Source of the DNA: Methanolacinia paynteri
Lineage (GTDB): Archaea; Halobacteriota; Methanomicrobia; Methanomicrobiales; Methanomicrobiaceae
NCBI RefSeq assembly: GCF_000784355.1
Contig: NZ_KN360940.1
Span: 22,960 to 61,110, forward strand
Direction of reading: 5' to 3'
DNA: 38,151 nucleotides
The notes beneath the pieces were generated by a model, which was not told the DNA's origin, ran no database searches, and saw only the letters and a list, made by a program, of their open reading frames with translations. Positions 1 to 38,151 of this stretch are shown piece by piece. The translations under genes were made by a program, and so were the position numbers. How positions within the stretch are numbered: the first letter of the stretch is position 1; each line of letters starts with the position of its first letter.

Positions 1-444
1 CTGACGTTCTCGCCTGCAAAGACCTACCAGTCAGTACTGTTATGCACATCCGATCTCGATGAGGGAACGACATATGTCGTCTACTCGGGCGGAAGTTCGA
101 CGGAAACAGCGACTGACGGTCTATATTCAGGAGGAACATACTCCGGCGGAAGCCAGTATACAACCTTCACGATATCCGGCACCGTGACCTATGCAGGCTC
201 TTCCACCGGCGGAATGACGATGGGAGGCGGCGGAGGTATGAACAGGGGAGGAGGAAACCGAACCACCTCCTTTAACAGCACCTCAGGAAAAGGCGGCGGC
301 CCGGGCGGTGTACCCGGACAGGAAATGCAAATGCCCGATGGAGGACAATTCAACGGAACCGCACCCGCCGGCGGAGGACAGTTTGATATGAACCTGAATG
401 GCGGCGGCATGCAACCCCCGGACGGCGGAACTCCACCCGCGTAA
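1..444 (+). CDS. C-terminal part of a secreted carbohydrate-binding-domain (DUF4353-like) protein
   Basis: The frame is open from the first base of the window to the TAA at 442-444, so this is the 3' end of a longer gene. The opening residues (LTFSPAKTYQSVLLCTSDL, then a TYVVYSGGSS and YSGGTYSGG pattern) resemble the last beta-strand repeats of the DUF4353 carbohydrate-binding-domain family of large exported proteins. After about residue 60 the chain becomes a low-complexity tail rich in Gly, Met, Pro, Gln and Asn, with GGMTMGGGGG and MQMPDGGQFNG-type stretches. This tail is probably flexible and outside the cell. No signal peptide can be assessed because the N-terminus is missing. The family call rests on remembered motif similarity and could be wrong in detail; the coding call is firm. 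Confidence 0.75.
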   Translation: MTFSPAKTYQSVLLCTSDLDEGTTYVVYSGGSSTETATDGLYSGGTYSGGSQYTTFTISGTVTYAGSSTGGMTMGGGGGMNRGGGNRTTSFNSTSGKGGGPGGVPGQEMQMPDGGQFNGTAPAGGGQFDMNLNGGGMQPPDGGTPPA

Positions 445-561
445 ACTCATCTTTTAATTTAGCTATTCACGATCTTCGAATTCTTAGAAACTCACCTGAG
501 CCTTCTTTTAAGATCCCTGAAAAAGAATAACAGGATATTTGATCCACTCTCTCAGGAGAAA

Positions 562-1260
562 ATGAACGACTTCGACAAAACCACAGAGGAGAGCAGATCG
601 CGGTGGGAGGCAAACGCTGACTGCTGGGATGCCAGGATGGGCGATCATTCGAATCATTTCCATCGCAATATTATAAGGCCGCATACGGAAGAGCTTCTCG
701 ATATCCGGGCAGGAGACCTCGTCCTCGACATCGCATGCGGAACAGGAAATTTCTCAGAACGCCTTGTAGAAAACGGTGCCGAAGTTGTCGCATTCGATTA
801 CAGCGAAAAGATGATCTCGCATGCTAAAAGACGCCGCCGGGCCCACTCAAATAAAATTGAATTTCATGTATGCGACGCCACAAAATCCGAAGATCTTATG
901 ACCTTAAAAAAGGACAGGCCGTTCGATAAAGCGGTCGCAAATATGGCGGTAATGGATATCTCCGATATAGAACCTTTATTCAAAGCAGTCTTCGAATTGC
1001 TGAAACCGGACGGAGTTTTCGTTTTTTCATTACAGCACCCGTGCTTTGTAAGGCCGGACGGCAGATACCTGTCGCCCTCAATCTATGAGGGTGAAGCGAT
1101 CAGGGGGCAGCCGGTGCTCCAGTATTATTATCACAGGCCGCTGCAGGAAATTTTGCGGCTGGCTTTCGTAAACGGATTTGTTGTCGACGGGTTTTTTGAA
1201 GTGCCGGACGATGACAATGAGTACCCGGCAGCAGCGATCATCAGGCTGAGAAAAAACTGA
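562..1260 (+). CDS. Class I SAM-dependent methyltransferase
   Basis: A 232-residue protein with a Rossmann-type methyltransferase core. Motif I is at about residues 53-64 (LVLDIACGTGNF), followed by an acidic end of strand 2 (AFDYSEKM) that should hold the SAM ribose. Later segments (KPDGVFVFSLQHPCF) fit motifs of the Methyltransf_11/25 group. The substrate cannot be told from sequence; small molecules, lipids or quinone-like compounds are all methylated by relatives. The ATG at 562 follows AGGAGA at 554-559 with very short spacing, so translation initiation may be inefficient; no better in-frame start lies nearby. It stands alone between the carbohydrate-binding gene and a long spacer. Confidence 0.88.
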   Translation: MNDFDKTTEESRSRWEANADCWDARMGDHSNHFHRNIIRPHTEELLDIRAGDLVLDIACGTGNFSERLVENGAEVVAFDYSEKMISHAKRRRRAHSNKIEFHVCDATKSEDLMTLKKDRPFDKAVANMAVMDISDIEPLFKAVFELLKPDGVFVFSLQHPCFVRPDGRYLSPSIYEGEAIRGQPVLQYYYHRPLQEILRLAFVNGFVVDGFFEVPDDDNEYPAAAIIRLRKN

Positions 1261-1699
1261 GATCCTACCTTGAATCCAAAATTCTCATTTGTAAACGAGT
1301 TTTTTACCCCGAAATCAGAACCATTTGATCGCGGTTGGGAGGGACATAGTTCAGACCGCGCCTGAACAATAGATGAGATCTATGCGAATCTGCGTTCATG
1401 ACACTATTCACACAAATTACTAAAAGTTGTATAGGGCTGTATTTATAATTATAAATCATGTAGATTTTAGAAAACCGACTGATATTATTGTTTCATTTCA
1501 GGCTGGGAAAAAAACGGACATATAAGCACCATCTGACGATTAAGACGCAATATTTAAAATAAAACGAAAGAAAATGTTTTTTACAAATGATTGGAACATA
1601 ATTCCATCTAGAGAAAACACTCTTTTCCTGTAATCGGAAGAGCGGGATTTCAACCGCCCTGCCGGTACAGGCAACGGGAGAAAAATTACGAGGATTTCA
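1261..1699. other. Long AT-rich spacer upstream of the acyl-CoA synthetase
   Basis: No credible gene is present in these 439 bases. The stretch contains several archaeal TATA-like boxes (TTTATAATTATAAA near 1450, ATATTTAAAATAAAA near 1550) suitable for driving the synthetase. If the 1550 box is used, the transcript would have a leader of about 120 nt. The last 70 bases are GC-richer and contain an imperfect inverted repeat around CTCTTTTCC/GGAAGAG (about 1619-1646). A regulatory leader is possible but nothing matches a riboswitch I know. Confidence 0.4.
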
Positions 1700-3772
1700 A
1701 TGTCAGAGAGAATGTTAAGCGAGGCTGCGGGTTACCAGCTGCTCAGGGATTTCGGCGTACCTGCCCCCAAATTCAAGATTGTGAAGAGTGCAGAAGAAGC
1801 CGCAAAAGCAGGTGCCGAGATCGGCTACCCTGTCGTAATGAAGATTGTTTCCCCGCAGATCGTTCACAAGAGTGATGCCGGCGGTGTCATCGTGGGAGTT
1901 ACCGGAAAGGACGCCGCACGGGATGCATATAATAAGATAGTCGAATCGGCAAAGGCCTACAACCCGGATGCCCAGATAGAGGGAATAATTGTTGAAGAGA
2001 TGGCAAAACCGGGTCTGGAGCTGATTCTCGGCGGAAAGACCGACCCTGCATTCGGCAAGGTAATCACGTTCGGAATGGGCGGCACGCTTGTCGAACTCAT
2101 GAAGGATGTCACCCTCCGAATACTCCCTGTAGACGAAGACGATATCAGGACGATGGTCACCGAGATCAATGCCTACCCCCTGATTTCTGGATACCGCGGA
2201 ATGAAACCGAAGGACGAGGAAGCACTTGTCGAGATCATAAAATCGGTCGCGAAGTTCTTCGAAGAGAGCGAGAATGTAAAGGAGTTCGATATCAACCCGC
2301 TTCGTCTCTATGAAGAAGGGGCCTGTGCGGTCGATGCCAGGATAATCATCGATGACGACTATAAACCCCCGGCCAAGGCAGAGAGAAAGACGGTTCCGCC
2401 GGAGTATTTCAACCCGAGATCGGTCGCAGTCATTGGTGCTTCTTCCGATGCGAAGAAGATGGGATATGCGGTAATGCATAATCTCCTCCACTTCCCCGGT
2501 CAGATCTACCCGGTAAACAACAAGAGGAGCGAGGTCCAGGGTCTTAAGGCGTTCCCGACGGTGAGCTCGATTCCAAGTCCTGTCGATCTCGCCGTAATCA
2601 CGGTCCCGGCCTTACAGGTCCCAAAGATCATGCAGGAATGCGGGGAGAAAGGTATTCCGCTCGTGGTCGTAATCACCGCCGGTTTCAAGGAGACTGGAGC
2701 AGAAGGAAAGGCGCTCGAAGACAGGATGCTTGAGATCGCCCGGAGCTACAATATAAGGATCGTCGGCCCGAACTGCCTCGGCCTGATCATTCCGCCACGC
2801 GGGCTTGATACGACATATGTTCACGAATCGCCGGACTCGGGTGGAATCGCGTTCATCTCACAGAGCGGTGCGATCATCAATACTGTCGTCGACTGGAGTC
2901 TGAAGAACGATATAGGATTCTCGGCTGTATTCTCGGTTGGAAACCAGTCGGATCTCGACTTCATCGATTACCTGAGATTCGTCGAGCAGGACAAAAACAC
3001 CAAGGCGGTAATTCTGTACGTGGAACAGCTGACCGACGGACGCGAGTTCATGGAGGTTGTATCTGAGGTCGCGAAGAAGAAGCCTGTAATCGCTATCAAA
3101 TCAGGTTCTTCATCGAAGGGCCAGGCCGCAGCTTCCTCGCATACAGGATCGCTCTCCGGTTCTTACGAAGTCTATATGGAAGCCTTCCGCAAGTCGGGCG
3201 TAATCCCGGTAAGGGCACTCAGGGGTGCATTCGAGGCCGCCGAGCTCCTCGCGGCACCCGCATCACCAACCGGAGCGCTCAAGGGAACAAAGGCAATCGT
3301 CATTACAAATGCGGGCGGTTTTGCCGTATTGTCCTCCGACTATGCAGAGATGTATGGAATCAACATCATCGATCTTCCGAAGGAGATTATCGAAGAGCTC
3401 AACACGTTCCTCCCAGACTACTGGAGTCATGCAAACCCGCTGGACCTTCTCGGCGATGCATCGGAGAAACGCTTCACCCAGGTATTCGATGTTCTTGCAA
3501 GACACTCAGATCTCTGGGACATTGCCTTCGTGATCGGCTTCCCGAACCTTGTTCTCGACTCCGAGCACTTTGCACAGGCGATCGTCAACTTTTCGGAGAA
3601 GACCGACAACCCGGTCATCGGCACGCTCCTCGGCGGAGAGTGCATGGAAGCGGGTATCAAACATCTCAAGGAATCCGGAATCCCCAACTTCGACGATCTC
3701 GAACAGGCATACAAGGTCGTCGGCCGTGTCGTCTGGCAGAGATGCAGGGCAAAGTCGATTGGTTTACCCTGA
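1700..3772 (+). CDS. ADP-forming acetyl/acyl-CoA synthetase, fused beta-alpha form
   Basis: A 690-residue protein of the ACD (NDP-forming acyl-CoA synthetase) family, which interconverts acyl-CoA + ADP + Pi and acid + CoA + ATP. Residues 1-230 are the ATP-grasp (beta) half, with YPVVMKIVSPQIVHKSDAGG and His56. Residues about 235-690 are the alpha half: CoA-binding Rossmann domain (SVAVIGASS), succinyl-CoA-ligase-like domains (VGPNCLG, ISQSGA) and the phosphohistidine region SSHTGSLSGS with His481. The order beta-alpha in one chain is common in methanogens. In this setting it may activate acetate or other acids, or make ATP from acyl-CoA; the substrate is not decided by sequence. GAGGA at 1690-1694 supports the ATG. 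Its last codons (RAKSIGLP) lie inside a repeat found again downstream. Confidence 0.93.
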   Translation: MSERMLSEAAGYQLLRDFGVPAPKFKIVKSAEEAAKAGAEIGYPVVMKIVSPQIVHKSDAGGVIVGVTGKDAARDAYNKIVESAKAYNPDAQIEGIIVEEMAKPGLELILGGKTDPAFGKVITFGMGGTLVELMKDVTLRILPVDEDDIRTMVTEINAYPLISGYRGMKPKDEEALVEIIKSVAKFFEESENVKEFDINPLRLYEEGACAVDARIIIDDDYKPPAKAERKTVPPEYFNPRSVAVIGASSDAKKMGYAVMHNLLHFPGQIYPVNNKRSEVQGLKAFPTVSSIPSPVDLAVITVPALQVPKIMQECGEKGIPLVVVITAGFKETGAEGKALEDRMLEIARSYNIRIVGPNCLGLIIPPRGLDTTYVHESPDSGGIAFISQSGAIINTVVDWSLKNDIGFSAVFSVGNQSDLDFIDYLRFVEQDKNTKAVILYVEQLTDGREFMEVVSEVAKKKPVIAIKSGSSSKGQAAASSHTGSLSGSYEVYMEAFRKSGVIPVRALRGAFEAAELLAAPASPTGALKGTKAIVITNAGGFAVLSSDYAEMYGINIIDLPKEIIEELNTFLPDYWSHANPLDLLGDASEKRFTQVFDVLARHSDLWDIAFVIGFPNLVLDSEHFAQAIVNFSEKTDNPVIGTLLGGECMEAGIKHLKESGIPNFDDLEQAYKVVGRVVWQRCRAKSIGLP

Positions 3773-3799
3773 ACAGAAAATATTTCCTTCCTTTTTTTG
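3743..3799 (+). repeat. Repeat T copy 1 (3' end of synthetase gene) with T-rich terminator
   Basis: The segment from GCAGGGCAAAGTCGATTGG through ACAGAAAATATTTCCTTCC to a T7 run recurs at 3953-4006 with about three differences in 53 bases. It spans the last eight sense codons and stop of the synthetase and the following T-rich tract, which is probably the transcript end, as archaeal termination occurs at T-rich stretches. Confidence 0.75.
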
Positions 3800-3810
3800 A
3801 ATCCTTTTTC

Positions 3811-3897
3811 CGAGGTGACCGAAGGTCGCCATAGGTTTCGAAAGGGCGAAGCCCTTCGGTCGGCAAACGATGCAGGGCGAAGTCGATTGGACTTCCA
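3811..3897 (+). repeat. Repeat R1 copy 1 (double hairpin plus tail)
   Basis: The unit begins with a hairpin GGTGACC-GAA-GGTCGCC (3814-3830). A second follows, AAGGGC-GAA-GCCCTT (3842-3856), then TCGGTCGGCAAACGATGC and a tail GCAGGGCGAAGTCGATTGG that matches the end of the synthetase gene. Related units occur at 3910, 4211 and, diverged, at 7541. No open frame is shared among the copies. Confidence 0.8.
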
Positions 3898-3909
3898 TAA
3901 ATCAAATTT

Positions 3910-4006
3910 TTGGGGTTTCGAAAGGGGCAAAGCCCCTTCGGTCGGCAAACAATTCAGGGCGAAGTCGATCGGTTTACCCTGAACAGAAAATATTTCCTTC
4001 CTTTTT
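3910..4006 (+). repeat. Repeat R1 copy 2 running into repeat T copy 2
   Basis: It begins GGGGTTTCGAAAGGGGCAAA. The hairpin AAGGGGC-AAA-GCCCCTT (3922-3938) has one more G-C pair than copy 1, a compensated insertion on both arms. The tail TCGGTCGGCAAACAATTC continues into the second copy of repeat T at 3953-4006, including the ACAGAAAATATTTCCTTCC stretch and a T run. Confidence 0.8.
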
Positions 4007-4026
4007 CTTTCTGTTTTGATTTTTGT

Positions 4027-4136
4027 GAGGGCATAAGCCCCTTCGGGGCAGCCCTGTGCTCAATTCGCTACGCGAATTTTCGCAATCACGATAGCCCGGC
4101 CTGGACGCTACCCTCCGGGTAGCCTCGGCCGGGATT
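4027..4136. other. Cluster of three hairpins in non-coding DNA
   Basis: Three inverted repeats follow one another. GCCCC-TTCG-GGGC is nested in an outer GGGC/GCCC near 4030-4054. ATTCGC-TAC-GCGAAT lies near 4063-4077. A long interrupted stem has outer arms CCCGGCC/GGCCGGG and inner arms CTACCC/GGGTAG at about 4095-4133. The stable TTCG loop and stacked stems suggest a structured transcript or repeat-borne DNA structure. No gene is visible. Confidence 0.6.
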
Positions 4137-4210
4137 AAACATTAGATCATATCGAAAAGAAAAAAGAGTCGGAGGGACAAAAATCCATCCTTCAAAAAAT
4201 ACTTTTCACA

Positions 4211-4322
4211 AATGGTGACCGAAGGTCGCCCGGGGTTTCGAAAGAGCGTCAGCCCTTCGGTCGGCGACCTATCGCCACGAGGAGGAGGGTTAAAGGGAGG
4301 GGGAATCATCCCCCTCCCTGTA
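4211..4322 (+). repeat. Repeat R1 copy 3 with terminal palindrome
   Basis: Its first hairpin GGTGACC-GAA-GGTCGCC (4214-4230) lies exactly 400 bp after that of copy 1. It then reads CGGGGTTTCGAAAGAGCGTC and AGCCCTTCGGTCGGC. The end differs from copies 1 and 2: a purine-rich stretch ACGAGGAGGAGGGTTAAA, then a strong palindrome GGGAGGGGG-AATCAT-CCCCCTCCC near 4296-4319. The same end type is found at 7541-7619. Confidence 0.8.
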
Positions 4323-4377
4323 TATATTCCAAAATTTGAAAACAGGCATAATCCCGATCGGGTAAAAAAAGGGTTTA

Positions 4378-4556
4378 TCAGGCGCTAATTTCTACGGTTT
4401 CTTCATATATTGACAGGGGTATCGGCTCATTATGTTTCTTCAGGCTTTCCAGGTAACCTTTTGCAGCGTCTTTTATGTTTTCAAGTGCTTCGGCTCTGGT
4501 TTTTCCCTGAGATCTACAACCCGGAAGAGACGGGCATGCTTCGCGGGGGACCGGCC
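4378..4556 (-). pseudogene. HicB-family antitoxin remnant (5' end missing)
   Basis: The C-terminal two-thirds of a HicB antitoxin is recognisable: ACPSLPGCRSQGKTRAEALE, then NIKDAAKGYLESLKKHNEPI and an ISA end. The usual N-terminal strand (a KYTVVIEKD-type segment before the CPSLPGC motif) is absent. Upstream of the motif the frame enters the end of the neighbouring regulator gene, whose stop codon is at 4559-4561. The only in-frame start is a TTG at 4611 inside that gene, with no ribosome site. No HicA toxin (small dsRBD-like RNase) gene is next to it. I read it as a decayed fragment left by a rearrangement. A translated TTG-start protein is possible but less likely. Confidence 0.7.
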
Positions 4557-4558
4557 GT

Positions 4559-5851
4559 TTACTTCTTGATTGTATAATATGTATGTGAGCCCGAACCTTT
4601 CTTCTCGGCAAGACCGAGCTTTTCCAGTTTTTCGATCCTCCTGAGAACCGTATTTTTGGAGATCTTCAGTCTCGCTGCGATATCTCCGCTCTTCATCGGC
4701 ACATTTATCAGTTTAAGGATCTGGTTGTCCGTATCGTCTATGGATGAAGAGGCTGTTTTTCTGAAAATTACTGAAAATGTGGAGGGGCCCGCCTTAAATT
4801 CAACCGAGCACATCGGGTGGTTCTCAACCTCCTCTTCGATCATCTTTATTCCGAATCCGTATCGTTCGATGTAGCCCGAATCATAGAGGAGGTTTGACAA
4901 TGACGGATTTCTCGGGATGTGTTCGGGATCTTTGATATCCACTCCGGGCATGAGGCCGCCGGGATTTTTGATCTCGAACCTGTCGGGATATACGAGAATC
5001 TTCACATCCGCACTGATCGTATAGTTCCGGTGGCAGACGGCGTTTATGAGTGCTTCACGAATCGCCCGCGGGGGATATTCCTCGACTTTAATTCTCCTCG
5101 TCCCCGTGACTACATCGATCTTTTTGATATCTCTCATCAGGTTTTCGTATGCCTCTTCGATAACCTTCCACACGGGCCCTTCATACTCCTCGCTCCACAT
5201 GGGCCCGTCTTCACTCATGCCCACTTTTCTTATCTTTGCATAGGCGATGTTTTCGGTAGCTTCAGTGAAGAACAATATTCCTGCGTTTGTGAGTTTGTCG
5301 TTTCTTATAGCCCCGGCACTCCTGAGATATCTGGATCTGTTGTCATCTGCGATTGTTTTTCCCCTAGTCTCCTTCACCCTCTCAAAGAACCAGTCGATAT
5401 AATCGGAGCGGGCGTCTTCCTTTGGGAGCATGGGGATCTCGTCCCAGTTTATGGTTCCCATCTCCGATGAGAGCATTACAATCTCCTGGAGTGAGAGTGG
5501 CCTGACTCCTGTGCCTGTTCTGATATATACGATTCCGCCAATCGAGCAGAGGTTGGAACTTTTGTCGACGGTGATTACGAGGAGGTCTTTGTCATCTACC
5601 GATATCTTCTGTGTCTTTATTGCCGGCGGAGGTATTATCGACTGAACCGAGCTTGTAACTTTCTCGATCGCATCTTTTACATCTGTACCGACGATCTTTC
5701 CCGTATCCGATACTCCGACGATTATCTTTCCGCCGTCGGAGTTGGAAAAGGCGGCGATTTCATGATGGATATTCTTTCCGGCCGATTCCTTGAATTCAAG
5801 AACTTCGGATTCCCCGGATTGTATTAAGTAGATGAGCTCCTCCAGATCCAT
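4559..5851 (-). CDS. AlbA_2 (Schlafen-like) / ATPase / winged-helix putative transcriptional regulator
   Basis: From the ATG at 5851 the protein has 430 residues. The N-terminal AlbA_2 domain is clear (SEVLEFKESAGKN, HHEIAAFSNSDGGKIIVGV). A GHKL-like ATPase segment of the type often labelled RecG-like follows (REALINAVCHRNY, FEIKNPGGLMPGV, RNPSLSNLLYD, GYIERYGFGI). The C-terminus is a winged helix (SGDIAARLKISKNTVLRRIE). Members are annotated as ATP-dependent DNA-binding regulators, often on mobile or accessory DNA; the exact role is unknown. The frame stays open upstream to a GTG at 6058, but that extension (GSPTGSVTGSVAG-type) lies antisense to a gene remnant and lacks family similarity, so I take the ATG before DLEELIYL as the start. 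Its end abuts the HicB fragment. Confidence 0.85.
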   Translation of the reverse strand: MDLEELIYLIQSGESEVLEFKESAGKNIHHEIAAFSNSDGGKIIVGVSDTGKIVGTDVKDAIEKVTSSVQSIIPPPAIKTQKISVDDKDLLVITVDKSSNLCSIGGIVYIRTGTGVRPLSLQEIVMLSSEMGTINWDEIPMLPKEDARSDYIDWFFERVKETRGKTIADDNRSRYLRSAGAIRNDKLTNAGILFFTEATENIAYAKIRKVGMSEDGPMWSEEYEGPVWKVIEEAYENLMRDIKKIDVVTGTRRIKVEEYPPRAIREALINAVCHRNYTISADVKILVYPDRFEIKNPGGLMPGVDIKDPEHIPRNPSLSNLLYDSGYIERYGFGIKMIEEEVENHPMCSVEFKAGPSTFSVIFRKTASSSIDDTDNQILKLINVPMKSGDIAARLKISKNTVLRRIEKLEKLGLAEKKGSGSHTYYTIKK

Positions 5852-5964
5852 GGTTACTGTTGCACCATGTTTATAGAAAAATGTAACGGTAGGGAGGTTA
5901 CTGTTCCATTTTGGGGGTGAACAGTAATGAACGGTAGACTGGTGATGAATAGGATTTTCATTTT

Positions 5965-6162
5965 TTTTGTTCCGGCCTGGATGCCCTGCCACCGACCCAG
6001 TTACCGACCCAGTTGGCGACCCAGCAGGAAGATCCTGTCTGGAGGCTGTTGTCAGCACTTGCCGACGGGGAGATATCTTCCGGGAATCAGCGAATAATTC
6101 TGAATATTAAGCACCGACAGACATTCAGGGACAATTACATACATCCTTTTTTATCCAGCTAA
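5965..6162 (+). pseudogene. C-terminal fragment of a second AlbA/Fic-type regulator
   Basis: This is an open + frame with no start, running from just after a TAG to the TAA at 6160-6162. It contains a TQLPTQLATQQEDP linker, then LLSALADGEISSG, NIKHRQTFRDNYIHPFLSS and the stop. This layout matches the tail of Fic-like or AlbA/ATPase regulators: a repeated TQ/PTQ linker, then a winged helix with LKHRPTFRxNYLHPAL. The last ~25 residues of that domain and everything before the linker are missing. It lies antisense to the 5' region of the intact regulator and overlaps the end of the GntP-like gene by 12 bases. A 12-bp tandem repeat (CCGACCCAGTTA-like, three units, near 5991-6026) encodes the linker. 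Confidence 0.65.
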
Positions 6163-7443
6163 AAGAGCCGCGTTCTCGACATAAGGAAAGAAAAATGCCG
6201 TAAGAAGAAGAGCGACAGCGAATATGATAACCGCTGCAACTGCCAGCGGCAGGGAATAATGCTTCATCACCGTCGTGATGTCATCGCCTGTGGTTCTCTG
6301 CACAAGCCAGAAGTACGGATCGGTGAGGTATGAGATGAAGCACGTTCCGGCCGAGATCATGAGTATCAGCGGAACCGGGTGAAGTGTTTCTGCAAGCCCG
6401 GCGGTGGCAATTATCTCAGACGAGATCACCGCGGTCACTACCCTGGACCCCTGAACGGTTGCGAAGACTGCCGCGATTATGAACGGAACCAGGATATCAG
6501 GAAGTACAGGAATCATCGAATCCATTATGCCGTTGGCTATACCCGAACCTACTATCACCTTCCCTACCGCTCCCGCGGAACAGAAATCAAACAGGATCAA
6601 CCCTGCAAATTTGGCACCTTTTGAAAAGCTTTTCATTCTGATATCAGGAGGGGCAAGTGCAAGTGCCGTTATCATTCCGGCAAGCATTATGAATTGCGTG
6701 AGGATAAGATGGGAAAGCTGCAGAAGAAACAGTCCCACGGGTATCGCTGCAAACATTACGATAAAAGGGGCCCATGCACGGATCTTGATATTGGCAGGAA
6801 CCTTCTCTTCCGGCGGCACGGATTCAACCGGCTCTCTTTTTGTCTTCCGGTACAGGAAACCGGAGAGCAGCAGAATGATTACGAGAATCCCGAAAGAGAG
6901 AGGGATTGTTATTGCATCAAAATTAAAGACCGGATAATCAGGCGCAAGACCGGTCAGGAGAGGTATCGTTGCAGGGGTAGGAAATATCAGGACATATGAT
7001 ATGATGCTGCCTACCGCTACAAGATAGAGGGGCCTGTTTGATCCGGGAGTTTTGTCACCCGGTTTTTTCATCGCCGGGGCTATCATCAGGTAAGTGGTGA
7101 TGCAGCATGTAGTCGGGATCGAGAGGATGTAGCCGATAATTCCGGCGTTCACACCGCGATCTTTTATGCCGAAACGCAATCCGGAGATTATTATATCCAG
7201 CAATCCCTGGTCGGACAGCAGTCTCACGATGACGATTCCGGACAGTATGATAACTGCAAACGAAGAGAAGATATTCCCCATTCCTTCTATCGCCCACGTA
7301 AGAACCTGTTCGAATCCGAATCCCGCAAGAAGACCCATAAGGACGGCCCCTGTGAACAGGAACAGGAATGTAGGTACTTTCCTGGAAAAGGCGAGGATTG
7401 TTATGTATGCCAGTGTGATGATCAAAACCGGAACGGGGTCCAT
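6151..7443 (-). CDS. GntP-like (ion transporter superfamily) permease
   Basis: A 430-residue, very hydrophobic protein with about 11-12 predicted membrane segments. It starts MDPVPVLIITLAYITILAFS and has repeated membrane blocks separated by a basic cytoplasmic loop (YRKTKREPVESVPPEEK) at mid-length. The SIPTTCCITTYLMIAP region and overall length fit the GntP/gluconate-type permeases. These import sugar acids or related anions with protons; the substrate here is unknown. Other ion-transporter-superfamily groups (citrate or arsenite type) are alternatives. No enzyme of sugar-acid use lies nearby. Its stop overlaps the opposite-strand regulator fragment by 12 bases. Confidence 0.65.
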   Translation of the reverse strand: MDPVPVLIITLAYITILAFSRKVPTFLFLFTGAVLMGLLAGFGFEQVLTWAIEGMGNIFSSFAVIILSGIVIVRLLSDQGLLDIIISGLRFGIKDRGVNAGIIGYILSIPTTCCITTYLMIAPAMKKPGDKTPGSNRPLYLVAVGSIISYVLIFPTPATIPLLTGLAPDYPVFNFDAITIPLSFGILVIILLLSGFLYRKTKREPVESVPPEEKVPANIKIRAWAPFIVMFAAIPVGLFLLQLSHLILTQFIMLAGMITALALAPPDIRMKSFSKGAKFAGLILFDFCSAGAVGKVIVGSGIANGIMDSMIPVLPDILVPFIIAAVFATVQGSRVVTAVISSEIIATAGLAETLHPVPLILMISAGTCFISYLTDPYFWLVQRTTGDDITTVMKHYSLPLAVAAVIIFAVALLLTAFFFPYVENAALLAG

Positions 7444-7540
7444 TGAAAGACAATTGGAAGTAGAGATTATTTAGATTTTGTTTTCGATGCGACCCTATTC
7501 TCTTTTCTTAGATCGCTAACTGATAATTCTCTTAATCTTT

Positions 7541-7619
7541 TGAACGGGTTAAGCCCCTCGGTCTGCGACATATCGCGAGGAGGGGGAGGGTCAAGAAAAG
7601 GAGAATCACCCCCTCCCGT
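7541..7619 (+). repeat. Diverged distant copy of repeat R1
   Basis: The stretch GAACGGGTTAAGCCCCTCGG, TCTGCGACATATCGCGAGG, AGGGGGAGGGTCAAG and GAGAATCACCCCCTCCC follows the order of the 3' half of the copy at 4211-4322 with many substitutions. The opening GGTGACC hairpin is missing. It fills the gap between the two transporter genes and may form the end structure of either transcript. Confidence 0.65.
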
Positions 7620-7621
7620 AC

Positions 7622-8545
7622 TCAAACAGAAATCAAAAGAACGGCAACGACCGGAACAGTGATCAGGCTCAGCATTGTCGAGATGAAAACACCCTTCGAG
7701 GCAAGGGTCGAATCGACGTCATACTCTTCGGCCAGGAGAACGGAATTAGCGGCGACGGGCATCGATGCCAAGAGAACCGCAATCCCGATAAAGAGCGGGT
7801 CTTTCACGAACGGCGTCAGAACGAGATAGACGACGACCGGAATTGCAATAAGCCTAAGGAAACTTATGAAATAGATCCTGAGATCGCCGAACATCCCGGA
7901 GATAGGAAGAGTGGCAAGAAGTGCACCGACGACGACCATCGCAAGCGGTGTCGTCAGGTCCCCGAGGATCTGGAGAACGTCGATAAACGGGGACGGTATC
8001 GAAAATCCGGTGAAAAAGAATACGAGGCCGATCAGCGACGACAATATTCCGGAATTCAGGAACAGCTTCGGATCGAGAGATTTCCCCATGTCCGGCCTCA
8101 GCATCAGGATTCCCGCAGAGAATACGAGAAGACCGAACGGAAGCATTACAAGAGAAGTATAAAACACCGCACCGGTACCGAAGATCGCGGCTGTAACCGG
8201 AATTCCCATAAACCCGAGATTGGAAAAGACCAGCATGAACTTCATCACACCGATCTCGTGGATGTCCTTTGAGAGAAAACGGGGAATCGCAAATGCGAAG
8301 GCGAATGAGATCAGGTAATAGACCGCCGCTACCCCAAACATCTCGATAGTACTGCCGAAGGTCTCATCGGTCAGGGGGATCTGCATTGAGACTATAATCA
8401 GGCACGGAAGAGAGATGTTTACCAGAAAACTCGAAAGGCCCTTCGCACCCTGCCTGTCGATCACCTTCATCCTGTAGGCCGCATAGCCTATCGCCATCAT
8501 TATAAAAAGTATTATGATACTGTTTGTTATCTCAAAGAAATCCAT
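7622..8545 (-). CDS. AEC (auxin efflux carrier) family transporter
   Basis: A 307-residue membrane protein with about ten hydrophobic segments arranged as two five-helix halves, the usual length of the AEC/Mem_trans family. The start IIILFIMMAIGYAAYRMKVI, the block SSFLVNISLPCLIIVSMQI and the C-terminal LASMPVAANSVLLAEEYD are typical. Bacterial and archaeal members export or import organic anions such as malonate or malate; the substrate here is not known. It is transcribed in the same direction as the GntP-like gene, 178 bases upstream of it, with the repeat R1 relative between them. It is therefore not clearly in one operon. Confidence 0.88.
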   Translation of the reverse strand: MDFFEITNSIIILFIMMAIGYAAYRMKVIDRQGAKGLSSFLVNISLPCLIIVSMQIPLTDETFGSTIEMFGVAAVYYLISFAFAFAIPRFLSKDIHEIGVMKFMLVFSNLGFMGIPVTAAIFGTGAVFYTSLVMLPFGLLVFSAGILMLRPDMGKSLDPKLFLNSGILSSLIGLVFFFTGFSIPSPFIDVLQILGDLTTPLAMVVVGALLATLPISGMFGDLRIYFISFLRLIAIPVVVYLVLTPFVKDPLFIGIAVLLASMPVAANSVLLAEEYDVDSTLASKGVFISTMLSLITVPVVAVLLISV

Positions 8546-8752
8546 GAATGTGGAGAAATATTCAAGGTCGAATGTAATAATCGTTCCTGACAGAAAAAAT
8601 TCAGATAAATAAATAATAATTATCCGGAGGAACGAGAGTAACCGGTTTCACAATCCCGTCCGCCATGCGCAGATCTCATTTTTAGGAAACAATAACATCC
8701 TGATTTCAATCAAAAGTATAATGTCACTATTCACATATAGATTAAATAAATT

Positions 8753-11700
8753 GTGAACGAAAACACCGCCGAACTCCTGAATCTTTTGGAATCCGGAAAC
8801 AAACGAGAGCGAAGATCAGCGATCGATGGACTGAAAAAGATCGGGAAACCCGCATCCCTGCAGCTTTTAAATATCCTGAACAGCGAAAATCCTGATATCC
8901 GGGACGGTGCCGCAGAGATCCTCGGCTCATACAGCGAAGGGGATATCGATACTTTTCTGAAACTTCTTGCCTCGGGAAAGAAGAATGCAAGGGACGGTGC
9001 TGCAAGAACAATCGCATACATCATAGGCAACGGCGGGAAGATCACAACTCCTCTTTCAAAGATGATCAGGGACGGGACACCCGAAGCAAGGAAAGGCGCC
9101 GCCATATCCATCGGCTATATCCATAACCCGAAGGCCGATTTCGTCAACATGCTTCTGTATATGCTTAAGGACGATGACCGCGAAGTCAGGAAACAGGCGG
9201 CCGAATCGCTGAAAAAACTGAACTGGAATTCAGTCAATCCCGTCGAGATGGCCTTTTTCTATATGGCTGACGAAGACTGGGACAAACTGGGAAAGTCAGG
9301 ACCGTTCGCACTTGAAGCGGTAAAATTCGGGCTAAAAAATGCCGATTCCGAAGTGAGAATAAAACTCGCCGGCATTCTGGCAGGGACAAAAGGAAATGAA
9401 TCCAAAAAAATTCTCCTTTCAATACTGGCAGACCCCGATAAAAAAGTCAAACTGGCTGCGATCGATGCAGTAGCCGAGACCCGTGACCCGGAACTCATGA
9501 ATTATCTTGCCGGCGCCATGTACGACCGCGATTACGACGTTCAGGTCGAGACCTCATGGGCACTCCGCAAAGCGGGATGGAGACCTGCAAGCTACAATGA
9601 AAAAGTCAGGGCGCTTATCCTCCAGGGCGATTTAAGGGAGATCGAACTAATGGGCCGGACGGCACTCACTCCTCTCATCGAAAATCTCGGGGATACAGAT
9701 CCCAATATCAGAAAAAATGCCGTAAAGGTCCTGTATTCCATAGGAAAACCGGCATATGAAGCCCTCAGACAGGCAGAAAACAAATCCTCCCCTGAGATCA
9801 GGGAAGGAATACAGGAGGCTCTCGAATATTTCAGCACCAACGAAAAGGAATCCGCGGAAAAAACAGGAAGCGATTCGGCAACTGAGAGCGAGATCCGGGA
9901 ATATAATTCCAGGGATTACTGGCATCACGCTTTCATTGAGAACGGCTATAACCAGGAGATGGCTGAAAGGTTCTCTGCCTCTCTTTCCGGCGAAGACGAC
10001 ATCATAAGAATAACGGCTATCGAAAATCTCAAAGGGCACGGGAAGAGAGCAATCCCGATCATGATCCTTCTCCTGAACGACGAAAAGGAGAACGTGAAGA
10101 CTGTCGCCATCGAATCGCTCGGCGACCTGTACGCGAAAGATGCCATCGAATCGCTCGTAAAGACAATAGAAGACGAGCATCACGAGGTCAGAAGGGCCTC
10201 CGCCTATGCCCTCGGAAAAATCCGGGATAAAGGAACCCTGCCCGTTCTTGTCAGGCACTTTGCAGACCCCGAGGAGACCGTGCGCAACGAGTGCTCCGAA
10301 TCGGTCGCAAAGATGGGAAACATCGCCCTTCCCTTCATCGAAAACCTCGTATCGCACAACGACCCGGATGTCAGGATTGCATCCCTCAGGGCTCTCGGCG
10401 GGATCAGCGATCCGTCCGGAATTCCTTTCGGGACAAAGGCCCTGAACGATTCCGAGTACAACGTCAGGATTGAGGCAATGGACGCCCTTGTCCGCATCAG
10501 CGGCTTCATGTTCAACTTCCTGATGAACGAGATCCAGAGAGTCAGCATCCAGGGGACCAAGATGGAGAAGCTGGGAATGCTCAGTGTCCTGTCAAGACTC
10601 CAGGATTTAAAGATCGTCCCGGTCGTCAAGAGATTTCTCGCCGACGACGACGAGGAGGTCCGGAGAAATGCATCGGAGATCCTGGAAGTCTACAGGAAGA
10701 GAGAGATCAAAAAGGAGAAGGACAGGATTCGCGAGTACAGCAGGGAGACTGCCGACCTGCTGAAGAGGAAGCTGTCGCTAAAGGAGATCGACAGCCTTCT
10801 CGACCGCCTTATAGGTGCGGACGACTTCGCTACAATGGAGATCCTCGGGAAGAAGCTCTCGCAGAACGAGATCGAAGATCTGATTAAGGGACTCAAGGCA
10901 AAGAAAGGAGATACTTCAAAGGTCCTCGGGAAGAGGCTCTCGCAGGATGAGATCGACGAACTCATCCACCGTTCGGCCTATGTAAGCAATAAAAATACCA
11001 CGGAACTGCTCGGCAAAAAGCTCAACCAGGACGAGATCGACGATCTCATCAAAAGGGCATCCTCGGAGAAGGAAGAGAATGCCGCGAAGGACATCAAGAA
11101 ACAGCTCACCCAGAACGAGATCGACGACCTGATCAAAAAGGAGCTCGCACTCAAGAAGAAGGCGGCAATGGAGGTCTCAATGCTTATCGTCGGCCTGAAG
11201 AGCAGCGATCCTGCAGCCGAATCATCATCGACTGCCAAGATCATAAAGATCGGCGAGCCTGCCGTCGAACCCCTCCTCAGTTTCATGAACAACGCCGAAC
11301 CGGAATTCCAGGCAAAAACCGCTGAAATCCTTATCAAAATCGGAAAACCTGGGATCAGGGGGATGATCAGGACACTGAACTATGGCCGGACAGAAATGAG
11401 AGTCGTCATAGCAAGGACCATACTGAAGAGCAAAGACCCGGAGGCAGTGAATGCCGTATACGACAGGATCAAGAGCGAGAAGAATCCCGAGGTCAGGAAG
11501 GCCCTCATACTTGCATTTACAAAGGATTCGAAGGACAAAAGAATTCCCGACGCACTGCACTCCGCACTTGCCGATCCGGACCCCGGGGTAAAGACCCTTG
11601 CAGTCCGCCTTCTTGCAAAGATCAAAGACGAAAGGGCGATCGGCCCCCTGGTATCGGTCCTGAACTACTCCGAGGATACGCTCGCGGATCTTGCCTCCGA

Positions 11701-12859
11701 TTCTCTTGTCGGTTACGGAAAAGCTGCACAGCCGGCCCTTCTCAAAGAGCTGAAAGGAAACGGCAGCGACCAGTTTAGGGAGAGAATTGCCGCGACCATG
11801 GACAAGATGCAGTTCAAACCTGCCGACAGTAGGGATATCGCATGGTATTTTGCGGCAAAAGGAAGATGGAGCGAACTTGAGAAGTCAGGAGATTATGCAC
11901 TCGAACCCCTGTCACAGATTATCGGAAACCCCTACTCCAAAAAGAGGACGGATGCACTGAAAACCCTGATCGGGATCGGCGGAACGAAGGTCCTGCCGTC
12001 TCTTTCAAATGCGGTCTTCGACATAGATGAGGACATCTCCGGGACTGCAAGGCAGGGGATCCTTGACATGGGCAGGAGTGTGATCCCGGCGCTAACGGAG
12101 ATCGCCTCGAAGGAAAAAGATGCCGGGCGGCAGAGAGAGCTCGAATCGATAATCCGGGAGATCGACCAGAAAGATCTCATTAAAAAATCTATAGAGGCGG
12201 GAGACTGGAACGCGCTTGCCGGGGCAGGACCAATGGCGATCAAATATATCTCCGAAAGGACTAACTCCGCCGATCCGGAGACAAAGAGACAGATGATCTC
12301 TGTGATCTCGAGGATCGGGGGAGAAGAGGCAGTCTGCCCCCTCTCGGAGATGCTCTTTGACAATGACGAGAGGATCGCGGTTACTGCACGGCACGGTCTG
12401 CTGAATACCGGCGGAGAAGCGATACCGGAACTGGAAAAGATCTGCAGGCAGACCTCAAATCCTGCAAGACGAGAGGCTCTTAAATTCCTTATCAGGGAGA
12501 TATCGAAAGAGGAGGAGATTGCAACCCTCGTTAAGGAAAAGAGGTGGATAGAGCTCCAGTTAAAAGGTGAGGATGCAATCGACATGATCTCCCAGCTGCT
12601 CGAGGACCCGAACCCCGAAAACCGGATGGGAGCAACCAAAGTCTTTGCAGGCATCGATGACATCAGTGCCGTCCGGCCGCTTCTTCACTCACTCTTCGAC
12701 ACAGATCCGGAGATCGTGACGATTGCGAGCTCAGCACTTAAAAAAAGAGGAAAGACGATAATCCCGGTAATCTCAGTGGCAATTATTAAGGAGAAGAACC
12801 CTGCAAAAAAGAAGGCCCTTGCAGATCTAATCAGGGAGATGGAGTCGGGCGGCAGCTGA
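8753..12859 (+). CDS. Large HEAT-repeat protein with an internal LSQDEIDxLI repeat array
   Basis: A 1368-residue, charged, soluble protein. Residues about 1-660 and 800-1368 are many degenerate ~31-residue HEAT/PBS-lyase-like units (patterns such as RDGAAEILG, VRKQAAESLKKL, VRRASAYALGKI, VRNECSESVAKM), predicted to form two curved solenoids for protein binding. Between them is a coiled, charged block with five copies of a ten-residue motif starting at residues 674, 702, 729, 757 and 785: LSLKEIDSLL, LSQNEIEDLI, LSQDEIDELI, LNQDEIDDLI, LTQNEIDDLI. The spacing is 27-28 residues. The motif resembles the N-terminal CheY-binding peptide of bacterial FliM, though function by analogy is only inference. 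The start is GTG at 8753 with no ribosome site; a TATA-like GTATAATG at 8716-8723 suggests a very short leader. No enzymatic motif is seen. Confidence 0.88.
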   Translation: MNENTAELLNLLESGNKRERRSAIDGLKKIGKPASLQLLNILNSENPDIRDGAAEILGSYSEGDIDTFLKLLASGKKNARDGAARTIAYIIGNGGKITTPLSKMIRDGTPEARKGAAISIGYIHNPKADFVNMLLYMLKDDDREVRKQAAESLKKLNWNSVNPVEMAFFYMADEDWDKLGKSGPFALEAVKFGLKNADSEVRIKLAGILAGTKGNESKKILLSILADPDKKVKLAAIDAVAETRDPELMNYLAGAMYDRDYDVQVETSWALRKAGWRPASYNEKVRALILQGDLREIELMGRTALTPLIENLGDTDPNIRKNAVKVLYSIGKPAYEALRQAENKSSPEIREGIQEALEYFSTNEKESAEKTGSDSATESEIREYNSRDYWHHAFIENGYNQEMAERFSASLSGEDDIIRITAIENLKGHGKRAIPIMILLLNDEKENVKTVAIESLGDLYAKDAIESLVKTIEDEHHEVRRASAYALGKIRDKGTLPVLVRHFADPEETVRNECSESVAKMGNIALPFIENLVSHNDPDVRIASLRALGGISDPSGIPFGTKALNDSEYNVRIEAMDALVRISGFMFNFLMNEIQRVSIQGTKMEKLGMLSVLSRLQDLKIVPVVKRFLADDDEEVRRNASEILEVYRKREIKKEKDRIREYSRETADLLKRKLSLKEIDSLLDRLIGADDFATMEILGKKLSQNEIEDLIKGLKAKKGDTSKVLGKRLSQDEIDELIHRSAYVSNKNTTELLGKKLNQDEIDDLIKRASSEKEENAAKDIKKQLTQNEIDDLIKKELALKKKAAMEVSMLIVGLKSSDPAAESSSTAKIIKIGEPAVEPLLSFMNNAEPEFQAKTAEILIKIGKPGIRGMIRTLNYGRTEMRVVIARTILKSKDPEAVNAVYDRIKSEKNPEVRKALILAFTKDSKDKRIPDALHSALADPDPGVKTLAVRLLAKIKDERAIGPLVSVLNYSEDTLADLASDSLVGYGKAAQPALLKELKGNGSDQFRERIAATMDKMQFKPADSRDIAWYFAAKGRWSELEKSGDYALEPLSQIIGNPYSKKRTDALKTLIGIGGTKVLPSLSNAVFDIDEDISGTARQGILDMGRSVIPALTEIASKEKDAGRQRELESIIREIDQKDLIKKSIEAGDWNALAGAGPMAIKYISERTNSADPETKRQMISVISRIGGEEAVCPLSEMLFDNDERIAVTARHGLLNTGGEAIPELEKICRQTSNPARREALKFLIREISKEEEIATLVKEKRWIELQLKGEDAIDMISQLLEDPNPENRMGATKVFAGIDDISAVRPLLHSLFDTDPEIVTIASSALKKRGKTIIPVISVAIIKEKNPAKKKALADLIREMESGGS

Positions 12860-12876
12860 ACCCTGAATTATCACCA

Positions 12877-13698
12877 TCAGCAGAAGAACTCGGGTTCCGT
12901 ATCGGGATCGGTGAGATAATTCATGATCCTCTCGATTACTTCTTTATTCTTCGGCAGCATGATGTGACAGTAGCGGAAAGGCCCCGAGCCGAACTTCTCC
13001 TGGTCTTTCGGGATAATATCCGCCCCGGCGCCGGGTATGAACGAATCCACATGCGCAACGACCCCGTCGCCACGGAATGTCGTATCCCATGAGCCGTCTT
13101 CACCGAATACCCAGGTTCTCCCGCTGAACGGGGGGAAAAACACAGGACAGCATTCTTCATTGGACGATACGATCACCCTGTACATGATATCGTCACGTGT
13201 GCCCGATGCACGGATCTCCATATTCTCCGGGCTTCCGGGACGAAGACCCTGCACGATCAGGTCTTCTTCAGGCTTGTATTTTCTTGGAACGAACACTCCC
13301 TCGAGGTTTCGCAGGACCTCCGGGCCGTGGACGGGATCGTTGAATAGCTCTGCCATCGACGAACCGTTGCTCGCGGGGCCTATGCCGATGAAAAACCTGA
13401 CCTTCTCCTCTTTCGATACACCGTCGATCACCTCAAGCATGTACCTGACGATGAAGCTGCCCGTAGAATGACAGACGATATCGATATAATCATAGTACCC
13501 GAGTCTCCTGCGGGTATCCCGGATATAATCGCGGAGAGCCATCGCGATCGCGACAGGCTCGGAACTCTCCATTCCGGTAAAACTGAAATTCCAGTAAGGT
13601 ATCGATTCATCCTCAAGTTTACTTGCAAGATCTTTCCAGATCTCCGGGCCGCTCTTCCAGCCGTGAACAAGTACTACGGGATACCTTTCAAAGGTCAC
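12877..13698 (-). CDS. Alpha/beta hydrolase, lipase or PGAP1-like
   Basis: A 273-residue alpha/beta-fold hydrolase. The oxyanion-hole loop is VVLVHGWKSG (residues 8-17) and the nucleophile elbow is IVCHSTGS, with Ser78 in C-H-S-T-G, a Cys replacing the usual first Gly. A late RYCHIMLP segment offers the catalytic His. This pattern is found in triacylglycerol lipases and PGAP1-like esterases; the substrate is not predictable. No signal peptide is seen, so it probably acts in the cytoplasm. It begins with GTG at 13698 and lacks a clear ribosome site. It converges on the HEAT-repeat gene, 17 bases apart at the stops. Confidence 0.82.
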   Translation of the reverse strand: MTFERYPVVLVHGWKSGPEIWKDLASKLEDESIPYWNFSFTGMESSEPVAIAMALRDYIRDTRRRLGYYDYIDIVCHSTGSFIVRYMLEVIDGVSKEEKVRFFIGIGPASNGSSMAELFNDPVHGPEVLRNLEGVFVPRKYKPEEDLIVQGLRPGSPENMEIRASGTRDDIMYRVIVSSNEECCPVFFPPFSGRTWVFGEDGSWDTTFRGDGVVAHVDSFIPGAGADIIPKDQEKFGSGPFRYCHIMLPKNKEVIERIMNYLTDPDTEPEFFC

Positions 13699-13799
13699 AG
13701 AATAGTATCGCTCTTAGGAACCATATCTTTGACGGATTTATAGGATAACAATCCGGGGTGCGTCGAACAATCCGGATAAAAGAAAGATTTTCAGGAGAA

Positions 13800-14063
13800 T
13801 TAATATCTTCTGTTGAAATCGCTTCTCGGGCGCGGCGGGCGGGCTTCATCAATCCGCATCGTGCGTCCTTCATACTCTGTTTCATTAAGGGCGGCCATTG
13901 CCTTCTCAGCCTCTTCGGCCGAGCCCATCTCAACGAATCCAAATCCTTTACGTTCAATAATTCTAACGCTTTTAACGTCGCCATATTGAGAAAACAATTC
14001 TTCCAACTGTTTTTCAGTTACCGAGTATGTCAGATTGCCGACATACAACTTACTGGTTTCCAT
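13800..14063 (-). CDS. Small single-RRM RNA-binding protein
   Basis: An 87-residue protein that is almost entirely one RNA recognition motif. RNP2 is LYVGNL at residues 6-11 and RNP1 is KGFGFVEM at 39-46, with the aromatic residues for base stacking intact. A short basic Arg/Pro tail (RPPRPRSDFNRRY) follows. Such small RRM proteins are common in cyanobacteria and some bacteria and scattered in archaea; bacterial relatives respond to cold. CTCC at 14071-14074 gives GGAG on the coding strand, seven bases before the ATG. It is probably monocistronic, with a cytoplasmic RNA-chaperone role inferred. Confidence 0.92.
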   Translation of the reverse strand: METSKLYVGNLTYSVTEKQLEELFSQYGDVKSVRIIERKGFGFVEMGSAEEAEKAMAALNETEYEGRTMRIDEARPPRPRSDFNRRY

Positions 14064-14226
14064 AAACGGTCTCCACTAACTAATGGGCACTAAGATTAGA
14101 TAAACTATACCTTTATTCTCGCCAAAAGGGTATTTTCTCAGTTGTAACGGGAGAAACCGGGAAATAATGGTACCGGCCTGAAGTCCTCCGGCGATCATTT
14201 GCCGAAGAAAAAATCGTTATGAAAGA

Positions 14227-14898
14227 TCAGTTGTCACGCTGAAAATGGTTCCGCCTGTGACTGAAAAATACAAACAAGGCGCTTATTGCCGTTATTATGT
14301 ACCCTACAATCAGTGCGGAGATGAGTGTTCCCTCCCCGAGACCCTTCAGTGTTCCGAAGAAAAAAAACGAAATCGCTCCCGCGGTGAAGCAGAGTGTCGT
14401 ATCGAATGCGACTTTGACCGTTCCAAACCTTTTTCCGGCTTTTTCCGCGATTATCCTGACAACCGCATCGCCGGGATAGACGAAAGTGCCGGACGTTATC
14501 TCCAGGTAGACTCCCAGTGCAAGAACAACGCATCCCGCAAGAAGCGTGATTATTTTCGCGGGATAAAATACCGGATCGACAAAATAAAAAATCAACATCC
14601 CGAGATCGATGAAAAACCCGAGAATGAGTCCGACGAATACCTGGAGAGACTGGATCTTCGGAAAACCCTTTCCCAAAATTATGATCTCTATAAGAAGGAA
14701 GAATACACCCAGGAGAAAAGCAAATTCACCGAAAGTTACGGGAAATACCAGGCAGAGAACATAGGGAACGCTTGAAATCGGTGACGTCCCGAGATACGAT
14801 TTTGTTATCAGGCTTATGCCGAGGCCCATAAAAAACAGCCCCAGGATCAGGGTCGAATACCTGGTAAAAACTGATTTTTGATCTGTTGCGCCGGCCAT
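14227..14898 (-). CDS. YczE/YitT-like multi-pass membrane protein
   Basis: A 223-residue integral membrane protein with five or six hydrophobic segments. The beginning (LGLFFMGLGISLITKSYLGTSPISSVPYV in family terms, with the TKSYLGTSPIS loop) and the VYPGDAVVRIIAEKAGKRFG loop are typical of the YczE/YyaS/YitT group (DUF6198). The function of the family is unknown; some members are guessed to be transporters. It lies 48 bases downstream of the CPA2 antiporter gene on the same strand, so the two may be co-transcribed. Confidence 0.8.
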   Translation of the reverse strand: MAGATDQKSVFTRYSTLILGLFFMGLGISLITKSYLGTSPISSVPYVLCLVFPVTFGEFAFLLGVFFLLIEIIILGKGFPKIQSLQVFVGLILGFFIDLGMLIFYFVDPVFYPAKIITLLAGCVVLALGVYLEITSGTFVYPGDAVVRIIAEKAGKRFGTVKVAFDTTLCFTAGAISFFFFGTLKGLGEGTLISALIVGYIITAISALFVFFSHRRNHFQRDN

Positions 14899-14946
14899 TT
14901 TGTATGAGTTCCCCTGACAGATCTGTCCTGAAAAAGCATAAGGATA

Positions 14947-16143
14947 TCACCGGCTTTCCTCCGGGTACTCGTGCTTCTCCCTGAAGAGCCAGTCTTTCAG
15001 CAGGAACGGTGTAATTATCGTGCAGATCAGGCTGGCCATGATGATCGATATGAACGCATCCTGCCCGATTATTCCCATCGAAAGTCCGACGAGCGCTATG
15101 ACCATAGCCATCTCCCCGCGTGGAATCATTCCCGCTCCGACCGTCAGGGAGTCGTGAAGATCCATCCCGGTAGCCCTTGCAGGTATGCTGCACCCGACGA
15201 ATTTGGAAACAGCCGCAACTACGGTGAGAATGATGATGAACGGAATTATCGCGGTTGTCACCTCGTGAATATCCACGAGAATCCCGAGCGAGATGAAGAA
15301 TATCGCCGCGAACGGGATGTACAAAAATTCAGATCCCTTCTTGATGCTCAGGCTGTGCTTGAGCGAGACCTTGTTTATGGAAACGCCGGCGATAAACGAT
15401 CCGATCATGGGGGATAATTCGAAAAAGTCTGCGACAAGTGCATAGATGAATGCGATGCAAAGCCCGAACAGGAATACGAACTCGGGAAAGATCACCGCGA
15501 TCTCCGATGAATCGACCTTCTCGATAAGCCGATCCACCACGTATAGTCCGAAAAGCGCCGCAGCAGCGATATATGCAATTGGTCTTGCGACCGAAAGAGC
15601 AAGATCTACAAACGACGTTGCACCTGAAATAACATCGAGAGTCACCGAGAGGACGATCAATGCCAGGATATCGTCGATTACCGCGGTCCCGATTATCGCG
15701 TTTGCGACCTGCGTATGGAGTTTGCCCATCTCCTTGAGAACGTTCGCGGTAATTGCGATGCTCGTCGCCGTAAGTGCGGCCCCGATGAAGAACGATCCTT
15801 CGATAGGATATCCTAATGCATCGGCGGTCAGAAAGCCCAAAATCCAGGGGAGGATCACGCCGCAGATCCCGATAAGAAGAAACCTGCCCTTTAGTATGTC
15901 GCTGAAATGAAAGTCGAACCCGATTACAAAGAGAATTATGATCGCACCCATCTGTGCAAGGGCACTTACGAGGTCGGTGTAGGTGATCAGACCGAGGACG
16001 CTCGGGCCGACGATAAGCCCGAGTATGATCTCCCCGACAACCGCCGACTGGTGAATATACGAAGCGATGAGGTATCCGCCCACGGCGACGAGAAGAAGGA
16101 GAGCGATCTGGAATTCGGCATTAACAACGGGCAACGGGTCCAT
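14947..16143 (-). CDS. CPA2-family cation/proton antiporter
   Basis: A 398-residue membrane protein with about 12 segments. GEIILGLIVGPSVLG, FVIGFDFHFSD and TATSIAITANVLKEMGKL are standard for Kef/NapA-type transporters. The ion site shows two acidic residues in sequence, TAVIDDILAL with Asp157-Asp158, the pattern linked in this superfamily to electrogenic exchange of 2 H+ per Na+. There is no C-terminal RCK/TrkA-N domain, so nucleotide gating is not expected. It likely exports Na+ (or K+) at the cytoplasmic membrane. It is divergent from the CPA1 gene, with about 156 bases of shared promoter region. Confidence 0.9.
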   Translation of the reverse strand: MDPLPVVNAEFQIALLLLVAVGGYLIASYIHQSAVVGEIILGLIVGPSVLGLITYTDLVSALAQMGAIIILFVIGFDFHFSDILKGRFLLIGICGVILPWILGFLTADALGYPIEGSFFIGAALTATSIAITANVLKEMGKLHTQVANAIIGTAVIDDILALIVLSVTLDVISGATSFVDLALSVARPIAYIAAAALFGLYVVDRLIEKVDSSEIAVIFPEFVFLFGLCIAFIYALVADFFELSPMIGSFIAGVSINKVSLKHSLSIKKGSEFLYIPFAAIFFISLGILVDIHEVTTAIIPFIIILTVVAAVSKFVGCSIPARATGMDLHDSLTVGAGMIPRGEMAMVIALVGLSMGIIGQDAFISIIMASLICTIITPFLLKDWLFREKHEYPEESR

Positions 16144-16299
16144 TGGTTCATATTATTTTACAACTTATAGAAAAACCCTCCTTTCACGATGCCGTCAATA
16201 ACTTCTTCAGGCCGGGGATGGCCGGAGAATTCCCGGTCAGGAATCATTATCAGCAGAAAACCGAATTAATTAGAAAAGAATAATTTTTGAGTAACGATT

Positions 16300-18387
16300 A
16301 TGACGGGAACAGACGTAGAGAGCATTATATCGATAATACTTCTCCTGCTTTTCATTGCAATCTTCGCGGGAATATTATTCAGAAAGATAAAAGTGCCCTA
16401 CACAATCGGCCTTTTCCTGGCAGGTTTTGTAATTACGGCGATATCCCGGAACATTTCAGGAATCGAAAACCTCTTCGATTTTGTGCTCTCATCAGAAATT
16501 ATACTCTTTCTCTTTCTGCCGCCCATCGTCTTCGAAGCTGCCTTTCATATCAACAAGAGGCTGATGTCAGAGACAATTGCACCGATACTTATTCTTGCAA
16601 TTCCCGGAGTCATATTTTCTGCATTGGTTGTCGGCTGTATAGTCGGATATGCAACCCCGGTGCCGCTGATATATGCGATGCTCTTCGGGGCCCTGATCTC
16701 GGCAACCGACCCTGTCTCGGTCATAGCGCTCTTCAAAAACATAGGAGTTCCTGCAAGACTTACGACTATCCTCGAAGGTGAAAGCGTATTCAACGATGCA
16801 TCTGCCCTTGTTACGTTCAGCCTTGTTCTCGGGATCATTAGTGTGGGAACCTTCGATCTCTACACAGTTGTCTATGGAACGGAATGGATATTCTGGAGCT
16901 TCTTCGGCGGAATCCTCACGGGAATATTCACAGGCATCCTGATTGGAAGTCTCATCGCCCTGTCCGGGAAGGATGCAGTCATATCGTCTGTTATAACGAT
17001 GATAATTGCATATGCCTCCTATCTCCTGGCGGACTCGCTATTCCAGGTGTCCGGAATAATTGCGGTGCTTACGGCAGGACTAATCGTCGGGTGGTTCTCC
17101 TCGATCTGGCTTAAGAAGGAGGAACGCAAAGGGCTGTCGGATTTCCAGGATTTTTCCGCATATCTTGCGAACAGTCTCATATTTCTCCTGATCGGAATTA
17201 CAACCGCCAACATACTGGCAGTTTACAGCTCCGAAACCGAACTCCTGCTCCTGATTCCTGTCGCACTGGTCGCGGTCTTCATATCGAGGGCCGCGGTGGT
17301 CTATATCCTTTCGGGTGTCATGAATCTCTTCAAAGGCAGGGGTTACATCCCGCTAAATTACCAGCATGCACTTTTCTGGGGAGGGCTCCGCGGTGCCGTT
17401 GCACTCGCACTTGCGCTCTCGATCAGCGAGAATATGCCGTACAGGGATGAGATCGTGATGATGACAGTCGGGGTCGTCCTGTTTACCGTTATCGTCGAGG
17501 GGACGACGACAAAACCGCTTACAGCGAAACTTGGTCTCGACCGGCCGAGCAATATCGCGTTATACGAATATTACAGCGGAATCATCCATGCAAAGACGGC
17601 GGGTCTCAAGATTCTCGACAGACTTGAAGCACGGAATAAGGTGGAACCGGTGATTGCCGGCAGGATCAGGGATGAGTATTCCCGTGAGATTACAGATGCC
17701 CGCAGCGGCATACAGGAAATATACCAGAATATTCTCCCGGATGACGAAGTTTTAAAAAAGTTCCTGTGGATTCGGCTGATTATGGTTGAGAGGAGTTTCT
17801 ACGAGGAGTTTTATGAAGGCGGTTATATCTCTGAGATCGTTCTTGACGAGATGAGGCATTTCATCAATCTCAGGCTGGACGATGTAATGGCAGGAATTGT
17901 GCCTCCGCGTGATATTCTCAAACCTGATTCCCCGGAATACAGGATCTCTATGAAAACAGCAGCCGTCCTCTCGGGGACATTTAAGAACTCCCATTTTGCC
18001 AAAAACCTGCGAAAATTCATACTTACAACCGAATACCAGAAATATATTGTATTGAGTTCTGCGGCCACGGAGGTGGAGGGTGCCATGGACATTATCACTT
18101 CAGAACTGGATTTCCCGGAGAAAATTGTGGACGAGGCCGGAAAAGAACTGCACAGGATCTCGGAGAGGTCGGAGAAGAGAATCGAAGATATGTCAGCGAG
18201 GTACCCCGAGCTTTCAAAAGATATCGAGGACTACTATTTCCGGCTTTCTATTATGATGAAGGAGGAGAAGGAATATTCGGGCATGAAGGAAAAAGGGCTT
18301 GTATTTCCGAATGTATATCATAAACTCCTGGAAAAGATCGAGAAAGAGAGAGCCGGGCTTGAGGAACATATATTCAATATTGTCTGA
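16300..18387 (+). CDS. CPA1 (NhaP-type) Na+/H+ antiporter with long cytoplasmic tail
   Basis: A 695-residue protein. The first ~410 residues are a 12-13 segment antiporter core with FLFLPPIVFEAAFHIN, ATDPVSVIALF (Asp137) and ESVFNDASALV. The Asn165-Asp166 pair is typical of electroneutral CPA1 exchangers. The remaining ~285 residues are hydrophilic, helical and charged, a cytoplasmic tail of the kind that regulates NhaP-like transporters; I recognise no named domain in it. It would exchange Na+ or K+ for H+ across the membrane. The start is ATG at 16300. It is divergent from the CPA2 antiporter at 14947-16143. Confidence 0.92.
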   Translation: MTGTDVESIISIILLLLFIAIFAGILFRKIKVPYTIGLFLAGFVITAISRNISGIENLFDFVLSSEIILFLFLPPIVFEAAFHINKRLMSETIAPILILAIPGVIFSALVVGCIVGYATPVPLIYAMLFGALISATDPVSVIALFKNIGVPARLTTILEGESVFNDASALVTFSLVLGIISVGTFDLYTVVYGTEWIFWSFFGGILTGIFTGILIGSLIALSGKDAVISSVITMIIAYASYLLADSLFQVSGIIAVLTAGLIVGWFSSIWLKKEERKGLSDFQDFSAYLANSLIFLLIGITTANILAVYSSETELLLLIPVALVAVFISRAAVVYILSGVMNLFKGRGYIPLNYQHALFWGGLRGAVALALALSISENMPYRDEIVMMTVGVVLFTVIVEGTTTKPLTAKLGLDRPSNIALYEYYSGIIHAKTAGLKILDRLEARNKVEPVIAGRIRDEYSREITDARSGIQEIYQNILPDDEVLKKFLWIRLIMVERSFYEEFYEGGYISEIVLDEMRHFINLRLDDVMAGIVPPRDILKPDSPEYRISMKTAAVLSGTFKNSHFAKNLRKFILTTEYQKYIVLSSAATEVEGAMDIITSELDFPEKIVDEAGKELHRISERSEKRIEDMSARYPELSKDIEDYYFRLSIMMKEEKEYSGMKEKGLVFPNVYHKLLEKIEKERAGLEEHIFNIV

Positions 18388-18535
18388 TCTGAAAAACAAG
18401 TTTTTTTCTGAAATCACCAGGTTGGCAGATATCAATTTTCACAGATTTTTCCCAGGAAACAGAGCGATCGAAAGGTCGATCTTAATTTTGTCGTAAATAG
18501 ATCTGATAACTGGGCCTCCGATTTCAATGTGTTAT

Positions 18536-18547
18536 ACTTTATAAAAC
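18536..18547 (+). promoter_or_regulatory. TATA-like promoter of the HsdM'-HsdS' fusion gene
   Basis: The A/T box CTTTATAAAAC lies about 45 bases before the ATG at 18587. Transcription would be expected to begin about 25 bases downstream, giving a leader near 20 nt. The spacing fits an archaeal promoter; no experiment supports it. Confidence 0.5.
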
Positions 18548-18586
18548 TAAAACTCACAGTTTAGATCGGATACTGATAGCGGGTAA

Positions 18587-18973
18587 ATGGTCAATATGGA
18601 AAATCTAAGCGCAAACGTAAGCGAAAGAGCCAATCTTATCTTGTCGATAGCAGATAAACTGACCGGAACATACAAACCTCATGAATATGGAGAAGTGATT
18701 CTTCCCCTGACTGTCATAAGGCGTTTTGACTGTGTACTTGCAGATACAAAAGATGCCGTTCTTGAGAAGAATTCCAAAGTAAAAGCAGTTGCAATGAAAG
18801 AGACATTTCTCCAGAAAGCGTCCGGCTATTCGTTCTACAATACAAGCAGATTCACATTTCAAAAACTGCTGGATGACCCCGACAATATAGAGACACTCAT
18901 CAGAAAACTTGAAGAATACAAAAATTCCCTGATCTATGAAGCCGTGACCGGGAAGATGGATGTTTGCCAATGA
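18587..18973 (+). pseudogene. In-frame HsdM N-terminus / HsdS C-terminus fusion (type I R-M deletion scar)
   Basis: A 128-residue open frame made of two unrelated parts. Residues 1-~105 match the N-terminal helical domain of type I DNA methyltransferase subunit HsdM (YGEVILPLTVIRRFDCVLAD, ASGYSFYNTSRFTFQKLLDD). The last ~25 residues (LIRKLEEYKNSLIYEAVTGK, then MDV) match the very end of specificity subunit HsdS. The catalytic domain of HsdM (with its NPPF motif) and nearly all of HsdS are gone, so neither methylation nor target recognition is possible. The simplest origin is a large deletion that happened to join in frame. The product may still be made, since a promoter precedes it and the next gene overlaps its stop in ATGA. 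Confidence 0.8.
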
Positions 18974-19839
18974 CGGAAAAAGAGAAGAAAATACCTATAG
19001 GCTCTGAAACGGCAATAAAAATATTCGACCAGAAAAATATCAGGACAGCATGGGATAGTGAGAATGAGAAATGGTATTTCTCAATCATCGACGTACTGGC
19101 AGTACTTACTGAAAGCAAAAATCCCACAGCATATTGGAGAAAACTTAAACAGCGACTCAAAACAGAGGGAAACCAAACCGTGACAAATTGTCACGGTTTG
19201 AAGATGTCTGCTCCGGACGGGAAAATGAGAATGACTGATGTTGCCGACACGGAACAACTGTTCAGGCTTATCCAGTCAGTACCCTCCCCTAAAGCAGAAC
19301 CGTTTAAGATATGGCTTGCAAAAGTAGGAAAAGAAAGGGTAGATGAGATCGCCGATCCGGAACTTACGATAGACAGGGCTCTTCAGACCTACCGAAGGAA
19401 AGGATACTCTGAAAAGTGGATAAATCAGCGATTAAAGACCATTGAAATCCGTAAAGAGTTAACGGACGAATGGGATCGTGCAGGAATTGAAAAAGGAACA
19501 GACTATGCGATATTGACAGATGAAATCACTAAAGCATGGTCCGGAATGACAACAAAAGAATATAAACAGTTAAAAGAGCTAAGAAAAGAAAGCCTCCGCG
19601 ACAATATGACAAATCTTGAACTTGTCCTGAATATGCTTGCAGAAGCTACTACAACAGAGATATCCAAATCAGAAAATCCATCAGGACTTTCAGATAGCCA
19701 GAAGATTGCAAACCGTGGAGGGAAGGTAGCCGGAACTGCCCGCAAAGAGATTATAAAACAAACGGGAAAAGATCCTGTAACTTCAAAGAAGGATACAGAA
19801 CAGCAACTTTCAAACGCGGAAAACGCAGAGATAAACTAA
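18970..19839 (+). CDS. Bro-N / antirepressor-like protein of type I R-M loci
   Basis: A 289-residue protein starting at the ATG at 18970, which overlaps the previous stop (ATGA), so translation is probably coupled. The N-terminal ~115 residues are Bro-N-like (IRTAWDSENEKWYFSIIDVL, CHGLKMSAPDGKMRMTDVAD). The middle (SPKAEPFKIWLAKVGKERVDE, then YRRKGYSEKWINQRLK) and the C-terminal Lys-rich region match a group often encoded inside type I restriction-modification operons and called phage antirepressor. Its role there is unresolved; control of restriction is a common guess. No hsdR follows. A perfect 13-bp inverted repeat lies inside the gene at 19174-19200. Confidence 0.85.
   Translation: MTEKEKKIPIGSETAIKIFDQKNIRTAWDSENEKWYFSIIDVLAVLTESKNPTAYWRKLKQRLKTEGNQTVTNCHGLKMSAPDGKMRMTDVADTEQLFRLIQSVPSPKAEPFKIWLAKVGKERVDEIADPELTIDRALQTYRRKGYSEKWINQRLKTIEIRKELTDEWDRAGIEKGTDYAILTDEITKAWSGMTTKEYKQLKELRKESLRDNMTNLELVLNMLAEATTTEISKSENPSGLSDSQKIANRGGKVAGTARKEIIKQTGKDPVTSKKDTEQQLSNAENAEIN
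19174..19200. promoter_or_regulatory. Perfect 27-bp palindrome inside the Bro-N gene
   Basis: CAAACCGTGACAA and TTGTCACGGTTTG form a 13-bp inverted repeat around a single central A. It encodes the conserved QTVTNCHGL segment. It could be an internal operator or a stable mRNA hairpin, or only reflect codon choice over a conserved peptide. Confidence 0.5.
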
Positions 19840-20302
19840 ATTCCGATCGAGCTTAAATTTCTAAAGAAAACCGTATGAAGATTTGAGTCTAAATATGGAA
19901 ATTTCGGGATCTCAGTAACTTTTTGATAAATACAGATTAAACTTGCCCAAGTTAGCAGGTAAACATCACGCCCTTACAGGAATGCCTGCACTATACATTA
20001 CAACATCCACCAAAACGTAAGATCTGATATAAGGACTCAGATACCTCTCCCGAGACAAGTTCGACCCCCCTTCCGAACGAACTTATGATATTTACTTTGT
20101 ATTCCGGAAGTCATAATAGAGATTTCTCAGATGCATTCATGAAACGAAGGTTTCATACACTGTTTCATTTAGATCACAAAGCGATTTAATGCTAAATCAT
20201 CACAAACACATAAAAATAAATCAAAACCCGAAAAAAGGTTTTAGGTGAACACCAATCAGGTGTCAAAACATCATTTGTGAACTCACATAGATCTCCTGAG
20301 AA
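19840..20302. other. Spacer after the R-M remnant
   Basis: No gene is credible in these 463 bases, and I find no HsdR fragment. They hold AT-rich DNA and, at 20137-20197, a diverged copy of repeat R3. Both flanking genes end here (convergent). Confidence 0.5.
20137..20197 (+). repeat. Repeat R3 copy 1 (double palindrome, diverged)
   Basis: TTCATGAAACGAAGGTTTCAT followed by ACACTGTTTCATTTAGATCAC, AAAGCGATTTAATG. The first palindrome (ATGAAAC/GTTTCAT) is intact; the second is degenerate. It is the only R3 copy I found outside the 29-38 kb island and is not next to a gene start. Confidence 0.75.
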
Positions 20303-20518
20303 TCACCCCTCGACAATCTCGAAAAATTTCAGCGCAGCGGGAGCATGATCTTTTATCTCATCGTAGAAATATGTGCCCAGTGCCGCATCCGAATCCGCAA
20401 TCGACTGTTTCAATGTCCGGACAAGCCATCCCTTTAAAGTGCCTTCGTTGTCAAGAGAGTTCATTACGACGACGACGGCCTCATCAACTTCCTGTTTGTT
20501 TCTCCAACGGTATCCCAT
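20303..20518 (-). CDS. Small acidic protein of unknown function (71 residues)
   Basis: The frame is open further upstream, but the ATG at 20518 is preceded five bases away by GGAGGTG, a full complement to the archaeal 16S 3' end, so I choose it. The product starts MGYRWRNKQEVDEAVVVVMN and contains LDNEGTLKGWLVRTLKQSIA and FYDEIKDHAPAALKFFEIVE. It is short, soluble, probably alpha-helical, and has no Cys pairs or membrane segment. I do not recognise a family. It stands alone with its own strong ribosome site, and its upstream region carries the three-hairpin element at 20689. Confidence 0.7.
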   Translation of the reverse strand: MGYRWRNKQEVDEAVVVVMNSLDNEGTLKGWLVRTLKQSIADSDAALGTYFYDEIKDHAPAALKFFEIVEG

Positions 20519-20688
20519 TTTTACACCTCCGGGAAATGATGTAATGTTTTCCTGAAGATATTTAGATTTTATTGAGGTGTCAGGGTTGCAATATCTCAAA
20601 ATTGTTTTGCAGATCCCAGGATTCAGTATCCACACATCCCAAGGTATAGGACGAGATTTCGTTCTAAAAAAATCCATTCCGAACCTGC

Positions 20689-20817
20689 CATGAGCTTATG
20701 ACATCTCTCCGCTCAGGGGATACCCGCCTATCCCCTGAGCGGCATATCACCACGAAGAGGCCCCGAGGTCGGGGCCGATCCGCGGGTCTGCAGGGCGGCA
20801 CGCGGCGAGGGGTTGCC
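20689..20817 (+). repeat. Three-hairpin element (family R2), copy A
   Basis: It begins CATGAGCT. Hairpin P1 is CCGCTCAGGGGATA/TATCCCCTGAGCGG (20709-20742). P2 is GGCCCC-GAGGTC-GGGGCC (20759-20776). P3 is CCGCG/CGCGG (20780-20805). It ends CGAGGGGTTGCC. It aligns without gaps through P3 to copy D at 35309, and the base changes keep pairing in P1 and P3. On the minus strand it lies downstream of the AI-2E-family gene and upstream of the 71-residue gene. Confidence 0.88.
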
Positions 20818-20847
20818 TGCGATAAAAGAAAAAAATAAAATTAAAAA

Positions 20848-21897
20848 TTATTCTTCCTCAGCCTGCCCCGGCTCGTCGAATCCAAGAAGGGTAGTTATCC
20901 ATCTCGTGTCCGGACTTCCCTGCAGGAGAGCGATGATTATTACAGTGAACGGAACCGAGAGAAACAGCCCCACAGGACCGAGAACCCACGACCACAGGAT
21001 GATCGTAACGATTACGATCAAAGGCGGAATCTGGAAACTGTCTGCTGCAAATTTGGAGAATACGAAATTTTCAACCACCGCATTAATTATGCAGATGCCT
21101 ACGATCACCACGGCCGCACCCCATACCCCGAGCTGGAGCCAGGCGAGAAATATCGCGGGGATTGAAACAATTATCAGGCCGACATACGGGATGTAGCTTA
21201 AAATAATCGCCATAAGACCCCAGAAGACCGCCATATCGATCCCGAGAATATACAGCATTCCCCCGAACGATGCCCCGAGAACAACATTCGTCTTGGTCTT
21301 TACGACGAGCCATTTGATGATATTAGAGATAATGACTTTTACATTCTCGACCTTACCCGAGCCTTCCCCGTAAACTTTTTCAATCCTTCCCGGCATTTTG
21401 TGCACTTCAAGGAGAGCGAAGCACGTTATTACAAGAATGAAGAAGAGATCCATGGCAAGCATCGATCCTCCTGCGACAACCTCAAGAACCATTTTTGAAA
21501 TTGCATTCCAGTCGGGTTTCAGGACAGATGCGACCATATCTCCTGAAATATTGAACCTGGCCAAAATATCCATCAACTCCGAGAGTCTCTCTGTCAGAAG
21601 GGATTCGTATTCCGGCAGTCTCGATATGAAAACGTACAGGGATTCATAGATCAGGAATACGAAAGCCAGGATACAGACGATATAAAGAATTATAATTATC
21701 GTCACCGAAAGGATATCGGAAAGCCCGGCCTTGTTCAGCCTCTTCATAATAGGAATTCCAAGAAGAGTAAGGATCACGGATATCAGCATAATATTTATGA
21801 AATAGGCCGCACTTTTCATCCCGATCAGGATTACAAACAGCAAAGCGATCGACAGGAGAGGATAGAGCAGGTTCTTTAAATTTTCAGGAGTTCTCAT
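20848..21897 (-). CDS. AI-2E family transporter
   Basis: A 349-residue membrane protein of the UPF0118/AI-2E family. It has two hydrophobic blocks at the N-terminus, a hydrophilic helical region (about residues 80-150, with LYVFISRLPEYESLLTERLS) and then four to five further segments with WGLMAIILSYIPYVG and the late VLGPVGLFLSVPFTVII. Family members move autoinducer-2, Na+/H+ or other small solutes; the name does not prove AI-2 transport, and no luxS- or lsr-type gene is nearby. The AT-rich tract just after the stop could end its transcript. It is divergent from the sensor kinase at 22123. Confidence 0.9.
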   Translation of the reverse strand: MRTPENLKNLLYPLLSIALLFVILIGMKSAAYFINIMLISVILTLLGIPIMKRLNKAGLSDILSVTIIIILYIVCILAFVFLIYESLYVFISRLPEYESLLTERLSELMDILARFNISGDMVASVLKPDWNAISKMVLEVVAGGSMLAMDLFFILVITCFALLEVHKMPGRIEKVYGEGSGKVENVKVIISNIIKWLVVKTKTNVVLGASFGGMLYILGIDMAVFWGLMAIILSYIPYVGLIIVSIPAIFLAWLQLGVWGAAVVIVGICIINAVVENFVFSKFAADSFQIPPLIVIVTIILWSWVLGPVGLFLSVPFTVIIIALLQGSPDTRWITTLLGFDEPGQAEEE

Positions 21898-22122
21898 CTT
21901 TACAACCAGTCCGATTATTAATATTTATCCGTGGCTTAAAAATAAATTCTGATTGCCATCCGGAATCTCCAGATCCATCTATAGGTGTCCGGCATATATG
22001 GAAAATCAATTAGAATAATATTTTAACCATTACTGATGCAATATTGATTATCCATATAGCAGTTATTTGGAGTTCAATAATTTAATAATAATATAACCAG
22101 AATTATAGGATGGGATTGATCG

Positions 22123-23898
22123 ATGGGCAGATTATGGGCGGCCGTTTTTCTTCTGTTAATAGTAGTAACTATTATTCCCGGCCACGTTTCATGCCTGGAA
22201 GAAAGCGATCTGGAGCAGATTCTTTATATCAACTCATATGATTTCGATTTTTCATGGAGTAAACTCATGGCGGACGGAGTCCATGACGGTATCATTTCCG
22301 GTTTGAACGAGAGCGAAAAACCCGGGGTGTATGTTCTTACCGAGTTTATGGACTCAAAATTCATCTCTGACGATATTCATTTCAGGAATCTCTACAACCT
22401 TTACTCATACAAATTAAAAGGCAACAAACCCGGTGTAATTATCGTATCGGATGACAATGCACTCAGGTTTATGAGAGAATACGGAGATGAGATGTTTCCG
22501 GGAGTGCCGGTAGTTTTTACAGGCATAAACGACTATGATTGGATTCTCGATGATCTGCCTGCCAATTATACCGGAATAATCGAAAAAACTCCGATCGAAG
22601 AGAATATAGATCTGGTTCTCAGGCTGCACCCGGATTTGAATACAATATACTTTGTGACCGACGATACATTCACAGGGAAAACCGTCCGCAGACAGACCGA
22701 AAATATCACGAAAAAATATGAAGACAGGATTGAGGTCAGGTATTCGGGCCAGGGGCTGAGTACAGGGGAAATGCTCCGTGAAGTGCAGGAACTCCCCGAC
22801 AATTCGGCAGTAATCTTCTTCACTTACAGCATCCTGAACGAAAACGGGGATAAGATGTACCCCGACCGCTACATCATCACTCTCATGAATCAGAATCGAA
22901 TCCCGGTATATACTGTAATGGACCAGTACAATAAACTGGGAGTTTCCGGAGGTTACCAGATATCCGCATATGAACTCGGGAAAGCGGCATCCGAAAAGGC
23001 CATGAAAATAATCCATGGAACCGATCCGAATGACATCCCGGTTGAAACAGAAACACCCTCCAAAATTGAACTTAATTACGACGATATTAAAAAATACGAT
23101 ATAAAAGACGACAATATCCCGTCGGAAACCGAATTCTTCAACAGACCTTCATACATGGTTGCCATCCCGAAAAATTTCGCAACCGCGATAGTAATCCTGA
23201 TATTGTCTCTTGCAGCCATCCTGCTCATCTCTCTTGTCTACAATAATAAGCTAAAAAAGACCGAGATCGAACTTAAAGATTCGCTCGACGAGAAAAATAT
23301 CCTTCTAAGAGAGATCCACCACAGGGTCAAGAACAATCTGGCCGTGATAACAAGTCTCGTAGAAATGCAGTCCATGAATTCGATGGAGACCGAAACGAAA
23401 CAAAAACTCAGGGATATGGGCAACAGGATAATATCGATGTCTATTATCTATGACAACCTGTACCAGTCGGGAAATCTTTCAAAGATCAATATCAGGACCG
23501 TTTTCATGACCCTCGGAGAGAAGCTTATCCAGGACTATAGTATGGGGATCGATATTCATTTTGAGGTAACCGGTGAGGACTGCCTGATCAGCCCCGACAA
23601 AGCGGTCCCTCTCAGCCTGGTAATTAACGAAATAATAGGAAATTCATTGAGATTTGCATTTGCAGGAAAAAAATCGGGCGAAATCCGGATCAACTATACC
23701 TGTAAAGACGAAATCCTCAACATAAGAATCTCTGATAACGGCATCGGAATCGACCGGCCGTATATCGAAGGCGAAACGGAATCCATCGGTCTCGATCTCA
23801 TCAGGAACATCGTATCACTTCAGCTCAACGGAACAGCAGAGATCCGCAGCGACGGCGGTACGATCTGGATCATCAGCTTTCCTACAGACAACGATTAA
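22123..23898 (+). CDS. Membrane sensor histidine kinase with ABC-type binding-protein sensor domain
   Basis: A 591-residue protein. Residues 1-24 are a signal peptide or anchor ([17 protein letters not shown]). Residues about 30-330 resemble the periplasmic binding-protein fold of the ABC_sub_bind family ([46 protein letters not shown]), exposed outside the membrane. A membrane segment lies at about 349-370. The kinase is of the HisKA_2 type: [15 protein letters not shown], His399/His400, followed by a GHKL ATPase domain ([23 protein letters not shown]). It should sense a small extracellular ligand and phosphorylate an unlinked response regulator. Its stop overlaps the convergent glycosylase gene by three bases. 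Confidence 0.9.
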
Positions 23899-24413
23899 TC
23901 TTTTCTTCCCGCAAACCCGACGATTTTTTTCCAGTCCGATAATTTCTCTTCATACGTGTAGCCGGCATTTGCAGGGCTTGTCGACATGAGGACCACTACG
24001 GTAATATCCGGATATTCCGGCAGATCGCCGTAGATCTTTTTGAACCACCTTCCGGCACCGGTGACTCCGTTTAATGCGATGCATTTTATCGTCGGATTTT
24101 CACGCAGGAATCCGGGGATGTCATTGGGGACGACATCCTTTATTCCCGAATCGCTGCTGCCCTCCCTCGAGCACCCGGATATGACATCCCATAGTGCAAT
24201 TCCATGATTCGAAAGCTCTGCAATCCTCCGGCCATACGGAAGATCCCGGTCTATCCCGAACAGGGATTCCATAATTTGCCAGAAATTGTTCCGCTTATTT
24301 GCATAATATTCTCCCTTTTCAAGAGAGATGACAGACGGAAAACTCCCGAGGATCAGGACGGAAGGGCCTTTTCCCGACAGCGGTCTTAGTCCTGGAGAAG
24401 CATTTGCAGGCAT
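23895..24413 (-). CDS. Uracil-DNA-glycosylase superfamily, DNA-deoxyinosine (hypoxanthine) glycosylase type
   Basis: A 172-residue protein. The first motif ([20 protein letters not shown], then RNNFWQIM) and the last ([17 protein letters not shown]) match the hypoxanthine-DNA glycosylase branch (UDG family 6). That branch removes deaminated adenine from DNA; the Asn in KRNNFW is the expected catalytic-site residue. The length suits a full single domain. It would begin base-excision repair in the cytoplasm. It starts with ATG at 24413 and ends inside the last codons of the convergent sensor kinase. Confidence 0.88.
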
Positions 24414-24476
24414 GTTTTGTTCATTATTGATTCTTCTTTTACTCTGTATAGCCCTGCCGCCCTGATTATGGTAAAA

Positions 24477-24487
24477 GATTATATTTC
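24477..24487 (+). promoter_or_regulatory. TATA-like box of the small exported protein gene
   Basis: GATTATATTTC lies about 29 bases before the ATG at 24511, the spacing expected if transcription begins at or next to the start codon. With no ribosome site visible, the mRNA is probably leaderless. Confidence 0.5.
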
Positions 24488-24510
24488 ATGCGGTCTCTTC
24501 TATTTAATCA

Positions 24511-24825
24511 ATGAAAACCGGGATCATCCTGATTGCGGCGATAATAATTACTGCGATAACGATCTGTCCGGCTGCTGCTATATCAGTTGAAGAGATCGAT
24601 ACCGGATCACTGGACATTCCCGAACTTGAAGCCCTCGATTTTTCCGAAACCCCTCTTGGCAGTCTCGAATCGCTGCTCACTTATTCAGAGAGGCTGATAA
24701 AAGCGGCCGAAGCACTACTTGATTTCATTGGTAGTATATTCAGCATGCTCGGCATGGAAGACAACACCGATGTCGAAAATCTGCTGAATATATTTGAGGA
24801 TGGAATGAACCTGACCAAAAAATGA
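24511..24825 (+). CDS. Small exported protein of unknown function
   Basis: A 104-residue protein with a clear signal peptide (IILIAAIIITAITICPAAA, cleavage likely after AAA near residue 23). The mature part is short, acidic and helical (TGSLDIPELEALDFSETPLG, LLTYSERLIKAAEALLDFIG). I do not recognise a family. It sits between two convergent or unrelated genes with its own TATA-like box. Confidence 0.7.
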   Translation: MKTGIILIAAIIITAITICPAAAISVEEIDTGSLDIPELEALDFSETPLGSLESLLTYSERLIKAAEALLDFIGSIFSMLGMEDNTDVENLLNIFEDGMNLTKK

Positions 24826-24879
24826 AGGATCGAAATATATTTCCGTGCTTTATAATTGATTACCTGTGAGTTTATCACT

Positions 24880-27390
24880 TCAGTTGCTCACAACCTTGAA
24901 ATGCTCCCCGGGAACGGTTATTTCAAAACGTGCCCCGACACCTTCTTCTCCGGTCTCGCAGATGGAGATCCCCGTTATCGAAAGGATCTCCCTCGATAAG
25001 AAAAGTCCGAAACCGGTAGTTTTTCCAAACCCTTTTTCAAATATTCTTTCCTTATCTGAGTCCGGGATACCTGTCCCGTTGTCCTCCCACAATATCTTCA
25101 GCAGATCGCCGGATATTTCGCAGCCGACCCGGACTTCGGTTGCCTCGCCATGACGGATCGTGTTGTCCATCAGGTTTAAAAACACCTTCTCGAGCATAGG
25201 ATCCGCGTTCACCTCGATATTCCTGCAATCGTTATAAAGAACCACTTTCTCGTTTCCGGAATCGCTGATCAATTCCCGGATATCTATCCATACGGGTTTG
25301 TTGACTCCGAGGTTCTCGTATTCCCGTGTAAATTCTATATGACGCTGGATAGCCGAAGAGGCCTTTTTTATATAATTGAGGCAGTCCGCTCCCGGCTGAT
25401 CCAGGATGTGATCTTCTGCAATTTCAAGGAAACCCTTAATCACCATCAGCTGGTTCAGGATGTCGTGACGTGTGATATCGGAGAGAATATTGAGTTTCCT
25501 GTTCGCAAATCTCACTGCCTCTTCTGCAGTTTTTCTTTCTGTAATATCCTCAACAACTGCCAGGCAGAATGGCTTTCCTCCCATCAGGATATATCTCGAT
25601 GTGAAACTGCAGAGGTTTATCTCCCCGCTTTTTTTGCGGCAATTTATCTCGTAATTATCGATGCTGCCTTTTTCCCTCATCGCAGCAAGCAATAATTTAT
25701 ACTGATTGTTATCCTGGAAGATCCCAAGCTCCTCGGGTGTTTTTCCGATGGTCTCTTCCACGGAATAGCCGGTTTGGCTTACGAACTTTTCATTGACATC
25801 CGTAAATTTCTGGTCGGTCCCTGATATGAGAGTCAATACAAAGGGGCTGTTCATAAAAACAGTAGTGAACTTATTCTCCGATTCCTTCAGCTGCTCTTCA
25901 ATCTCCTTTTGTCCTGTAACGTCCCAGATGAAAACCAGCATGGCTTCTGAATCGTTAAAATGGATCTTCTTTCCTATGCACTCGATCCAGATCTCCCTTC
26001 CCGCTTTATTTATGATCTTATAGCCGACAGGGTACCGGTCTATGCCCTGTAAAACACAACCCAGATCCTTTTCAAGTCCGGCGCGGGATTCGGGTGCGAT
26101 ATAATCCATAATATTTGCTCTCCCCGCCAGGGATTTGGAATCTTTTACATCCAGAATCCGGCTGGTTTCCATATTGGCAAAGAGGATTTTGCCTGAGAAA
26201 TCCACTACCAGGATGCCGTCCAGGGAAAGATCGACAAGTGTTTTGAACTTCGTTTCGCTTTCGCGAAGCTCCTTTTCACTCTTTACCAGTTCGTCGTAAT
26301 TCTGCCTGAGCTCTTCTTCAGAAGCGGCAAGCTGTTCATAGGCAGCATTGAGTTCTTCGGTCTTTTGGAGAAGTTCCTTCTTAGTCCTTTCATACTCGGC
26401 AATGGACCTGGCCTGCCGGAGATTATGATAGGTGGATTTTGAAAGCTGATTCGCCATCGCGAACAATGCCTTTGAGACGTTCTCAAATCTCTCCGTCGAC
26501 ATTGATGGTACTTCATAATATGCATCGAGGAAGACATTTTCGTCAGCACCGATCTTCCGGGCATATTCGAGCATCTTCTCTTCGGTCTGGGCTTCGTTTC
26601 GGACCTGGCCGGCGAGCCAGTTTGCAATGTGCCTGCCATTGACGATAATACTCGCACCGGCATCCCAGAGGCCGCCGCTTAAGCACTTCTGCACCGTCGG
26701 ACCGTCAGGATTAGGTTTCCCGATGGTCGCATTGGAGATAAAACAATTTTTGCAGCCGTACTCGCTTTTCCTGATAACATCCCTGCACAGCCGGGTGAAA
26801 TTGCTGGGTTTAGTGATGGGTGTTCCGTCGGGACGGGTAATTATCGATGCGACGCCGGCACCTGTTGAGAAATCGTCCTGGATCCGCTGGATTTCATCGA
26901 TATCGAACAGATCCTCGAACTCTATGTTGCCTTCCGCCGGCGGCTGAGTCAGCATTATCACGCGTTTTTCAAGTGCCTCCTCCGCTCTTTTGCTTTTTAC
27001 TGCGCTTTTTATCTTATGCGCCAGTTCGGCATACTGTGATTTGGGATCTCCGCCTTTCTGGAGATAAAAGTCCGCGCCCTCGTTTAACGCCTCTATTACA
27101 ACCTCTTCCCTGCTTTTTCCAGTAAAAATAATAAAAGGAATTCTGTTGCCGGCACTCCGGAGAGATTTCAGCAGTCCGATACCGTCCATGCCGGACATCT
27201 GGTAATCGGAGACTACTGCATCAAAGGGTTTTTCCGACAAAAGCTTAAGGGCATCTTTCGCATTTCCTGCTGTTGTTACTGAAAAACCGCCTGTTTTCTC
27301 AAGGAATAATTTGCTCATATTAAGAAGAACCGGCTCGTCATCGACATAAAGAAGTGATATGCCGGAATCCTCCTGCTCCCCGTATGACAT
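24880..27390 (-). CDS. Cytoplasmic hybrid sensor kinase: REC-PocR-PAS-PAS-histidine kinase
   Basis: From the ATG at 27390 it has 836 residues. Residues 12-125 are a response-regulator receiver with the acidic pair Asp17/18, phospho-acceptor Asp62 (VVSDYQMSGMDG), Thr90 and Lys112. Residues about 155-320 are a PocR sensory domain with its Cys-rich pattern (YGCKNCFIS and QKCLSGGLWDAG). A coiled coil, two PAS domains, a phospho-acceptor region (SDITRHDILNQLMVIKGF) and a GHKL ATPase (NLMDNTIRHGE, WEDNGTGI, TTGFGLFLSREI) follow. There are no membrane segments. PocR relatives sense small hydrocarbon derivatives such as propanediol; the ligand here is unknown. The frame extends to a TTG at 27480, but the receiver begins right after the ATG, so I prefer that. 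Confidence 0.9.
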   Translation of the reverse strand: MSYGEQEDSGISLLYVDDEPVLLNMSKLFLEKTGGFSVTTAGNAKDALKLLSEKPFDAVVSDYQMSGMDGIGLLKSLRSAGNRIPFIIFTGKSREEVVIEALNEGADFYLQKGGDPKSQYAELAHKIKSAVKSKRAEEALEKRVIMLTQPPAEGNIEFEDLFDIDEIQRIQDDFSTGAGVASIITRPDGTPITKPSNFTRLCRDVIRKSEYGCKNCFISNATIGKPNPDGPTVQKCLSGGLWDAGASIIVNGRHIANWLAGQVRNEAQTEEKMLEYARKIGADENVFLDAYYEVPSMSTERFENVSKALFAMANQLSKSTYHNLRQARSIAEYERTKKELLQKTEELNAAYEQLAASEEELRQNYDELVKSEKELRESETKFKTLVDLSLDGILVVDFSGKILFANMETSRILDVKDSKSLAGRANIMDYIAPESRAGLEKDLGCVLQGIDRYPVGYKIINKAGREIWIECIGKKIHFNDSEAMLVFIWDVTGQKEIEEQLKESENKFTTVFMNSPFVLTLISGTDQKFTDVNEKFVSQTGYSVEETIGKTPEELGIFQDNNQYKLLLAAMREKGSIDNYEINCRKKSGEINLCSFTSRYILMGGKPFCLAVVEDITERKTAEEAVRFANRKLNILSDITRHDILNQLMVIKGFLEIAEDHILDQPGADCLNYIKKASSAIQRHIEFTREYENLGVNKPVWIDIRELISDSGNEKVVLYNDCRNIEVNADPMLEKVFLNLMDNTIRHGEATEVRVGCEISGDLLKILWEDNGTGIPDSDKERIFEKGFGKTTGFGLFLSREILSITGISICETGEEGVGARFEITVPGEHFKVVSN

Positions 27391-27668
27391 AATTATCGTT
27401 CCATCATTCTTAGACAGTAAATGATAATACTCCAGATCATGATAAACTTTAAGGAATTGATGTGGCAATTTTTCGAGCAAAATGCCAGTTTATTTCAATA
27501 TTTGTACAAATTTTGAATAATATTTATTTTTATAATATGAAAAATTGTGTTTTTTCACTGTTTCATAACTATTAATTCTTTATTGCTCCACGCCCGGGGA
27601 TGTCGTTACAATATTGGCCCACGGATACGAAGATAAAAAAAATATACGGATAATTTTTCTTCATCATT

Positions 27669-28868
27669 TCAATCAGCCTGCGCTTCGATCTTTTCCGGGT
27701 TGTATTTGACCAGTACGAACATTATGGCGGCGAAAAATACTATGACAGGAAATGTAGCGAGCGCCGTCGTCAGGCCGAAATGGTCGGCGATAATTCCGGA
27801 GACCGAAACCCCGATCCCGCCTGCTCCCATGGCGATTCCCATGAACATACCTGATATGAGGCCGATTTGGGTGGGAACCAGCTCATGAGCCATCGATATC
27901 GTCACTGCAAAGGAGGACCAGAGGAGGAATCCGAACAGTATAATGAAAAGGATCAGCAGGGCGCCGTGGGTGACGAGGATTGCGGCAAAAACAGGAACGG
28001 CCGCGAATGTTGTTGCAACGACCACAGGTTTTCTTCCGAACCTATCGGAGAGCGAACCGCCGAGAAGCTGCCCCACAACTCCTGCCAAAAGCATAACACT
28101 GACTAAAAATGTCGCATCTATGAGCGAGTAGCCCTCCAGGACGAGGAATGTCGGTATGAAAGTCATGGCCCCAAAGGTGGCCCATGCACGGAGTGTTGCA
28201 CCGGAGAAGAGGAATATAACGGGCTTCCAGTTCTCCCGGCCGGATGCGGAAGTCACTACGGTCTTCTTGTGAGTCTCGGGAATCGGCCTGAACATGAGAA
28301 CCAGTGCACCGGCGATCGCCGGGATCACGAGCCACGTTATCGATGATATGCCGCCGTACGACAGGGCGAGACCGCCGACTATAGGACCGAGTGCCTGGCC
28401 GAGATTCCCTCCTACGGTAAAAAAAGATGTGAGACGCCCGCGGGTCCCCGGAGTTGCAAGGGCATCCACCTTGCAGAGTGCACCGGGATGAAATGTCGCA
28501 TGCCCCATCGCCGATATGGCAACGCACCCGAGCATTACATAATAGTGGTTGGAGACAAGACCGAGTAATGCGATACCGCAGCCGGATAACAGCAGCGAAA
28601 TGATGATGCTGATCCTGAGACCCTTCCTGTCGGCGAGGCTTCCGAAGACGGGCTGGAGTACGGATGAAAGCAGGCTGTGCATCGTCGGGAGGAGTGCGGC
28701 CTGGAAATAACTGTAGCCGAGAGTCGTGATCAGTACCGGCTGCAGTGCCATAAGGACAGGGAAATAGATGTCGTTGACCATGTGCGCAAATCCGAGCTGA
28801 ATAATCTCCCTGAAATTTCCAGGGAGGCTTAACAGGCCGGGCTTTGCATTCGCATCTTCCGCACTCAT
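27669..28868 (-). CDS. MFS transporter, fosmidomycin-resistance-like
   Basis: A 399-residue, 12-segment major facilitator. The MFS loop motif GSLADRKGLRISI is present, with a relative, GSLSDRFGRKPVV, in the second half. The beginning (GFAHMVNDIYFPVLMALQPV) matches the fosmidomycin-resistance (Fsr) subgroup of drug exporters. It probably exports a toxic small molecule. Its ATG overlaps the stop of the MarR gene by four bases (28865-28868), so the two are an operon, with the regulator first. Confidence 0.9.
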   Translation of the reverse strand: MSAEDANAKPGLLSLPGNFREIIQLGFAHMVNDIYFPVLMALQPVLITTLGYSYFQAALLPTMHSLLSSVLQPVFGSLADRKGLRISIIISLLLSGCGIALLGLVSNHYYVMLGCVAISAMGHATFHPGALCKVDALATPGTRGRLTSFFTVGGNLGQALGPIVGGLALSYGGISSITWLVIPAIAGALVLMFRPIPETHKKTVVTSASGRENWKPVIFLFSGATLRAWATFGAMTFIPTFLVLEGYSLIDATFLVSVMLLAGVVGQLLGGSLSDRFGRKPVVVATTFAAVPVFAAILVTHGALLILFIILFGFLLWSSFAVTISMAHELVPTQIGLISGMFMGIAMGAGGIGVSVSGIIADHFGLTTALATFPVIVFFAAIMFVLVKYNPEKIEAQAD

Positions 28869-29380
28869 TCAGATCGCTCCGTTCCGCTGACTTTTTTATT
28901 CGCAGAGAGATCACGGATTTGCTGATCGTAGACCGATTCCATTGCAGAAAAAACCCTGGAAATTACTTCCAGTTCCTCTTTTTTCAGGGTTCCGACACCG
29001 GCAGCGATTCTCTTGTAAACATCCGCATGGGTCTTCTCGTGGCACCTGAATGCAGTCCGTCCTTTTTCTGTAAGCTCGAGAGAGACTTCTTTATCATTTC
29101 TAAGTCCCCGGACTTTTTTCACGAGACCGCGGCGGGCCAGTTTCGCCACCATCTGCGATGCGGCGGAAGGAGTTATTCCGAGAATTTCGGCAATAATCCT
29201 GTTGTTGTTCTCTTTCGTACTTCCGATGGCCTGGATAGCATGGATCTCCGATAATTTCAGCGGGTCGTCGATCCCGAAATCACGGGGAAGATTCTCCATA
29301 ATATTCATCTTATTCCGTATTCTCATCCATACCCCGTATAGTTCGGCGAAGTCGGATGGTCGCGATTCTGCAACAGTCAT
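28865..29380 (-). CDS. MarR-family transcriptional regulator
   Basis: A 171-residue protein with a MarR winged helix: helix-turn-helix around NRIIAEILGITPSAASQMVA and wing near VRGLRNDKEVSLELTEKGR. MarR proteins are usually repressors released by the compounds their neighbours export. It precedes and overlaps the MFS exporter gene, so self- and pump control is likely. A palindrome just upstream of its start (29391-29403) is a good operator candidate. Confidence 0.92.
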   Translation of the reverse strand: MTVAESRPSDFAELYGVWMRIRNKMNIMENLPRDFGIDDPLKLSEIHAIQAIGSTKENNNRIIAEILGITPSAASQMVAKLARRGLVKKVRGLRNDKEVSLELTEKGRTAFRCHEKTHADVYKRIAAGVGTLKKEELEVISRVFSAMESVYDQQIRDLSANKKVSGTERSE

Positions 29381-29382
29381 TG

Positions 29383-29414
29383 TTTAGTTACTTAATGATT
29401 AAGCTACTTAATAA
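29383..29414. promoter_or_regulatory. Likely MarR operator
   Basis: CTTAAT-G-ATTAAG (29391-29403) is a perfect 6-bp inverted repeat. It is set within two near-direct repeats, TAGTTACTTAAT and AGCTACTTAATA, immediately upstream of the MarR start codon. The size and position fit binding of a MarR dimer that would block the promoter. Confidence 0.6.
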
Positions 29415-29490
29415 TATTCCCGATCGTGACCGGGAGAATATTTACTGGGAGTTATTTTCAGCCCGATAAATTGCTATCGCGCCGAAATTT

Positions 29491-29820
29491 GTGTAAAACC
29501 CCCATGACAGGCAATTCCATCACGCAAAACCGATGAAAATCTACAAAGTTTATTTGGACTAAAACAAGGGATCTAAAAGGTCTCAATCCGGATTTCCAAA
29601 CGAAACTAAATTAAACAGCCTGGGGACCCTTGCCGGTCCCCTGGGCGTGCCATAAGGAGAATATCTTCAGGCAAGGCCCCTGGGTAGGGACCGTCCGGCG
29701 GCCCGTCCGCCGGTGCCGGGGTTGCCGGAGAAAGACATGAGACAGCAAAGTGCCAAAAAGTTTATTGGAATTTGGGTAGGGATCTAAAGGATCCGGACCT
29801 TGATTTTTATAGCAAAAATG
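29491..29820 (+). repeat. Compound repeat around three-hairpin element (family R2), copy B
   Basis: This is the largest gene-free stretch here (29381-29922). Two direct repeats (29541-29600 and 29753-29810, sharing AAAGTTTATTGG-like and AGGGATCTAAAGG) flank the hairpin module. Its P1 is GGGGACC-CTTGCC-GGTCCCC with further pairs outside (29616-29649). Its P2 is GGCCCC/GGGACC (29675-29692, one mismatch). Its P3 is CCGGCGG-CCCGT-CCGCCGG (29695-29713), and the tail is TGCCGGGGTTGCC. The whole arrangement recurs at 33679-34069. Confidence 0.85.
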
Positions 29821-29922
29821 TGAATTAGGTCCGGAGATCGTTATATGACGATCTCTCGATCTTCCGGCGGATCGTTGGGATAATCTAATTTACCAGGTTC
29901 ATTGATCCTTCACTGCAGCCGT

Positions 29923-30279
29923 CTACTCCTCGCATTTGAACTCGATCTCGTCGTACATGTGCTCGTAGCCCCAGTGACACAGCTGGTCAAGGATCGGTAT
30001 CAGCGAGAGTCCTTTTTCGGTCAGCGAGTACTCGACCTTCGGCGGGACCACGGGGTACACCTTCCGTGTAATCAGGCCGTCGTCTTCGAGTTCGCGAAGT
30101 TCTTTGGTGAGCATTCTCTGGGTGATCTTCGGCTGGATGCCCCTGAGGATCTGGCTGAAACGCAGCGTCCCGTCTTTCAACTCATAAAGGATCAGGGGTT
30201 TCCATTTGCCCCCGATTACGGCTATGGCGGCATCGAATCCCCAGGCATATTTGTATTGTTTTTCAGATGGCTCTTCCAT
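29923..30279 (-). CDS. HxlR-family transcriptional regulator 1
   Basis: A 118-residue winged-helix regulator (DAAIAVIGGKWKPLILYELK, QPKITQRMLTKELRELEDDG, YPVVPPKVEYSLTEKG). HxlR proteins often respond to electrophiles or aldehydes through cysteines; here Cys101 and Cys116 lie in the C-terminal helix region, near where YodB has reactive cysteines (an inference by position). The ATG at 30279 is chosen because GGAT precedes it at a suitable distance and the paralogue at 35515 aligns from the same point; an upstream ATG at 30312 would add 11 residues including two Cys. It is divergent from the acetyltransferase gene, with repeat R3 in the shared spacer. It is very similar to the protein at 35515-35874. 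Confidence 0.9.
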   Translation of the reverse strand: MEEPSEKQYKYAWGFDAAIAVIGGKWKPLILYELKDGTLRFSQILRGIQPKITQRMLTKELRELEDDGLITRKVYPVVPPKVEYSLTEKGLSLIPILDQLCHWGYEHMYDEIEFKCEE

Positions 30280-30309
30280 TGGTATACATCCTGTACGTAT
30301 GTAACATTT

Positions 30310-30377
30310 CACATGAAAATCACGTTGTGATTTACATGAAACAGTCCATGAAACCTTTGTTTCATAAACGTTTTAGT
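30310..30377 (-). repeat. Repeat R3 copy 2, at the HxlR1 / acetyltransferase divergent promoter
   Basis: Read on the minus strand: ATGAAAC-AAAG-GTTTCAT, then GACTGTTTCATGTAAATCAC, AACGTGATTTTCATG. Both palindromes are intact. The last ATG of the element lies 32 bases before the HxlR1 start codon, matching the distance in copy 5 upstream of the aldo/keto reductase gene at 37920. Confidence 0.85.
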
Positions 30378-30461
30378 AAATACCAACTATATAAGACATA
30401 CATCGCAAACATATAACCGGATAACCGGCGGATACAGCTTATAACCGGAAAGAGCGATGAA

Positions 30462-31079
30462 ATGAAAGATCATACGAAAAAGAAGGACCAAAACGATCTC
30501 TCCTTAAAACAGAAAAAAGACATCTTCGAACGCGACCGGTCAGGAGAACTGGTCCGGACGGACGACCCGGAATTCCCTAAAATGAGCGATGCGATTCGCC
30601 GTGCCAGAAAGATCACGGCCCGCATGAATACTTCATATCATGATGACGATGAAGCCAGGGAGTTATTCAGCGAGCTGGTCGGTTACGAGGTCGATCCCTC
30701 CTCACGTGTGACCCCGCCGTTTTACACCGATTTCGGCCAAAATATTAAAATCGGGAAGAATGTCTTCATAAATCACGCCTGCACATTTATGGACCGGGGA
30801 GGTATTACAATTGAGGACGATGTCAAGATCGGTCCCTGTGTCAATCTTCTCACGACCAACCATCCACTGGACCCGTCCGAAAGAAAGGCAACGATCTCCA
30901 ATCCAATATGGATTAAAAATAATGTTTGGATCGGTGCAGGAGCGACGATCCTGCCGGGTATAACAATCGGAGAGAACTCGGTCGTCGGAGCGTCAGCGGT
31001 TGTCACCCGTGATGTACCGCCTGATACGATCGTCGCAGGAGTGCCTGCAAAAATTATAAAATCACTCGGTGATCTTTAA
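30462..31079 (+). CDS. Maltose/galactoside O-acetyltransferase-like hexapeptide enzyme
   Basis: A 205-residue member of the left-handed beta-helix acetyltransferases. An N-terminal Mac helix region (DAIRRARKITARMNTSYHDD) precedes hexapeptide turns (IKIGKNVFINHACTFMDRGG, IWIKNNVWIGAGATILPGIT, VVGASAVVTRDVP). The catalytic His is in LTTNHPLDP. It transfers acetyl from acetyl-CoA to a sugar or similar hydroxyl compound in the cytoplasm; the true acceptor is unknown. The N-terminus carries a Lys-rich extension (about 15 residues) of uncertain reality. It is divergent from HxlR1. Confidence 0.9.
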   Translation: MKDHTKKKDQNDLSLKQKKDIFERDRSGELVRTDDPEFPKMSDAIRRARKITARMNTSYHDDDEARELFSELVGYEVDPSSRVTPPFYTDFGQNIKIGKNVFINHACTFMDRGGITIEDDVKIGPCVNLLTTNHPLDPSERKATISNPIWIKNNVWIGAGATILPGITIGENSVVGASAVVTRDVPPDTIVAGVPAKIIKSLGDL

Positions 31080-31250
31080 TTCAATCTAGTTCATTTTAAT
31101 CCGGTACAATATTGCCTGCCCGCAGCAGATCATACCGATCTTTCGTTTGGGCAGGGAGAACTATTTTCGCCAACTCATTTTTCTGGCAGGAAAGACGCAA
31201 AAAGCCTCTATACACCATTTAGTATGCGGAGTGTTAGTATGTATCATATC

Positions 31251-31280
31251 TGTTTGTATCCGTTAATTATAGTATACCAC
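31251..31280 (+). promoter_or_regulatory. Promoter/operator candidate of the alcohol dehydrogenase gene
   Basis: TGTTTGTAT and TATACCAC are separated by 13 bases, with a TATA-like TTATAGTATA between them. The same pair precedes the flavodoxin gene (37229-37260), and TGTTTGTAT also occurs upstream of HxlR2 (35906-35914). This suggests shared control. Confidence 0.45.
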
Positions 31281-31381
31281 ATAATCAGTAACCATGGGTT
31301 TTGAAAGAAGCTACCCATAACCCAGAAAGAGATCGCTTCCACCCATATCTTTATGATAGAAAAGAGCAAGGAGGATTTTAC

Positions 31382-32551
31382 ATGAGCTTCATGATGTATA
31401 TTCCAACAAGGATTCTGTTCGGGGCAGGCCAGCTGAACAACCTGCACGAACAGAAACTTCCCGGCAAAAAAGCCATGATAGTCATAACAAGCGGAACCTC
31501 GGCAAAAGAATACGGGTACCTTGCAAGAACAAAAGATCAGCTGAAACAGGCCGGTGTGGAGAGTGTCGTATTCGACAAAGTCCAGCCCAACCCGCTGAGA
31601 TCGACGGTCATGGCAGGTGCAGCCTTTGCAAAAGAGCATGGCTGTGATTTCGTTGTGGCTCTTGGCGGCGGAAGCTGTATCGATGCGTCAAAGGCGATCG
31701 CCATCATGACCACCAACGACGGAGACTACTGGGACTATATCTTCGGCGGAACGGGAAAAGAGAAATTAATGACGAACAAGCCCCTGCCCGTCGTCGTTAT
31801 CTCAACCACGTCGGGTACTGGCTCCGAAACGGACCCCTGGGCTGTCGTAACACACGAAACCCGTCATGAAAAGATCGGTCTGGGCAATGACGACACGTTC
31901 CCCGTCCTCTCGATTGTAGATCCCGAACTGACGAAGACAGTGCCGCCGGACTTAACCGCGTACCAGGGTTTCGATGCATTGTTCCACAGTGCCGAGGGCT
32001 ATGTATCCAAGGGAACCAATCTGATGAGCGATGTCTTCGCTATCAATGCGATTGAAAATGTCGGGCGAAATCTCGCAAAGGTTGTCAGGAACGGGGACGA
32101 CATCGACGCACGCGAAAAAGTCACCTTCGGAAACATCCTCTCGGGAATGCTCGAGACAATCGGTGCAGTCACAAGCCAGCACGCCCTCGAACATGCGATG
32201 TCCGCCTATCACCAGGAGCTCACCCACGGTGCAGGCCTGATAATGATCAGCAGGGCGTACTTCACGAAAGTTATCGAAAGACACGTGGCGGACGACAGGT
32301 TCATAGCTATGGCAAAGGCCATGGGAATGGAAGACGCCAAAGATCCGATGGACTTCATAACGATGCTTTCGAAACTCATGGAAGAGTGCGGAGTTTCGGA
32401 CCTGAAGATGTCGGACTACGGGATCAAACCCGAAGAATTCGAAACTCTCGCGAAGAACGCGAAGGAGACTATGGGAGGGCTCTTCCTCACCGACAGGAGC
32501 GAGATGAGCATCGAGGACTGTGTCGCAATCTATGCCGATTCCTACCGGTGA
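31382..32551 (+). CDS. Iron-containing (group III) alcohol dehydrogenase
   Basis: A 389-residue NAD(P)-dependent dehydrogenase. The Rossmann half has VVALGGGSCIDASKA and STTSGTGSET. The metal site is formed by Asp198, His202 (YQGFDALFH), His271 and His282 (HALEHAMSAYHQELTHG), so it is intact. Relatives such as YqhD reduce a range of aldehydes, which suits the redox neighbourhood. I use the ATG at 31382, which follows AAGGAGG at a proper distance; the frame is open further up without a ribosome site. The cyclophilin-like gene follows after 39 bases. Confidence 0.93.
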   Translation: MSFMMYIPTRILFGAGQLNNLHEQKLPGKKAMIVITSGTSAKEYGYLARTKDQLKQAGVESVVFDKVQPNPLRSTVMAGAAFAKEHGCDFVVALGGGSCIDASKAIAIMTTNDGDYWDYIFGGTGKEKLMTNKPLPVVVISTTSGTGSETDPWAVVTHETRHEKIGLGNDDTFPVLSIVDPELTKTVPPDLTAYQGFDALFHSAEGYVSKGTNLMSDVFAINAIENVGRNLAKVVRNGDDIDAREKVTFGNILSGMLETIGAVTSQHALEHAMSAYHQELTHGAGLIMISRAYFTKVIERHVADDRFIAMAKAMGMEDAKDPMDFITMLSKLMEECGVSDLKMSDYGIKPEEFETLAKNAKETMGGLFLTDRSEMSIEDCVAIYADSYR

Positions 32552-32590
32552 GAAAGGAGATAACGGCACGAAAAAGGGGATCGGAATTCG

Positions 32591-33145
32591 ATGAAGAAAA
32601 CGGTCGGCCCGACATTATTACTGGTGGCGGTACTTGCAGTGGCGATCTTTTCCCTGGTGTTTATGTCCTGGGATACTGATAGCAGTGGCCCGGAAGGGAC
32701 GCCGCAGGAAGAAAGCGATCAGCCCGGCATGCCCGGCGAAGGTTCAGGAACACCGGTTACGGGAGACAATACGATGAACAGCACACCAGATGCAAGGATA
32801 AAACTGTCATTCGACAACGATGAAGTAATCGTGAAGATGTACGACAATCCTACGAGCAGAGATTTCTTAACATTACTTCCCTTAACGCTGACCTTCGAAG
32901 ACTATTCGGGGACCGAAAAGATCAGCAGTCTGCCGAAAAGATTGTCGACTGAGGATGCACCCGCAGGAAGCGATCCTTCGGCAGGAGATTTTACCTACTA
33001 TTCTCCCTGGGGAAATCTTGCGATATTCTACAACGACTTCGGTTACTCGGGAGGACTTGTCATATTAGGCACGATCGAATCGGGAACTGAAAAGTTAGGA
33101 GAAATCGACGGGGATTTCACCGTTAGAATTGAGAGAATCGAATGA
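32591..33145 (+). CDS. Membrane-anchored cyclophilin-like fold protein
   Basis: A 184-residue protein. The N-terminal ~25 residues are a signal anchor (TLLLVAVLAVAIFSLVFM). An acidic, Gly/Pro/Ser-rich linker (GTPQEESDQPGMPGEGSGTP) leads to a ~115-residue cyclophilin-like domain (ARIKLSFDNDEVIVKMYDNP, FTYYSPWGNLAIFYNDFGYS, LVILGTIESG). Such domains are common next to flavodoxins and aldo/keto reductases in bacteria; the biochemical activity is unknown. It probably faces the outside of the cell. It is likely co-transcribed with the dehydrogenase upstream and the cupin downstream. Confidence 0.85.
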   Translation: MKKTVGPTLLLVAVLAVAIFSLVFMSWDTDSSGPEGTPQEESDQPGMPGEGSGTPVTGDNTMNSTPDARIKLSFDNDEVIVKMYDNPTSRDFLTLLPLTLTFEDYSGTEKISSLPKRLSTEDAPAGSDPSAGDFTYYSPWGNLAIFYNDFGYSGGLVILGTIESGTEKLGEIDGDFTVRIERIE

Positions 33146-33205
33146 ATCCGTGACACGGATTGAAAACAGAATGAAAATCAAGATGATCCAGATAAGGCGA
33201 TAAAT

Positions 33206-33622
33206 ATGAAAATTCCGGAAGAATTTGAGAAAAGAATAATCTTTCCTGTAGGAGAGAAGATCGAGAACGAGTATTTTTCGGGAACGGCATGGCTTTCCGT
33301 CCTCGTCCCCCCTGAAACCACATTCAACTGCCCGACTTTCAACGTAACATTCGAGCCGGGCGTAAGGAACAACTGGCACAGGCACCCGGGCGGCCAGATC
33401 CTGCTTGTCACGGGCGGAAAGGGCTATTTCCAGGAAAAAGGAAAGGAGGCACGGGTGTTAAAAGAAGGCGATGTGGTGAAGATCCCGCCGGATGTAAAAC
33501 ACTGGCACGGTGCGGCAAAGGACAGCTGGTTCTCCCATATCGCCATAAGCACGAATATGCAAAAAGGCGATGCCGAATGGATGGAACCTGTAACTGATGA
33601 GGAATATTCAAAATTACCATAA
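33206..33622 (+). CDS. Cupin-domain protein
   Basis: A 138-residue single-cupin protein. The first motif is PGVRNNWHRHPGGQILLVTG and the second IPPDVKHWHGAAKDSWFSHI. The His residues in WHRHPGG and HWHG are right for binding one metal ion. Relatives include hydroxynitrile-lyase-like and carboxymuconolactone-associated cupins. The reaction is not predictable. The ATG at 33206 is probable, 60 bases after the cyclophilin-like gene, consistent with an operon. Confidence 0.9.
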   Translation: MKIPEEFEKRIIFPVGEKIENEYFSGTAWLSVLVPPETTFNCPTFNVTFEPGVRNNWHRHPGGQILLVTGGKGYFQEKGKEARVLKEGDVVKIPPDVKHWHGAAKDSWFSHIAISTNMQKGDAEWMEPVTDEEYSKLP

Positions 33623-33644
33623 TTTCGTCCGTTGATGAGAAAAA

Positions 33645-33685
33645 AAGTTTATGAAACAAAGGTTTCATGGACTGTTTCATGTAAA
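33645..33685 (+). repeat. Repeat R3 copy 3 (first palindrome only)
   Basis: The run AGTTTATGAAACAAAGG, TTTCATGGACTGTTTCATG, TAAAACCCCC keeps the first palindrome and the GTTTCATG direct repeat. It then passes into the same sequence that starts compound repeat copy B (TGTAAAACCCCCATGA) instead of the second palindrome. Confidence 0.8.
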
Positions 33686-34069
33686 ACCCCCATGATGGGC
33701 GATTCCATCACACAAAAACCGATAAAATCTACAAAACCTGTTGGAATCAGGACAAGAGATCTAAAGGGTCTCAATCTGGATTTCCAAGCAAAACGTTCAT
33801 GAAACAAAGTTTCATGCACTGATTCATGTAAATCATAAAGTGATTTGCATGTAAAAGCAAATAAACAGCTCAGGGGACCCTTGTCGGTCCCCCGAGCGTG
33901 CCATGAGATGGCTATCTTAAGGCAAGGCCCCTGGGCAGGGGCCGTCCGGCGGCCTGGCGCCGGTGCCGGGGTCGCCTGAGATAGACATGGACATTAGAGA
34001 GCTAAAAAGTTTGTTGGGATTAGGGCAAGGGATCTAAAGGGTCCTGGTCCTGATTTCTATAGTAAAATT
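33679..34069 (+). repeat. Compound repeat around three-hairpin element (family R2), copy C
   Basis: Direct repeats at 33729-33786 and 34002-34060 flank the module. P1 is GCTCAGGGGACC-CTTGTC-GGTCCCCCGAGC (33868-33897). P2 is GGCCCC-TGGGCA-GGGGCC (33926-33943). P3 is CCGGCG-GCCTGG-CGCCGG (33946-33963). The tail is TGCCGGGGTCGCC. Compared with copy B it contains an extra ~62-bp repeat R3 inserted at about 33797. The hydrolase gene begins 22 bases after its end. Confidence 0.88.
33792..33858 (+). repeat. Repeat R3 copy 4, nested in compound copy C
   Basis: ATGAAACAAAGTTTCAT, then GCACTGATTCATGTAAATCA, TAAAGTGATTTGCATG. It interrupts a stretch that is continuous in copy B (29591-29616). It thus looks like an insertion of one repeat into another. 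Confidence 0.8.
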
Positions 34070-34091
34070 CAAACGAACCGGAGGTAAAAAA

Positions 34092-35108
34092 ATGCCGGAA
34101 ATTACAGAGAACAAAAAGAAAGCCAATAAAAAGACCTTTGAAGTCAGTGAAAAGGTAACTGTAGAAAGCGTATCCTACAAGAACAAATACGGAATAATCG
34201 TTGCAGCGGACATGTATTTGTCAAAAGACATCGACAAGTCGAAAAAATATCCGGCTCTCGTTATAGGCACACCCTATGGCGGTGTAAAGGAGCAGGGTGC
34301 CGGAATATACGCGCAAAATATGGCGGAACGGGGATTCGTTGCCATTGCATTCGATGAATCCTATAACGGGGAAAGCAGCGGAAGACCGAGACATATCTCA
34401 TCTCCGGACCTGTTCGTCGAAGATTTCAGTGCAGGAGTAGACTTCCTGGGGACACGCCCGTTCGTTGACAGGAACAGGATCGGAGCCATCGGCATCTGCG
34501 GAAGCGGAGCGTTTTCAGTCACTGCAGCCCAGGTGGACCCGCGTATCAAAGCAGTAGCGACTGCAAGCATGTACGACATGAGCAGAATGATACGAAAAGG
34601 CTGGGAAGATTCAATGACCGATGAAGAGCGTGCCCGGGCGCTGGTTCAGCTGGGCGAACAGCGCTGGAAGGACTTTGAAAACGGAACTCCGTTGCTGCCT
34701 GAAGGATTCCCTGGTGAACCGGCCGATTCAATCCCGGAGGGACTGGACCCGATTCTGAGTGAATTCTTTGAATATTACGGAATGAAACGCGGGCATCATC
34801 CGAATGCAGGAGCTGCATTCACAGTGACGAGCAGCATGTCATTTATGAATTTCCCGTTGATGAATTACATCGACACCATCTCACCGCGGCCGATCCTGTT
34901 CATCATCGGTGAGAATGCACACTCCAGGTATTTTAGCGAAGATGCCTATAAAATGGCCGCCGAACCAAAGGAACTCTACATCGTCCCGGGTGCGAGACAT
35001 ATCGATCTCTACGACGGAGGAGACAACAACTATATCCCCTTCGACAAACTGGAGTCGTTCTTCAAAGATAATTTAGGGAAAGATTATAATTTGACACAGG
35101 GTGCGTAG
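34092..35108 (+). CDS. Alpha/beta hydrolase, dienelactone-hydrolase/YcjY-like
   Basis: A 338-residue alpha/beta hydrolase. The nucleophile elbow is GAIGICGSGAFS with Ser138. A late VPGARHIDLYD supplies the catalytic His, and the acid is expected near FIIGENAHS. The fold and length fit YcjY/dienelactone-hydrolase-like enzymes, which open lactones or cleave esters in the cytoplasm; the substrate is unknown. The first ~25 residues are Lys-rich and may be disordered. The ribosome site is GGAGGTAAAAAA just before the ATG. A clear intrinsic-type terminator follows at 35140-35187. The long repeat-filled leader upstream could influence its expression. Confidence 0.9.
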   Translation: MPEITENKKKANKKTFEVSEKVTVESVSYKNKYGIIVAADMYLSKDIDKSKKYPALVIGTPYGGVKEQGAGIYAQNMAERGFVAIAFDESYNGESSGRPRHISSPDLFVEDFSAGVDFLGTRPFVDRNRIGAIGICGSGAFSVTAAQVDPRIKAVATASMYDMSRMIRKGWEDSMTDEERARALVQLGEQRWKDFENGTPLLPEGFPGEPADSIPEGLDPILSEFFEYYGMKRGHHPNAGAAFTVTSSMSFMNFPLMNYIDTISPRPILFIIGENAHSRYFSEDAYKMAAEPKELYIVPGARHIDLYDGGDNNYIPFDKLESFFKDNLGKDYNLTQGA

Positions 35109-35139
35109 AGCAGTCAGGTCAAGTTACTGAAGAAGAATA

Positions 35140-35187
35140 TGGTGAGTAGGAATAATCTGAAAACTCACCATCGATTTTTTTTTTTTT
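35140..35187 (+). terminator. Hairpin plus T13 terminator after the hydrolase gene
   Basis: TGGTGAGT (35140-35147) pairs with ACTCACCA (35163-35170), followed closely by thirteen T residues (35175-35187). It has the form of an intrinsic terminator and in any case the T run alone would end archaeal transcription. Confidence 0.85.
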
Positions 35188-35308
35188 GCTGTTTTATCAG
35201 CCGGATATAATCTCTCAAAATTATTTTTACATATCTGATTTTTTGTCGGTCCTCTTGAGCATAGGCATAGCAAAGAATTCTTTCCGGAGGAGAATATTCC
35301 ATAAGCCT

Positions 35309-35436
35309 CATGAGCTCACCGCGTCTCTCCGCCCAGGGGATACTCGTCTATCCCCTGGGCGGTTTATCATGATAGAGAGGCCCCGAGGTCGGGGCCGATC
35401 CGCCGGCCTGCGAAGCGGCTGGCGGCGAGGGGTGCC
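35309..35436 (+). repeat. Three-hairpin element (family R2), copy D
   Basis: It matches copy A position for position through P3. P1 is CCGCCCAGGGGATA/TATCCCCTGGGCGG (35329-35362). P2 is GGCCCC-GAGGTC-GGGGCC (35379-35396). P3 is CCGCC/GGCGG (35400-35425). It ends CGAGGGGTGCC. Relative to copy A, a T-A pair in P1 is C-G and a G-C pair in P3 is C-G, so pairing is kept. It lies between the hydrolase terminator and the convergent HxlR2 gene. Confidence 0.88.
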
Positions 35437-35514
35437 AATATGTGTTTGAAGAATATAATTGAAAATTAAAATTGCGTCTCGGCCATGTTCTTCCGGGTTG
35501 AACATGGAAGAAAT

Positions 35515-35874
35515 TCAATCGTTCTCATCGCAGAGAAACTCGATATCGTCTCTCATGTGTTCGCATCCCCAGAGACATAGCTGATCGAGAATCGGCATCA
35601 GCGACTTCCCGGTTTCAGTAAGCGAGTACTCGACCTTCGGCGGAACCACGGGGTAGACTTTCCGGGTAACAAGCCCGTCGCTTTCGAGTTCGCGAAGTTC
35701 TTTGGTAAGCATTCTCTGCGTAATTTTAGGCTGGATCACCTTCAATATCTCGTTAAAGCGTAATGTCTTCTCATTTAATGCATATAGGACAAGAGGCTTC
35801 CATTTGCCGCCGATCACATCTATGGCGGCATCGATTCCCCATGCATATTTGAATTCTTTTTTATTATCATCCAT
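35515..35874 (-). CDS. HxlR-family transcriptional regulator 2
   Basis: A 119-residue paralogue of the regulator at 29923-30279, nearly identical through the DNA-binding core (QPKITQRMLTKELRELESDG, YPVVPPKVEYSLTETG). Cysteines lie at 100, 104 and 115, one more than in the paralogue, so redox or electrophile sensing through thiols is plausible but unproven. The ATG at 35874 aligns with the paralogue's start; another ATG nine bases upstream is an alternative. It is divergent from the Fe-S aldo/keto reductase gene at 36027, which it probably controls, and TGTTTGTAT lies in its upstream region. Confidence 0.9.
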   Translation of the reverse strand: MDDNKKEFKYAWGIDAAIDVIGGKWKPLVLYALNEKTLRFNEILKVIQPKITQRMLTKELRELESDGLVTRKVYPVVPPKVEYSLTETGKSLMPILDQLCLWGCEHMRDDIEFLCDEND

Positions 35875-36026
35875 CGGTTTCATACCTGTCAGTATATGAC
35901 ATGACTGTTTGTATTCAATATATGGCGCATACACACAAATAATATACCATTTAACAGTTAGCCGGGATATGACATTTAATATGGTATTATCCATTTAATT
36001 TTCTCTGGCCGAACGGAAAAAAACCC

Positions 36027-37163
36027 ATGGAATACAGGAATTTACCCAACAGCGACTGCATGGTCAGCACAATCGGTATCGGCTCGGGAAGTCTCCGTGA
36101 ATCAGGACCACGGGAGATCGAAAAGATCGTCAGTTACGGTATGGAGAACGGAATAAACCTGATCGATACCGTCATGTCCGATAACAAAGCGGCAGAACCT
36201 ATAGCACTGGCCTTAAAAGGGCGGCGGGAGGAGATGGTCATGCAGATCCATCTCGGAGCCGTATACCCGGGAGGAACGTATACGAGGGTAAGGCCGTTTT
36301 CAAAACTAAAGGAAGGGTTCGAAAACGAACTGAAAAAATACGGGACAGATTATGCAGATATCGGCCTGATTCATTATGTGGACGACGTTTCGGATTTTGA
36401 AGCTATAATGTCGGGCGGGATCTTCGATTACGCCCTAAGGCTGAAGGAGGAAGGGACAATCCGCCATCTCGGTTTCTCGTCGCATTCGCCGGAAATCTCC
36501 AGGCTCTTCATCGAAACCGGAGAGATCGACGTCTTCATGTTCAGCCTTAATGCAGCCTATGACTTCGAACCCTCGGGAGGGAGACTGGTTTTGTCGCGGG
36601 AGAGAGCGGAGCTATATCGTGAATGTGAAAAACAAGGCGTAGGCATTACCGTCATGAAGCCTTATTGCGGCGGGCAGCTTCTCAACGAAAAGACATCTCC
36701 GCTGTATCACAGGATGACGATCCCGCAATGCATCAGGTACGCCCTCGACCGTCCCGCCGTTCTCTCCTGCCTGCCGGGGATACGTTCCATGAAAGACCTG
36801 GAGGAGGCACTCGGGTATTACTCCGCCTCCGACGGAGATTGCGACTACTCTTTTATCGGCGGTCTGCCGCACAGGGACGTCCACGGGATCTGCATTTACT
36901 GCGGCCACTGCCAGCCATGCCCGGCCGGGATCGATATCGCTTCGGTTAACAAATACTTAGACCTTGCAAAATCCGGCGACGAACTTGCAGTAGATCACTA
37001 CATGACACTGAACAAAAATGCAGAAGACTGCACCGGGTGCGGCTCATGCGAAAAGAACTGCCCGTTCCAGGTGGAGGTTCGCGAAAGAATGAAAGAAGCC
37101 TGTGAATTGTTCTCTACTGTTAAAACAGGAAACTGGAAGGCACAATCAACCGGAATTTTTTGA
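36027..37163 (+). CDS. Aldo/keto reductase with C-terminal Fe-S motifs and an altered active site
   Basis: A 378-residue protein. Residues 1-~285 are an aldo/keto-reductase barrel (LPNSDCMVSTIGIGSGSLRE, FENELKKYGTDYADIGLIHY). The C-terminus has two Cys clusters: Cys289, 292, 295 and 298, then CTGCGSCEKNCPF (Cys335, 338, 341, 345), consistent with one or two [4Fe-4S] clusters that could pass electrons. The motif that normally reads DTAxxYG reads DTVMSDN (Asp47 kept, Tyr absent near 52). The usual TKxG lysine segment reads MQIHLGA, while the LIH histidine is kept. It may not use the classical AKR proton relay. It is divergent from HxlR2; the flavodoxin gene follows after a separate promoter region. 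Confidence 0.9.
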   Translation: MEYRNLPNSDCMVSTIGIGSGSLRESGPREIEKIVSYGMENGINLIDTVMSDNKAAEPIALALKGRREEMVMQIHLGAVYPGGTYTRVRPFSKLKEGFENELKKYGTDYADIGLIHYVDDVSDFEAIMSGGIFDYALRLKEEGTIRHLGFSSHSPEISRLFIETGEIDVFMFSLNAAYDFEPSGGRLVLSRERAELYRECEKQGVGITVMKPYCGGQLLNEKTSPLYHRMTIPQCIRYALDRPAVLSCLPGIRSMKDLEEALGYYSASDGDCDYSFIGGLPHRDVHGICIYCGHCQPCPAGIDIASVNKYLDLAKSGDELAVDHYMTLNKNAEDCTGCGSCEKNCPFQVEVRERMKEACELFSTVKTGNWKAQSTGIF

Positions 37164-37228
37164 CAAAAGTGCAGGTGATAATACCTGAACTCACACATGG
37201 TTTCATTATTGCAAGTATATTTCAATCA

Positions 37229-37260
37229 TGTTTGTATATCCTACATATGTTATATACCAC
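37229..37260 (+). promoter_or_regulatory. Promoter/operator candidate of the flavodoxin gene
   Basis: TGTTTGTAT and TATACCAC are separated by 15 bases, containing the TATA-like TTATATA. This closely resembles the region before the alcohol dehydrogenase gene (31251-31280). Transcription would begin near 37280, giving a leader of about 30 nt. Confidence 0.5.
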
Positions 37261-37311
37261 ATACAGATACTAATACGATCAGGATTTTTTAATCCCGGAT
37301 GGAGAGTGAAG

Positions 37312-37800
37312 ATGACTGAAAAATCAATACTCACGGCATATTTCTCGCATTCAGGCAACACACGTATAGTTGCGGAGAAGATACACGAAATAGTCGGCGG
37401 CGATATCTTCGAGATCGTTCCCGTGGACCCGTACCCGCAGCAGTATAACGCAGTTGTGGAGCAGGCTAAATCGGAGCTCGACCGGGATTACAGGCCGCCC
37501 CTTAAGACTAAAGTAGGGGACATTGACTCATACGATCTGATCTTCGTCGGTTATCCCGACTGGTGGAGCACTATACCAATGCCGGTTGCATCGTTCCTGT
37601 CCGGGTACGATCTCTCCGGAAAAACCATAGCACCATTCTGCACGCACGGCGGAAGCGGTCTCGGGCGAAGTGTCGCCGATATCAGGAAACTATGCCCCGG
37701 TTCGACCGTCTCCGACGGGCTTGCAGTCAGGGCAGGAAATGTAAAAAACTCGCAGGAAGAAATAGATAACTGGCTGCCTGAAGTAGGGTTCAGGAACTAG
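37312..37800 (+). CDS. Flavodoxin
   Basis: A 162-residue flavodoxin. The FMN phosphate loop is AYFSHSGNTRIVAEKI near the N-terminus. The isoalloxazine loops are recognisable in VGYPDWWSTIPMPVASF and the late CTHGGSGLGRSVADI. It would carry one or two electrons between reductases in the cytoplasm and could serve the neighbouring Fe-S aldo/keto reductase. I start it at the ATG at 37312, preceded by GGAGAGTGA; the frame is open to an ATG at 37228 that lies inside the promoter motif, so the longer form is unlikely. Repeat R3 follows. Confidence 0.92.
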   Translation: MTEKSILTAYFSHSGNTRIVAEKIHEIVGGDIFEIVPVDPYPQQYNAVVEQAKSELDRDYRPPLKTKVGDIDSYDLIFVGYPDWWSTIPMPVASFLSGYDLSGKTIAPFCTHGGSGLGRSVADIRKLCPGSTVSDGLAVRAGNVKNSQEEIDNWLPEVGFRN

Positions 37801-37824
37801 CCGGATATACTGTATTTCCCGGAA

Positions 37825-37890
37825 AAACGTTTATGAAACAAAGGTTTCATGGACTGTTTCATGTAAATCACAGCGTGATTTTCATGTAAG
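37825..37890 (+). repeat. Repeat R3 copy 5, upstream of the second aldo/keto reductase gene
   Basis: ATGAAAC-AAAG-GTTTCAT, then GACTGTTTCATGTAAATCAC, AGCGTGATTTTCATG. It is almost identical to copy 2. The final ATG of the element is 33 bases before the chosen start codon at 37920, a distance matching that of copy 2 to HxlR1. Confidence 0.85.
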
Positions 37891-37919
37891 ATCGTAATAA
37901 CACAAAAATGGTGACTAAA

Positions 37920-38151
37920 ATGCTATACAGAACAGTTCCGAAAAACGGAGACGAATTATCCGTACTCGGGTTTGGGTGCATGCGGCTTCCTGTCAGGGAA
38001 GACTTTTCGATAGATGAAGAAAAGGCCACAGAACAGCTGCATTACGCGATCGATCACGGTGTGAACTATATCGACACCGCCTGGCCTTATCATATGGGAG
38101 AGAGCGAGCCCTTCCTGGGCCGTGCACTTGCCGGCGGGTACCGCGAGAAGG
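37920..38151 (+). CDS. Aldo/keto reductase, N-terminal part (runs off the window)
   Basis: An open frame from the ATG at 37920 to the window end, 77 residues so far. [20 protein letters not shown], then [18 protein letters not shown] are typical of the start of an aldo/keto reductase barrel. The Asp and Tyr expected in the active site (IDTAWPY) are present, unlike in the protein at 36027. GGTGA at 37910-37914 gives a ribosome site five bases before the ATG; an in-frame ATG at 37908 is an alternative. The rest, including any Fe-S tail, cannot be seen. Repeat R3 copy 5 lies upstream. Confidence 0.88.

Follow-up and report, generated by a model that had tools for sequence, protein, structure and literature searches.

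A five-unit repeat array flanked by HEAT solenoids in a Methanolacinia paynteri protein: FliM-like docking motif or mainly a helix start?

The window analyzed here, a stretch of 38,151 nucleotides from Methanolacinia paynteri, contains a 4.1 kb gene for a HEAT-repeat protein in which a decapeptide resembling the CheY-binding N-terminal peptide of bacterial FliM recurs five times. An earlier note took this array for a possible multivalent docking site for a receiver-like partner, and the question raised by the locus is whether the resemblance points to such a partner or mainly to a common way of starting a helix. Literature searches found no account of this protein.

Architecture of the HEAT-repeat protein and its array

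The open reading frame (8753-12859, forward strand, GTG start) encodes 1368 amino acids and matches PF13646 (HEAT_2) in 12 tandem stretches with an E value of 3e-99 and a score of 325.9 bits where the cut-off is 27.7, which places the protein among the HEAT-repeat scaffolds. With the HEAT/PBS-lyase HEAT-like alpha-solenoids (PF13646, PF02985, PF03130), it shares three long HEAT blocks with many significant Pfam matches: block 1 (approximately residues 1-385, 8753-9907) and block 2 (approximately residues 405-655, 9965-10717, including the invariant GTKMEKLGMLSVLS), both delimited by matches to relatives, and block 3 with a C-terminal HEAT extension (approximately residues 808-1368, 11174-12856), delimited by Pfam and relatives, all on the forward strand. 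The array lies between blocks 2 and 3, with Pfam HEAT matches on both sides, as the earlier note had it. The five 28-residue units themselves, in contrast, fit no HEAT model (searched against Pfam at E values up to 10, the array hit no HEAT family) and are lacking in close paralogues.

The complete array comprises residues 664-802 (10742-11158, forward strand), whereas the range first reported, 10769-11134, corresponds to residues 673-794 only. Its units are repeat 1 (residues 664-691, 10742-10825; LSLKEIDSLL at residue 674), repeat 2 (residues 692-718, 27 amino acids, 10826-10906; LSQNEIEDLI at 702), repeat 3 (residues 719-746, 10907-10990; LSQDEIDELI at 729), repeat 4 (residues 747-774, 10991-11074; LNQDEIDDLI at 757) and repeat 5 (residues 775-802, 11075-11158; LTQNEIDDLI at 785). 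The positions of the five motifs and the period of 27-28 residues are those reported in the earlier note: the spacing is 28, 27, 28 and 28 residues, and the mean BLOSUM62 self-similarity at lag 28 reaches 1.01, far beyond chance, no value above 0.31 having arisen when the sequence was shuffled 2000 times (lags 20-39). Of the five related copies, only the third fits exactly the formula LSQDEIDxLI proposed for all of them, Gln being missing from the first, and the real unit is 28 residues long, consisting of helix A (TxxLLGKK) followed by L-[ST]-Q-x-E-I-D-x-L-I, which opens helix B. Because a tandem-repeat program found no DNA-level tandem repeat matching the array, the copies being too diverged in DNA, the repeats must be old.

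Alignment of 40 units (five copies in each of eight orthologues) yields the consensus [KRE]-[DKE]-T-A-[KE]-L-L-[GK]-K-K-L-[ST]-Q-[DN]-E-I-D-[ED]-L-[IL]-[KR]-[RK], followed by a variable tail. Within the motif, the most conserved residues are Leu at position 0 and Glu at +4 (39/40 units each), Ile at +5 (38/40), Asp at +6 (36/40) and Gln at +2 (32/40). Helix A is conserved as well, with Leu or Ile at -4 in all 40 units and the hydrophobic residues at -5/-4, together with Leu at 0, kept in nearly all of them; such conservation is more than a bare docking peptide would need.

Conservation and single gain of the array

The homologue search and copy count proposed in the earlier note came out in favor of the motif, which is conserved in exactly five units in all eight orthologues, from three genera of one Methanomicrobiales family. 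For each of the 40 units, the nearest relative in other species is the same-numbered unit. Across the eight orthologues, repeats 3-5 are conserved at 74-83% versus 28-61% for the HEAT blocks; conservation along the whole protein peaks in repeat 5, which contains AKDIKKQLTQNEID, invariant in 8/8.

The array is present in 8 of the 232 genomes of the order, in the three genera of this one family, and is absent from the other genomes among 393 sampled across the phylum. When about 85,000 species were scanned with the array, only two Methanomicrobiaceae-labelled MAGs matched, apparently G002 and G019, and no viral contig did; a scan of genome contigs with the whole protein gave no match. In the tree, the array-bearing proteins fall into one clade (support 100/100), and a single change of state accounts for them. 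Paralogues of the same and other genomes have the HEAT blocks but a short, variable linker in place of the array, and these paralogues show that the array was inserted once, between HEAT blocks, in a single gain. One such paralogue in the same genome (G000:C35, a frame of about 1035-1062 amino acids) shares the HEAT blocks, with 38% identity over residues 13-644, but has a short unconserved linker at the array site, and nothing in it aligned with the C-terminal HEAT extension. The array, the sequence, periodicity, conservation, single gain and restricted distribution of which are direct observations, is a clear example of how a short helical unit was multiplied and then frozen, at a fixed copy number, in a HEAT scaffold.

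The orthologue in G014 (L112:7216-11360) is frameshifted just past repeat 5, giving frames of 835 and 581 amino acids, and may be a pseudogene or the result of a sequencing error.

Predicted structure and the helix-turn-helix reading

An AlphaFold2 model of residues 400-880, built with the eight orthologues (mean pLDDT 81.5, about 80 over the array; pTM 0.47), places helices at 676-688, 692-699, 704-713, 721-728, 731-741, 747-756 and 759-768 and a long helix at 772-815, with long predicted helices bracketing the array. The array is predicted as a run of short helices and not as the plain coiled coil that, according to the earlier note, would have counted against its reading. Ser675, Ser703, Ser730 and Asn758 directly precede helix B of repeats 1-4; in repeat 5, by contrast, the long predicted helix 772-815 includes Thr786. 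The model of the array alone, of low confidence (pLDDT 57), has the same helix starts (676, 704, 731 and 759), with the helix from 731 continuing to 756. A fold search with the 400-880 model retrieved HEAT/Arm solenoids, including alphaRep, PP2A PR65 and importin, and one with the poor array-alone model retrieved no match.

The pattern L-[ST]-x-x-E-I is a textbook capping box with a hydrophobic staple. The models place the motif Ser and Asn residues of repeats 1-4 as N-caps at predicted helix boundaries, and the co-conservation of helix A suggests that the hydrophobic face of the motif is buried.

We consider it probable that the array is a lineage-specific module of five helix-turn-helix (helical-hairpin) units in the HEAT linker, its decapeptide being mainly a helix-start motif, and that this module docks a partner, sets geometry, or both. 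Under this scenario, each of the five 28-residue helix-turn-helix units, which entered the HEAT linker in one insertion, would begin with helix A, a short segment (T-x-x-L-L-[GK]-[KR]-[KQR]) ending in L-[STN]; the Ser, Thr or Asn at this end would cap helix B (Q-x-E-I-D-x-L-[IL]), so that the decapeptide would be mainly a helix-start signature combining a capping box (S/T...E) with a hydrophobic staple (L...I). Helix A and neighboring units are most likely what the Ile, Leu and Leu/Ile side chains of the motif pack against. The module probably fixes how the HEAT blocks are arranged relative to each other, and it probably offers a specific partner a conserved, charged face that is most pronounced on repeat 5. 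The low confidence of the array-alone model, the pTM of the model in HEAT context and the empty fold search count against this reading, and repeat 5 departs from the capped-helix pattern, its motif falling within one long predicted helix. In addition, Gln at +2 and Asp at +6, both present in the FliM motif, are conserved beyond what capping alone would explain. The gene neighborhoods examined revealed no partner or gene linkage that points to the function of the array.

It is unlikely that the array is a passive spacer or hinge that sets only the distance or angle of HEAT blocks 2 and 3 and has no partner of its own. Its location between two solenoids, the long predicted helices at either side and the short variable linkers at the same position in paralogues are all consistent with such a role, but the array, including the charged invariant segment of repeat 5, is more conserved than the HEAT blocks that it joins, which is unusual for a spacer.

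The FliM-like motif, receivers and gene context

The docking proposal, in which each EIDxLI helix would bind the alpha4-alpha5 groove of CheY or another receiver and the scaffold would gather up to five receivers, appears quite improbable to us. The likeness to the FliM peptide itself is there, if weak: 7 of the 10 residues of LSQDEIDELI match the E. coli FliM motif, and the best NCBIfam hits of the array include the N-termini of FliM and FliY (E 6e-5 to 0.15), with E 0.0024 for FliM (model positions 2-30) and 0.0079 for FliY (3-42) in the window and 6e-5 for FliY in an orthologue. Other NCBIfam hits at E up to 0.01 are the SCO1664 family and a Plasmodium domain. The array shares with the FliM/FliY EIDAL(L) peptide the sequence L-S-Q-x-E-I-D-x-L-[IL] and the start of a helix just after Ser; it differs in being internal (motifs at residues 674-794 of 1368, none at the protein N-terminus), in having five copies, each preceded by a conserved hydrophobic helix, in lacking the FliM/FliY core domain and in its host, an archaeon with CheF. 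A search of the array region matched only about the N-terminal 30 positions of the FliM model and scored 17.1 bits, the cut-off being 219.6. FliM-N is a free N-terminal peptide without helix A.

Matches to unrelated proteins are equally weak. No Pfam family exceeds its cut-off for the array, and unrelated domains and EF-hands lead the list of hits. When solved structures were searched with the profile, most matches were to calmodulin, around its residues 108-136 (E about 0.13-0.25), in a structure set that lacks FliM peptides under 20 residues. This part of calmodulin is a helix-turn-helix with a Thr cap, and the EF-hand linker (LGEKLTDEEVDEMIREA) resembles the unit in that a helix leads into L-[ST], after which E-[IV]-D-x-[LM]-I lies in a capped helix; the array differs in its 28-residue period and in having no DxDxDG calcium loops, and an E value of about 0.2 is not evidence of homology. 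EF-hand identity was rejected on the missing loop and the sub-threshold Pfam hits; SHOCT and SAP-like repeats, also considered, have no model among the Pfam hits of the array.

Outside the array, the degenerate motif pattern in DNA is about three times more frequent than its reversed control in 40 relatives, as counted among the matches listed, and the in-frame copies in these 40 genomes, none of which adjoins the array, are mostly in what we take, without a family search, to be integrases, phosphoesterases and a uroporphyrinogen-methyltransferase-like family. The same helix-start pattern in unrelated proteins argues against docking. The FliM likeness is thus real, but it is short and of a kind that arises at helix starts. 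Unless the partner proves to be a receiver, a caution follows: LSQxEIDxLL alone would be a common helix start and weak evidence of CheY binding.

The distribution of receivers does not support the proposed docking site either. Within the family, receivers are found in 28/28 genomes, CheF in 27/28 and the array in 8/28; nearly all array-less relatives have CheY and CheF, and several have 20 or more receivers. In one genus (g8), three array-bearing genomes encode 25-38 receivers versus 5 in three array-less ones, a contrast in favor of docking that is confounded by the smaller size and lower completeness of the array-less genomes. The CheY of the genome closely matches T. maritima CheY (E 1.8e-42), but the CheY chain in 6er7, which we take to be archaeal (Pyrococcus), is even closer (E 9e-50), so that the surface of this CheY neither proves nor excludes FliM-type binding. 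A solved structure shows T. maritima CheY in complex with FliM-N (cited in PMC9126983), and archaea use CheF, to which CheY-P binds near the phosphorylation site, a surface different from the alpha4-alpha5 groove bound by FliM-N (PMC9126983).

That the five-copy FliM-like array evolved independently of the flagellar switch and gathers response-regulator receivers outside the CheF pathway is a still more doubtful conjecture; if true, it would make the protein an archaeal receiver hub outside that pathway, a signaling hub not known before. Docking of a MinD/FlhG-type ATPase that would position a cellular structure is highly improbable: FlhG also binds the FliM N-terminal peptide in polar flagellates (PMC12826062), so that receptors of more than one class are known for it, but no linkage to such an ATPase was seen, and the burial argument for the motif face applies equally here.

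The neighbors of the array gene are an auxin-efflux-type transporter and a hydrolase in genus g1, a tRNA synthetase in g6, and an anaerobic ribonucleotide reductase and glutaredoxin in g8; no conserved functional link across genera was found in the neighborhoods of the orthologues, and no chemotaxis gene was recognized beside those examined. In the window, two histidine kinases are encoded 10-15 kb from the array gene, namely a receiver-PocR-PAS-histidine kinase hybrid (24880-27480, reverse strand) and a histidine kinase with an ABC substrate-binding-like domain (22123-23898, forward strand), neither of which was seen near orthologues within the stretches compared. The window further encodes a Schlafen AlbA_2/RecG C-terminal-like regulator (PF04326, PF13749; 4559-6058, reverse strand), without a counterpart at the same place in G001 or G002, and a BRO-N protein (PF02498; 18964-19839, forward strand), a domain typical of viruses and mobile elements. 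Finally, in two genera an array-less HEAT paralogue (L114:5682-7366 and L115:10703-12423) has as neighbors a gene for a bactofilin (PF04519) and a second conserved gene, which suggests a cytoskeletal link for this paralogue.
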